Under the pieces are notes generated by a model that ran no database searches, was not told the origin of the DNA, and saw only the letters and a list, made by a program, of their open reading frames with translations. DNA of 47,072 nt from Chloroflexota bacterium (GTDB lineage: Bacteria; Chloroflexota; Anaerolineae; Anaerolineales; Villigracilaceae): assembly GCA_026390015.1 (NCBI GenBank), contig JAPLGS010000100.1, forward strand, positions 1 through 47,072. Direction: 5' to 3'. Shown piece after piece: positions 1-47,072 of this stretch. Numbering within the stretch: the stretch's first letter is position 1; the number at the start of each line of letters is the position of its first letter. Made by a program: the position numbers and the translations under genes.

Positions 1-1
1 G

Positions 2-1936
2 AAAGCTATTGTGCCGATCCTCGGGCGCGAAATCCCCATCATCGCGGATGACTACGTCAGCATGGAATTTGGCACGGGCGCGTTGAAGATCACACCGGGG
101 CACGACCCGAACGATTACGCCATCGCGCAGCGTCACAGCCTGCCGATCATCTCGATGCTTGATAAAGAAGCCAGGGTCAACGAGAACGGCGGCAAGTATC
201 AAGGTCAGGATAGATTCGTCGCTCGTAAAAATATCTGGGCGGATATGAAAGCCGCGGATCTCGTCATCAAGACCGAGCCGTACACCACGACCATTCCACG
301 CTCACAACGCGGCGGTGAAATTGTCGAGCCGATGATCTCGGAGCAATGGTTCGTGAAAATGGAATCGCTCGCGAGCAAAGGTCTCGACGCGGTACGCAAC
401 GGACAGATCAAGATCGTGCCCGAGCGTTTTGAAAAAGTTTATTACAACTGGCTCGATAACATCAAAGATTGGTGTATCAGCCGTCAGCTTTGGTGGGGAC
501 ATCGCATCCCCGTTTGGTATTGCCCCGATCACCACATGACCGTGGCACGTGAAGATCCGATTCAATGCGGCACCTGCGGCTCTAAGGAAATCCATCAGGA
601 TGATGATGTGTTGGATACATGGTTCTCTTCGGGACTGTGGCCCTTCTCCACATTAGGCTGGCCTGAGCAAACGCCCGACCTGAAATATTTTTATCCAACT
701 TCCTACATGGAAACAGGCTATGATATTTTGTTCTTCTGGGTCGCGCGCATGATCATGACCGGACTTGAATTTACCGAAATCCCGCCGTTCCATACCGTGT
801 ACCTGCATGGACTCGTGCGCGATGAGCATGGACATAAAATGTCCAAGACCAAGGGCAATGTGATCGACCCGCTGATCGTGATGGACGAATTCGGTACGGA
901 CGCGCTGCGCTTCACGCTGTTGGTGGGTTCCACACCTGGCAATGATACGAATGTCGGAATCAAAAAAGTGGAAGCCAATCGCAACTTCGCCAATAAGATC
1001 TGGAACGCGGGCAGGTTTGTGACCTCGGCAATCGATTCACTGGAAGATGGACGCACTGACACACTGAATACTGATAACTGGTCACTGGCTGATTCCTGGA
1101 TCTGGTCCAAACTCCAAACGCTTATCCGCGATGTGGAACGACAATTCCAGAACTTCCAGTACGGACAGGCTGGTCAGCAAATTTATGAATTCCTTTGGTC
1201 CGATTTCGCGGATTGGTATGTGGAAATCGCAAAGGGTCAAATGCAAAATGAAGTAACCAAAAAGCAGACTGTTGAAACGCTTGTGCGTGTGTTTGATATT
1301 TCATTGCGTTTACTGCATCCCTTCACGCCCTTCATCACTGAAGAAGTCTGGGGACATTTGCACACGGCCTTGAAAGAGTCTCCGCTAAAAGATATGTGCA
1401 AAGACTGGCCGACTGCGCTCATCATTGCGAAATTCCCCGAGCCGCGTGACCCTGAAGGTTGGGAAGAATCCAAGATCGCGGATTTCACACTGATTCAGGA
1501 GCTGGTGCGTTCGATCCGCAATTTGCGCGCAGAGAAGAACATAACGCCATCCAAGAAACTCGCTGCAAATTTCTCGGCAGGCGACAAAACCGATTTACTC
1601 AAAGAACAATCCGCGATGATCGCCGCCCTTGCAGGTTTAGATTTCTCACTTCTTACCATCCACACTTCACTGGCCGAAAAATCAGAAGACAGCGCCGCAC
1701 TTATAGTTGGCTCGATCGAAATCTACATTCCGCTCGCTGGCATGGTGGATGTAACCAATGACAAGCCGCGCCTTGAAAAAGATTTGAAAGAAGCTCAATC
1801 TCATATCGTGCGGCTCGAAAAACTTCTCTCCAGTGACTTCGCCAATAAGGCTCCCGCCGTGTTGGTCGCAAAAGAAGTTGAGAAACTGGCCACGTATAAA
1901 AATACAGCAGAGAAGATTACCGCGCAATTGAAATAA
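2..1936 (+). CDS. valS: Valine--tRNA ligase, 3' part (N-terminus outside window)
   Basis: Class I aminoacyl-tRNA synthetase that charges tRNA-Val in the cytoplasm. The reading frame is open from base 2, so the gene is cut by the window edge; about 640 C-terminal residues are visible of the roughly 880-900 usual for ValRS. Seen: the end of the editing (CP1) domain with the GTGALKITPGHD segment near the left edge, the catalytic-domain segment WCISRQLWWGHRIPVW, the KMSKT signature with GNVIDP (about residue 278 of the visible part), the anticodon-binding helices, and a charged C-terminal coiled coil (last ~60 residues), typical of ValRS rather than IleRS or LeuRS. It ends in TAA and is followed by a separate promoter. 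Nothing looks broken. Confidence 0.97.
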   Translation, partial: KAIVPILGREIPIIADDYVSMEFGTGALKITPGHDPNDYAIAQRHSLPIISMLDKEARVNENGGKYQGQDRFVARKNIWADMKAADLVIKTEPYTTTIPRSQRGGEIVEPMISEQWFVKMESLASKGLDAVRNGQIKIVPERFEKVYYNWLDNIKDWCISRQLWWGHRIPVWYCPDHHMTVAREDPIQCGTCGSKEIHQDDDVLDTWFSSGLWPFSTLGWPEQTPDLKYFYPTSYMETGYDILFFWVARMIMTGLEFTEIPPFHTVYLHGLVRDEHGHKMSKTKGNVIDPLIVMDEFGTDALRFTLLVGSTPGNDTNVGIKKVEANRNFANKIWNAGRFVTSAIDSLEDGRTDTLNTDNWSLADSWIWSKLQTLIRDVERQFQNFQYGQAGQQIYEFLWSDFADWYVEIAKGQMQNEVTKKQTVETLVRVFDISLRLLHPFTPFITEEVWGHLHTALKESPLKDMCKDWPTALIIAKFPEPRDPEGWEESKIADFTLIQELVRSIRNLRAEKNITPSKKLAANFSAGDKTDLLKEQSAMIAALAGLDFSLLTIHTSLAEKSEDSAALIVGSIEIYIPLAGMVDVTNDKPRLEKDLKEAQSHIVRLEKLLSSDFANKAPAVLVAKEVEKLATYKNTAEKITAQLK

Positions 1937-1969
1937 CATTGTAGGACAGCATCGCGATCTGACCTGTAA

Positions 1970-1978
1970 TGTTATAAT
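1970..1978 (+). promoter_or_regulatory. Extended -10 promoter ahead of the FMN riboswitch
   Basis: TGTTATAAT (TGn plus perfect TATAAT) lies in the valS-riboswitch gap. A start about 7 nt after it would begin the transcript near 1985, just ahead of the first riboswitch stem at 1994. I see no good -35 box at 17 bp, in keeping with extended -10 promoters. Assignment is by consensus only. Confidence 0.65.
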
Positions 1979-1993
1979 CACTATAACTTAATA

Positions 1994-2129
1994 ACCTTCG
2001 GGGCAGGGTGACATTTGCGCCATAAATATATGCAAGTGAATTCCCGATCGGTGGTAAAGCCCACGAGCGCGCAAGCGCATGATCTGGTGTAATTCCAGAG
2101 CCGACAGTATAGTCTGGATAGTAGAAGGT
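1994..2129 (+). ncRNA. FMN riboswitch (RFN element)
   Basis: Cis-acting leader RNA that binds flavin mononucleotide. Seen in order: P1 strand ACCTTC closing with GAAGGT at 2124-2129; the conserved blocks CGGGGCAGGGTGA, ATTCCCGATCGGTGGTAAAG, CCCACGAGCGC, GTGTAATTCCAGAGCCGAC and AGTATAGTCTGGAT. These match the RFN consensus almost base for base. Two features are variable: a short GCGC-GCAA-GCGC hairpin in the usual variable arm, and an extra stem inserted in the P2 loop (2012-2018 with 2032-2038). It precedes the ABC transporter operon and is followed by two intrinsic terminators, so an OFF switch acting when FMN is plentiful is the natural reading. Confidence 0.96.
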
Positions 2130-2136
2130 AAAAACG

Positions 2137-2159
2137 ACATGACCCGCGCGGGTTGATGT
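2137..2159 (+). promoter_or_regulatory. Possible linker hairpin between riboswitch and terminator
   Basis: ACAT-(GA)-CCCGC pairs with GCGGG-(TTG)-ATGT to give a compact hairpin directly after the aptamer. It may be a spacer element or part of the antiterminator/terminator exchange; the sequence does not decide which. Confidence 0.4.
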
Positions 2160-2171
2160 GTTGATTCACGC

Positions 2172-2205
2172 CCCGAAAACATTTACTGTTTTCGGGATTT
2201 TTATT
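2172..2205 (+). terminator. Intrinsic terminator 1 of the FMN leader
   Basis: CCCGAAAAC (2172-2180) pairs perfectly with GTTTTCGGG (2188-2196) around a 7-nt loop, followed by ATTTTTATT. It lies 42 nt after the aptamer and before the first transporter gene, as expected for riboswitch-controlled attenuation. Confidence 0.85.
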
Positions 2206-2251
2206 CTGACGTGCTTCCGCATCAGCTTTGTGTCCGTCACGGCTTGTTTCT

Positions 2252-2287
2252 ACGCCCCGCAGTTAATCCTAGCGAGGCGTTTTTTTT
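2252..2287 (+). terminator. Intrinsic terminator 2 of the FMN leader
   Basis: ACGCCCCGC (2252-2260) pairs with GCGAGGCGT (2272-2280) with one C-A mismatch and an 11-nt loop, followed by a run of T to 2287. It ends only about 15 nt before the permease start codon, so it must be read through for expression. Two consecutive terminators in one leader are uncommon. Confidence 0.8.
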
Positions 2288-2302
2288 GACAGGATACCGA
2301 TC

Positions 2303-3097
2303 ATGGATATCAATCCTTTAAAAGTATTTCATCCCTCTTCTGCGAAGCGAAATGGAATGTGGCTGCGTGTACTTTCACTTGGCCTGGGATTAGTCTGTTG
2401 GCAGATCACCTCCATTTTTTCAGGCGTGGAAGTATTCATTTTGCCTCCGCCTCTGAAAGTGTGGTCACGCTTTTTAGTGGCCGCGCAGGACGGAAGTTTG
2501 TTCCGTGATATTGGCGTGACCTTTTCGGAAGTAGTGTTGGGATTGATCGTTGGCGTCACGTTCGCCACGATCCTTGGATATTCGGTGGCAAAATCGCGTG
2601 CGTTGGAGCAAGTCCTGTCACCGTATTTGGTGGCGAGCCAAGCCATTCCTGTGGTTGCCATCGCGCCATTACTGGTGCTGTGGTTCGGATACGGCATGTT
2701 CTCCAAAGTATTGATCTGCGCCTTGATCGTTTTCTTCCCCGTGTTGATCAACACCATTGTCGGGATCCGCGCTGTGCCACAGGCATTTTATGATCTGATG
2801 AAATCCCTGCGTGCTTCGCGAAAACAGATATTGATGAAAGTGGAGATTCCCGCCGCTTTGCCGATCTTCCTCGGCGGATTGAGGATCGGCGCAACGTTAT
2901 CCGTGATCGGCGCGGTGGTGGGGGAATTGATCGGATCAAAGTATGGGCTGGGGAATCTCATCAACCGCGCGCGCGTTGGTTACGATATGCCGATGGTGTA
3001 TGTGGCTGTGTTCATGTTGATCTTTCTCGCGCTTGGTTTGTATGGAATTGTTGCGCGGATAGAAAAAAAACTTTTACGATGGCAGGAAGATAAATAA
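2303..3097 (+). CDS. ribX: ABC transporter permease, RibX type (riboflavin or precursor uptake)
   Basis: Inner-membrane permease of the nitrate/sulfonate/thiamine-precursor (BPD_transp_1) family, 264 aa. Hydrophobic segments lie near residues 22-40, 74-92, 112-150, 190-212 and 230-252. The cytoplasmic EAA-type loop that docks the ATPase is visible around residues 164-190 (DLMKSLRASRKQIL). Sequence alone would suggest taurine or nitrate transport, but the FMN riboswitch directly upstream points to flavin uptake, matching RibXY transporters described from riboswitch genomics in Chloroflexi. First gene of a three-gene operon. Only a weak ribosome site (ACAGGA) precedes the ATG. Substrate is inferred, not seen. 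Confidence 0.85.
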   Translation: MDINPLKVFHPSSAKRNGMWLRVLSLGLGLVCWQITSIFSGVEVFILPPPLKVWSRFLVAAQDGSLFRDIGVTFSEVVLGLIVGVTFATILGYSVAKSRALEQVLSPYLVASQAIPVVAIAPLLVLWFGYGMFSKVLICALIVFFPVLINTIVGIRAVPQAFYDLMKSLRASRKQILMKVEIPAALPIFLGGLRIGATLSVIGAVVGELIGSKYGLGNLINRARVGYDMPMVYVAVFMLIFLALGLYGIVARIEKKLLRWQEDK

Positions 3098-3104
3098 AAA
3101 AACA

Positions 3105-3150
3105 ATGTCATTGCTTCGGACTAAAACCAGGAACGTCCCCGCAATGACAT
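3105..3150. repeat. Short palindromic repeat (GTCATTGC family) inside the operon
   Basis: ATGTCATTGC (3105-3114) and GCAATGACAT (3141-3150) form a perfect 10-bp inverted repeat. It shares its GTCATTGC ends with the longer element at 7773-7866. It lies between permease and lipoprotein genes and could fold in the mRNA just before the lipoprotein ribosome site. Confidence 0.75.
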
Positions 3151-3168
3151 ACCAAAAGGAGAGTCACA

Positions 3169-4149
3169 ATGTTGAAGAAATTAGGTTTACTTATGCTGGG
3201 GGTGGCGATGATTCTTTCGTCGTGTACCGGCACTAATTCCGCGAATGACGCGAAGACGATTCGGAAAATAAAACTGCCGATGGGCTACATCCCCAATATC
3301 CAGTATGCGCCGTTTTATGTCGCAGTCGAAAAAGGATATTTCTTAAAAGAGAGGCTCGAAATTGAATTTGATTATTCTTTCGAAACCGATGGCGTATCTT
3401 TGGTAGGTGCGGGTGAACTGCCGTTTGCGGTGGCTTCCGGTGAGCAGGTTTTGCTGGCGCGATCACAAGAATTGCCCGTGGTGTACGCGTTCGCGTGGTA
3501 TCAGAAATTTCCGATTTCGATCATCTCTGAACCTGATCTGAACATTAACAAACCCGCCGACCTGCGTGGACAGACGATCGGCTTGCCGGGTTTGTTTGGC
3601 GCGAATTATATCGGCTTGCAGGCTTTGCTTTTTTCTGCAGGATTAACCCCTGCAGACGTGACATTGGAAGCCATCGGGTTCAATCAAGTGGAAGCGTTTG
3701 CCTCTGGACAAAAAAATATTGTAGTTGGATACGCAACCAATGAGCCGATCATTCTAAATTCACAGGCGCATCCAGTAAACGAACTGCGCGTGGCTGATTA
3801 TTTGAAGTTGACAGCGAATGGTATTGTCACAAGCGAGATGACGATCAAAGATGAACCTGAACTCGTGCGCAGCATGGCGCGCGCGCTGGCACATGGCATT
3901 GCCGATACGATCGCAAATCCTGATCAGGCATATACCATCAGTGAAAAATATATCGAAGGTCTTGCTGATATGGATAAGACGGTTCAGATGCTGGTGCTCA
4001 CAACATCCATTGAATTTTGGCAGGCTGAGCGGATCGGTTTTTCCAATCCGCAAGCATGGCAGAATATGAATGATCTGCTTGTGAAAATGGAACTGATCAA
4101 GGAGCCGCTGGATGTGAACCAGGCGTTCACGAATGAGTTCGTGCCGTAG
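3169..4149 (+). CDS. ribY: ABC transporter substrate-binding lipoprotein, RibY type (NMT1/THI5-like)
   Basis: Solute receptor of the uptake system, 326 aa. The N-terminus is a type II signal peptide with lipobox LSSC and lipidated Cys19, so the mature protein is membrane-anchored outside the cell. The body is an NMT1/THI5-like periplasmic-binding fold: it opens with GYIPNIQYAPFYVAVEKGYF, typical of receptors for aromatic heterocycles (thiamine-pyrimidine, riboflavin) and sulfonates, and has the LRGQTIGLPG segment. Good ribosome site AAAGGAGAG before ATG. Position behind the FMN riboswitch and RibX makes flavin or a flavin precursor the likely ligand; this part is inference. Confidence 0.85.
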   Translation: MLKKLGLLMLGVAMILSSCTGTNSANDAKTIRKIKLPMGYIPNIQYAPFYVAVEKGYFLKERLEIEFDYSFETDGVSLVGAGELPFAVASGEQVLLARSQELPVVYAFAWYQKFPISIISEPDLNINKPADLRGQTIGLPGLFGANYIGLQALLFSAGLTPADVTLEAIGFNQVEAFASGQKNIVVGYATNEPIILNSQAHPVNELRVADYLKLTANGIVTSEMTIKDEPELVRSMARALAHGIADTIANPDQAYTISEKYIEGLADMDKTVQMLVLTTSIEFWQAERIGFSNPQAWQNMNDLLVKMELIKEPLDVNQAFTNEFVP

Positions 4150-4212
4150 AAATATTAACCATAAAAAATGCGAAGGGCAGACTTAAACCTCAATGTCCTT
4201 CGTGATAAAAAT

Positions 4213-4959
4213 ATGAGCACACAACCGATCCTCACCGTAAAAAATCTTTCCGTTGTCTTCCCTGACAGCAACGGCGGTCTTCACGCGCTTGATGATATTT
4301 CCTTTGAAGTCTATCCGCGTGACTTTATTTGTTTTCTCGGCCCATCGGGTTCGGGCAAGACCACGCTCTTAAGAATTCTCGCGAGTCTTCTGCGGCCCAC
4401 AACGGGCGAGATAAACTTCATCCACAATCAACATCCGCAGATCGGCATGGTCTTTCAGCAATCCAACCTTATGCCGTGGCGCACTGTGATGGACAACATC
4501 AAGCTTCCACTTGAGTTGGAAAACATGGACGAATCCACAGCCCGCATCAAGGCGCAGGAAATGATCGAACTCGTTGGATTGAATGGCTTCGAGGATTCAT
4601 GGCCGCGAGATTTATCCGGCGGGATGGCACAGCGCGTGGCGATCGCGCGCGCACTCATCCATGACCCGGACCTGCTCCTGCTCGATGAGCCTTTTGGCTC
4701 GCTGGATGCGATCACCCGCGAACGCATGTGGACGGAGTTATCGCGCATCTGGCAGGCCAGGCAAAAGACCGTCATCATGGTGACGCACTCCATTAATGAA
4801 TCCTTGTTTTTAGCAGACAGGGTTTTGGTATTAACCCAGCGTCCCGGCAAAATAAAATTCGATTTAAAAGTTGATCTACCCCGCCCAAGAAATGATGATA
4901 TTCGCTACACTCCGCACTTTGGGAAACTGGCGCGGAAATTAAGAGAGACGATTGAATAA
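4213..4959 (+). CDS. ABC transporter ATP-binding protein (TauB/SsuB family) of the RibXY system
   Basis: ATPase that powers the uptake system, 248 aa from the chosen start. Seen: Walker A GPSGSGKTT (43-51), Q-loop around Q82, signature LSGGM (134-138), Walker B LLLLDE (154-159), D-loop SLD and the switch His192 in VTHS. All catalytic residues are present. An in-frame ATG at 4168 would add 15 residues, but MSTQPILTVKNLSV is the usual beginning of this family, so 4213 is preferred; neither start has a clear ribosome site. Last gene of the operon, 63 bp after the lipoprotein gene and followed by a strong terminator. Confidence 0.9.
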   Translation: MSTQPILTVKNLSVVFPDSNGGLHALDDISFEVYPRDFICFLGPSGSGKTTLLRILASLLRPTTGEINFIHNQHPQIGMVFQQSNLMPWRTVMDNIKLPLELENMDESTARIKAQEMIELVGLNGFEDSWPRDLSGGMAQRVAIARALIHDPDLLLLDEPFGSLDAITRERMWTELSRIWQARQKTVIMVTHSINESLFLADRVLVLTQRPGKIKFDLKVDLPRPRNDDIRYTPHFGKLARKLRETIE

Positions 4960-4962
4960 GAG

Positions 4963-4998
4963 AAACATCCTTCAGATCATATGATCTGAAGGATGTTT
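4963..4998. terminator. Perfect 36-bp palindrome, bidirectional terminator
   Basis: AAACATCCTTCAGATCAT is followed directly by its exact reverse complement, then TTG. The 18-bp arms have no spacer. It sits between the convergent ABC operon and STAS gene and has A-rich/T-rich flanks on both sides, so it probably ends transcription from both strands. Confidence 0.88.
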
Positions 4999-5033
4999 TT
5001 GACTGTTGAAAATTTTGCAAATTACGCGATCGA

Positions 5034-5447
5034 CTAGAATGAATTTATGGCCTCGTCCATATCTGAAAAAATCTTGAAAATGGTGTTGAATCCAACCATA
5101 TCCAATATATGCTCCACTTCAGGCTGTGGATTGAACAACTTAAAGTGTTCTTGGCCTCCGCTGGCAAAACCGCTGCGTCCCATCGAACGATATGTGTTCC
5201 AGCCTTGATCGGGGCTTGGAGGCGTTTCTCCGCGCAGCATCAACGCAATGTTATGAAATGCCACCATCCCGGCACTGCTGACATAAGTTAATCCCGTCAG
5301 GTCAAGTAGGACATCGCGGGAGCCGGCGTTGTATAGCTCCTGTCCTTTGGCGATCAAGTCCTGATAGTTTTGTCCATCCAGACGCCCATCCACGCTAATT
5401 ACAGTCACTGGTACGCGCCCTTGTTTTTGTGAAATTGAAATCGTCAT
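5034..5447 (-). CDS. STAS-domain protein (anti-sigma factor antagonist-like)
   Basis: A cytoplasmic STAS protein of 137 aa, related to SpoIIAA/RsbV, which switch partners through phosphorylation of one serine. Seen: the first beta strands with DGRLDG (20-25), the stretch VLLDLTGLTYVSSAG (46-60) with candidate phosphoserine Ser57 or Ser58, and a C-terminal helix region with VEHILDMVGF. Between about residues 74 and 101 lies an insert rich in Gly, Ser and Arg that ordinary ~105-aa antagonists lack. Ribosome site AGGAG before ATG. No anti-sigma kinase or PP2C lies next to it. Last gene of the minus-strand run from maf. Confidence 0.85.
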   Translation of the reverse strand: MTISISQKQGRVPVTVISVDGRLDGQNYQDLIAKGQELYNAGSRDVLLDLTGLTYVSSAGMVAFHNIALMLRGETPPSPDQGWNTYRSMGRSGFASGGQEHFKLFNPQPEVEHILDMVGFNTIFKIFSDMDEAINSF

Positions 5448-5495
5448 GTCTTTCTCCTGATGTTAGTAATAAATTTAGTGAATTATAAACCCGAG

Positions 5496-5720
5496 CTAGA
5501 TCAACCCACGCAGATTGCTATTTTCTGTGTGTAGATTTTTCAGCAGCTTTCCTGTCGATTTGGCAATTTCTTTAATTGCCAAATCGAATGCTTCCTTGTT
5601 TGTCTTTGAAGGTTTTCTATACCCGCTGACTTTCCTCACATACTGCAAGGCAGCCTCTTGAATTTCCTGTTCTGTTACAGGATGATCCAAGTTGCGCAAG
5701 GGTTTAATGCTTCGGCACAT
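5496..5720 (-). CDS. DUF2277 family small protein
   Basis: A 74-aa protein beginning MCRSIKPLRN, the hallmark of the DUF2277 family, whose function is unknown. It is charged, helical in appearance, without signal peptide or membrane segment. The ribosome site GAGAGG overlaps the stop of holB and the gap is only 9 bp, so it is translated from the same mRNA. Family length is usually 80-90 aa, so this is about complete. Confidence 0.8.
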   Translation of the reverse strand: MCRSIKPLRNLDHPVTEQEIQEAALQYVRKVSGYRKPSKTNKEAFDLAIKEIAKSTGKLLKNLHTENSNLRGLI

Positions 5721-5729
5721 AATTACCTC

Positions 5730-6782
5730 TCATACTTTCGGCCAATCCAGCAATAGGACTTCAGCCAATAATTTTGAATTCACGTTTTTATCCATCTTCT
5801 CCAACGTGGATTCCAAATCCGCGACCACGCGCCGCGCAGTGGTCAGGTTCAGTCGCCCCGCCAGGAATTCGATCTCCATATTCCTGTCAATGTTGGTCAG
5901 CGGAGTCTCTGCACCGGCCACGCGCAGCATCACATCACGCCAATAGGAAAGCCAGATCAAGATTACTTTTCGAATAACACTTGGCTTGTTTTTATTCTTT
6001 GCTTCTTTCTCTTCATTATCAAGTGAGGCGGCATAAGAAAATTTTTGAATACGCGAGGCTGATAGTAAGGATTGAAGATCATTAAGCCGCGTTTCACGTT
6101 CTTCCAGTAAAGTGCCATCATCAATAAGTTTGCGGGCATAGCCGGGGCGGCCGCTGGAAATATGCGCGAGCAGGCGGGCGTGTTCTTCATCCACGCCGCG
6201 TTTGAGCAAATCAGATTCAATCGCGGAGGTTGGGAGCGGACGCAGTCGCAGTACTTCACAACGAGAGACAATGGTCGGTAGAAGTGTTTCGGGTGTATCG
6301 GTGGTTAATATAAGAATGGCGTGGGCAGGTGATTCTTCCAAAGTCTTTAATAAGGCGTTGGCTGCCTGTTCGTTAGATTGATTAAATCTTAAAAATATCA
6401 AAACGCGATATTTTGTTTGATAAGGTTTTAGATGTATCGCTTTTTGTAGATCACGAATTTGCTCGATACGAATTTCACCATTAAGGCCGGGAATTAAAAT
6501 TTTCGAATTGTCTTTGTCTTTAATCGTGGGCTCAATGATGCTCAAATCAGTATGCTGCATCGCTTCGATATGTTTGCAATCACGGCATGTACCGCATGGA
6601 ATCCCTGCGGTGATGGGCGTTGAGCAGTTCAATGCTTGGGCGAAGCGCAATGCCAAAGTCCGACGGCCCAGGCCGGGCGGGCCGCAGAAAAGATACGCGT
6701 GGCGAACCTCTTCGCGCGCGACCTGCTGCTGGAGCATATCCACAGCCCATTCGTGTCCGAGTAAATTCCAATTATCAGTCAT
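5730..6782 (-). CDS. holB: DNA polymerase III subunit delta' (clamp loader)
   Basis: Clamp-loader subunit of the replicative polymerase, 350 aa. Seen: AAA+ fold beginning LLGHEWAVDML; a P-loop-like GPPGLGRRT (34-42) in which the usual Lys is Arg; a zinc module with Cys53, Cys63, Cys66 and Cys69; the NALLKTLEESP stretch (142-152); and the SRC motif (173-175) that supplies the arginine finger to its neighbour. The Walker B acids are replaced (RFNQSN), consistent with a delta' subunit that does not hydrolyse ATP. The C-terminal part is the collar domain. No ribosome site is evident before the ATG. Confidence 0.9.
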   Translation of the reverse strand: MTDNWNLLGHEWAVDMLQQQVAREEVRHAYLFCGPPGLGRRTLALRFAQALNCSTPITAGIPCGTCRDCKHIEAMQHTDLSIIEPTIKDKDNSKILIPGLNGEIRIEQIRDLQKAIHLKPYQTKYRVLIFLRFNQSNEQAANALLKTLEESPAHAILILTTDTPETLLPTIVSRCEVLRLRPLPTSAIESDLLKRGVDEEHARLLAHISSGRPGYARKLIDDGTLLEERETRLNDLQSLLSASRIQKFSYAASLDNEEKEAKNKNKPSVIRKVILIWLSYWRDVMLRVAGAETPLTNIDRNMEIEFLAGRLNLTTARRVVADLESTLEKMDKNVNSKLLAEVLLLDWPKV

Positions 6783-6807
6783 AAGAAAATCCAGTGATGA
6801 GTGATCG

Positions 6808-6830
6808 GTAATCAGTAATCAGTAATCAGT
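6808..6830. repeat. Short tandem repeat, unit GTAATCA
   Basis: Three exact copies of the 7-mer GTAATCA plus GT, in the gap between rsgA and holB. The flank (AGTGATGAGTGATCG) is a degenerate form of the same word. It directly adjoins a second dispersed repeat at 6835-6853. Confidence 0.7.
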
Positions 6831-6834
6831 TCCC

Positions 6835-6853
6835 AATCAAAAATCGTAAATCG
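6835..6853. repeat. Dispersed 19-bp repeat, copy 1
   Basis: AATCAAAAATCGTAAATCG occurs here and, in exact reverse complement, at 13072-13090. Both copies are intergenic and both adjoin another repeat type. Confidence 0.8.
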
Positions 6854-7762
6854 TTACTCCTGCCCCGCGCGCAAACGTAAATATGAATCATATCGCTCAG
6901 GGTGTACCGTGCCTGCTTTCAACGCGGCCAGCACTGCGCAGCCCGGCTCATGTTTATGCGAGCAATCACTGAACTGGCATTGCGGCACAAGATCGCGCAG
7001 GTCGGGGAAATACGCGTCGATCTCTTCGGCTTCGGTATCCCACAACGCGAGGCTCTTCCAGCCGGGCGTATCGGCCACATATCCGCCGCCATCGAGCGCG
7101 AACATCTGGCGTGTTACGGTGGTGTGTCTGCCTTTGTTCATTACTTTGCTGATCTCGTTCACTGCAAGCCCAAGCCCGGGTTGAATCTCATTCAGCAAAC
7201 TGGATTTTCCCACACCGCTCGGCCCTGCCAGCGCGCTGATCTTATTTTGCAATTGTGTTTTTAATTCGTCCAACCCAGCGCGCGTTTTTGTGGATGTGTA
7301 GATAATGCGGTATCCAATGGACTCATACACATGAAAAAGTTCTTTCGCATTTTCGACAAGATCGATTTTATTTGCGATGATCACGGCCGGTATCTTTTGC
7401 TTTTCGGTGATGACCAGGAAACGATCCAGCATTCTTAATTTAGGATTCGGATTCGCACACGCGAAAACGAATACCGCCTGATCTGCATTCGCCAGCAGAA
7501 CCTGCTGATACATTCCCTGGGGCCGCGGATCCAACCTGACGATGGCCTGCTTGCGCTCTTCGACATTTTCTATCGCACCGGAACCATCAGCTAAAACCTC
7601 GATCAGCACATTGTCACCCAAGGCGGCGATATCACCAACAGCGCGTCCCTGCTTGAGTTTGCCGCGCAACCGACAAATGACAAGCCCCTCAGCGGTTTCT
7701 ACTGTAAAGAAACCAGATTGGGCCTTGATGATCAATCCGCGTTTGTAAGATTCGTTGGTCAT
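6854..7762 (-). CDS. rsgA: Ribosome small subunit-dependent GTPase A
   Basis: Circularly permuted GTPase that checks maturation of the 30S ribosomal subunit, 302 aa. Seen in order: an OB-fold (about 8-70), the G4 motif NKID (131-134), the P-loop GPSGVGKSS (180-188), the switch region GRHTT (211-215), the G3 motif DTPGW (231-235), and a C-terminal zinc site with Cys262, Cys267, His269 and Cys275. The G4-G1-G3 order is diagnostic of the YjeQ/RsgA family. It lies in a minus-strand run with the PBP gene upstream and holB downstream; short repeats fill both gaps. Confidence 0.96.
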   Translation of the reverse strand: MTNESYKRGLIIKAQSGFFTVETAEGLVICRLRGKLKQGRAVGDIAALGDNVLIEVLADGSGAIENVEERKQAIVRLDPRPQGMYQQVLLANADQAVFVFACANPNPKLRMLDRFLVITEKQKIPAVIIANKIDLVENAKELFHVYESIGYRIIYTSTKTRAGLDELKTQLQNKISALAGPSGVGKSSLLNEIQPGLGLAVNEISKVMNKGRHTTVTRQMFALDGGGYVADTPGWKSLALWDTEAEEIDAYFPDLRDLVPQCQFSDCSHKHEPGCAVLAALKAGTVHPERYDSYLRLRAGQE

Positions 7763-7772
7763 AAATGTTTAC

Positions 7773-7866
7773 GTCATTGCGAGGGCGCTCTTGCTCTTCG
7801 CCCGAAGCAATCTTCACTACGACGAGGAGATTGCTTTGTCGGGAAAAACATCCTCCTTGCAATGAC
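7773..7866. repeat. REP-like palindromic element, GTCATTGC family
   Basis: A 94-bp interrupted palindrome: outer arms GTCATTGC (7773-7780) and GCAATGAC (7859-7866), with inner arms GAAGCAATCT (7804-7813) and AGATTGCTTTGTC (7828-7840). It fills the gap between the PBP and rsgA genes. Elements with these GTCATTGCGAG ends are widely dispersed in many environmental bacterial genomes. Confidence 0.8.
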
Positions 7867-7872
7867 ATGATT

Positions 7873-10116
7873 CTATGGTTGAGTCTGCCCGCCGCCAAAG
7901 GGAGTTGGCGTATATGGCGGCTGGCCGATCGGTCCAAAGGAAGGGATAGTTTGCGGACTTCCATAATAATATGTTTCCGCCATGGCTCTGAAGATCGGCA
8001 CCGCATACTCCGAGCCTTCGCCGATATTTTCAACAATGACAACAATGGCAATGTCAGGCTTGGTGGTATTTGCTTCGTTCATTGTATAACCGGCGAACCA
8101 GGCATGCGACTTGCCATTGCCAGATTCGGCGGTGCCAGTCTTGCCTGCCACTTTATATTGTTCTATGAAGCCGCGTAAGTTAAAGCGGGCAGTTCCCCGC
8201 GGATTATTCGTCACCATATAAAGCGCTTCCTGAAGAGAGGTTAGATTTTCTGTGCGTAATGGTAAAGTACCTTGCGCCTCAGGTTTGAATACAAGCGAAG
8301 GATTCCCGTTGATCGGCTGGATCTTTTCGACGATTTGCGGCCTGTATAAGGTTCCTCCGTTTGCGATAGCGGCCATAAATCTTGCCACTTGAAGAGGCGT
8401 CACCTGTACATCGCCCTGTCCAATGGCCTGGTTTACTGCATCTATTTCAGTGGTCGGGTCGAGGATCTGTCCGCTGGCTTCCTCCACCTGATCAATTCCG
8501 GTTGGAGAGCCAAGCCCGAACGCACGCGCCATTTTGGCGATATCACCGCCGCGGTCCCAGTTTTTGAACAAGTCCCAGCCAATTTCCCAGAAATACGGGT
8601 TGCACGAACGCATCAACCCTTCCTGTAAGGTGACCAAGCCGGATGGCAATTCAGTAGAGCTATTGCAAGATTCTCCTGCGGCAATTGCATCCTGGCAGTG
8701 TTGCCAGGTCCAATCGTGGAGAATGCGGTCAGGCAATCTTGTGAATTCATATTGACAATCATAGGGGGTTTCTTTTGTATACAAACCACTTTCGAGCGCG
8801 GCCGAAAAGGTAATGATCTTGAATACCGACCCCAGCGGATACTGTCCCTGAGTGGCGCGGTTAATAAGAGCTCCTTCGGTTAGCAGATTTGCGCCGCCAG
8901 CATTGGGATTGTTCGGTTCAAAATTGTTGGGATCAAAATCTGGGGCGGATGCCATCGCGATGATGCGGCCCGTCTTTACTTCCATGACAACGACCGCGCC
9001 GCGGAAGAATTCTATTGATTTCTGGGCGTAGGCTTGCATGTTGCTGTCCAAGGTGAGGGTGATCGAATCCGCTGGTTGTGGATTGCTTTGTCCAAGCGTA
9101 CTGATCGGCTGTCCAGCGGGATTGACCACTTTTAAAATACCGCCATGCTTGCCGGCAAGATATTGTTCAGCCCACTTTTCTATACCACTCTGTCCGATTT
9201 TTTCACTTCCGTTATACCCGCGGCGGCGATAGGTATCGAGTTGTTCAGGTGAAATAAGTTGTGTATACCCAACTGCCTGTGGGGCGAGTCCCGTTCCAAA
9301 ATAATAGCGGGATTTGTATTCCGTAGCGACCAGTCCGCCGGGGCTAATGGAAAGTAATCGCTGGGATTCGTCACGTGTGGCCTCGCACATTTTCAGGTTC
9401 CAGCCTGGGCCATTAAAATCTATCTGGTCTTCGATCATTTGAGGATCAAATCCGCATAGCTTTCCGACTTCTGCTGTCAGGGTTCCACGCAAGTCTGGGT
9501 CGATCTGGTCAGTTTGAATGCTAAATGCGAATGCGTCTGCCTGGGAAACGATCGCCTGACCTTTACTATCATAAATATCACCGCGCGCAGGCACACTGTA
9601 TTCCATCGCGAGTTGATTGCCGCCAGCCAGTTCCGGAAGAATGAGTCCGTCATTCCACAACACTTTCCATGAGCCTCCTTCATTGGTTAGATTCATTGGG
9701 ATGTCCCGTTGAATATCACCGACCAACGAAGTGTGATATGTGATGCGGTAGGCTACCTGGGCGCTGGTTGGGCTGAGCAGTGAGGAGAGAATTGTAAATT
9801 CAAGACTCGCCGCGCTCATTTCGTTCAATGTGTTTTTATAATGTTTGGAAAAATCCTCCAGCGTGATCCCGTCGCGGCTGGACTGGGCCAGCATATCGTA
9901 CATGCCGGGATAATCATCTTTTTGCATTGCATCCAAATATTTAGTGACTGCCGCCTGCGCATCCGGCGCAGAGGTGATATGCGCCTGCGCAGTGGGAAGT
10001 GGGGTCGGCGTGGCAAAAAAATTACTGAAGCCGCTGCTGTTTCCAGTGCCGCTCGTTCCGCAAGATGAGAGAAAAGCCAAAACCAAAATAACATTTATCC
10101 AACGAAAAACTTTCAT
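7873..10116 (-). CDS. Lipoprotein penicillin-binding protein with MecA_N-like domain (peptidoglycan D,D-transpeptidase)
   Basis: Cross-links peptidoglycan outside the membrane; 747 aa. Seen: signal peptide with lipobox LSSC and Cys19, a Ser/Thr/Pro linker, an NTF2-like MecA_N domain (about 51-160), a PBP dimerisation domain (about 165-345) with SVPARGDIYD, and a transpeptidase domain with all three motifs: S430-V-F-K433, S504-C-N506 and K659-T-G661. Class B PBPs are normally held by a transmembrane helix; here the anchor is a lipid. The architecture resembles MecA-type PBPs, so low beta-lactam affinity is possible but not shown. Ribosome site AAAGGAAAA. It follows maf by 19 bp. Confidence 0.92.
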   Translation of the reverse strand: MKVFRWINVILVLAFLSSCGTSGTGNSSGFSNFFATPTPLPTAQAHITSAPDAQAAVTKYLDAMQKDDYPGMYDMLAQSSRDGITLEDFSKHYKNTLNEMSAASLEFTILSSLLSPTSAQVAYRITYHTSLVGDIQRDIPMNLTNEGGSWKVLWNDGLILPELAGGNQLAMEYSVPARGDIYDSKGQAIVSQADAFAFSIQTDQIDPDLRGTLTAEVGKLCGFDPQMIEDQIDFNGPGWNLKMCEATRDESQRLLSISPGGLVATEYKSRYYFGTGLAPQAVGYTQLISPEQLDTYRRRGYNGSEKIGQSGIEKWAEQYLAGKHGGILKVVNPAGQPISTLGQSNPQPADSITLTLDSNMQAYAQKSIEFFRGAVVVMEVKTGRIIAMASAPDFDPNNFEPNNPNAGGANLLTEGALINRATQGQYPLGSVFKIITFSAALESGLYTKETPYDCQYEFTRLPDRILHDWTWQHCQDAIAAGESCNSSTELPSGLVTLQEGLMRSCNPYFWEIGWDLFKNWDRGGDIAKMARAFGLGSPTGIDQVEEASGQILDPTTEIDAVNQAIGQGDVQVTPLQVARFMAAIANGGTLYRPQIVEKIQPINGNPSLVFKPEAQGTLPLRTENLTSLQEALYMVTNNPRGTARFNLRGFIEQYKVAGKTGTAESGNGKSHAWFAGYTMNEANTTKPDIAIVVIVENIGEGSEYAVPIFRAMAETYYYGSPQTIPSFGPIGQPPYTPTPFGGGQTQP

Positions 10117-10135
10117 TCTTTTCCTTTTTTAGTGA

Positions 10136-10798
10136 TTACGAATCGCGCAGAATCTCGCTCGAAACCAGACATTGATAATTCAAAAGAGTTTGACAGGCCA
10201 GCGGCACTTCTGCCTGAGGCGAGAGATCGAATTTCCGCAAGGCCCGCATAACGTGGCACATTGGCAATCCCATCACACTGGCGTAACATCCGCTCATGGA
10301 TGCAACGGGTTGGAAATCAGGGTGTTGAATGGCGTACGCGCCGGCCTTGTCGAGCGGATCGCCTGTTTGGACATAAACCGTGATTTCATCATCTGAATAA
10401 TCGCGCATCGGGACGTCTGTCACGCACAACTCTGTCAGCATTTTCCCGTCAGAGATTCGATAGAACGCCACACCTGTAAACACTTGATGAGTATGCCCGC
10501 GTAATTGTTTGAGCATCCGCTCGGCATCTTCTTCATCATTGGGTTTGCCAAGAATGGAATTGCCGTCCACCACAGCCGTGTCCGAGCCGATGATGATATT
10601 TTCAGAGTGTGTTTTTTCAACCACAGCCAATGCCTTGGCTTGCGCCAGACGTAACACATATTCCTTTGGTGATTCGCCCGTCAATTGACTCTCATCCACG
10701 TCAGAGACGAGAATATTGAACTTCCAGTTCCCCAGCGCAAGCAATTGTTTGCGGCGCGGCGAGTTGGAAGCCAATAATAAAATTGTTTTTTCAGTCAC
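10136..10798 (-). CDS. maf: Maf-family nucleoside triphosphate pyrophosphatase
   Basis: Hydrolyses non-canonical or excess nucleotides (dTTP, UTP or modified NTPs) to monophosphates in the cytoplasm; linked to septum control. Seen from the chosen GTG start: LLASNSPRRKQLL, the family signature, then DVDES, GSDTAVV, GKPNDEEDAERML and the FTG segment. The open frame runs 59 codons further upstream, but that extension has no Maf similarity and would overlap the divergent xpt leader, so GTG at 10798 is chosen (220 aa). A TAGAAT box 7 nt upstream and no ribosome site suggest a leaderless mRNA. Heads the minus-strand run. Confidence 0.9.
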   Translation of the reverse strand: MTEKTILLLASNSPRRKQLLALGNWKFNILVSDVDESQLTGESPKEYVLRLAQAKALAVVEKTHSENIIIGSDTAVVDGNSILGKPNDEEDAERMLKQLRGHTHQVFTGVAFYRISDGKMLTELCVTDVPMRDYSDDEITVYVQTGDPLDKAGAYAIQHPDFQPVASMSGCYASVMGLPMCHVMRALRKFDLSPQAEVPLACQTLLNYQCLVSSEILRDS

Positions 10799-10936
10799 GC
10801 GAAGAATTCTAACACAATCTTTTTGGACGATTCTTAATGGAAGATAAGCGGAAATTATGGTTATTCTTCTCTGGCAGGTTCTTCTTTCACGTTGTACAAT
10901 ACATAAAATCTGTATAGTCAACATGGAGGCGTCATA

Positions 10937-11509
10937 ATGAAAGAGTTGAAAGAGCGTATTCTGAAAGATGGCCAAGTTTTAGGGAATGGGATTTTAAAAG
11001 TGGATAGTTTTATCAATCATCAGGTAGACCCGGCGTTGATGGATGCGTGCGGGCGGGAATTCGCGAAACGATTTGCAAATGTCGGCGCGACAAAAATTCT
11101 CACCGCTGAAATATCCGGTATCGCGCCTGCTCTGACCACCGCCTTTCATCTTGGTTTACCCGTTGTGTACGCGCGCAAGACCAAACCGATCACCATGCCC
11201 GACCAGGTTTATCTGACACTCGCGCCGTCACATACAAAGGGACGGATGGTCGAGTTGATCGTCTCGCCTGAATATCTTGCGAATAACGAAAAAGTTCTTA
11301 TCATTGATGACTTCCTCGCTTCGGGTGCCACCATTCTTGGTTTGGTGCGTCTTGCAGAAGCCGCTGGCTCTCAAATTGTCGGCATCGGCGCATTGATCGA
11401 AAAAGATTTTGAAGGCGGACGCGAAGCGCTGAAATCGTTGGGGGTGCAAGTTGAATCTCTCGCCTGTATCGCTTCACTGGATGATAACAAAATCACTTTT
11501 GTGGAATAA
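10937..11509 (+). CDS. xpt: Xanthine phosphoribosyltransferase
   Basis: Converts xanthine plus PRPP to XMP in purine salvage; 190 aa, the normal length. Seen: N-terminal LKERILKDGQVLGNGILKVD and FINHQVDP, both typical of Xpt, and the PRPP loop VLIIDDFLASGAT (120-132). Strong ribosome site GGAGG. The neighbour guaA, 23 bp downstream, turns XMP into GMP, so the two form a salvage pair. A purine riboswitch often precedes xpt in Firmicutes; none is recognisable here. Confidence 0.95.
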   Translation: MKELKERILKDGQVLGNGILKVDSFINHQVDPALMDACGREFAKRFANVGATKILTAEISGIAPALTTAFHLGLPVVYARKTKPITMPDQVYLTLAPSHTKGRMVELIVSPEYLANNEKVLIIDDFLASGATILGLVRLAEAAGSQIVGIGALIEKDFEGGREALKSLGVQVESLACIASLDDNKITFVE

Positions 11510-11532
11510 CGGTTGAACGTTTTAGGGAAATT

Positions 11533-13068
11533 ATGACAGAGTCCATTGCCATTCTCGATTTCGGTTCGCAATACGCGCAGATCATTGCGCGGCGTGTGCG
11601 TGAAGTAAATGTATATTGTGAATTATTTCCGTGGGATGCGCCGCAGGAAAAAATCCTCGCGATCAATCCCAAAGGCTTTATCCTCTCCGGCGGACCAAAA
11701 TCCGTTTATGAAGTGAACGCACCATATGTTCAAAAATTTATCTTAGAGTCTGGCTTGCCTATTCTGGGGATTTGTTACGGAATGCAGGCACTGACTCACG
11801 CGCTCGGCGGTGAAGTCAGTCCGTCATCTGAACGTGAATACGGTTCCGCAATTTTGGAGCCCTTGATGCCTTCCATTTTGTCTGTGCTTTCGAAGGTATG
11901 GATGTCGCATGGCGATAAGATCACAAAAATGCCCGATGGATTCATTGCATTGGCGAAATCGGGAAACAGTCCCTTTGCAGCGATGGGCGACATGCAAAGA
12001 AAATATTTTGGCGTGCAGTTTCATCCCGAAGTACATCACACTCCGAATGGAATTGAACTGCTCAAACATTTTGCGATTGATATTTGTAATGTCAAACCCG
12101 AATGGACGCCGTTATCAATTATTGAATCCAGTGTCAAACAGATTCGTGAACAAGTTGGCAAGGAACGCGTACTTGCGGCTGTCAGCGGCGGCGTGGATTC
12201 AACTGTCGCGGCGGCGTTGGTACATAAAGCCATTGGCGATCAACTTGTGACCGTTTTCGTGGATACAGGTTTGCTTCGTCATAAAGAAGGTGAACAGGTC
12301 GCAGCTGCTTTGCGCGGCGGATTGGGCGTGGAGTTAATCACAGTGGAAGCCAGCGCTGATTTTCTTGGCGCGTTGAAAGGCGTCACAGACCCCGAGCAAA
12401 AGCGAAAAATTGTCGGCGAAAAATTTATCCGCATTTTTGAACGGGAAGCAAAGAATGTGGGCAAACCAAAATTTCTAGTGCAGGGGACAATTTATCCCGA
12501 TGTGGTTGAATCATCTGCGCCGGATCGAAACAAAGCTGAAAAAATAAAAACACATCACAACGTGGGCGGGCTTCCAGAAGATATGCAGTTTGAACTCGTT
12601 GAGCCGTTGCGTTATTTGTTCAAGGATGAAGTTCGTTTGGTCGGCGAAGCGCTCGGGCTGAGTGAAAGCCTCGTTTGGCGGCAGCCATTCCCAGGTCCAG
12701 GCTTGACCGTGCGCTGTCTCGGGGAATGTACGCCGGAGCGCGTCTCCCGCCTGCGGGTGGCGGATTTTATCCTGCAGGAGGAATTATCCATAGCTGGGGT
12801 TTTAGGAAAAGGCGGTTCCGCTTCTCAGGCCTTTGTGGTTTTGCTTCCAGTAAAATCAGTAGGCGTGATGGGCGACCAGCGCACGTACCAGGAAGCCGCC
12901 GCGATCCGCGTGGTGACGACCGAGGATTTTATGACCGCCGACTGGGCGCGCCTGCCGCATGAGTTACTGGCAAAAGTGTCCAGTCGCATCGTGAATGAAG
13001 TGGACGGAATTAATCGGGTAGTGTATGATATTACGAGTAAGCCGCCCGCGACGATTGAATGGGAGTGA
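11533..13068 (+). CDS. guaA: GMP synthase (glutamine-hydrolysing)
   Basis: Aminates XMP to GMP using glutamine and ATP; 511 aa, full length. Seen: N-terminal class I glutamine amidotransferase with Cys81 in GICYGMQ and the His164/Glu166 pair in VQFHPEV; an ATP-pyrophosphatase P-loop SGGVDS (218-223); FVDTGLLRHKE; and the C-terminal dimerisation domain ending in TSKPPATIEWE, which is the standard GuaA ending. Directly follows xpt, so both are probably co-transcribed. No frameshift or missing motif. Confidence 0.98.
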   Translation: MTESIAILDFGSQYAQIIARRVREVNVYCELFPWDAPQEKILAINPKGFILSGGPKSVYEVNAPYVQKFILESGLPILGICYGMQALTHALGGEVSPSSEREYGSAILEPLMPSILSVLSKVWMSHGDKITKMPDGFIALAKSGNSPFAAMGDMQRKYFGVQFHPEVHHTPNGIELLKHFAIDICNVKPEWTPLSIIESSVKQIREQVGKERVLAAVSGGVDSTVAAALVHKAIGDQLVTVFVDTGLLRHKEGEQVAAALRGGLGVELITVEASADFLGALKGVTDPEQKRKIVGEKFIRIFEREAKNVGKPKFLVQGTIYPDVVESSAPDRNKAEKIKTHHNVGGLPEDMQFELVEPLRYLFKDEVRLVGEALGLSESLVWRQPFPGPGLTVRCLGECTPERVSRLRVADFILQEELSIAGVLGKGGSASQAFVVLLPVKSVGVMGDQRTYQEAAAIRVVTTEDFMTADWARLPHELLAKVSSRIVNEVDGINRVVYDITSKPPATIEWE

Positions 13069-13071
13069 TTC

Positions 13072-13090
13072 CGATTTACGATTTTTGATT
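13072..13090. repeat. Dispersed 19-bp repeat, copy 2
   Basis: Exact reverse complement of 6835-6853. It runs straight into the GGTGGTCGAGTAG element that starts at 13091. Confidence 0.8.
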
Positions 13091-13134
13091 GGTGGTCGAG
13101 TAGGCAAGCGTTCTTCTTACCGTATCGAGACTAC
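13091..13134. repeat. GGTGGTCGAGTAG / CGTATCGAGAC imperfect palindrome, copy 1
   Basis: Starts GGTGGTCGAGTAGG and ends CGTATCGAGACTAC, which is an imperfect inverse of the start. A second copy is at 29043-29084. Similar elements with these two ends are familiar as dispersed intergenic repeats in actinobacterial genomes. Confidence 0.7.
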
Positions 13135-13155
13135 GATTTTGATTGAGGAGGCTTT

Positions 13156-14094
13156 ATGAATAATTTCAACTTTGGTGAAGTGCTTACCCGCGCCTGGCAG
13201 ATCATTTGGAAGCATAAAATTCTTTGGGTTTTCGGCATCCTCGCCAGTTTTGCGCGCGGAAGCGGAGGTGGTTCCAGCGGCGGGGGTAATTCGGGGTATC
13301 AAGGAGGCTCAGGGAATTCTCCATTCTCGACAGGCCGATTCGAGCAGATCATGGGTCAAGCTGGACAATTCATTCAGGATAATTTATGGATCATCGTTGC
13401 CGTTATTGCAGCGATTATCTTTTTATCTTTGATCGCTTATTTTCTGGGAATGATGGGCAGGATCGGATTAATCAAAGGCGTGGCTCAAGCTGACAAAGGC
13501 GCTGAACATTTATCCTTTGGCGAGATCTGGGCGGAGAGCATGCCTTTCTTCTGGCGCATCTTCGGAATAAACTTTCTCGTCGGGTTGGCTTTCTTGGTAA
13601 TTCTTGTACCTTTTGTTTTGTTCGGAGTGATCACTGCTGGTATCGGCTTTTTGTGCATACTGCCCCTCTTGTGCATCATGGTCCCGCTCGGTTGGGTGAT
13701 AATGGTTGTTATTGAACAGGCGCAAACCGCCATCGTGCTCGAAGACCTGAATATGCTCGACGGATTTAAGCGCGGCTGGCAGATCGTTAAAGCCAATGCA
13801 GTTCCAATGATTGTCATGGCGCTCATTCTCGCCATTGGCGGCGGAGTCCTTGGCGTGATCGTTGCGCTCCCCATTATTATTGCAGTGATCCCACTTATCA
13901 TCGGCGTGACAGCATTACGGGAATCACTTACACCTTTATATATCGCGGCAGCTTGCTGCGTTGTCTATTTACCGGTTCTGCTGTTTTTCAACGGCCTTCT
14001 GACCGCCTACATCCAAACCGCATGGACGCTGACCTACCTGCGTCTGACCCAACCGAAAGAAGAATCTCCTCTTATGATCGAGGCAAATGCGTAA
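13156..14094 (+). CDS. Polytopic membrane protein of unknown function
   Basis: 312 aa, not assigned to a named family. N-terminal FNFGEVLTRAWQIIWKHKILW is the opening often seen in glycerophosphodiester-phosphodiesterase-membrane-domain-like proteins of Chloroflexota and Actinobacteria. A Gly/Ser-rich loop spans residues 35-58. Hydrophobic segments lie near 75-98, 133-165, 170-185, 212-250 and 258-290. Ribosome site GAGGAGG. It overlaps the FHA gene by 8 bp, so it is probably the first gene of a three-gene operon with the FHA and PP2C proteins, and may be their membrane partner. Confidence 0.75.
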   Translation: MNNFNFGEVLTRAWQIIWKHKILWVFGILASFARGSGGGSSGGGNSGYQGGSGNSPFSTGRFEQIMGQAGQFIQDNLWIIVAVIAAIIFLSLIAYFLGMMGRIGLIKGVAQADKGAEHLSFGEIWAESMPFFWRIFGINFLVGLAFLVILVPFVLFGVITAGIGFLCILPLLCIMVPLGWVIMVVIEQAQTAIVLEDLNMLDGFKRGWQIVKANAVPMIVMALILAIGGGVLGVIVALPIIIAVIPLIIGVTALRESLTPLYIAAACCVVYLPVLLFFNGLLTAYIQTAWTLTYLRLTQPKEESPLMIEANA

Positions 14095-16030
14095 GTTCCT
14101 TGCTCTGATTTTCAGCCTGAGTCTTCTTCTCAGCGCGGCGCCTTCTGCGAAAGTGTTGGCGCAGCAAAATACGGCGGTTGTGGATCTCTACCCTGCGGAT
14201 ATTTCCGCCTTCCCAACAATTACCGCGCTTTTGGATGTTTTCGACTCTCAAAATTTTTTTGCTTCCGGACTTACGCCCGGAGCTGTTTCTGTTATCGAAG
14301 ACAGTGCGCCACTCCCCGTCGACTCGCTGACTGAGATGGCAATCCCATTACAAATGGTGATCGCTGTAAATCAGGGCGCAGCATTAGATGCGCGCAATCC
14401 AATTGGTATTTCTCGTTTTCAACGTGTGGCGCAGGTGCTGGCGCAATGGGCGCAAAGCCGCACAGCCGATCTGCCCGATGATTTCAGCCTCGTCAGCCAG
14501 GCGGGAGCTGTCATCAATCACGCCGGCGCTGAAGATTTTGTGATCGGGCTGAATGGTTTCCAACCTGATTTCCGCAAAGCCATTCCCAACCTGCAATCTC
14601 TCGCCACCGCCATAGAAACTGTCAGCGCGCAGACGCCGCGACTTGGTATGAAGCGCGCCGTTTTTTTCATCACCCCGCAAATGAATGATGTCAACCTCGC
14701 CGCGACGCTTGAGCCATTCATTCAACGCGCGCTCGAAAATAATATCCGCATTTTTATTTGGTATGTAGACGCTAATACAACATTCGCAACAACAAGCGCG
14801 GCGGCATTTAATAACCTCGCCATCCAAACAGGCGGAACGATGTTCCAGTTTTCGGGCGATGAAAGATTCCCTGATCCCGAAGCCTATTTCTCGCCGCTGC
14901 GCCGAATATATAAACTTTCATATACATCGCGATTAAAGACCGCAGGCGAACATAGCATCAACGCACAAGTGACTCTGCCTGCCGGCGCGGCAGTTTCTGC
15001 TAAACAAATTTTCAGTGTGGATATTCAGCCGCCCAACCCGATTCCTGTAACGCCGTCAATGCAGATCACGCGCCAAGCTCCGGCGGATGATCCATTTAAT
15101 ACTGAGAATCTTCTGCCGGCAAAACAAGAACTTGAGATCATCATCGAATTTCCTGATGGTCATAAACGCGCGTTGACGCGTACCACTTTATATGTGGATG
15201 GTCAGATCGCGGATGAGAATACGGTGGAGCCCTTCAATAAATTTACCTGGGAGCTCTCGTCAGTTTCAGAGAGCGGCGAACATCAGATTGTCGTGGAAGC
15301 CGTGGACATCCTCGGCTTGAGCAAGGCCAGTATGGCGCTGCCCGTCACTGTGACGGTTGTCAAGCCGCCGAGCGGGCCTACCGCTTTCCTTGCAAAATAT
15401 CGCACTTCAATTACATTTGGTTCGATCATCTTGGCAGGACTGGTGCTCTTCGCCATTCTCTTGAGTGGGCGCTTACGCCTTCCAACCCTGCGCGCCGCGC
15501 AGGCCGCGCGCCGCGCAGAGGCAGATCCGCTGACGCAATTTGTGGGCGCGGTGATGGAAGCGCCGGCTCCCATTGTCGCTGCGGAAAAAAGCAAAAAGCG
15601 AAGCACATCCTCCAGAAAAAAAGTGCCAATTCCAAAGTCTAATAAAGAAGCGGGAGGGGTGCGGCAGACCGAGGCATTCTTTTATCGCATTAATTCATTA
15701 GGCCAGGTGACTTTGAATGCGCCGATCCCTGTCGCCGAAAAAGAGATCGTATTTGGTACAGACCTGTTGCATTGTACACAGATCATCGACGACCCATCCA
15801 TCTCTTCTGTTCATGCGCGGTTGAGGCAAACGGATGATGGAGGCTTTTTATTGTTGGATAATAATTCGATCGCCGGCACCTGGGTGAATTATGATCCCAT
15901 TCCCCGTGAAGGTTGCCGTCTTGCGCACGGCGATATGGTACACTTTGGCCAAATAATTTATCGGTTCACATTATCAGTGCCGCCGGTTGTGTCAACCCCA
16001 AAAATTACCGTTCAAACCGTTGAAGAATGA
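14087..16030 (+). CDS. Secreted/membrane VWA-like protein with cytoplasmic FHA domain
   Basis: 647 aa. Seen: signal peptide (1-25), an extracytoplasmic region with a von Willebrand A-like pattern (LQMVIAVNQG near 88-97, AVFFITPQMND near 191-201), an Ig-like stretch to about 425, one transmembrane helix (442-462), a basic linker and a C-terminal FHA domain (about 553-628). The FHA keeps SSVH (573-576) and the N-x3-GTWVN segment (593-601), but the normal GR pair before it is GT (557-558), which removes an arginine that usually contacts phosphothreonine. It overlaps both neighbours, so it is translationally coupled; a signalling link across the membrane is inferred. Confidence 0.8.
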   Translation: MRKFLALIFSLSLLLSAAPSAKVLAQQNTAVVDLYPADISAFPTITALLDVFDSQNFFASGLTPGAVSVIEDSAPLPVDSLTEMAIPLQMVIAVNQGAALDARNPIGISRFQRVAQVLAQWAQSRTADLPDDFSLVSQAGAVINHAGAEDFVIGLNGFQPDFRKAIPNLQSLATAIETVSAQTPRLGMKRAVFFITPQMNDVNLAATLEPFIQRALENNIRIFIWYVDANTTFATTSAAAFNNLAIQTGGTMFQFSGDERFPDPEAYFSPLRRIYKLSYTSRLKTAGEHSINAQVTLPAGAAVSAKQIFSVDIQPPNPIPVTPSMQITRQAPADDPFNTENLLPAKQELEIIIEFPDGHKRALTRTTLYVDGQIADENTVEPFNKFTWELSSVSESGEHQIVVEAVDILGLSKASMALPVTVTVVKPPSGPTAFLAKYRTSITFGSIILAGLVLFAILLSGRLRLPTLRAAQAARRAEADPLTQFVGAVMEAPAPIVAAEKSKKRSTSSRKKVPIPKSNKEAGGVRQTEAFFYRINSLGQVTLNAPIPVAEKEIVFGTDLLHCTQIIDDPSISSVHARLRQTDDGGFLLLDNNSIAGTWVNYDPIPREGCRLAHGDMVHFGQIIYRFTLSVPPVVSTPKITVQTVEE

Positions 16031-16893
16031 TCCGTTCCACACTTGCCCATCTTCATGTAGCCGCACTTAGCCACGCCGGAATGTCCGGCAAGAACAATGA
16101 AGACCGTTATGCGGTTTCATCGTTCCAGCTGAGCAGGGAAGATGCACGTCCATCGCTTTTCGCGATCGTTGCGGATGGGATCGGCGGTCACCGCGCTGGT
16201 GAAGTTGCGGCGGAACTGGGTGTCAATTACATTACCATGGGGGTTGGGGAAAGCAACGCAAAGAAACCTGTCAAGATACTTGAGAACGCGATCCAGGATG
16301 CTAGCCAGGCCATTGCTTCGCATTCGGCTGGCAAGGATGAGGAAGAAGGCATGGGTTCGACCTGCGCCTGTGTCTGGATCATTGAGAATAGATTGTATAC
16401 GGCCTATGTTGGAGATTCTCGCATTTATCTTTTACGCGACAGACAGATCCAACGCCTTACAATTGATCATACCTGGGTACAGGAAGCCTATGAAAAAGGC
16501 ATCATCACTACCGAGCAAATGCGCGACCATCCAAATGTACATGTCATCCGCAGATATTTGGGTGGTATCAGATTGCCTGATGTGGATTTTCGTTTGCGAA
16601 TTGACGATGAAGAAAGCGATGAAGAATCCATAAATAATCAGGGATTTCATCTTGAACCCGGTGATACCATCTTAATGTGCACCGACGGATTGACAGATCT
16701 CGTTTGGGATGATGAGCTCTTAAAGATCATCCGCTCAAAAAAAGATATTAAGATGGCGGCAGAGTCGTTGATCAACCTGGCCAACGATCGCGGCGGACAC
16801 GATAACATAACGGCAGTGATCATGTCGATGCCGAGGCTGGAGGATATCGCAAATAAGAAACCGGGTTTTCTGGGCTGGCTATTGGGAGAATAG
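16027..16893 (+). CDS. PP2C-family serine/threonine protein phosphatase
   Basis: Metal-dependent phosphoprotein phosphatase, 288 aa, soluble. Metal-binding and family motifs are intact: NNEDRYAV (Asp26), VADGIGGHRAG (Asp50), GMGSTC (108-113), VGDSRIYLL (128-136), DHTWV, MCTDGLTD (Asp220) and GGHDNIT (Asp259). Its start overlaps the FHA gene stop (ATGA), so the two are co-translated. The pair implies a Ser/Thr kinase elsewhere in the genome. A C-terminal hydrophobic tail (PGFLGWLLGE) may touch the membrane. Confidence 0.93.
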   Translation: MIRSTLAHLHVAALSHAGMSGKNNEDRYAVSSFQLSREDARPSLFAIVADGIGGHRAGEVAAELGVNYITMGVGESNAKKPVKILENAIQDASQAIASHSAGKDEEEGMGSTCACVWIIENRLYTAYVGDSRIYLLRDRQIQRLTIDHTWVQEAYEKGIITTEQMRDHPNVHVIRRYLGGIRLPDVDFRLRIDDEESDEESINNQGFHLEPGDTILMCTDGLTDLVWDDELLKIIRSKKDIKMAAESLINLANDRGGHDNITAVIMSMPRLEDIANKKPGFLGWLLGE

Positions 16894-16894
16894 A

Positions 16895-16926
16895 AGAGAC
16901 TCAGCTTTTATGCTGAGTCTCTTTTT
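16895..16926 (+). terminator. Intrinsic terminator of the FHA/PP2C operon
   Basis: AGAGACTCAGC (16895-16905) pairs perfectly with GCTGAGTCTCT (16912-16922) around TTTTAT, followed by TTTTA. The stem begins 2 nt after the PP2C stop codon. The facing plsY gene ends about 75 bp further on. Confidence 0.92.
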
Positions 16927-16997
16927 ATTTAAACTTTTTATTCCAAACACGAAAGCGTAAAGCCTCGAAGTCTTTTTGCTGCCTGCGTGTTTTCAGT

Positions 16998-17618
16998 TTA
17001 TTGCTTACGCTCACTTTTGCCTGCTTTCTCACGATCCAGCCACAGTTCGCGATATTGACGATTCCAATCGATCAAGAAACGGACTGCGATAATCAGCCCC
17101 GCGCCGAGCGCAACCCAAAAGGCTGTATCGCGAATGTTGAAGATCCATAATGTGGGGGCGATGAGAATTCCCGCGAAAACACTCGCGCGGGCTGAATGTC
17201 GAATTGTGAGAACAAGCAGGATGAGCAGTCCGAGGCAAATTAGAAACGCCAACAGGTTTACAGCGAGCAAACTTCCTCCCGCGGTTGCCAATCCCATGCC
17301 GCCGCGGAAGTTTGCGAACAGCGGCCAGCAATGACCGATCACCGCGCAGGCGGCTGTGAGCGGAATAATATATGGCGGGATATTATTCGCATGAAAGGCA
17401 AGGTACGTTGGAATAAATCCCTTCGCCACATCCAACACGAAGACAAGTGCACCCCAGCCAAACCCCGCCTGACGAATGGTGTTGGTCGTTGTCGCATGGC
17501 CTGAACCTGAGTCACGCACATCCACGCCTTTAACGAAGCGCGTGACCCAGATCGAAAAGGGGAGTGAACCAAGCAGATACCCGATCAGAGGAAAGAGAAA
17601 AGAATAAAGAGTTGACAT
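16998..17618 (-). CDS. plsY: PlsY-like acyl-phosphate:glycerol-3-phosphate acyltransferase, variant motifs
   Basis: Membrane enzyme of the PlsY family, which acylates glycerol 3-phosphate to start phospholipid synthesis; 206 aa, normal length. Seen: GSLPFS (17-22), DVAKG (63-67), and several membrane helices. Two motifs differ from the consensus: GSGNxGATN is GSGHATTTN (38-46), and the FKGGKG of motif 3 is FRGGMG (104-109), losing the second lysine. The fold is clearly PlsY, but substrate use may differ. It follows the SDR gene by 18 bp with a GGTGA ribosome site. Confidence 0.85.
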   Translation of the reverse strand: MSTLYSFLFPLIGYLLGSLPFSIWVTRFVKGVDVRDSGSGHATTTNTIRQAGFGWGALVFVLDVAKGFIPTYLAFHANNIPPYIIPLTAACAVIGHCWPLFANFRGGMGLATAGGSLLAVNLLAFLICLGLLILLVLTIRHSARASVFAGILIAPTLWIFNIRDTAFWVALGAGLIIAVRFLIDWNRQYRELWLDREKAGKSERKQ

Positions 17619-17636
17619 TTGTTCACCGTGTGATAT

Positions 17637-19094
17637 TTATCGGCCTAATATGCGCGCGCGGGAGGCGAGCCTGCGCGTGAGACCGTCGAAGATGAATTTA
17701 TGAAAAGGCCACATCGCGTACCAATATAAAAATCCACTGAGGCCGTGTGGTGCAAAATAAGCGCTGACCGTGAACAGGGTCTTATCATCCTGCGGCTGGG
17801 ATTCGAATTCGAGCCAGGCTTTGCCCGGCACTTTCATCTCAGCCAACAGGCGCAGGCGGGTATTTTTCTCGACAGTTTCCACGCGCCAGAAATCAAGCGC
17901 TTCGCCCACATGCAGTTCATCAGGGTGACGCCGCCCGCGTCGCAGCCCCACGCCGCCGATGACCTTATCCATCCAGCCGCGCAATGCCCATGACCAATTC
18001 ATGTAAAGCCAGCCGCGCTCACCGCCAATTCCCATGTATGCGCGAAAAACTGATTCAGCTTTTATATCCAGCAGAACTTGTCTGCGCTCGATGAACATGC
18101 CTTCTTCAACAGTGAATTGATACGGCTTGAAATCGCCCAGCGTGGTGACGAGCGCGTCTGACCAACTGGTTTCGACGTTGTCTCTTTGGATTCGTCCCAG
18201 TGCATAATGCACCGCGGATTGGAAATCGGCGGGCTTGATCTGCGGGAACAGTTTCCTAGCTGTATCATCGCGGACAATGAGTCGCGCGCGCAGTCCCTCT
18301 ATCAGCGGAGCCACGATGCGCCAGTGGATGGGAGTGACCATGTGCACCCAATACGCGGAAAGTCGCGGTGCATGGAACGGCGTTGGAATCAGCCAGCGTT
18401 TTAAGCCGCGTTCTTTGGCGTAACTTAAAAGCATATCGGCGTACGTGAGATGAGTCGGCCCGCCGATCTCGATCACGCGGCCGGTGCAATCAGGAGTCTT
18501 GAGCGCATCTACGAGATAGGAAAGTACATCGCGGATGGCGATCGGCTGCGCCTGTGAGAAGAACCACGCGGGACAGATAAGCAGCGGCTCACGCTCCACC
18601 AGATAGCGGATCATTTCAAAAAGGGCGCTGCCCGAGCCGACGATCATACCTGCGCGAAATTCGGTGACAGGTACTTTTCCATAGCGCAATAAATAACCTG
18701 TTTCGTGACGCGCGCGTAAATACGGCGAGAGATTCGCGGCTGGGTCAACAAGTTCGCCGAAATAGATTATGTTTTCAATGCCCGCTTGCTCTGCGGCGTG
18801 AGAGAAATTACGCGCCACCTGCAGATCGCGCTCGGCGTTTAGTTTTCCGCCTTGCATTCCGTGCATGAGATAATACGCCACGGATACATTTTGCATGATC
18901 TCGCTGAGGCCATCTGATGAAATAGCGTCCCCTTTTACTACTTCCACTTTATTGAGCCAGACGCGTCCCTGCAAACGGGATGGATCGCGCACGAGGCAGC
19001 GCACACGATATCCGGCATCCAGAAGTTTCGGCACCAGCCGTCCGCCAACATAACCTGTTGCGCCAGTGACGAGGATCAGTTTTGAGTCTGTCAT
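17637..19094 (-). CDS. SDR-type NAD(P)-binding protein with DUF2867 domain
   Basis: 485 aa from the chosen start. Seen: N-terminal Rossmann domain with VTGATGYVGGRL, the atypical-SDR dinucleotide motif, YYLMHGM and YFGELVD segments as in NDUFA9/YwnB-like epimerase relatives, and a C-terminal DUF2867/SRPBCC-like domain from about residue 325. Reaction unknown. An upstream in-frame ATG (19124) would add 10 residues, but a perfect TATAAT at 19104-19109 lies between the two, so MTDSK is the likely start and the mRNA is probably leaderless. Ends 18 bp before plsY, suggesting a lipid- or envelope-related operon. Confidence 0.85.
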   Translation of the reverse strand: MTDSKLILVTGATGYVGGRLVPKLLDAGYRVRCLVRDPSRLQGRVWLNKVEVVKGDAISSDGLSEIMQNVSVAYYLMHGMQGGKLNAERDLQVARNFSHAAEQAGIENIIYFGELVDPAANLSPYLRARHETGYLLRYGKVPVTEFRAGMIVGSGSALFEMIRYLVEREPLLICPAWFFSQAQPIAIRDVLSYLVDALKTPDCTGRVIEIGGPTHLTYADMLLSYAKERGLKRWLIPTPFHAPRLSAYWVHMVTPIHWRIVAPLIEGLRARLIVRDDTARKLFPQIKPADFQSAVHYALGRIQRDNVETSWSDALVTTLGDFKPYQFTVEEGMFIERRQVLLDIKAESVFRAYMGIGGERGWLYMNWSWALRGWMDKVIGGVGLRRGRRHPDELHVGEALDFWRVETVEKNTRLRLLAEMKVPGKAWLEFESQPQDDKTLFTVSAYFAPHGLSGFLYWYAMWPFHKFIFDGLTRRLASRARILGR

Positions 19095-19103
19095 GATGGG
19101 ATG

Positions 19104-19109
19104 ATTATA
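19104..19109 (-). promoter_or_regulatory. -10 box of the SDR gene (leaderless type)
   Basis: TATAAT on the minus strand, 9 nt before the ATG at 19094. The predicted start of transcription falls at or within about 3 nt of the ATG. No Shine-Dalgarno sequence and no strong -35 box are seen. Confidence 0.6.
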
Positions 19110-19210
19110 ACTTGAGGCATGCAAGGATTCAGAATAAAAAACCTGAGTAATGCGGATTAAACAACTATACTGAACGCGGTCACAACCTGAGGTTTTGCCT
19201 TACCAAACTT

Positions 19211-19297
19211 TTGCCACAGAGACCACAGAGAGCTTTGAGGAAAACCTCTTAAAATCTCATTTTTCTCTGTGCGCTTATTACCTTGTGGGCTGTGGCT
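19211..19297. repeat. CCACAGAGA-type imperfect palindromic element
   Basis: GCCACAGAGACCACAGAGAG at the left is mirrored by TTTCTCTGTG and CTGTGGC at the right (19263-19296), with a small GAGG-AAAA-CCTC hairpin in the middle (19237-19248). Comparable CACAGAGA...TCTCTGTG elements are common in environmental genomes. It lies in the 700-bp gap between the SDR gene and the toxin-antitoxin pair. Confidence 0.6.
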
Positions 19298-19371
19298 AAC
19301 AAAAAGCGTAGTTTATGCCCGTGCTTGGTATAGAAAATATTTTCTCCTATAAGGAGCCGAGTCTTCCTCTT

Positions 19372-19491
19372 ATATACTCCAAACGGGTGAAATCTTAATT
19401 TTTGGAAAAGCCAAAAGATGCGCTATTTGCGAGTATTTTCGGGCGTTTTCAGTGTTTTGAAAAGTTAAAAACCTGCCCGTTTGGAGTATAT
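19372..19491. mobile_element. 120-bp segment bounded by 16-bp inverted repeats (MITE-like or IS end)
   Basis: ATATACTCCAAACGGG (19372-19387) and its exact reverse complement (19476-19491) enclose 88 bp of AT-rich sequence. The right arm overlaps the tail of the transposase remnant. It could be a miniature element or the piled-up termini of a deleted insertion sequence. No clear target duplication is visible. Confidence 0.55.
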
Positions 19492-19738
19492 CTGACAAGG
19501 GATTGCCCGGTAGTTCTAGGCAGGCAAGAAATCATCAGCTGCCTTGCGGCCAAGTTGGTAAACGGTATCGATAATTTTGACGATCACTTTCAGCCCTTTA
19601 CTTGTCTTCGCCTTTTTGATCAGTTCTTGGATCAAATCGAAACTGGTGAAAAGCACTCCTTGACAGGCTCGGTGACATGCGGAAATAAGCGATGCTCAAT
19701 CAGGTTGTACTTGGAACAGTAGCTAAAAATGTTTCTGT
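19467..19738 (-). pseudogene. Remnant of an ISAzo13-like transposase (C-terminal part)
   Basis: Read on the minus strand, the segment encodes YCSKYNLIEHRLFPHVT, then after a frame shift FTSFDLIQELIKKAKTSKG and VYQLGRKAADDFLP, then A-stop-NYRAIP. This matches the C-terminal end of ISAzo13-family transposases. At least one frameshift (near 19640) and a TAG where the family has Trp before N-Y-R show it is dead. The N-terminal catalytic part is missing. A plus-strand frame over the same bases (19402-19722) is only its shadow. Confidence 0.75.
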
Positions 19739-19744
19739 TTCACC

Positions 19745-19784
19745 TTGACATTTTCCCTTCTTCATTGTACAGTATTCCTGTACA
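19745..19784 (+). promoter_or_regulatory. Promoter and overlapping operator of the toxin-antitoxin operon
   Basis: A perfect -35 TTGACA (19745-19750), a 17-bp spacer and -10 TACAGT (19768-19773) drive the operon. The -10 lies inside a perfect inverted repeat, TGTACAG-TATTC-CTGTACA (19766-19784), the expected binding site for the Phd-type antitoxin. Repressor binding would block the polymerase, giving the usual autoregulation. Confidence 0.85.
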
Positions 19785-19798
19785 TATTGGAGAAACCT

Positions 19799-20077
19799 AT
19801 GACCATTGAATTTACCTATACAAGTGCCCGTGAAAACCTTGCCAGCCTGCTTGACCGTGTAACAAAAGACCGCGAAGTGGTCATTATTCAGCGGCGCGGC
19901 AGTGATGATGTCGCCATGATATCTGCTGATGAACTTGCTAGCCTAACAGTAACTGCATACCTCATGCGGTCACCGCAAAATGCCGAACGTATTTTGTCTG
20001 CTTTGGCGAGGGCTTTGAAAAATCAAGGCAAACCACAGGCTATGGATAACTTGCGCCATGAGGTAGGCCTTGAGTAA
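19799..20077 (+). CDS. Phd/YefM-family antitoxin
   Basis: 92 aa. N-terminal EFTYTSARENLASLLDRV and VVIIQRRGSDDVAMIS are the classic Phd/YefM DNA-binding fold; the C-terminal helices (from about 50) wrap and neutralise the toxin. Start chosen at 19799 because it has ribosome site GGAG at the right distance and follows the operator; the longer frame to 19745 would begin within the promoter. Overlaps the toxin start by 8 bp. Expected to bind the palindrome at 19766-19784. Confidence 0.93.
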   Translation: MTIEFTYTSARENLASLLDRVTKDREVVIIQRRGSDDVAMISADELASLTVTAYLMRSPQNAERILSALARALKNQGKPQAMDNLRHEVGLE

Positions 20078-20348
20078 AAAGAAACGCGAGGCAGTCTTTC
20101 AAGTAGAATTTATTGAAGATCTGCGTTTTTGGGTTAAGACGGATCGCAAACTTGCTCTGCGTACTTTTGAGCTGATTGAGTCAATTTTACGCGATCCATT
20201 TGAAGGTATCGGAAAACCTGAGCCTTTGAAATATCTTGCGTCTGGTGTCTGGTCTCGAAGATTGACAGATGAACATCGCATTGTTTATCTTGTGCGCGAT
20301 GGCCGTGTAGATTTTCTGCAAGCGCGCTACCATTACCTGGCTACTTGA
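20070..20348 (+). CDS. yoeB: YoeB/Txe-family mRNA interferase toxin
   Basis: Ribosome-dependent endoribonuclease of the RelE superfamily, 92 aa. Seen: DPFEGIGKPEPLKY (42-55), GVWSRRLTDEHRIVY (59-73) and terminal ARYHY (85-89). By comparison with E. coli YoeB the catalytic residues correspond to Glu51, Arg70, His88 and Tyr89; all are present, so the toxin should be active. The start is TTG, preceded by GAGGTAGG within the antitoxin gene, which favours lower toxin than antitoxin output. The pair lies beside transposon debris, suggesting acquisition by transfer. Confidence 0.94.
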   Translation: MSKKKREAVFQVEFIEDLRFWVKTDRKLALRTFELIESILRDPFEGIGKPEPLKYLASGVWSRRLTDEHRIVYLVRDGRVDFLQARYHYLAT

Positions 20349-20561
20349 TTCATCCGCATATATATGAAAAAAATTCTCTTCGTGACACGAGCGGACAATT
20401 GTCTCGACTTTTAACAAGTCCGCGGTACAGCCATAATCGGCAGTTGGTAATTGAATGGGAGGAAAAAATGTAGTAGGATGCTCACTTGCCAAACTTCCCT
20501 TCCAAAATTCTGACGCCCACCCGTGACTCTGGAACCAGCCTCTTAATCTAAAAATCTAATG

Positions 20562-20567
20562 TACAAT
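20562..20567 (+). promoter_or_regulatory. -10 box of comEC (leaderless type)
   Basis: TACAAT ends 7 nt before the comEC ATG at 20575, with no Shine-Dalgarno sequence between. Transcription would start at or next to the ATG. Confidence 0.5.
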
Positions 20568-20574
20568 TCCAGCC

Positions 20575-22947
20575 ATGCCATCATTGTGGATTGCACTTTC
20601 TTTTATTACAGGCATTGTCATTGCCAGCCTATTTTCTCTTTCCACGTATATCTGGATCGGTATCGCGCTTGCGCTTTTACTGGCCCTGATTCTTTTCCGC
20701 CTTCCACGATTTTCAAATAACCCAATTTCCAGTTTTCTCCTCCGACTTCCGCCTTTCGTCAACTTTCTTATAATTTCATTCTTCCTCGGTGCAGCGTGGT
20801 TTCAATTCCGCCAGCCGGTCATTGACGAATTTCACGTAGCCTTTTATAACGACCGCGATTATGAAATGCTGGTCACCGGCGCACTGGCAGAGCCTCCAGA
20901 TTACCGCGACACCTATACAAATTTGCGGCTCAACGTGGAAGCCGTGGATTCCGGCAGCGGCGACCTGCCCGCCTCCGGCGTTTTGCTTGTGCGTGTTTCG
21001 CAGAATCAATCGTATGAGTACGGCCAGCACGTGCGCGTGCGTGGAAAATTAAAAACGCCGCCCGAAGATGAAGAATTTTCATACCGCGATTATCTCGCGC
21101 GTGACGGCGTTTACTCGTATATGTCTATTGCAGAGGTGACAACTCTGCCGGGCAATGATGGCAGCGCCATCAGAACCGCGGTTTATAAACTAAAAGATAA
21201 AATGCTCCAGAATACCTATCGCCTGTTCAATGATCCCGAAGCATCTTTGCTCGCGGGCATTTTACTGGGCGTGGATACTGGCCTTACGCGTGAATTACAA
21301 AATGCGTTCAAGAACACCGGTACGGCGCATATCATCGCGATCTCAGGATTTAATATCGCCATCATCGCCGGGATTTTCTTCTCCATGTTCAAAAATATAT
21401 TTGGTGAAAGGCTCGGCGCGCTCTTTGCCATTCTCGGCATTGCGTTTTATACTTTCCTTGTTGGCGCGGAAGCCGCTGTGGTGCGCGCCGCGTTGATGGG
21501 AAGCATTTCATTATTGGCGCGGCAACTCGGCAGGCGTAACGATGGCCTGAACGCGATTGCGGTAGTTGCGTTTATTATGGCTGTCATCAACCCGATGGTA
21601 CTATGGGATGTTGGCTTTCAACTTTCATTCTTCGCCACACTCGGCCTTATCCTTTACGCTGAGCCATTTTCAAAATTCACCGGTAATCTGATCTCCAAAA
21701 TTTCAAAAAGAGACAACAGCACTTTCACCAAAATCCTCAACGATAACGTTATCCTGACATTCGCCGCGCAGCTTACCACCATTCCGATCATGGCCTATCA
21801 TTTCAAACGCATCTCCCTCATTTCGTTCGTCGCCAATCCGTTCATTCTTTTTGTGCAGCCTGCAGTGATGATCCTCGGTGGATTGGCAGTTTCCGTCAGC
21901 CTGATCCTTCAGCCGATCGGTCAACTCATCGCGTGGGTCGCGTGGCCATTCACCGCGTACACAATCCGCATGGTGGAATTATTTGATCGTGTGCCGCATG
22001 GCTCGATCTATCTTGGGAATTCTTCCATCTGGATCGTTTCCTCATTCTACATCGCGCTTCTGGCTGTGACCTTCAACTGGGATCGCATTAAAGAATGGTT
22101 CAACTCTTTGGCAGGTTCGCTTCGAACCGTCGCGTTGACAGTGACTCTCACGATCATGTTCGCATGTACCGTCGTTATCTGGCGTTCCACCGCGACCACG
22201 GGTGACGGCCAACTTCATATCACCTTCCTTGAAGTTGGTTCAGCCGACGCGGTACTCATCCAAACGCCTGAAGGCAGGAACGTGCTCATTAATGGCGGAC
22301 CGAGCACTTCCGAACTTTCCGATGAACTCGGCAGAAGGCTTCCATTTTTTAGCCGCAAACTCGATTGGCTCGTGATCGCGTCTACGCAGGAGAATCAACT
22401 GGCCGCGCTGCCGCGTGTGATGGAAAGATATCCACCCGAAAATATTTTGTGGAGTGGAAATATGCAAGCGTCATTCTCAGCTCAAGCATTGGATAAATTC
22501 TTCGCTGAAAGAGGAATCCCTGTCAGCCGCGCTGAAGCAGGACAAAAGCTCGAGCTGGGTGGCGGCGCATTGATCGAGATTCAGGCCACAGGTCCGAAAG
22601 GAAGTGTGCTCTTAATCCGATATAAAAATTTCAGCGCACTCCTTCCGATCGGACTCAGCGCGGGTATGCTTGAGTCGCTTGAATTTGGAAACGTGATCGG
22701 CAAGGTGGATGTTTTGCTGCTGGCCGATTCTGGTTACGCTCCATCGAATCCGCCGGATGTGGTTCAAAATGTAAATCCGAAATTAGTGGTGCTGGATGTT
22801 GCCGCTGGGGATGAAGCCGGGCTGCCTGCGCAGGAAGTGTTGGACGCGCTTGATGGATATTCATTGTTGCGGACGGATCGCAGCGGCTGGATCTCGGTCA
22901 TCACAGACGGCGATGCCATGCGTGTGGAAGCGGAACGCAACAAGTAG
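20575..22947 (+). CDS. comEC: ComEC/Rec2-family DNA-uptake channel protein
   Basis: Membrane channel that takes single-stranded DNA into the cell in natural transformation; 790 aa. Seen: two or three N-terminal helices, the DUF4131/OB-like region (about 75-185), the Competence domain with FKNTGTAHIIAISGFNIAII (about 245-265) and multiple helices to about 540, then a metallo-beta-lactamase-like domain (545-785) starting FLEVGSADAVLIQTPEG. In that domain the metal motif HxHxDH is absent: the segment reads IASTQENQLAALP (about 601-613). The channel part looks intact; nuclease activity is unlikely. No pilus genes are in the window. Confidence 0.9.
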   Translation: MPSLWIALSFITGIVIASLFSLSTYIWIGIALALLLALILFRLPRFSNNPISSFLLRLPPFVNFLIISFFLGAAWFQFRQPVIDEFHVAFYNDRDYEMLVTGALAEPPDYRDTYTNLRLNVEAVDSGSGDLPASGVLLVRVSQNQSYEYGQHVRVRGKLKTPPEDEEFSYRDYLARDGVYSYMSIAEVTTLPGNDGSAIRTAVYKLKDKMLQNTYRLFNDPEASLLAGILLGVDTGLTRELQNAFKNTGTAHIIAISGFNIAIIAGIFFSMFKNIFGERLGALFAILGIAFYTFLVGAEAAVVRAALMGSISLLARQLGRRNDGLNAIAVVAFIMAVINPMVLWDVGFQLSFFATLGLILYAEPFSKFTGNLISKISKRDNSTFTKILNDNVILTFAAQLTTIPIMAYHFKRISLISFVANPFILFVQPAVMILGGLAVSVSLILQPIGQLIAWVAWPFTAYTIRMVELFDRVPHGSIYLGNSSIWIVSSFYIALLAVTFNWDRIKEWFNSLAGSLRTVALTVTLTIMFACTVVIWRSTATTGDGQLHITFLEVGSADAVLIQTPEGRNVLINGGPSTSELSDELGRRLPFFSRKLDWLVIASTQENQLAALPRVMERYPPENILWSGNMQASFSAQALDKFFAERGIPVSRAEAGQKLELGGGALIEIQATGPKGSVLLIRYKNFSALLPIGLSAGMLESLEFGNVIGKVDVLLLADSGYAPSNPPDVVQNVNPKLVVLDVAAGDEAGLPAQEVLDALDGYSLLRTDRSGWISVITDGDAMRVEAERNK

Positions 22948-22993
22948 TTATATTCCTTTGTGTAAATTTTTATTGCCCAGCAAGGAGAATTGT

Positions 22994-23647
22994 GTGAGAT
23001 CAATCGGCTTACGTGTTATTAGTTTTTTTGGTGTACTTGTACTGGCCACGCTCGCCTGCGCCGTTCCAAGTGTGGATTCTTTGCTCAACCCCATGCCCAA
23101 GGATGATTTTTCAAATAGCAAGAGCGGCTGGGGAACCGGGACAGACGAATCCAGTTCAGTGGAGTATGCCGATGGCGGTTTGAAGATAATCGTTTATCAG
23201 CCGTTTTATGTGACCTGGTCCACGCCCAGCACAGATGTATATGAAAATGTTCATATTGAAGTCAGCGTAAAAAATGAAAGCGCAGACCCTCAGGCACTTT
23301 TTGGAATTGTCTGCGATGAGCAAGGCTCGACAGCCTCGTTCTATTATGTGGGTGTAACCCGCGAAGGATATTATGGGTTTGTCAAATCCGCCGATGGACA
23401 GGATGATGTGTATCTCAAAGAAGGAAATTCAGACGTGATCTCGGCGGCCGCACCAGACTCCATTCGCATTGGTCTGGATTGCGGCGGAGGTTCACTCACT
23501 TTATATGTGAACGGCCAGCAGATCGACAGCGTGAAAGATGCCAACTATACGAGCGGTGTTGTAGGTATTTTTGCCGGAAGCGATGACGAGAACACCGGCA
23601 CAACGGTTACATTCGATGATTTCGTTGTGACAAAATTGGGACAGTAA
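22994..23647 (+). CDS. Lipoprotein with LamG/concanavalin-like fold
   Basis: 217 aa from a GTG start, chosen because AAGGAG lies 6-7 nt upstream and a signal peptide begins there; the open frame extends upstream into comEC but without support. N-terminus has a hydrophobic segment and lipobox-like TLAC (Cys22). The body is beta-rich: DDFSNSKSGWGTG opens a domain of the kind found in DUF1080/LamG-like carbohydrate-associated proteins, and it ends TVTFDDFVVTKLG, the usual closing strand. Ligand unknown. It follows comEC by 46 bp. Confidence 0.8.
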   Translation: MRSIGLRVISFFGVLVLATLACAVPSVDSLLNPMPKDDFSNSKSGWGTGTDESSSVEYADGGLKIIVYQPFYVTWSTPSTDVYENVHIEVSVKNESADPQALFGIVCDEQGSTASFYYVGVTREGYYGFVKSADGQDDVYLKEGNSDVISAAAPDSIRIGLDCGGGSLTLYVNGQQIDSVKDANYTSGVVGIFAGSDDENTGTTVTFDDFVVTKLGQ

Positions 23648-23725
23648 TTTCTTTTTTACCGAATCGCAAAAGCCTGCAAAAAATGAAAGTCAACTTGGCG
23701 GGCCAACTAAAAATCCATGTATATA

Positions 23726-23764
23726 AAAACGCGCGTACACTATAAAAGCTGGCGCGTTTTTTTA
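23726..23764. terminator. Intrinsic terminator after the lipoprotein gene
   Basis: AAAACGCGC (23726-23734) pairs with GCGCGTTTT (23752-23760), loop 17 nt, followed by more T. Poly-A before and poly-T after make it usable in both directions. It lies between the lipoprotein gene and the peptidase gene. Confidence 0.75.
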
Positions 23765-23781
23765 TTTGAGTTCAACAACAT

Positions 23782-24465
23782 ATGAGTACACTTCTTCTTG
23801 AAGGCGGCGCGGAATTTGGCGGGCGCATGTCCGAGCCTGATCTGCGCGCCATCGAACTTGCCGGCGGATTCGATTCTCCCATTTGCATCATCCCCACCGC
23901 GGCCGCAGCAGACAACAATCACAAACGTGCAGGGGATAATGGAATCCGCTGGTTTCAAAGCCTCGGCGCGAAAAATGTATTCGCTGTGGATGTGATTGAC
24001 TCAGCTTCGGCAAATGACTCGTCCCTCGCCGCTTCCATCCGCGCCTCGCGCCTGATCTATTTTCTGGGAGGTTTTCCCCGTCATCTCGCAGAGACTCTCG
24101 CAAACAGCATATGCTGGCGCGCCGCATTGGATGCGTTTAACGAAGGTGCAGTCATCGCTGGGAGCAGTGCCGGCGCAATGGTCTTGTGTGAGCATTATTA
24201 CGATCCATACGAAAATAAATTATTGCGCGGATTGAATTTGATTCCCAACGCGTGCGTCCTGCCGCATCACAATAACTTTGGGAAAGCCTGGGCGAAACAA
24301 CTTGAACAACAACTCCCCGAAGTAATTTTGATCGGTATCGATGAGCGGACAGGGATGATCAGTGCCATGAATGGCGCGTGGCAAGTGCATGGAGCGGGGA
24401 AGATCACGCTGTATCACGACGGAAAGATGGACAGTTACACGCGAGGCGAATCGTTCTCGCTTTAA
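23782..24465 (+). CDS. Peptidase S51 / cyanophycinase-like protein
   Basis: 227 aa, soluble, class I glutamine-amidotransferase-like fold. Seen: N-terminal LLLEGGAEF, CIIPTAAA, YFLGG(F) and the nucleophile elbow AGSSAGA with Ser129. These are the hallmarks of the S51 family (dipeptidase E, cyanophycinase). PHHNNFGK (about 161-168) occupies the place of the usual DxHFxxR-type motif. Substrate not readable: cyanophycin or Asp-containing peptides are the known options. No cyanophycin synthetase is nearby. Confidence 0.85.
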   Translation: MSTLLLEGGAEFGGRMSEPDLRAIELAGGFDSPICIIPTAAAADNNHKRAGDNGIRWFQSLGAKNVFAVDVIDSASANDSSLAASIRASRLIYFLGGFPRHLAETLANSICWRAALDAFNEGAVIAGSSAGAMVLCEHYYDPYENKLLRGLNLIPNACVLPHHNNFGKAWAKQLEQQLPEVILIGIDERTGMISAMNGAWQVHGAGKITLYHDGKMDSYTRGESFSL

Positions 24466-24604
24466 TCCGATGGAGAATCAGGTTGATACACCCGGTTTGG
24501 ATGTGAATGAATTTCCTAATCAATCTATCATCTTCCAATAAGGAAGTTTCCTTAGAATGGGAACATCTCATTGGTAATATTCAACTTTTTTGATAGGAGA
24601 GATC

Positions 24605-25558
24605 ATGACTAATTTATTTAAGTCCGTTCCCATTCATTCTTCAGAGATCACATCAAAACAGGCCTATTTTTCACGGCGTGATTTTATAAAAGCCGCAACG
24701 GTTGCCGCAAGCGCGGCGTTGTTGACGGCCTGCGCCCCATCCGTGACGGAACTGCCGCAGAATGCTGATCCCGTTCCCACATCCAATGCCACCGATGAAC
24801 TTGGTAATCCAGTCAATACTTATAATGATATTATCGGCTACAACAACTACTATGAGTTCAGTACAAATAAAGAAGCCGTGGCGCCCTTATCCAAAAACTT
24901 TACAACCGCGCCATGGACAGTGGAAGTTGGTGGTCTTGTCAACAAGCCGAAGACGTTTGGCGTGGAAGACCTGTTAAAATTATTTTCGCAGGAGGAGCGC
25001 ATCTATCGCCTGCGCTGTGTGGAAGCGTGGAGCATGGTTATCCCGTGGACTGGATTCTCGCTTGCCAGTTTGCTCAAGATGGTCGAGCCAACTTCAGATG
25101 CAAAGTATGTGCGTTTTGAAACTGTCTTTCGCCCCGAGGAAATGAAAGGGCAGGGAAGTCCGCTTTATCCCTGGCCTTATCAAGAAGGTTTGCGCCTTGA
25201 CGAAGCCATGAATGAGCTGACGATCCTGGCAACTGGAATTTATGGTGAAGCCATTCTCCCGCAGAATGGCGCGCCCATCCGACTCGTCGTTCCGTGGAAA
25301 TACGGATTCAAATCCATCAAGTCCATCGTCAAGATCGAATTGACCAGCGAAAGACCCAACACGCTATGGAATACCATCGGCTCAAATGAATACGGTTTTT
25401 ATGCCAACGTCAATCCCGAAGTCGATCATCCGCGCTGGTCACAAGCCTCCGAGCGCCGCATCGGAGAACTCAGCCGCAGACCCACCGAGAAGTTCAACGG
25501 ATACGGCGAGCAGGTCGCGCACCTTTATGATGGCATGGATTTAACCCTGCAATATTAA
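24605..25558 (+). CDS. msrP: Protein-methionine-sulfoxide reductase catalytic subunit MsrP
   Basis: Molybdopterin enzyme that repairs oxidised methionine in exported proteins; 317 aa. Seen: Tat signal with SRRDFIK (23-29), a following LTAC that could act as a lipobox (Cys43), then the sulfite-oxidase-like Mo domain with YRLRCVEAW, whose Cys138 should ligate Mo, and [14 protein letters not shown] near the C-terminus. Start chosen at 24605 because GGAG lies just upstream. The stop overlaps the start of msrQ (TAATG), so the pair is coupled. Confidence 0.95.
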
Positions 25559-26241
25559 TGAAAAGATTTTTCTCCCGTTACACTCCGCTTCAAATAGCCA
25601 TTCACATTTATGCGTGGACAACTATTGCGCGTCTCATCATTGAATTCGCCACAGGCACGATATCCATCAATCCCATTCAAGAAATGGAACAACGTACCGG
25701 TCGTCAGGCGATCACCCTGCTGGTCTTGTCATTGGCTTGTTCGCCATTCAACGCACTCTTCGGCTGGCGCGAACTTCTCAAACGGCGCCGCGCACTTGGG
25801 TTGTATGCGTTCATGTATGCAACGATCCACGTGATCATTTTCGTAGATCTCGATTACGGCCTCGCCTTGAGTTTGATCGCGAAAACCATTCTGCAAAAAC
25901 CGTACATCATTGTTGGCGTCACATCGTTCCTGTTATTAATTCCGCTCGCCCTCACTTCATTTGATGTTTGGAAGAAGCGCCTCGGCAAAAATTGGAAACG
26001 CCTGCATCAACTAATTTATTTAATCGCACCTCTGGTTGCGCTGCATTTCGCGTGGAGCAAAAAAGGCGATATCTTTACATTACAAGGCGACATCGTCCGC
26101 CCGTTGATCTACGGGATCATTATCGGGATATTTCTCATCTTTCGGATTCCTCCGATTCGACGAGCGCTCGCTTCTCTCTCCACCCGAAACCTGTTTCTGT
26201 TTAATAAAAAGAATCAGCAACCCAAAGTGGATGCGCCTTAA
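25558..26241 (+). CDS. msrQ: MsrQ, heme-binding membrane subunit of the MsrPQ system
   Basis: Six-helix membrane protein, 227 aa, that passes electrons from the quinone pool or flavin reductase to MsrP. Seen: ferric-reductase-like fold with GRQAITLLVLSLACSPF (50s-60s), RRRALGLYAFMYATIHVIIF containing a candidate heme His, and KRLHQLIYLIAPLVALHFAW with two more His residues. These match YedZ/MsrQ. It starts on the last base of the msrP stop codon. Confidence 0.94.
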   Translation: MKRFFSRYTPLQIAIHIYAWTTIARLIIEFATGTISINPIQEMEQRTGRQAITLLVLSLACSPFNALFGWRELLKRRRALGLYAFMYATIHVIIFVDLDYGLALSLIAKTILQKPYIIVGVTSFLLLIPLALTSFDVWKKRLGKNWKRLHQLIYLIAPLVALHFAWSKKGDIFTLQGDIVRPLIYGIIIGIFLIFRIPPIRRALASLSTRNLFLFNKKNQQPKVDAP

Positions 26242-26282
26242 TGAGTGCGCCGAGTATCTTTCCAAAATATACATAGAAAGGC

Positions 26283-26288
26283 TATAAT
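26283..26288 (+). promoter_or_regulatory. -10 box of the DsbA-like gene (leaderless type)
   Basis: Perfect TATAAT ending 7 nt before ATG 26296, no Shine-Dalgarno sequence. A weak TTCCAA lies 17 bp upstream. It supports the shorter start for the gene that follows. Confidence 0.6.
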
Positions 26289-26295
26289 CCCGCTT

Positions 26296-27123
26296 ATGGA
26301 TAACAATACTCCCCCCACCCCTGTTGTAAAAAAAACCAGAATAAAAAAGTCCATTCCTATTGTTCAGGAAGAAGTCATAGAAGTAGAGGCGATTGAAATC
26401 CCTGAAGAAACTATCACTTTCAAGCGCAGTCATTTTTACTCGGTACTTGTTGTGCTGGCTTTTGCAGTAGGTGTGTTAGTTGGTTATGTCGCCTGGGGAC
26501 GTGGCGCGACTGTCACCGTCACGACTCCTGCCGTAGCGCAGCAGCCGTCAGGTCAAGTGGCTGCTGCAGCGCCGACAACTCCGCCCCAATTTAGACGCTA
26601 CGACATTCCCATTGACGGGTATCCAAGCCTCGGGCCAGAGGATGCGAAACTTGTCATCGTCGAATTCAGTGATTTCCAATGTCCCTTCTGCCGTAAATTT
26701 CACGATGAAACATATCAGGCTTTGCTGGATGCCTACCCCGGGCAGATCCGCTTTGTATATCGCAACTTGCCTCTTACATCCATTCATCCCAATGCCATGC
26801 CCGCAGCGATTGCCTCGCTTTGCGCCAATGACCAAAACGCCTACTGGGATTTTTACGATAAATTATTCAGCAACGAAACATTGGATGAAGCAACGTATAT
26901 CAAATATGCCGCCGATCTTGGGCTGAATGTCGATACGTTCACAGCTTGTCTCTCCAGTGGCAGCCACGATGCGGTCATCAAAGCGGACATGGATTTTTCG
27001 CTTAATCTTGGTGTGCAATCCACTCCAACATTTTTTGTCAACGGACTTGCCGTTGTAGGTGCTCAGCCCCTCGCGAATTTCCAGCAGATCATAGACAAGG
27101 AACTGGCTGGAGAAATTCCATAG
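26296..27123 (+). CDS. Membrane-anchored DsbA-family thiol oxidoreductase
   Basis: 275 aa. A ~45-residue cytoplasmic tail rich in Glu/Ile/Val precedes one transmembrane helix (about 46-68), a Pro/Gln/Ala linker and a thioredoxin-fold domain. Seen: active site CPFC (Cys129-Cys132) in FSDFQCPFC, and the cis-proline loop VQSTPTFFVNG. This is the DSBA/DsbG-like 'thioredoxin_4' type, acting outside the membrane to oxidise or isomerise protein thiols. The longer frame from 26245 is rejected because TATAAT lies inside it. It may share a role with the MsrPQ genes upstream but has its own promoter. Confidence 0.9.
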   Translation: MDNNTPPTPVVKKTRIKKSIPIVQEEVIEVEAIEIPEETITFKRSHFYSVLVVLAFAVGVLVGYVAWGRGATVTVTTPAVAQQPSGQVAAAAPTTPPQFRRYDIPIDGYPSLGPEDAKLVIVEFSDFQCPFCRKFHDETYQALLDAYPGQIRFVYRNLPLTSIHPNAMPAAIASLCANDQNAYWDFYDKLFSNETLDEATYIKYAADLGLNVDTFTACLSSGSHDAVIKADMDFSLNLGVQSTPTFFVNGLAVVGAQPLANFQQIIDKELAGEIP

Positions 27124-27182
27124 CGATCAGTCATGTCACACCCGCACTTTCGTCGAATCAATTTTCAATTGCAATGAATAGT

Positions 27183-27230
27183 ACAGAGTTCACAGATTGC
27201 TTAAAGATTTTGTGAACTCTGTTCCTTTTT
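27183..27230 (+). terminator. Intrinsic terminator after the DsbA-like gene
   Basis: ACAGAGTTCACA (27183-27194) pairs perfectly with TGTGAACTCTGT (27211-27222), loop 16 nt, followed by TCCTTTTT. Confidence 0.85.
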
Positions 27231-27238
27231 GGTATGAT
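27210..27238 (+). promoter_or_regulatory. Possible promoter of deoxynucleoside kinase 1
   Basis: TTGTGA (27210-27215), 17-bp spacer, TATGAT (27233-27238). It overlaps the terminator stem just described. Predicted leader about 45 nt, with ribosome site GAGGG before ATG 27290. Confidence 0.4.
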
Positions 27239-27289
27239 AACAAGCGCATCATACTACTTGAAAAAATCTTTTACCATTGAGAGGGACAC

Positions 27290-27955
27290 ATGAATAAATT
27301 TGTTGCAGTTGCCGGGAACATTGGTGTCGGGAAATCCACGCTGGTGAAAATGCTGTGTGACGAAATGCGTTGGGATCCGTTCTACGAGCCTGTCACCGAG
27401 AATCCCTACCTCGCAGATTTTTATCAGAACATGTCTGCATGGGCGTTCCATTCACAGATATTCTTTCTGACGCACCGCCTGCGCTCACATTTGAGTCTTG
27501 CGCAGCATCCGAATTCTGTGATCCAGGATCGCAGTGTCTATGAAGACGCGGAGATCTTCGCGCAGAATCTTTATCGGCAGGGGAATATTCAGGAAAGAGA
27601 TTATCAAACCTATCGTGAGTTGTACGAGACGACTGTGCAATTTCTGCCCCCGCCCGACCTCGTCATTTATTTACGCGCATCGGTTCCTACGCTTATGAAT
27701 CGCATCAACTCACGCGGACGTGATTATGAGCGCAAGATCGCTCCCGAATATTTACAAAATCTCAACGAGTTGTACGAAACATGGATAGAGGATTTCACGC
27801 TATGCCCCGTGCTGGCTGTCCCCGCTGATGATCTGGATTACGTGGCCCACTCCGGTCATCTCAAATTGATCGTCGCCAAAGTGGATGATAAATTAACAGG
27901 AAAAGAAGAGGTCGTTTTTGATGCAGACGAAGTGGCCAGAGCCGCGGAAGATTAA
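27290..27955 (+). CDS. Deoxynucleoside kinase 1 (dAK/dCK-like)
   Basis: Phosphorylates deoxynucleosides for salvage; 221 aa, cytoplasmic. Seen: P-loop GNIGVGKST (9-17), the substrate-contact EPV (33-35), FFLTHRL, the DRS motif (80-82) in VIQDRSVYEDA, and the LID RINSRGRDYERKI. The DRS-VYEDA form is typical of deoxyadenosine/deoxycytidine-type kinases. A second, different kinase of this family lies at 33647-34279. The C-terminus has an acidic extension (EEVVFDADEVARAAED). Confidence 0.92.
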   Translation: MNKFVAVAGNIGVGKSTLVKMLCDEMRWDPFYEPVTENPYLADFYQNMSAWAFHSQIFFLTHRLRSHLSLAQHPNSVIQDRSVYEDAEIFAQNLYRQGNIQERDYQTYRELYETTVQFLPPPDLVIYLRASVPTLMNRINSRGRDYERKIAPEYLQNLNELYETWIEDFTLCPVLAVPADDLDYVAHSGHLKLIVAKVDDKLTGKEEVVFDADEVARAAED

Positions 27956-27976
27956 ATTTCTGTTGCAATTTGAAAA

Positions 27977-28016
27977 GTTTACAGGTTGGAACATTCAAAC
28001 CTTCCAACCTGTAAAC
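27977..28016. terminator. Palindrome between convergent dNK1 and pyrB
   Basis: GTTTACAGGTTGGAA (27977-27991) and its exact reverse complement (28002-28016) around a 10-nt loop. It fills the 73-bp gap between two facing genes, so a two-way terminator is likely. It could equally be a dispersed repeat, as it has the same design as the elements at 29866 and 32508. Confidence 0.7.
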
Positions 28017-28028
28017 CTGAAAATGTTA

Positions 28029-29009
28029 TTACGCTTTCCCCAACACCATCGCCAGCAGCGCCATTCTCACATACAAACCATATTCCATTTGACGGAAATA
28101 TGCGGCACGCGGATCATCATCGAATTCGGGCGAAATCTCGCCCACGCGCGGCAGTGGGTGCATCACGATCATATCTTTTTTGGCGGCTTTCATGATTTCA
28201 GGATCGATCACGTAGGCGCCTTTAACCTTTTCATAATCAGCGGGGTCTTCAAATCTTTCCTTCTGCACGCGGGTCACATACAACACATCTGTTTCAGCTA
28301 AAACTTTTTCAAGCGATGAAAACTCCGCCTGCGGAACATTCTTCGCGGCCACTTCATCCAGCACTTCCTTCGGCATCTTCAAAATATCAGGTGAGACATA
28401 ATTCAATTTGATATTGCTGAACTGCGAAAGCAGACGCGCCAGCGAATGAACAGTACGTCCATATTTCAGGTCGCCGAGCATGGTCACCGTCAGGTGGTCG
28501 AGCCGCCCAAGTTCCTCCATGATCGTGAACGTATCCAGTAAAGCCTGCGTCGGATGTTCGCCCACTCCATCGCCCGCGTTGATGATAGGTTTCTTCGCCG
28601 CCTTCGCCGCGATCGCCGCCGCGCCCGTTTCAGGATGGCGCAGCACGATCACATCCGCATAGCATTCGAGCGTGCGGATGGTATCAGGCAAACTCTCGCC
28701 CTTCGACACCGACGAATATTTCACCTCGTTGATCGGGATGACCGACCCGCCGAGCCGTTCCATCGAAGCAGTGAATGAGGATGACGTTCTGGTGGAAGGT
28801 TCGTAAAAAAGATTTGCCAGAATTTTCCCTTTCAGCAGATCAAACGTCCCGACGCGCTCGACCATGCCGCGCATCTCATGCGCCACGCCGAACACATACT
28901 CCAGATCGGCGCGGCTAAATTGCTTGACCGACAGAATATCCTTGCCATACCACTCGGCATTTTTATTTTCGCCGAAAGGCAGGTGAGCTGATGATGAACT
29001 TGTAGGCAT
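28029..29009 (-). CDS. pyrB: Aspartate carbamoyltransferase catalytic chain
   Basis: Joins carbamoyl phosphate and aspartate in pyrimidine synthesis; 326 aa, slightly long because of a ~25-residue N-terminal extension. Seen: carbamoyl-phosphate loop STRTSSSF (72-79), [28 protein letters not shown] (aspartate side), [10 protein letters not shown], and the C-terminal [13 protein letters not shown]. All are standard. Strong ribosome site AAGGAG. No pyrI or other pyr gene is adjacent; no PyrR-type attenuator is evident upstream. Confidence 0.97.
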
Positions 29010-29042
29010 ATGTTACTCCTTGGTAAATAGTAATTTGTAATT

Positions 29043-29084
29043 GGTGGTCGAGTAGCCCCGAATGATTTTGGAGGGCGTATCGAG
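29043..29084. repeat. GGTGGTCGAGTAG / CGTATCGAG imperfect palindrome, copy 2
   Basis: GGTGGTCGAGTAG (29043-29055) and CGTATCGAG (29076-29084) repeat the ends of the element at 13091-13134 with a different centre. An AT-rich lead-in of simple words (AGTAATTTGTAATT) precedes it, as copy 1 is preceded by the 19-bp repeat. It lies in the 256-bp gap between pyrB and the next pair; the rest of the gap shows no gene. Confidence 0.65.
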
Positions 29085-29230
29085 GCCATTTTGTTGATCG
29101 GGACTCTGATCGTGCGCTGGCAACGTATCCCGTTTAATCACATGGTTCACGCTTTTATATTTTCCGCTCGTCTCTGCGACGGGCGGGACTGGCCGCTATT
29201 TCGAGGTTCATTTTGTGCGTCTTTCGTCTG

Positions 29231-29259
29231 TTGCCAAAAGGCACACAAAATGCTAAAAT
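29231..29259 (+). promoter_or_regulatory. Promoter of the BrnT/BrnA-like pair
   Basis: TTGCCA (29231-29236), 17-bp spacer, TGC-TAAAAT (-10 at 29254-29259). The -10 ends 6 nt before ATG 29266, so the first gene is probably read from a leaderless mRNA. Confidence 0.75.
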
Positions 29260-29265
29260 CGGTGT

Positions 29266-29547
29266 ATGAAATATTTCTCGTGGAACGAAGAGAAAAATAA
29301 ACTTTTGAAATTAGACAGACAAGTCTCATTTGAGGACGTTGTATTTTACATTGAAAAAGGACACCTGCTGGACGTACTTGAACATCCCAATCAGGAGAAG
29401 TATAAAGGACAAAAGATTTTTGTAGTGCAGATTGATGATTATGTTTACTTGATACCTTTTATCGAAGATGACCATGAAATCTTTTTGAAGACGATAATCC
29501 CAAGCCGCAAAGCAACAAAAAAATATTTGAAAGGAATCAAAAAATGA
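29266..29547 (+). CDS. BrnT-like (RelE-fold) putative toxin
   Basis: 93 aa. The opening FSWNEEKNKLLKLDRQVSFEDV and later FVVQIDDYVYLIPFIED and TIIPSRKATKKYL follow the pattern of BrnT/DUF4258-type proteins, small ribonuclease-like toxins with a RelE fold. It overlaps the next gene by 4 bp (ATGA), and that gene encodes a ribbon-helix-helix-type protein, the standard toxin-first BrnT-BrnA order. Similarity is judged by eye; catalytic residues cannot be assigned. Composition is more AT-rich than neighbours, suggesting transfer. Confidence 0.7.
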   Translation: MKYFSWNEEKNKLLKLDRQVSFEDVVFYIEKGHLLDVLEHPNQEKYKGQKIFVVQIDDYVYLIPFIEDDHEIFLKTIIPSRKATKKYLKGIKK

Positions 29548-29819
29548 GCAATCTAAAACTCCAGCAGGATGAACTTGAACTTCTTGCCTCTTATGAAACC
29601 GAGGAATGGAAATCCGTCAGGAAATTGAAGGAACAAAAAGAAAAATACCGTGTTTATGCCCGCGCAACTTTCCGCAAGGACAAACGAGTCAACATCCGTA
29701 TTTCAGAAAAAGATCTCCTCGACCTGCAAAAGACAGCCATACGCCAGGGCATTCCTTATCAAACTTTACTATCCAGTGTCCTGCACAAATATGCCAACGG
29801 TGTGTTAACAGAGAAATAG
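29544..29819 (+). CDS. BrnA/CopG-like antitoxin
   Basis: 91 aa. A charged N-terminal region (ELELLASYETEEWKSVRKLKEQKEKY) is followed by KDKRVNIRISEKDLLDLQKTA and YQTLLSSVLHKYANG, the strand-helix-helix pattern of ribbon-helix-helix DNA binders (BrnA or CopG type). The N-terminal part would mask the toxin. Expected to repress the promoter at 29231-29259. Translationally coupled to the preceding gene. Confidence 0.8.
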   Translation: MSNLKLQQDELELLASYETEEWKSVRKLKEQKEKYRVYARATFRKDKRVNIRISEKDLLDLQKTAIRQGIPYQTLLSSVLHKYANGVLTEK

Positions 29820-29865
29820 AAGAGCACGCTCTCCTATATTCCCGTCGTTGCGACGGAATTTATAA

Positions 29866-29898
29866 AAACTTCCGAAGTCTCAAAGACTTCGGAAGTTT
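29866..29898. repeat. Palindromic repeat AAACTTCCGAAG, copy 1
   Basis: AAACTTCCGAAGTCT (29866-29880) and its exact reverse complement (29884-29898), loop CAA. The same stem words recur at 32508-32539. Placed between the antitoxin gene and the convergent nucleotidyltransferase gene, it can also act as a two-way terminator. Confidence 0.85.
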
Positions 29899-29903
29899 GG
29901 TGG

Positions 29904-30350
29904 TTAATCTTCTGAGAGTAAATCTGCATCAATTAGATCCTGTGGGCGCCCTGCCGCGCGTTTGGAAATTATTAAATCGTTTTTTGAAATAAAAATCACA
30001 TTCAGCCCATCAAAATCAACTTCCACACGTCTGTTCCAGCAATCCTCAAAATTGACTCCTGGAATTCCCATTAACACATCCACACGAATGGGCGACACAC
30101 CTATTTGAAAGAAAAAACCTTCTTCTGAGAAGTCTTTTGAGGTTAAACCTGTAAGAGGAGCTCCAAATTCACGCAAAGAATTGTAGACCGCTTCTGCGTT
30201 TGCAATGTCAGTACTAATCAAAACATCAAGGTCTTTGGTGAAGCGTGGCTCTGCGTATTGCACAACCGCATAGCCGCCAATCACGAGGTACTTAACGTTC
30301 TGGTCGTTGAAAATTTGTAACAAGTCGCTGAAGTCGGAGTTGACGAACAT
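29904..30350 (-). CDS. Nucleotidyltransferase-fold protein (DUF6036/MNT-like)
   Basis: 148 aa. Seen: GGYAVVQY (25-32) and RFTKDLDVLI (36-45), in which Asp40 and Asp42 are the metal-binding pair of the polymerase-beta nucleotidyltransferase fold, then VDVLMG with a possible third acid. ISKNDLIISKRAAGRPQDLIDADLL at the end is typical of this family. It overlaps the upstream small gene by 59 bp. Such enzymes occur in AbiEii-, MNT/HEPN- and related toxin-antitoxin systems, but neither partner type is present here. Function unproved. Confidence 0.82.
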   Translation of the reverse strand: MFVNSDFSDLLQIFNDQNVKYLVIGGYAVVQYAEPRFTKDLDVLISTDIANAEAVYNSLREFGAPLTGLTSKDFSEEGFFFQIGVSPIRVDVLMGIPGVNFEDCWNRRVEVDFDGLNVIFISKNDLIISKRAAGRPQDLIDADLLSED

Positions 30351-30498
30351 CGTATCCTTTGACTTTCATATAATGAGTAACCAATTCCCAGGAAGCATCA
30401 AAACGAGCTTTTGCTGGTTGCGCCTGCCAAAAAATCAAGTCAAATGACCTGTCCATTTGCTCAATTTTTCCGCGGCGCTCAACAAAAATTCTTTTCAT
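30292..30498 (-). CDS. Small conserved partner of the nucleotidyltransferase
   Basis: 68 aa, without a named function. The central FWQAQPAKARFDASWELV and terminal RLQRLV match a small protein I recognise as often encoded just before DUF6036-type nucleotidyltransferases. Ribosome site GGAGAGG. The last 59 bp overlap the nucleotidyltransferase gene in another frame, a strong sign that the two are expressed together. No DNA-binding motif is obvious. Confidence 0.7.
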   Translation of the reverse strand: MKRIFVERRGKIEQMDRSFDLIFWQAQPAKARFDASWELVTHYMKVKGYDVRQLRLQRLVTNFQRPER

Positions 30499-30522
30499 GG
30501 TTACCTCTCCAATGATTTTACA

Positions 30523-31578
30523 CTACTTCTTTCCATGCCCATGTCTGTGATGAATATCAGGCATGTGATCGTGCTCATGTTCCTCGGCGGGATGTTCATG
30601 CTCATGTGAGTGGATTCCCTTTATATCATCATGTCCATGCGCGGGGTCATCGTGGTTATGACTGTGTTCATGAAATAATACAGTATGCACATGAGAATGC
30701 GAATGTTGTTCGTTGATAAGCAATAACGCGCCGCCGATCATCAACATCGCGGCAATGATAAACAAAAATGATGGCAATTCCCCAAAAATAATAATGGACA
30801 AAACCACGCCTGCCAATGGAGCCGTGCTAAACAACGCGCTGGTACGCGACGCGCCTAATCCACGCATCGAGTGGATAAATAGCATCGTGCTTAGGCCGTA
30901 GCTGACAAATCCCAAAATCATCGTGGCGAATATAGTTGCCAATGATGGAAGTTGATCCCCAAGAAAAAACGCCAGGAAGAAAGAGAACATGCCCGCGACA
31001 AGTCCCTTCCATGCCACGATGGCCAGCGGATCCTTGCCAGAGATATTACGCGTGAAGTTATTGTCTACGCCCCATAGCACACAGGCAAGCACAATACCCA
31101 ATGCGCCGAGCGAGAGTCCGAATCCACTTTTGAAATTGGCCGAAAGAAAAATGCTTGCCAATGTGATGACGATGATCGCAGTCCATGCGCGGCGGCTGAT
31201 GGCTTCCTTGAAAACTAACAAGGCAATTACGGTTGTTCCCACACCTTCAAAATTCAACAGTAATGAAGCCGTGGAAGCAGAAGTGTTTTGCAAACTGATC
31301 ATCAAAATGATCGGAGCTAGGATTCCGCCAGAAATGATCGCGCCTGCCAGCCATTTGATATCAGGTGATTTGATGCCCGCTTCCATATCTTTGGAGCGCA
31401 TCCGTTGAGTAAACTTGACAAGAGTAATTCCCGTTCCACTTCCGAGATAAAGGAAAGCCGCGAGGAAGATCGGCGCGATATTGTCACCCAGCAATAATTT
31501 CGCGATTGGCGCACTCGCCCCGAAGAATAGCGCGGCGAGCAGGGCTTGTAAAATAAATGGGAGATTGGATGATTTCAT
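30523..31578 (-). CDS. EamA/DMT-family transporter with histidine-rich C-terminal tail
   Basis: 351 aa. Ten hydrophobic segments in two repeats form the EamA drug/metabolite transporter fold (about 1-290). The last ~65 residues are hydrophilic and hold 21 histidines with Asp and Glu, beginning HSHSHVH and ending HHRHGHG. Such tails bind Ni, Co, Zn or Cu, so a metal-related export role is plausible for a family otherwise known for metabolites. Its ATG directly follows the stop of the hydrolase gene with no gap, so they form one operon. Confidence 0.9.
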   Translation of the reverse strand: MKSSNLPFILQALLAALFFGASAPIAKLLLGDNIAPIFLAAFLYLGSGTGITLVKFTQRMRSKDMEAGIKSPDIKWLAGAIISGGILAPIILMISLQNTSASTASLLLNFEGVGTTVIALLVFKEAISRRAWTAIIVITLASIFLSANFKSGFGLSLGALGIVLACVLWGVDNNFTRNISGKDPLAIVAWKGLVAGMFSFFLAFFLGDQLPSLATIFATMILGFVSYGLSTMLFIHSMRGLGASRTSALFSTAPLAGVVLSIIIFGELPSFLFIIAAMLMIGGALLLINEQHSHSHVHTVLFHEHSHNHDDPAHGHDDIKGIHSHEHEHPAEEHEHDHMPDIHHRHGHGKK

Positions 31579-32490
31579 TTACGCTCTGGCATCGCTCCCA
31601 AACTGATTCTGCACAAACTGCCCAATTTCCTCGAAAGTCTTTTTATTTTCAGGAAGCAGATCTCCCAGCGCCTGCCAAACGTGCCACATGCCATCCCAAA
31701 TTTTGAGGGTGACATCCGCTCCATCCGCTTTGGCTTTTTCGGCGAGCAGAATGGAATCGTCAAGCAAAATCTCTTCGCTGCCCACCTGAATCAACAGCGG
31801 CGGGAATCCATGGAAATCAGCAAAGATCGGCGAGACCAGCGGATTTGTCAAATTTGATTCGTCGGTATAACACAACGCCCATTCGCGCAAAACATCTTTC
31901 TGCAGCAATGCTTCGACTTTGGCCTTAGTGATGTGTGACTGATTTTTCAGGGTCAGATCTACCCAGGGTGACAGGCACAGGACCGCAGCGGGGAGTGATA
32001 CGTTTTTATCTTTCAACGCAAGCACGACTGCCACGCTTAATCCGCCGCCCGCAGAATCTCCAGCGATAATAATATTTGCGGATGAAGTTCCCTGCGCCAA
32101 TAACCATTGATAAATTTTCAGCGAGTCATCCAACGCAGCTGGGAATGGATTCTCCGGTGCAAGACGGTACTCTGGAATCAGCACTTTCACGCCAGTGGCA
32201 TTTGCCAGCAAGCCGCACAGCATGCGATGATCTTCGATGCACCCGGTCACATATCCGCCGCCATGCAAATATAAAATGACTTTCTCCTGGCTGGCGTCTG
32301 CAGGCACAAGCCATTCGGAATGAATTCCATCTATGTTAATTTTTTCGGCGAGCATGGTCTTTGGGATCCCGCCCATAAGTTTGGAATTTTTAACACCATT
32401 GATCCGATGCTCTGTAATGGAGAATTTTTGATTTTTAAATGTTGTGCGCAACACGGTGCGCCAGAAACGGCTTCGTAAACTGATTGTCAT
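31579..32490 (-). CDS. Alpha/beta hydrolase, hormone-sensitive-lipase (HSL) family esterase
   Basis: 303 aa from the chosen start. Seen: oxyanion-hole motif HGGG (76-79), nucleophile elbow GDSAGGG (144-150; Ser146), PWVDLT, and in the C-terminal part the Asp (LLDDS) and His (GMWHVW) of the triad. This is family IV (HSL) esterase, acting on short-chain esters. The frame extends 47 codons upstream, across a palindromic repeat and into the next gene, with no family similarity, so ATG 32490 with AGAGAG upstream is preferred. Cytoplasmic, no signal peptide. Co-transcribed with the His-tailed transporter. Confidence 0.9.
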   Translation of the reverse strand: MTISLRSRFWRTVLRTTFKNQKFSITEHRINGVKNSKLMGGIPKTMLAEKINIDGIHSEWLVPADASQEKVILYLHGGGYVTGCIEDHRMLCGLLANATGVKVLIPEYRLAPENPFPAALDDSLKIYQWLLAQGTSSANIIIAGDSAGGGLSVAVVLALKDKNVSLPAAVLCLSPWVDLTLKNQSHITKAKVEALLQKDVLREWALCYTDESNLTNPLVSPIFADFHGFPPLLIQVGSEEILLDDSILLAEKAKADGADVTLKIWDGMWHVWQALGDLLPENKKTFEEIGQFVQNQFGSDARA

Positions 32491-32507
32491 ATGTACTCTC
32501 TTTAAAA

Positions 32508-32539
32508 AAACTTCCGAAGCCCTGAGACTTCGGAAGTTT
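32508..32539. repeat. Palindromic repeat AAACTTCCGAAG, copy 2
   Basis: AAACTTCCGAAG (32508-32519) with exact reverse complement CTTCGGAAGTTT (32528-32539), loop 8 nt. Same 12-bp arms as the element at 29866-29898, 2.6 kb away. Lies between the esterase and nucleotidyltransferase genes, which run in the same direction. Confidence 0.85.
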
Positions 32540-32551
32540 GAACTACATCCC

Positions 32552-33562
32552 TTAGAATGTTTCGACTCCGTTTTCACGAGCGACTTCATCCAGCGTGATC
32601 TCGACATCATCAATGAAATGGTCCAGTTCATTCACGCGTTCTGCGAACCCCGCGCCGAGTAAGCCTAATTCGCCAGCCGCAGTTTCCCAAAATTTTAAGT
32701 GATCGCCATCCAACACGTCTGCGGCCAATGTCCATGTGTGGAAGAGCGGCCAGAGCGCGGCCAGTGGAATTGCGCCTTCGAGCATGGCATTAATGGCTTT
32801 CTCGTAATAGTTTATGCGGGCGATACTGATTCGAATATCCACTTTCGTATTTTCACAGGCGAGTTTGAAAGCATATTCCCAGTCTGGGATCCAGCTTTTT
32901 ATTTTATCTGCATTCAGATGATTTGCGCCGATCAGACCGAAGGCGGCTGAGGTCAGTTCTGGTTTGTTTGCGGCTTCGGCGCGCGCGGGAAATTCAAGCA
33001 AGAACCTGCGTTCCTGAATGGGCGGACCGCTCAATTCCGCAATTGCATTGACTGCATGAAAAAGTGACTTCATGTATTTTCTAATTTCTTTTGGTCCAGC
33101 CGATTTTATTTCGGTTAGGTCTGTCCAGATCTGGCGGCCGTGTGATAGCATTTTGCGACAGCGTTGCAGCATGAGCGGCGGTTGTTCAAAATCAAAGCCT
33201 GCGCGCAGGCTGGCTTGTACGAAGTCGAAGAACTTCTCGCGTTCATATAACAATATTGGATCATACATTTCGTAGCCGAGCCAGGGGTCACTGCGTAGTT
33301 CGCGTGGTGACTTGAATTCATCTTTTGCACGGCGGCTGATGTCGAGGTGAAAATCTGGAGTAAGTTTTACGAATTCGCGCGCGCGCGGAGGTTGGTTCTT
33401 ATGGACAAAGACGATGTCAATATCTGCTGTGCCGCCGAGCATCGGGTCAATGTTGAGCAGTGAGCCTGTCAGATATGCGGCGATAATGTCTGGCTCGTTG
33501 TAGGCCCGTTCTTGAGCGGTCTCTTTGGCAATACGGAGAAGCGATTCACGAGTTACGCGCAT
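32552..33562 (-). CDS. Large nucleotidyltransferase-domain protein
   Basis: 336 aa, cytoplasmic. Seen: LTGSLLNIDPMLGGTADIDIVF (31-52), the GS-x-DxD signature of polymerase-beta-type nucleotidyltransferases, with Asp47 and Asp49 as metal ligands. The C-terminal two thirds are helical (about 110-336), resembling the substrate-binding part of antibiotic or sugar nucleotidyltransferases, but no named family is certain. Ribosome site AAGGA. Its stop lies 61 bp before the esterase start. Confidence 0.78.
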   Translation of the reverse strand: MRVTRESLLRIAKETAQERAYNEPDIIAAYLTGSLLNIDPMLGGTADIDIVFVHKNQPPRAREFVKLTPDFHLDISRRAKDEFKSPRELRSDPWLGYEMYDPILLYEREKFFDFVQASLRAGFDFEQPPLMLQRCRKMLSHGRQIWTDLTEIKSAGPKEIRKYMKSLFHAVNAIAELSGPPIQERRFLLEFPARAEAANKPELTSAAFGLIGANHLNADKIKSWIPDWEYAFKLACENTKVDIRISIARINYYEKAINAMLEGAIPLAALWPLFHTWTLAADVLDGDHLKFWETAAGELGLLGAGFAERVNELDHFIDDVEITLDEVARENGVETF

Positions 33563-33583
33563 AGGTGTTTATCCTTACCGAGT

Positions 33584-33637
33584 CCAACATCTCCTGATGT
33601 TGGTTGTTATGGAGGGCGTCGAAGTCAGGAGACTTTG
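33584..33637. repeat. Two small hairpins in the gap before the NTase gene
   Basis: CCAACATCT-CCTG-ATGTTGG (33584-33603) and AAGTC-AGGA-GACTT (about 33621-33634) lie side by side between two minus-strand genes. They share the (A)GTC/CTCCTGA vocabulary of the other palindromes. No promoter is obvious. Confidence 0.45.
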
Positions 33638-33646
33638 GTTTCTTTG

Positions 33647-34279
33647 TCAGAGAGCTAAACTCTGTTGAAACGGAATCAGCCCCAATGTTTCGCGGATGCG
33701 GTTTTCGATCCGCTTGAGGTGCTCGGGGTTGTGAATGATATCCAAATCATTTGAGTCGATCTTCAAAGCAGGCGTTTGGTCAAACGGCTTGCTAAAAAAA
33801 TCGTCGTACGCTTGATTGAGTTCGTCAATGTATGCGCGTTCCATTTTTCTTTCATATGGCCGATCACGAAATGCGATGCGTGACATCAGGGTATCCGTGC
33901 TGGCTTGCAGATACACGAGCAGGTTTGGTTTGGGAATTTTTTCGCCGAGCGCTTCGTGCACTCTGTGATACATGTTCAGTTCATCGCCCTGCAAGTTGAT
34001 GCCCGCGAAGAGCGCGTCTTTTGCGAAAGTGTAATCGGCGATCAGGTTTTTTTCTTCAGCGAGGATCTTTGGAACGTTATTATTTTGTTGATGATAACGG
34101 CTGAGTAAAAAAAAGATCTGTGTTTGAAATGCGTACCGCGCGCGGTCTGCATAAAAATCAGAGAGAAAAGGATTTTCCTCAAATATCTCAAGCAGAACAT
34201 CTGCTTCAAATGTTTTTTGTAGAAGGCGGGCAAGGGTGGTCTTGCCGACGCCAATCACCCCTTCGATGGCTATGTACAT
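33647..34279 (-). CDS. Deoxynucleoside kinase 2 (dGK-like)
   Basis: 211 aa. Seen: P-loop GVIGVGKTT (7-15), EENPFLSDFY (34-43), QTQIFFLLSRYHQ (52-64), DYTFAKDALF (82-91) in place of the DRS motif of kinase 1, and LID IAFRDRPYERKME. The DY-F-KD form belongs to the deoxyguanosine-type branch, so the two kinases probably divide the purine and pyrimidine deoxynucleosides. Start chosen at 34279, which has AGGGAG upstream; the 40-residue extension to 34399 crosses the divergent promoter of the next gene. Confidence 0.9.
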   Translation of the reverse strand: MYIAIEGVIGVGKTTLARLLQKTFEADVLLEIFEENPFLSDFYADRARYAFQTQIFFLLSRYHQQNNNVPKILAEEKNLIADYTFAKDALFAGINLQGDELNMYHRVHEALGEKIPKPNLLVYLQASTDTLMSRIAFRDRPYERKMERAYIDELNQAYDDFFSKPFDQTPALKIDSNDLDIIHNPEHLKRIENRIRETLGLIPFQQSLAL

Positions 34280-34360
34280 GAACGAATACTCCCTAAGCAA
34301 GTTGAGGCAAGGATACCATAAGTTAAGGATGAAAGATGAAGACGAAAAAGTAGAAGATTG

Positions 34361-34366
34361 TATAAT
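34361..34366 (+). promoter_or_regulatory. -10 box of glycosyltransferase gene (leaderless type)
   Basis: Perfect TATAAT ending 6 nt before ATG 34373; no Shine-Dalgarno sequence. The mRNA should begin at or beside the ATG. Confidence 0.65.
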
Positions 34367-34372
34367 GGGTGA

Positions 34373-35377
34373 ATGTCTAGAATTTGTGTGGTTCCCCATG
34401 TTGAAGGAACGGGCGGCATGGCCTCATTCCGTTTGAAGTTTGAACAGGGACTTCGTGCGCGAAATGTGGATGTGACGCATGATCTATCTATAAAATCGGA
34501 TGCTGTTTTGGTAATTGCAGGGACCCGCAACCTGCTCCCGTTACAAAAAGCTCGTCAGCGCGGACAGCGCATCGTGCAGCGCCTCGACGGCATCAACTGG
34601 GTTCAGCGAGTCCGTTGGACAGGCCCGCGCTATCACATCCGCGCGGAGTATGGCAACGCGCTGCTGGCGTTGATCCGCGCCCGTTTTGCTGACCGTGTCA
34701 TTTATCAGAGTCAGTTCATTCGCAAATGGTGGGAGGATTGGTATGGCGCGGCAAAGGTTCCTGCCTCGGTCATCATCAACGGCGTGGATCTGCAAACTTA
34801 TACGCCCAATGGCGAACATGACCGTCCCACAGATCGCTTTCGGTTATTGTTGTTGGAAGGAAGCCTGGCGGGCGGTTTGAATTCTGGCTTGTTCCATGCC
34901 ATATCATTGGCTGAAAAACTTTCTGCAAAATTTCCAATGGAAGTGATGGTGGCTGGCAAAGTAGATGAAGCCACTCAGCGCAAATCGCAAAGCAAAGTTT
35001 CAGTAAAACTCCTCGGTACCATACCGCGAGAAAAAATTCCGCATCTGATTCGCTCATCACATCTCATGTATTCTGCGGAGGTCAATCCGCCGTGCCCGAA
35101 TTCTGTCATCGAAGCGCTGGCTTGTGGACTGCCTGTCATCGGATTTGACAGCGGCTCGCTCAAAGAGTTGGTGACGGGGGATGCGGGCCGCATTGTTCCT
35201 TATGGTGGTGATCCGTGGAAATTGGCAACTCCCGATATTTCTGCGCTGGCTGAATCAGCGGTGGATGTGCTGACGAAACAAGATCAGTTTCGGGCGGCGG
35301 CGCGGCGGCGGGCTGAGTCTGCTTTTGGACTCGATCAAATGGTGGAGTCGTATCTCAAAGTCTTACTGGAGGATTAA
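34373..35377 (+). CDS. Glycosyltransferase family 4 protein
   Basis: 334 aa, cytoplasmic GT-B enzyme that transfers a sugar from an activated donor. Seen: N-terminal domain with GGMASFRLKFEQGL, then the inter-domain INGVDLQTYTP (about 137-147), and donor-site NPPCPNSVIEALACGLPVIG with FDSGSLKELV, the E-x7-E motif of GT4. DGINWVQRVRWTGP is a segment seen in GT4 proteins of glycan clusters. Acceptor and sugar cannot be read. First gene of a plus-strand glycan block; the NTF2-like gene follows by 3 bp. Confidence 0.9.
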   Translation: MSRICVVPHVEGTGGMASFRLKFEQGLRARNVDVTHDLSIKSDAVLVIAGTRNLLPLQKARQRGQRIVQRLDGINWVQRVRWTGPRYHIRAEYGNALLALIRARFADRVIYQSQFIRKWWEDWYGAAKVPASVIINGVDLQTYTPNGEHDRPTDRFRLLLLEGSLAGGLNSGLFHAISLAEKLSAKFPMEVMVAGKVDEATQRKSQSKVSVKLLGTIPREKIPHLIRSSHLMYSAEVNPPCPNSVIEALACGLPVIGFDSGSLKELVTGDAGRIVPYGGDPWKLATPDISALAESAVDVLTKQDQFRAAARRRAESAFGLDQMVESYLKVLLED

Positions 35378-35380
35378 ATC

Positions 35381-35803
35381 ATGGATCAGGAAGTTCACGA
35401 GTTTTTGTTGGAGCATTTGAGCGGCATCATGAATAACGATATTCCGTCATATCACGAAACAACGGCGGAGGATCTGACGCTTTACGAGTGGTGGGTCACG
35501 CCGCACCGTTTGGATGGATTGCCCTTTCACGAATTTATGATGACATCGAATGCGTCGCGCGGAACTGTTTTTGGCGCGCAAGAAAAGGGGGAGAGCCGTT
35601 TTGATCTGTCAAATTTATTGATCCAACGCTACGGTGATACAGCGATTGCAAGTTACACGCTGCTCATCAGTACGCTAGTACCCGATGGAGTGAAAACCGC
35701 CGCGCATAATGAAAGCCGTGTGATGGTTAAATTGAGCGGCAAGTGGAAAATTGTGCATGTGCATAAATCACCCGCGTATGCAGCGCCGCATGTGCAGCCT
35801 TGA
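35381..35803 (+). CDS. SnoaL/NTF2-like protein
   Basis: 140 aa, soluble. Seen: helix EVHEFLLEHLSGIMNNDIPSY, then YHETTAEDLTLYEWWVTPHRLDG and the closing strands WKIVHVHKSPA, the SnoaL-like/CaMKII-association (DUF4440) cone fold. Members are enzymes or ligand-binding modules. It is wedged between two glycan genes with only a 3-bp gap on the left and 6 bp on the right, so it is co-transcribed with them, though its role there is unclear. Confidence 0.85.
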   Translation: MDQEVHEFLLEHLSGIMNNDIPSYHETTAEDLTLYEWWVTPHRLDGLPFHEFMMTSNASRGTVFGAQEKGESRFDLSNLLIQRYGDTAIASYTLLISTLVPDGVKTAAHNESRVMVKLSGKWKIVHVHKSPAYAAPHVQP

Positions 35804-35809
35804 TAATTA

Positions 35810-37258
35810 ATGAAAAATAAAATACTTCGTTCATTCAACAGTGTTGATATTCTCTGGCTGAGTATTGCATTATTGATTCTGTTGAGTCTGGCTTTGCTGC
35901 TGCCGCTCTCCCCACAGGATTACTGGTGGTATCTGCGGCTCGGCCAGGATGTGGCTCATACAGGTTCTGTGCCAACAATAGACACGTATAGTTTCACTCA
36001 AGCAGGCTCGCTATTTTTTTATCAATCATGGCTGGCAGCTTTGCTGTTTTGGAAAACATATCAGGCTGGCGGTATAACGCTGACATTTTTTCTGCGCGCG
36101 GTGGTGATCGCAATCACATATACTTTACTTTGGGGCTTGTTGCGAAACGCGGGTGCGGGTCCGCGTTTGGCCAGTTTGCTGACATTACTGGCGGCATTGG
36201 CGGGAAGTAGTAACTGGTCATTTCGTCCGCAATTATTTATTTACCCGATTTTTGTTTTGGTTTTACTCATACTCTCAAAATGGTCCCAAGCTGAAAAGCG
36301 CGGATTATGGTTATTGCCAATTCTTTCCATGCTGTGGGTTAATTTGCATGGATCATTTCCATTGTTATTTATTCTTGGCGCGTTCGCGTTCCTGTTTGGT
36401 AAAGGGGATAAAAAACAACTTGCTCTCGCGCTGGGTATTTCAGCACTCACTCTTTTTATAAATCCGCACGGAATCTATGTGCTTGGATACGTGATGGATA
36501 TGCTCAGCGCGCCGTCCAATCAAAAATTTAGTATGGAATGGATGCCGATGGTCAATCGCGGCTGGCAGGCGAATTTATTTTTCGCGTGGCTGCTGATCTT
36601 TGCTCCGCTGGCCGCCAGTTCACCGCGCAAGTTGACTTTACTTGAATGGGTCAATTTTATATTTTTTGGCTGGCTCGCGCTTCTTGGAATTCGTTATGTT
36701 ATCTGGTTCCTTTTTATTATGGTGATCCTTACAGCCAGTCTGCTCGCGGAATGGGATGCGCGTTATTTGGAGAGTCCAGTTGAAAATGAAAAGCCAGACA
36801 TCAATATCTTTGCGGCTTGTCTCTTGCTCTTGATTCCATTTTTGCTTATGCCTGGTTTTCGTGACACGTGGTGGCCTGACGCGCCAAAAGCATACGATAA
36901 TGCGAATCCGATTGAAGCTGTAAAATGGCTTGCAGTACATCCCGAACTCGCAGGCCCGCTGTGGAGCGATTTTAGTTATTCAAGTTATCTCATCTTCGGC
37001 CTGCCTTCCCGCCCAGTCTGGATCGACACGCGCTTTGAGTTATATCCAACGGAACAATGGGAAAAATATATTTCGATCGCGAATGCGTCTCCACAATGGG
37101 ATCAACTGCTCGATGACGAAAAAATTCAACTCGTGATGCTATTTACTGACGGTGAACCGTTGCTGATATCTGCGATGAAAAACTCAGGCCTATGGTGCGA
37201 GAAATATCATGATGAAGATTCTATAGTTTTTAGTAAGTCGACAGGCGGATGTCCATGA
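35810..37258 (+). CDS. Polytopic membrane protein, glycosyltransferase-like
   Basis: 482 aa with about 10 hydrophobic segments. The first loop PLSPQDYWWYLRLGQDV and GSVPTIDTYSFTQ resemble the acidic periplasmic loop of lipid-linked-sugar glycosyltransferases (GT39/ArnT-type) and related DUF proteins. The C-terminal ~130 residues form a soluble domain with SDFSYSSYLIFGLPSRPVWI and DTRFELYP. No named family is certain. Overlaps the next glycosyltransferase gene by 4 bp, so it is part of the glycan operon. Confidence 0.78.
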   Translation: MKNKILRSFNSVDILWLSIALLILLSLALLLPLSPQDYWWYLRLGQDVAHTGSVPTIDTYSFTQAGSLFFYQSWLAALLFWKTYQAGGITLTFFLRAVVIAITYTLLWGLLRNAGAGPRLASLLTLLAALAGSSNWSFRPQLFIYPIFVLVLLILSKWSQAEKRGLWLLPILSMLWVNLHGSFPLLFILGAFAFLFGKGDKKQLALALGISALTLFINPHGIYVLGYVMDMLSAPSNQKFSMEWMPMVNRGWQANLFFAWLLIFAPLAASSPRKLTLLEWVNFIFFGWLALLGIRYVIWFLFIMVILTASLLAEWDARYLESPVENEKPDINIFAACLLLLIPFLLMPGFRDTWWPDAPKAYDNANPIEAVKWLAVHPELAGPLWSDFSYSSYLIFGLPSRPVWIDTRFELYPTEQWEKYISIANASPQWDQLLDDEKIQLVMLFTDGEPLLISAMKNSGLWCEKYHDEDSIVFSKSTGGCP

Positions 37259-38325
37259 GCCGCTATTTAGGTCGACTTGCTTTACAGCAGCGTGTGCTTC
37301 CAGGATATCGTGTTCCTTTCTTTGACCTGTTGGCAGGGTCTTGTGAAAATGGCATGAGTTTATTTGCTGGTTTACCCCGTCCAATTGAAATGATCTCCAG
37401 CGGAAAAACGAAAATCGCAGAATTAAGGCAAGCGGATAATCTCCATTTGTTTGGCGGTGTATTTTATCTTTGCCATCAAAAGGGATTGATCAACTGGCTC
37501 GAAGAATGGAATCCTGACTCGTTGATCGTGGAAGCGAATCCGCGCAATATTTCCACATCCTCCGCAGTCAAGTGGATGCACACGCGCGGAAGAAAAATCC
37601 TCGGCTGGGGATTGGGTGCGCCGCGTGTGAAGGGATTGCGAAGGCAGGGCTGGTTTTCCTTCCTGAGTCAATTCGATACACTGATCGCGTACAGTCAACG
37701 CGGCGCGAAGGAGTATGCTGCGCTCGGCTTTCCGCGCGAAAAAATATTTGTGGCGCATAACTCAGTTTCGCCCGCGCCGACCTTAGATCTTCGACCTTCC
37801 ACTTTCGACCTTCCACCAACCATCTTGTTTGTCGGAAGATTGCAATCTCGAAAGCGGATCGATTCATTATTGCGCGCCTGCGCTGAAATGGAATCAAAAC
37901 CGCGTCTGGTCATCATCGGGGATGGACCTGAGCGCGCGGCATTAGAGTTGCTTGCCAAAGATGTGTATCCCGCCGCAAATTTTATTGGGGAAAAACATGG
38001 GGCTGAGGTAAAACCCTATTTCGCAGAAGCAGATTTATTTGTCCTGCCTGGAACCGGGGGACTTGCCGTCCAGGAAGCGATGAGCTATGGACTTCCAGTC
38101 ATTGTGGCGAAAGGCGATGGCACGCAGGATGATCTGGTCCGCGAGGGAAATGGCTGGCAGATCAGTGCGGATGATTACGGCGTGCTTGTATCCACAATGA
38201 AAAACGCGCTATCAGACATGGCGCGTTTACGAAAGATGGGGATGGAGTCTTTTCGAATCGTTTCCGAAGAGATCAATATTCAAAAGATGGTGGATGTGTT
38301 TGTGAAAGCGTTGAATGCGGGTTAG
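37255..38325 (+). CDS. Glycosyltransferase family 4 protein with an inserted repeat tract
   Basis: 356 aa from the chosen ATG (37255), which has AGGCGG about 7 nt upstream; another ATG 6 nt earlier lacks room for a ribosome site. Seen: VPFFDLLAG near the start, ILFVGRLQSRKRIDSLLRA (start of the donor domain), VIIGDGPER, and LPGTGGLAVQEAMSYGLPVIVAKGDG with the E-x7-E pattern. Between the two domains, residues about 176-188 (TLDLRPSTFDLPP) are encoded by a repetitive tract. Its 3' end overlaps the facing GT2 gene by 53 bp. Confidence 0.9.
   Translation: MSRYLGRLALQQRVLPGYRVPFFDLLAGSCENGMSLFAGLPRPIEMISSGKTKIAELRQADNLHLFGGVFYLCHQKGLINWLEEWNPDSLIVEANPRNISTSSAVKWMHTRGRKILGWGLGAPRVKGLRRQGWFSFLSQFDTLIAYSQRGAKEYAALGFPREKIFVAHNSVSPAPTLDLRPSTFDLPPTILFVGRLQSRKRIDSLLRACAEMESKPRLVIIGDGPERAALELLAKDVYPAANFIGEKHGAEVKPYFAEADLFVLPGTGGLAVQEAMSYGLPVIVAKGDGTQDDLVREGNGWQISADDYGVLVSTMKNALSDMARLRKMGMESFRIVSEEINIQKMVDVFVKALNAG
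37780..37817. repeat. Low-complexity direct repeat inside a coding sequence
   Basis: TCGACCTTCCAC occurs exactly twice (37791-37802 and 37805-37816), 14 nt apart, within a larger TCGACCTT-like tract. The 14-nt period is not a multiple of 3, yet the frame stays open. It resembles the short-word intergenic repeats of this genome and sits in the linker of the glycosyltransferase. Confidence 0.75.
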
Positions 38326-39613
38326 CCGGGGAATGGGGCTTACGCATCCCCAGAATCAACTCACCTTGCAGGATGTATCGAACTGCATCAAGTTTATAGC
38401 CTCGCTTATTAACGAATTCATCGAATAATTCCCGATACGAATAGTGGGTAATGTGTTCATCGGCATAGGCTTGCGGTAAAAGGATTTTGTACAGCCATTC
38501 GATTACCACCCATTGCCATTTGTCATAATCCGGCGTGCCGAGGATGAGGAAACCGCCCGGTTGAAGTACACGATCCAACTCATCCAATACATTTGCGCGC
38601 GGCACATGTTCAATGACTTGGGAGCAGAGAACACAAGGAAATGATTCGTCAATCACGGGCAGGTTGAAAATTGAACCTTGAATGGTCGTGCGTTTGTATC
38701 GGCGGGCAAAGCGAAGTTTTCGGATCAAAATATCGAGAGCAATACTTCCCTGCGGCAGCGCTTTAATAATATGGCTGGAACCGCATCCCACATCCAAGCA
38801 TTTCCCTTTTTCTTTTAGCAGTTTCGTAATATGTTTGTATCTCTGTCGCTGCCAGTAACGCTGCGGGGGCATAAGTGCATCATAAGCGCGGAAATCGTAA
38901 TCGGCGCTGGCAATCGAGTTTCGCAAACGCCATAACCGTGTAAAGGTTTTTAGATATGCCATTCCAAATTGGATCACGCGGGCATAGGCAGAGTCGGAAT
39001 TGTGTGAATGATATGTAAAAGGGATCTCGCGGATTTGATATCCTTCCATCAATGCCTTGACAAGAATCTCCTGCAGAATATCGAAATCTTTGCTCTCCGC
39101 CACCAGTCCTTTAATAATACGAGTTTTATACAAGCGGAATCCACTGGACATATCACGTACGTGCAGATCCAGTCCCCGGCTAAAAACTACATTTAACATT
39201 TTGCTAAAGAATAGACGGACAATTGGCATTGTAGCCTGTCCCCCAGAGATATACCGTGAAGCAATGACAATATCTGCCGTATTGCGAGCCTCCCATAGGG
39301 CGGATAGAAAACTGGCAGGATGAGTGTGGTCAGCATCCATTACAATAAAAATTTCGCCGGTTGCGTGTTCGAATCCTGTCAGAAGAGCAGAGCCATATCC
39401 ATTTATTGATGGAGAGTGCAACATGGCGTGATTGTTTAGCACAATCTGACGCGTATTTTCGTCGGCCTGATGATCTACCACGATAATTTCGTATGTTATG
39501 GAGAAGGGAATCAAAGCAGTATGAATCTGGGGTAATAACCTTGCCAGATTCTCAGATTCATTAGTTGAGGGGATAATTACTGAAAGATCATAATGCGGGT
39601 CATTTGGGGCCAT
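38273..39613 (-). CDS. Fusion of GT2 glycosyltransferase and SAM-dependent methyltransferase
   Basis: 446 aa. Residues 1-240 form a GT2 (dolichol/polyprenyl-phosphate mannosyltransferase-like) domain: LSVIIPSTNESENL, VVDHQAD, MDADHTHP with the DxD metal site, and ASRYISGGQA. Residues about 285-446 are a class I methyltransferase: CLDVGCGSSHIIKAL (motif I), VLCSQVIEHVPRA and LQPGGFLILGTPDYD. Having both in one chain suggests a methylated, lipid-linked sugar in surface-glycan assembly. The 3' end overlaps the facing GT4 gene by 53 bp. No ribosome site is seen; CATAAT lies just before the ATG. Confidence 0.9.
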   Translation of the reverse strand: MAPNDPHYDLSVIIPSTNESENLARLLPQIHTALIPFSITYEIIVVDHQADENTRQIVLNNHAMLHSPSINGYGSALLTGFEHATGEIFIVMDADHTHPASFLSALWEARNTADIVIASRYISGGQATMPIVRLFFSKMLNVVFSRGLDLHVRDMSSGFRLYKTRIIKGLVAESKDFDILQEILVKALMEGYQIREIPFTYHSHNSDSAYARVIQFGMAYLKTFTRLWRLRNSIASADYDFRAYDALMPPQRYWQRQRYKHITKLLKEKGKCLDVGCGSSHIIKALPQGSIALDILIRKLRFARRYKRTTIQGSIFNLPVIDESFPCVLCSQVIEHVPRANVLDELDRVLQPGGFLILGTPDYDKWQWVVIEWLYKILLPQAYADEHITHYSYRELFDEFVNKRGYKLDAVRYILQGELILGMRKPHSPANPHSTLSQTHPPSFEY

Positions 39614-39642
39614 ATTATGCAGTTTCCACGATAAAAAAAGTT

Positions 39643-40830
39643 TTATTGATTTTGATGTTCAAGCTTAAGTTGAGATTTTGGTTGAAAAAGATACCAACAC
39701 AAACCGAAGATAATCCACCAAAACAACGGAATCCATACATAGTAAACATCATTTGAGTTAAGAACTCGTTGAATATAGGTTGCGACGAGTGACGCGACTA
39801 TGGCACCCACGAACCAGGTATTAATTGTTTTATGCTTTGAGCTTGCAATCCAGCCAAAAACCTGGGCGATCGGAATCAAAAGAATGGCCTGATCAAAACT
39901 CCAGCCAAAAAAAGTGGTTGGGACGGTAATCAACGTTAGCAACGCAACAGCTAATTCCATTTTTATGGTTGCCTGATACCTAATCAAAATAAATGGCAAG
40001 GGCAAAAGAAAAACTATCATGTAGCGCGTCGCATCAGGCATTCCCCAATAAGTCAGAAGACCACCGATTGTTGGGGTGACCCAATGCGCCGGGGCCATTG
40101 CCATGATGCCCAAAAGATCATAAAACCAATGCGTACGAAAGAAGAAGAGAACAACAATGCAGGCCATGCCGGCGGTGATCAACCCGGCCCAGCCTTTGAA
40201 TTGACGGCGCTGCGCCATATAGATCAGCAAATAGATTACAGAAAGCACAACCATGTGAGGCTTGATGCTAGTCAGAATCAAAATTGCCCCAGCCCAGAAC
40301 CATCGCTCTTTTTTAATCAACACCATACAGGTAGTCAGCCCAAAAAACACAAGAAAGGTCACCTGCCCGATGATAACCCCGGTCACGATCTGGGGCAGGC
40401 TGAAAGTAAATAACAGGTAGATCAGCACGAATTTATTATTGCCTGGTGGAAGATATAACCGCGCAAGCATGAGGCTGCAGATTAGCACAATAAGTATGTT
40501 TACAATGAGCCACACGAATTTTGCGGTCTTAAAAGATAAATATGCAAGTGGCAACAGAAACACAAATAAGGGTGGTGGATTCCACGCCATGAGCACATCG
40601 GCAAAGACTCTTTCAGTTTGCGCTTTTTCTACACTCAGTATCAATGCCGGGTCGTAGGGATTCTGACCGGTTTGTAGGAGATATGTCGCTGACCAATAAG
40701 CGATGAAATCTGACTCTCCCAGGCTGGTCTTCGATGAAATATTCCATAACATTAACAGGCAAACCATCCCTAAAAATATTAAAAGGCTGATCGGGATCCA
40801 GGGCGAAATATTATCGAGTTTGGATTTCAT
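39643..40830 (-). CDS. GT87-like polytopic glycosyltransferase
   Basis: 395 aa with about ten hydrophobic segments. Seen: the early loop LGESDFIAYWSATYLLQTGQNPYDP, the acidic-residue motif of the GT87 (mannosyltransferase/arabinofuranosyl-like, DUF2029) family, then FADVLMAWNPPPLFVFLLP. These enzymes use polyprenyl-phosphate sugars on the outer side of the membrane. It lies 29 bp before the GT2-methyltransferase fusion in the same direction; the fusion could supply its lipid-linked donor. This link is inferred. Confidence 0.85.
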   Translation of the reverse strand: MKSKLDNISPWIPISLLIFLGMVCLLMLWNISSKTSLGESDFIAYWSATYLLQTGQNPYDPALILSVEKAQTERVFADVLMAWNPPPLFVFLLPLAYLSFKTAKFVWLIVNILIVLICSLMLARLYLPPGNNKFVLIYLLFTFSLPQIVTGVIIGQVTFLVFFGLTTCMVLIKKERWFWAGAILILTSIKPHMVVLSVIYLLIYMAQRRQFKGWAGLITAGMACIVVLFFFRTHWFYDLLGIMAMAPAHWVTPTIGGLLTYWGMPDATRYMIVFLLPLPFILIRYQATIKMELAVALLTLITVPTTFFGWSFDQAILLIPIAQVFGWIASSKHKTINTWFVGAIVASLVATYIQRVLNSNDVYYVWIPLFWWIIFGLCWYLFQPKSQLKLEHQNQ

Positions 40831-40864
40831 TGCTTGTTCCCAGGGAAAAAGTGATAGATATAAA

Positions 40865-40922
40865 AAAGCCCAAAAGTCAAAACAAAATTTACTTAGGTTT
40901 GTTCCGTTGCTTTGGGCTTATC
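40865..40922. other. Imperfect hairpin between GT87 and C39-peptidase genes
   Basis: AAGCCCAAA and TTTGGGCTT frame a region of about 55 nt that also contains AACAAA/TTTGTT. It could be a terminator for the peptidase gene, which ends at 40951 on this strand, with T-rich sequence after it. Low certainty. Confidence 0.4.
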
Positions 40923-40950
40923 AAATTGATTGCTCAGGTTCTGAACTTAA

Positions 40951-42090
40951 TTAAGATTTCACCGATCCGCCTTCCACAAAGCCGCGTTTGCCGTTCGTGC
41001 TTTTCACGTTCAGCCAAGTGCCGGCCTTGCCAATTTTTGCAACGGCCGTATCCGCCTTTTCTGTCACGGAAAGACGCGCGCCTCGTTTCTCAGTAGATAG
41101 AACTGCACTTGCTGCCGATGCCGTTTTATACACCTTTGCGACGGCAGTTTTAACAGTGACGGTCAATTTTGGCGTTTCGGGCACAGGTGTGGGTGCGGAC
41201 GGGGTGGAAGGCGCCGGCGCTTCAGTTACTGGACTTGGAGTTGGTGCCGTTACCGGTGCAGGCGCTGATGCTTGAGCTTTTTCCAGATACCAAGCGGCGG
41301 CAAAGCCTTCGTGACCTTTATCATCACGCACACGCACCCATTGATTGACGGCACCAATTTTTGAAGCGCCATCAACTTCCACGAGCGTCAAGATTGAACC
41401 CGCAGGCGCAGTGACAACAATATTGCTCATGCTGGATGTGTCAACACTTGAGCGGATATTCAAGCCTGCGGCCACATCCGCTTTGACACGGGCGGAGGAA
41501 CTGCTGCTGCTGGTTGTTGTGGATGATCCCGGTTGAACGATCCCTCCGCTTGCTCCGAAACATTCGTAAATGATGACATGCATAATGGAGCGCTTGAGCG
41601 TATTGCCCTGACTATAGCGCGGCATGAGATAGGTTTTTTTGGCGATGTCGGTTTGATAGGGCCACGGGTCGAGCATGAGATAGTCATTGCCTTCCTTTGC
41701 ATACAGAACAACCCAATGCGTGGAAAGGCCCGCTGCGGGGGTGCTATCGACCATCACAATGACAGGCTGGCCCGCCGCAATGGATGCGTCAATGATGCCG
41801 AGCGGCGCGTCTGCATTTTGGCAGGAAATATTGCTTTTTATATTGACTTGTGGATAAATTTGGTTGACTGCGCCCCAGCGAATTCCAGCGCTTGCAAAAC
41901 CGTTCACGTTCTTCATTTTTTCATTCAGGCTCTTGGGTGTTTCTATAAGCCCATGTCCGCTGATCAACATGGCCGTGCTTGTTAGCGCGCAACCGACGTA
42001 TCCAATAGTGTCACCTGGGTCGCCAAATCCGAGAATTTCCTGTTTCCATTTCGGGTCTTGCTGTGAATAGTAAACGAGTTGGAATGTCAT
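40951..42090 (-). CDS. C39-like peptidase domain with SH3 domains
   Basis: 379 aa. Residues 1-175 form a papain-like C39-type domain: YYSQQDPKW (Gln10), YVGCALTSTAMLISG with nucleophile Cys34, THWVVLY (His125) and LMLDPWPY (Asp141). Two bacterial SH3-like domains follow (about 200-270 and 312-379), joined by a linker of Ala, Pro and Thr repeats. The layout fits a cell-wall peptidase or lysin, but no signal peptide is present. Ribosome site AGGAG 11 nt before ATG. No holin or phage gene is near. Confidence 0.85.
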   Translation of the reverse strand: MTFQLVYYSQQDPKWKQEILGFGDPGDTIGYVGCALTSTAMLISGHGLIETPKSLNEKMKNVNGFASAGIRWGAVNQIYPQVNIKSNISCQNADAPLGIIDASIAAGQPVIVMVDSTPAAGLSTHWVVLYAKEGNDYLMLDPWPYQTDIAKKTYLMPRYSQGNTLKRSIMHVIIYECFGASGGIVQPGSSTTTSSSSSSARVKADVAAGLNIRSSVDTSSMSNIVVTAPAGSILTLVEVDGASKIGAVNQWVRVRDDKGHEGFAAAWYLEKAQASAPAPVTAPTPSPVTEAPAPSTPSAPTPVPETPKLTVTVKTAVAKVYKTASAASAVLSTEKRGARLSVTEKADTAVAKIGKAGTWLNVKSTNGKRGFVEGGSVKS

Positions 42091-42188
42091 GGGTTATTTT
42101 CTCCTATTAATAAATTGGACGCATAATTTGATTATACACTTGAGAAGCGATGTATTTTCTTTTGATTTGATATACTTCATAAAATCTT

Positions 42189-44891
42189 ATGGATATTTCT
42201 CAAACCATTCACCTGCTCGGCGGCTTGCTGGGGCAGGTCATCTCGGAACTCGAATCGCCGCTGATCTTTGAGATCGAGGAACGCATTCGCGCGCTGGCAA
42301 AATCACGCCGCAGCGGTGACCTGCTTTCAGCGGCGAATCTGCAAGGGGAAGTTTCATCGCTGAAAACCGGGGAGGCGCGGGCGGTGGCAGCGTCATTCAC
42401 CGCGTACTTTGATCTGGTCAATCGCGCCGAGGAGAATCAGCGCGTTCAAATACTGCGCCGTCATGAAGACGAAGAATATCCCGAGCCTATTTCCGAATCC
42501 ATTGGCAACGCCATCGCAACTCTCAAAGAGCGCGGCATCAGCCGTGAGCAGATGGAAGATCTGCTCGGGAATTTATCCATTGAGTTGGTTCTGACCGCCC
42601 ATCCGACCGAAGCGCGCCGTCGAACTGTGCTTTCCAAAATGGAACGCATCACGGAAATTATCACACAGATAGATTCAGGCACGCTCTCGTTGCGCGAACA
42701 GGAAGATGCAATCCAATCTTTACGCAATGAGATTTCCGTCCTGTGGCTGACAGACCGCGCCCGCGCTGCGAAATTATCCGTGACCGATGAAGTGAAAACA
42801 GGATTGTATTTCGTCGACTCGTTTTTCTGGAATACCATTCCCGTAATTTATGATGATTTGGAAAAAGCACTCGATCGTTGTTACCCTGGTCTGCATGCGC
42901 CCGATGCGTGGTTCAAACTTGCCTCGTGGATCGGCGGCGATCGCGACGGTAATCCCAACGTCACTTCGGAAGTGACCGCGGAAACTTTGCGTCTGCATCG
43001 CGGTCTGGCTGTTGAGAATCACCGCAAGAGTTTTCAGGAACTGGCGCGCCAATTGAGCGTGAGTTCCAACCGCATCCCGCCGCCGAAAATTTTAATGGAT
43101 TGGATCGAAAAGCGCAGGCCGTTCCCGCCGCACATCGCGTACATTGAAGAACGCTATGTCACAGAGCCGTATCGGCTTGTGCTGTCTTTGCTCGCATCTG
43201 ATCTGGCTGAAGCCTCGCGTGAAGATATGAAGTCACATTTATTACAGCGTTATTCACATCGCGCCCGCTTGCAGCTGGATGATCTCGCGCAGCCTCTGGA
43301 GATCATTGCGTCTGCCATACCAGAAAGACTCGCGTTGGATGACTTACAGGATGTCCGCCGTAAGTTAAAGATCTTTGGCCTACAAGCCGCCCGATTGGAC
43401 ATCAGAGAAGACTCAAGTAGTTTCAATGCCGCACTGAGTGAGATCCTGCGTGCGTTGAATATCGAATCTGATTTTGAGAATCTACCGCCCGATTCTAGAG
43501 CTGACTTGCTTGCGCGTTTGTTGAAGGAACCAACTCCACAACTTTCCAATCATCCGGGTGTAACATCCACCACCGCTGAGACCTGGTCACTGTTCCAACT
43601 CATCGGGCGTACGTACGAAGTTTATGGAAGCGAACTTCTCGGACCCATCATTATCTCGATGACGCACGCCGCATCCGACGTATTGACTGTGTTGATTTTG
43701 GCGAAATGGGCTGGATGCAAAACCATCCCGCAGATCACGCCGCTCTTCGAATCTGTCCCTGACCTGAAAGATGCGTCGCGAATTCTTGAGTCGCTTTTCA
43801 CGTCGGAGATCTATCGCGAGCATCTCACATTTCACAATAATGAACAAATGGTGATGATCGGCTACTCCGACAGCAACAAAGACGGCGGCTATCTGATGGC
43901 GAACTGGTCATTGTATGAAGCGCAAGAGCAGATTACTCGTGTTGCGCAAAAACACAATCTCAAGCTAACTATTTTCCATGGCCGCGGAGGAACCATCGCG
44001 CGCGGGGGCGGACCTGCCAACAGCGCCATCCGCGCCCAGCCGGCTGGCAGTATCAATGGGCGTTTTCGTCTGACCGAGCAGGGCGAGATCATCGCCTTAC
44101 GTTATTCCAATCCTGGGCTGGCGCATCGTCACCTTGAACAGATCGCCAGTGCGGTTATCCTGGCTTCGGCCCCGCTTTCGCATCAGCCTGTTTCTAAAGA
44201 GTGGCGCGCCGCAATGACTCAAATGTCGGCGGTTGCCCAACGTGCTTATCGCGCGTTGGTTTATGAAACGCCAGGCTTCATTGAATTCTGGCAATCGGCC
44301 ACGCCGCTGGACCAGATCAAACATTTGCAGATCGGCTCGCGCCCGTCGGCGCGTTCGCAAACCGGTGCGGTCAATCAAATTCGCGCCATCCCGTGGGTTT
44401 TCTCGTGGATGCAAAGCCGCTTCAATTTGCCGGGCTGGTACAGCCTCGGCTCTGGTCTCGCGGTCATTGACGATAAATCTTTGTTACAGGAAATGTACGC
44501 GAGTTGGCCGTTCTTCAAAACACTGCTCACCAACACAGAAATGTCCCTGCTCAAAGCGGATATGGATATCTCGGCCCTGTATGTGGATCTGGTTCCAGAC
44601 AGGAAACTTGCGAATGAAATTTTCTCTTCGATCCGCGCAGAATACGAGCGGACGCGTGAAGCCGTTCTTTCCATCAGTGGGCATTTGACTCTGCTGGAGC
44701 TTGAACCTGCCACCCGTCAAGCCGTCCAATTGCGCAACCCTTATGTTGACCCATTGAATTACATCCAGGTGGAAACATTGCGTCGCCTGCGCGCATTATC
44801 CGATCAAGACAGCGCTGAAGCAGAGTCGTTGCATGAAGTGATGGCGATCACGATTAATGGAATTGCTTCGGGGTTGAGAAATACGGGGTAA
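42189..44891 (+). CDS. ppc: Phosphoenolpyruvate carboxylase
   Basis: Carboxylates PEP to oxaloacetate, refilling the TCA cycle; 900 aa, normal length. Seen: VLTAHPTEARRR with catalytic His138, GGDRDGNPNVT (about 249-259), the MIGYSDSNKDGGYL segment, GRGGTIARGGGP with catalytic loop residues, and the C-terminal RNPYVDPLNYIQVE with terminal NTG, where the allosteric aspartate site lies. All key motifs present. The TATACT at 42171-42176 gives only a ~6-nt leader and no ribosome site is visible, so start use is uncertain but the family alignment supports this ATG. Confidence 0.97.
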   Translation: MDISQTIHLLGGLLGQVISELESPLIFEIEERIRALAKSRRSGDLLSAANLQGEVSSLKTGEARAVAASFTAYFDLVNRAEENQRVQILRRHEDEEYPEPISESIGNAIATLKERGISREQMEDLLGNLSIELVLTAHPTEARRRTVLSKMERITEIITQIDSGTLSLREQEDAIQSLRNEISVLWLTDRARAAKLSVTDEVKTGLYFVDSFFWNTIPVIYDDLEKALDRCYPGLHAPDAWFKLASWIGGDRDGNPNVTSEVTAETLRLHRGLAVENHRKSFQELARQLSVSSNRIPPPKILMDWIEKRRPFPPHIAYIEERYVTEPYRLVLSLLASDLAEASREDMKSHLLQRYSHRARLQLDDLAQPLEIIASAIPERLALDDLQDVRRKLKIFGLQAARLDIREDSSSFNAALSEILRALNIESDFENLPPDSRADLLARLLKEPTPQLSNHPGVTSTTAETWSLFQLIGRTYEVYGSELLGPIIISMTHAASDVLTVLILAKWAGCKTIPQITPLFESVPDLKDASRILESLFTSEIYREHLTFHNNEQMVMIGYSDSNKDGGYLMANWSLYEAQEQITRVAQKHNLKLTIFHGRGGTIARGGGPANSAIRAQPAGSINGRFRLTEQGEIIALRYSNPGLAHRHLEQIASAVILASAPLSHQPVSKEWRAAMTQMSAVAQRAYRALVYETPGFIEFWQSATPLDQIKHLQIGSRPSARSQTGAVNQIRAIPWVFSWMQSRFNLPGWYSLGSGLAVIDDKSLLQEMYASWPFFKTLLTNTEMSLLKADMDISALYVDLVPDRKLANEIFSSIRAEYERTREAVLSISGHLTLLELEPATRQAVQLRNPYVDPLNYIQVETLRRLRALSDQDSAEAESLHEVMAITINGIASGLRNTG

Positions 44892-44920
44892 AAGCAAGGT
44901 GATAAGTAAATGCGAGGCTG

Positions 44921-45112
44921 TTAACCATAAATTTTTATCCCCCAAGTCTGCCAGTCAATAATCCCATTTTTTGCCAGCAAATACGAAGGCATAATGGTCG
45001 CCATATAATAATTCGCGCGGACTTTTCTCTGGTTGTGTTTTATCCAATCCACCAATCCAAGGAATGGAGAGCCGGTGGTAAGTGTTCCCATTAAATCTGA
45101 TGCGACGATCAT
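44921..45112 (-). pseudogene. Truncated HAD-family hydrolase fragment
   Basis: 63 aa only. It begins MIVASDLMGTLTTG, the first HAD motif (nucleophile Asp6, with GT), and continues like the N-terminus of ~210-230-aa HAD hydrolases of this group, then stops at KIYG. Motifs II-IV are missing. The ribosome site AAGGAG and ATG are intact, so a short peptide may be made. The normal DxEGT Glu is Met. The 3' part may have been lost on the ppc side; only 29 bp separate its stop from the ppc stop. A pseudogene is the likeliest reading. Confidence 0.7.
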
Positions 45113-45151
45113 AGTGTCTCCTTATATATACCTAATTTTGATGAAATCAAT

Positions 45152-47026
45152 TCAGAGTCGGCCCCGCAATATCACCCTTGTAACATAACCACAAAGGAAA
45201 AGTACGACCAATCCAAGCACAACAACAGAAATATAATTGCATATTTTTTGATACGTGGGGATCTTCCATTCAGATATACGGTTATTTGCAAAGGCCTCCA
45301 ATTTTTCGCGATCTTGAATTTTGATCCTCTCAAATGGACGTGTATTATTGCTCTCAGGAAACACATAACCGCTGGGATTGGTCATGTTGAAATAGCCATC
45401 TGAAATATCCCAGATCGACCCTGTTTTAATTTCAGGGTGAAAGTTTTCTTTGGCATATCCAAAAATTCCCTCATAAAAGTTTATATTGCTTACCCCTGCC
45501 TGCAGTGCCTGTGTATTGCTTATCTGATAATCAATTGAAGTTACTTCAAAATCCTTCCCGGAACGAATATCCGCATATATTTTTGCAGAAGTGGAAACAT
45601 CATATAGGCGCAGTTGTAAATCCTCTTTTAACATGAAATAGGTGACTAACGGTATCAGGGTCAGCAAATTAATCAGAAGAAACATGGAGACCGATTTCTT
45701 CTCCGGCCATTTCCCGTCCCAGGAATCATATATAACCGCTGCAAGGAACGCAAATGGAAACAGGAAGGCTGCTGCAAAGCGGGCATTCACATGCAAGGAA
45801 CTTAAGATTGGAAGGTGTTGCAGTTGTTCATAAACCCTGCCATGTGCGAGCGTAAATTGCACGACAAGCCATGCAAAACAAAAAAACAGCAAAATAGCAC
45901 CCCAATTATTACGGGTAATATATTTCTTCAAGTAATTTCGAGGTGCGTGAAGAAACCTATTCATGCCTATCAGGATGATTACATACACCACCGGCGACAT
46001 GGACATGTCAAATTCCCAATAACCGTACAAGGCACCTGTAATGTTAATAAAATAATTAGGTAATAAGTTGGGGTCCAACCTGGCAATCAAGAACAAGGGC
46101 ACCAGACTCATAGTCCCAAGAAACTGCAGGATCATGCCAACGATGCCCCTGGCGGGAGTTATCAAATAAACATCTGTGTCTAACCTAGGAAAAAATCGCA
46201 TAAATGAATATACCGCAGACAATTTGGAGGCGGAAAGGAGTAATGCAATTGCAGCACCTGCTAAAAAGGTAATAGAAATTCTTTTCCACGAAAACATGTC
46301 AAACCGGAAAAAGTAAACAAGCGGGAACGCTAATAAACTTGAGAGGCAAAAGACAACAATTATGAAAAAACCAGCTTGATAAATAATCAAAGCCACCATT
46401 ATCCCAAGCAATACTCCTGCAACCCCTGACGGTATCGCAGGATCAAAAAAAAGTAAAAGGATAATGGCAAGAGTAGGGAATGGCTGAAAACCGAGGTGCC
46501 CAACAGCGATATGCTGCAGGATAAAACCGTTTGCCGAAAAAAAGATGGCGCCCAAAATACTCGCATATGGTGAGAGTTTCAGTACTTTTTGAAAAAAGCG
46601 AAAACTAGCTACGAATCCCACGCTGATATATAAGATCGAAGAAACGATAATTGCATGCCAGGGCGTAATCCAAAGCGAAAGTATTTCCAAAATCGAATAT
46701 TGAAGGAATTGGGGGTTCGGGAATGCAGGTACTCCTCCGCCGAAACTGGGGGTATACCATTGAATGGTGGCCCCATTCTTAAGAAAATAAATAATCATAT
46801 CTAGTATCTGGGGAATAAAATAATGATAATCATGCCCCACCATCGGGTAATCCAGATTCATAAAAGAATAAAGGATCCAATTGATCAGAATCAGATTAAG
46901 AGCAATAAATACTATAGTCCAGTTAATGTTCCTAGCAGTCTGTCGGAGAGAGTAGAGTTTCTGCGAAACAAAAAGCATAAAAGGTTTTGGAATTCGGTAA
47001 AAGCGACGTGAGTAGGCGTGTTTCAT
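45152..47026 (-). CDS. Large polytopic membrane protein (YfhO/GT-like)
   Basis: 624 aa with at least 11 hydrophobic segments and a soluble C-terminal part (about 470-600) before a final helix. The first loop carries MNLDYPMVGHDYHYFIPQ and the next WYTPSFGGGVPAFPNPQFL, the pattern of YfhO-type and related lipid-linked glycosyltransferase-like proteins. No family is certain. A weak GAGAG lies about 14 nt before the ATG. It belongs in style with the surface-glycan genes at 34-41 kb, but ppc intervenes. Its start lies 46 bp from the window edge, so the gene appears complete. Confidence 0.75.
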   Translation of the reverse strand: MKHAYSRRFYRIPKPFMLFVSQKLYSLRQTARNINWTIVFIALNLILINWILYSFMNLDYPMVGHDYHYFIPQILDMIIYFLKNGATIQWYTPSFGGGVPAFPNPQFLQYSILEILSLWITPWHAIIVSSILYISVGFVASFRFFQKVLKLSPYASILGAIFFSANGFILQHIAVGHLGFQPFPTLAIILLLFFDPAIPSGVAGVLLGIMVALIIYQAGFFIIVVFCLSSLLAFPLVYFFRFDMFSWKRISITFLAGAAIALLLSASKLSAVYSFMRFFPRLDTDVYLITPARGIVGMILQFLGTMSLVPLFLIARLDPNLLPNYFINITGALYGYWEFDMSMSPVVYVIILIGMNRFLHAPRNYLKKYITRNNWGAILLFFCFAWLVVQFTLAHGRVYEQLQHLPILSSLHVNARFAAAFLFPFAFLAAVIYDSWDGKWPEKKSVSMFLLINLLTLIPLVTYFMLKEDLQLRLYDVSTSAKIYADIRSGKDFEVTSIDYQISNTQALQAGVSNINFYEGIFGYAKENFHPEIKTGSIWDISDGYFNMTNPSGYVFPESNNTRPFERIKIQDREKLEAFANNRISEWKIPTYQKICNYISVVVLGLVVLFLCGYVTRVILRGRL

Positions 47027-47072
47027 CTAAAAATTCTCTCAAAATTCGAAAAGCAGGCGCGCTAATAGAGAC

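Follow-up and report, generated by a model that had tools for sequence, protein, structure and literature searches.

The locus that opens at position 1970 of the window, by which we mean the whole stretch of 47,072 nucleotides analysed here, looks like a complete vitamin B2 importer under an FMN-sensing RNA, and we give a probability of about 93% to its being a RibXYZ-type riboflavin importer that FMN represses. Riboflavin is favoured as the substrate by descent, by regulation and by metabolic need. The computed basis comprises the aptamer, the genes, kinship with a RibY of tested function, three biosynthesis enzymes that find no match in the host, and the hairpins and complementary strands of the leader. 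RibXYZ with an ATPase is already known in related bacteria, so that the locus adds a new case; the only less ordinary part of it is the successive terminators after one aptamer.

RESULTS

An FMN riboswitch precedes permease, receptor and ATPase genes

The entire window was scanned with Rfam on both strands at gathering cut-offs, and RF00050 was the sole family above its cut-off. The match covers the full length of the aptamer model (positions 1–138) with 95.9 bits against a cut-off of 66.2 bits (E = 5.1e-21), and the leader is therefore a member of the FMN riboswitch aptamer family. The initial annotation, made from the sequence, had placed an FMN riboswitch leader at 1994–2129; the Rfam element is the same one with a few more terminal bases (Table 1). 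It is also the single FMN riboswitch in the whole host assembly (4.3 Mb, 177 contigs). A −35/−10 consensus scan did not return the putative promoter element at 1970–1978 among its matches.

Table 1. Features of the leader and the transcription unit (positions in the window; energies in kcal/mol)
Feature	Position	Strand	Basis and remarks
Possible extended −10 promoter element, TGTTATAAT	1970–1978	+	Putative, read from sequence; ~12 bases 5′ of aptamer
FMN riboswitch aptamer (RFN element)	1990–2133	+	RF00050
Aptamer 5′ strand TTCGGGGC: final 3 bases of P1 and following core bases	1997–2004	+	Complement search
Small hairpin between aptamer and T1	2137–2159	+	−9.3, z −1.92; modest gain over shuffles
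Terminator T1 (stem 2172–2196) with T-rich tail; 5′ arm is the proposed antiterminator partner	2170–2205	+	−14.5, z −5.65; in terminator scan
Terminator-like hairpin T2 (ACGCCCCGC...GCGAGGCGT) with eight T	2252–2287	+	−12.8, z −3.86
Likely ribosome-binding site, CAGGA	2290–2294	+	Read from sequence; two bases after T2
ribX, ABC permease, 264 aa	2303–3097	+	PF00528 BPD_transp_1, E = 7.4e-33
Inverted repeat ATGTCATTGC ... GCAATGACAT in ribX–ribY gap	3105–3150	+	−17.8, z −5.5
ribY, substrate-binding protein, 326 aa	3169–4149	+	PF09084 NMT1, E = 6.3e-43
ribZ, ABC ATPase, 248 aa	4213–4959	+	PF00005 ABC_tran, E = 6e-32
17-pair hairpin closing the unit, common to the facing STAS-domain gene	4962–4999	+	−25.1, z −8.97

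Three genes follow in one run, and the ABC_tran match of the third bears out the earlier proposal that the ATPase gene shares the operon with ribX and ribY. RibY carries a lipobox-like LSSC at residues 16–19 (by eye). For ribZ we took the start at 4213 rather than 4168 from a reading of the sequence; its translation contains GPSGSGKT, LSGGM and LLLLDEP, which we take to be Walker A, signature and Walker B motifs, respectively, and this ATPase would serve this permease. No NCBIfam model reached its curated cut-off among all matches of RibX and RibY, or among the best 25 of the 190 matches of RibZ. Upstream, the neighbouring gene, presumably for valyl-tRNA synthetase by its translation, ends at 1936; downstream, the neighbour of ribZ is a STAS-domain gene in opposite orientation, and the terminator scan reports the hairpin between them on the minus strand.

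The inverted repeat in the ribX–ribY gap could be dispersed repetitive DNA with no role in the mechanism. The sequence GTCATTGC is present nine times in the window, where 2.8 copies would be expected, with facing pairs at this gap and at 7773–7866, and looks like a dispersed palindromic repeat. Elsewhere in the window, 6833–6853 and 13072–13092 form a perfect inverted repeat of 21 bases, 6.2 kb apart.

The receptor groups with RibY of a Chloroflexus aurantiacus-like locus

Published work on flavin transport is cited here from excerpts of the papers. PMC4418817 gives primers for cloning the C. aurantiacus ribXY operon (Caur_0816-0817; PMC4418817, PMC3766115), and a search of 400 genomes from the phylum found the forward primer in a single one. 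The region from that genome holds both primers around an FMN riboswitch, ribX and ribY, and on the strength of both published primers we take the genome to be probably C. aurantiacus and used it as the C. aurantiacus-like reference. Window RibX is 46% identical to the reference RibX (239 columns), and window RibY is 43% identical to the reference RibY (304 columns, residues 31–326 of 326, E = 3e-79); the latter lies above the initial threshold for RibY excerpted from PMC4418817 (>38% identity to C. aurantiacus RibY with coverage of ≥80%). According to the same excerpt, an E. coli ribB mutant could grow at low riboflavin when given C. aurantiacus ribXY.

A tree of 45 proteins, to which alignment A1 contributed 26 of its 37 rows, unites window RibY, 25 relatives and the C. 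aurantiacus-like RibY in one clade with support 97/91, and removal of TauA, SsuA, a host paralogue and 4nmy leaves the support at 95/92, with ThiY (PDB 3ix1) and the paralogues still outside. The trees are midpoint-rooted, the long rows SsuA, TauA, host paralogue, 4nmy and 3ix1 are flagged as unsure, and 3ix1 and 4nmy are partial. The locus has these traits of RibXY(Z): a riboswitch before ribX–ribY, a receptor within the RibY clade, and ribZ in the unit.

The predicted RibY model (pLDDT 91.5) has the fold shared by the receptors of ThiXYZ, TauABC and SsuABC, and the latter two systems belong to the same transporter superfamily. Its best fold match is the ThiY-like 3ix1 (Z 32.5 over 294 residues, 24% identity), ahead of thiamin-bound 4nmy (Z 30.9, 23%), SsuA (Z 25.4) and TauA (Z 22.7). 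The closest solved relatives, by sequence as well as by fold, are thiamin-precursor or thiamin binding proteins (22–24% identical), and among the structure matches listed there was no flavin-binding receptor of RibY's family. These matches would suit a ThiXYZ-like importer for thiamin or a pyrimidine precursor, with the FMN riboswitch as cross-talk. We consider this very unlikely, because the window contains an FMN riboswitch but no TPP riboswitch above cut-off, in several families of the order these genes follow an FMN riboswitch, as does ribY in all 30 loci scanned from the best 80 of 529 named relatives, the receptor is 43% identical to the tested RibY, and the trees leave 3ix1 and 4nmy out of the RibY clade, albeit with long branches and partial sequences.

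The proteins alone could also be read as an importer for taurine or nitrate, as had been noticed at the outset, or for sulfonate, and sub-threshold matches to SsuA and to taurine and nitrate permease and ATPase models were indeed seen. Such a function is almost certainly wrong for this locus: the receptor misses the TauA/SsuA cut-offs, with 53.3 bits where 163.5 are needed and 22.7 bits where 304.25 are needed, E. coli TauA and SsuA stay outside the clade that joins the receptor to RibY of the C. aurantiacus-like locus (with the reservation of long branches), and an FMN riboswitch is present.

The host seems unable to make riboflavin

In the host assembly (95% complete, 3.9% contaminated), RibH, RibB and RibE were unmatched, and the positive controls for these searches matched in 14, 14 and 11 of 14 named genomes, respectively. 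The host thus seems unable to make riboflavin, and at this completeness and contamination the absence of ribB, ribE and ribH is likely rather than certain. One riboflavin kinase was found.

The host does retain RibA, as two GTP cyclohydrolase II genes, together with a RibD-type reductase (regions L203, 645-2809, minus strand, and L204, 1339-2085, minus strand), as might be expected if a riboflavin precursor such as a lumazine were imported. An imported precursor could not be completed, however, with RibB, RibE and RibH unmatched, and the excerpt of PMC4418817 has the C. aurantiacus operon working with riboflavin; precursor import is accordingly extremely unlikely. The initial annotation had named riboflavin or a precursor as substrate: the first part is supported by the kinship of RibY and by the riboswitch, and the second is disfavoured by the gaps in the pathway. 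Judged from gene content, riboflavin (or FMN/FAD) is the likely substrate.

One of the two GTP cyclohydrolase II genes overlaps the RibD-type reductase gene (TIGR01508 above cut-off) and abuts a short-chain dehydrogenase gene. F420 was considered as a reason for retaining RibA and the RibD reductase, and was rejected, as the CofH model was unmatched in the host assembly.

Most relatives examined carry the importer together with an ATPase gene

We compared 61 genomes, namely the host, 36 of its genus and 24 others of the order. The FMN riboswitch was found in 57 of them, above cut-off in 55, and 57 riboswitch loci of relatives were examined, not counting one more riboswitch match in G019 that lies at the end of a contig. 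These riboswitches precede either ribXY(Z) or riboflavin biosynthesis genes. All of ribX, ribY and ribZ occur at 45 of the 57 loci, some of them cut by contig ends and with RibX split over two frames in G017 and G037. Three loci have ribX and ribY without ribZ despite ~2 kb of room (G005, G032 and G039), and may borrow an ATPase. The rest comprise five loci with riboflavin biosynthesis genes, two cut by contig ends and two too short, one of which shows all three genes in a longer stretch. At two of the ribZ-less loci (L059 in G005, L077 in G032; the third is L094 in G039) the gene after ribXY is endonuclease III-like by eye.

In G049 all three genes are present but lack a detectable FMN riboswitch (L106, 1107-3765). 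The other genomes without a riboswitch, G002, G014 and G035, are 71–85% complete; G014 has a piece of RibY at 71%, G035 a piece of 24 residues, and G002 just relatives of 26–28%.

RibH and RibB match in the same five of the 61 genomes, in G034 as short pieces only. Two of the five (G034, G038) also have a RibY relative of >50% identity, and the other three (G045, G050, G058) have none. In G034 (L081, contig C356) an FMN riboswitch stands before shortened-looking riboflavin biosynthesis genes, and ribXY is carried under a separate FMN riboswitch; this double arrangement is possibly an effect of assembly or contamination.

Among the best 80 of 529 named relatives, ribX was found in all 80 and ribZ in 77, one of the three exceptions leaving only 175 bases of room; the named relatives overlap with the 61-genome set, and the two counts are not independent.

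Two hairpins follow the aptamer and share complementarity with it

Between the aptamer and ribX the leader can form T1 and T2. The terminator scan misses T2 because it allows loops of at most 8 bases, and its overall yield in the window is not above chance (6 found versus 3.8 ± 1.8 in shuffles). The aptamer strand TTCGGGGC is the exact complement of GCCCCGAA (2170–2177) in the 5′ arm of T1, and its last six bases, CGGGGC (1999–2004), are the complement of 2254–2259 in T2. The predicted duplexes of the aptamer strand reach −16.9 kcal/mol with the T1 arm and −14.3 kcal/mol with the T2 arm.

Conservation was followed in 34 leaders of the genus, the window included; the genus set holds three more genomes, in which no riboswitch was matched. 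By alignment and looser patterns, the T1 motif is found in all 34 and the T2 motif with its T run in 33, the remaining extract (G003) stopping short of the T run. A strict script, which demands CC[CT]CG in the 5′ arm, counts two hairpins in 13 of the 31 genus leaders, in 6 of 19 from elsewhere in the order and in 1 of 5 that precede riboflavin biosynthesis genes, and the C. aurantiacus-like leader shows none; the genus-wide occurrence of two terminators is based on the alignment and looser patterns and not on this script. Changes on both sides were seen in only 2 of 15 predicted pairs of T1 and T2, and the two hairpins therefore rest on conservation and energy.

In 28 of the 34 genus leaders the 5′ arm of T2 reads GCCCCG opposite a 3′ arm GAGGC, which leaves a C–A mismatch; GCCTCG with GAGGC occurs in five and GCCCCG with GGGGC in one. 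That GCCCCG is kept despite a mismatch in its own stem hints, in leaders that are related by descent, that the T2 arm may also be selected for pairing with CGGGGC of the aptamer.

Across loci, the aptamer 5′ end has a complement of at least 7 bases within the following 260 bases in 53 of 55, compared with a mean of 10.7 in shuffles that keep base composition only (range 6–18, n = 50); the sequences are related, and the riboswitch loci in G019, G020 and G031 were left out. In G057 and G044 the Rfam match begins within the aptamer, so that the wrong 5′ strand was examined. The complement overlaps a terminator in 37 of the 55 loci.

DISCUSSION

Among the nearest described systems, RibXY of C. aurantiacus has the same order of FMN riboswitch, permease and NMT1-type receptor. 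It differs in two respects: no relative of RibZ lies within the 9 kb examined of the C. aurantiacus-like locus, and its leader, in which the strict script detects no such hairpin, has one terminator by eye, where the window has two. RibXY was first named in Chloroflexi in PMC3766115, which in the text excerpted describes it without an ATPase and reports that Roseiflexus RibXY makes up for a missing riboflavin operon. Earlier work cited in the excerpt of PMC4418817 places a ribZ ATPase gene with ribXY in a few Chloroflexi and has RibY binding flavins, and RibXYZ is listed in the excerpt of PMC5312566. The three-component RibXYZ of Rodionova et al. (via PMC4418817 and PMC5312566), with its ATPase ribZ, agrees with the window as far as a comparison by description goes; those excerpts report it for a few species, and ribZ accompanies most of the best named relatives here.

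Riboswitches of this class usually turn their operons off when FMN binds. On the model that we propose, the lipoprotein RibY would capture riboflavin, RibX would move it across the membrane with power from RibZ, and the riboflavin kinase, encoded elsewhere, would convert it to FMN. When FMN is plentiful, it would bind the leader RNA and keep P1 closed, the terminator arms would remain free, and transcription would stop before ribX. Under FMN shortage, the aptamer strand would instead pair with the arm of T1, and transcription would continue. We infer substrate binding, the FMN response and the direction of the switch from the features described above.

More tentatively, and with the odds leaning against it, one FMN aptamer might work two gates in series, ~84 bases apart, for a very tight off state. 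Among the papers listed in our literature searches, none dealt with double terminators downstream of an FMN aptamer, which is weak evidence of absence (one of them, PMC5459577, as excerpted, concerns a guanine riboswitch). If both terminators respond to FMN, the pair would add modestly to what is known of riboswitch mechanics.

With the re-annotation, a gene cluster that an automatic pipeline might label as taurine/nitrate uptake is given its correct substrate. Among the relatives examined, the importer is as a rule accompanied by an ATPase gene, and genomes that match RibH and RibB are exceptional (5 of 61). We therefore predict that many such bacteria rely on their neighbours for vitamin B2, which could guide attempts to cultivate them.
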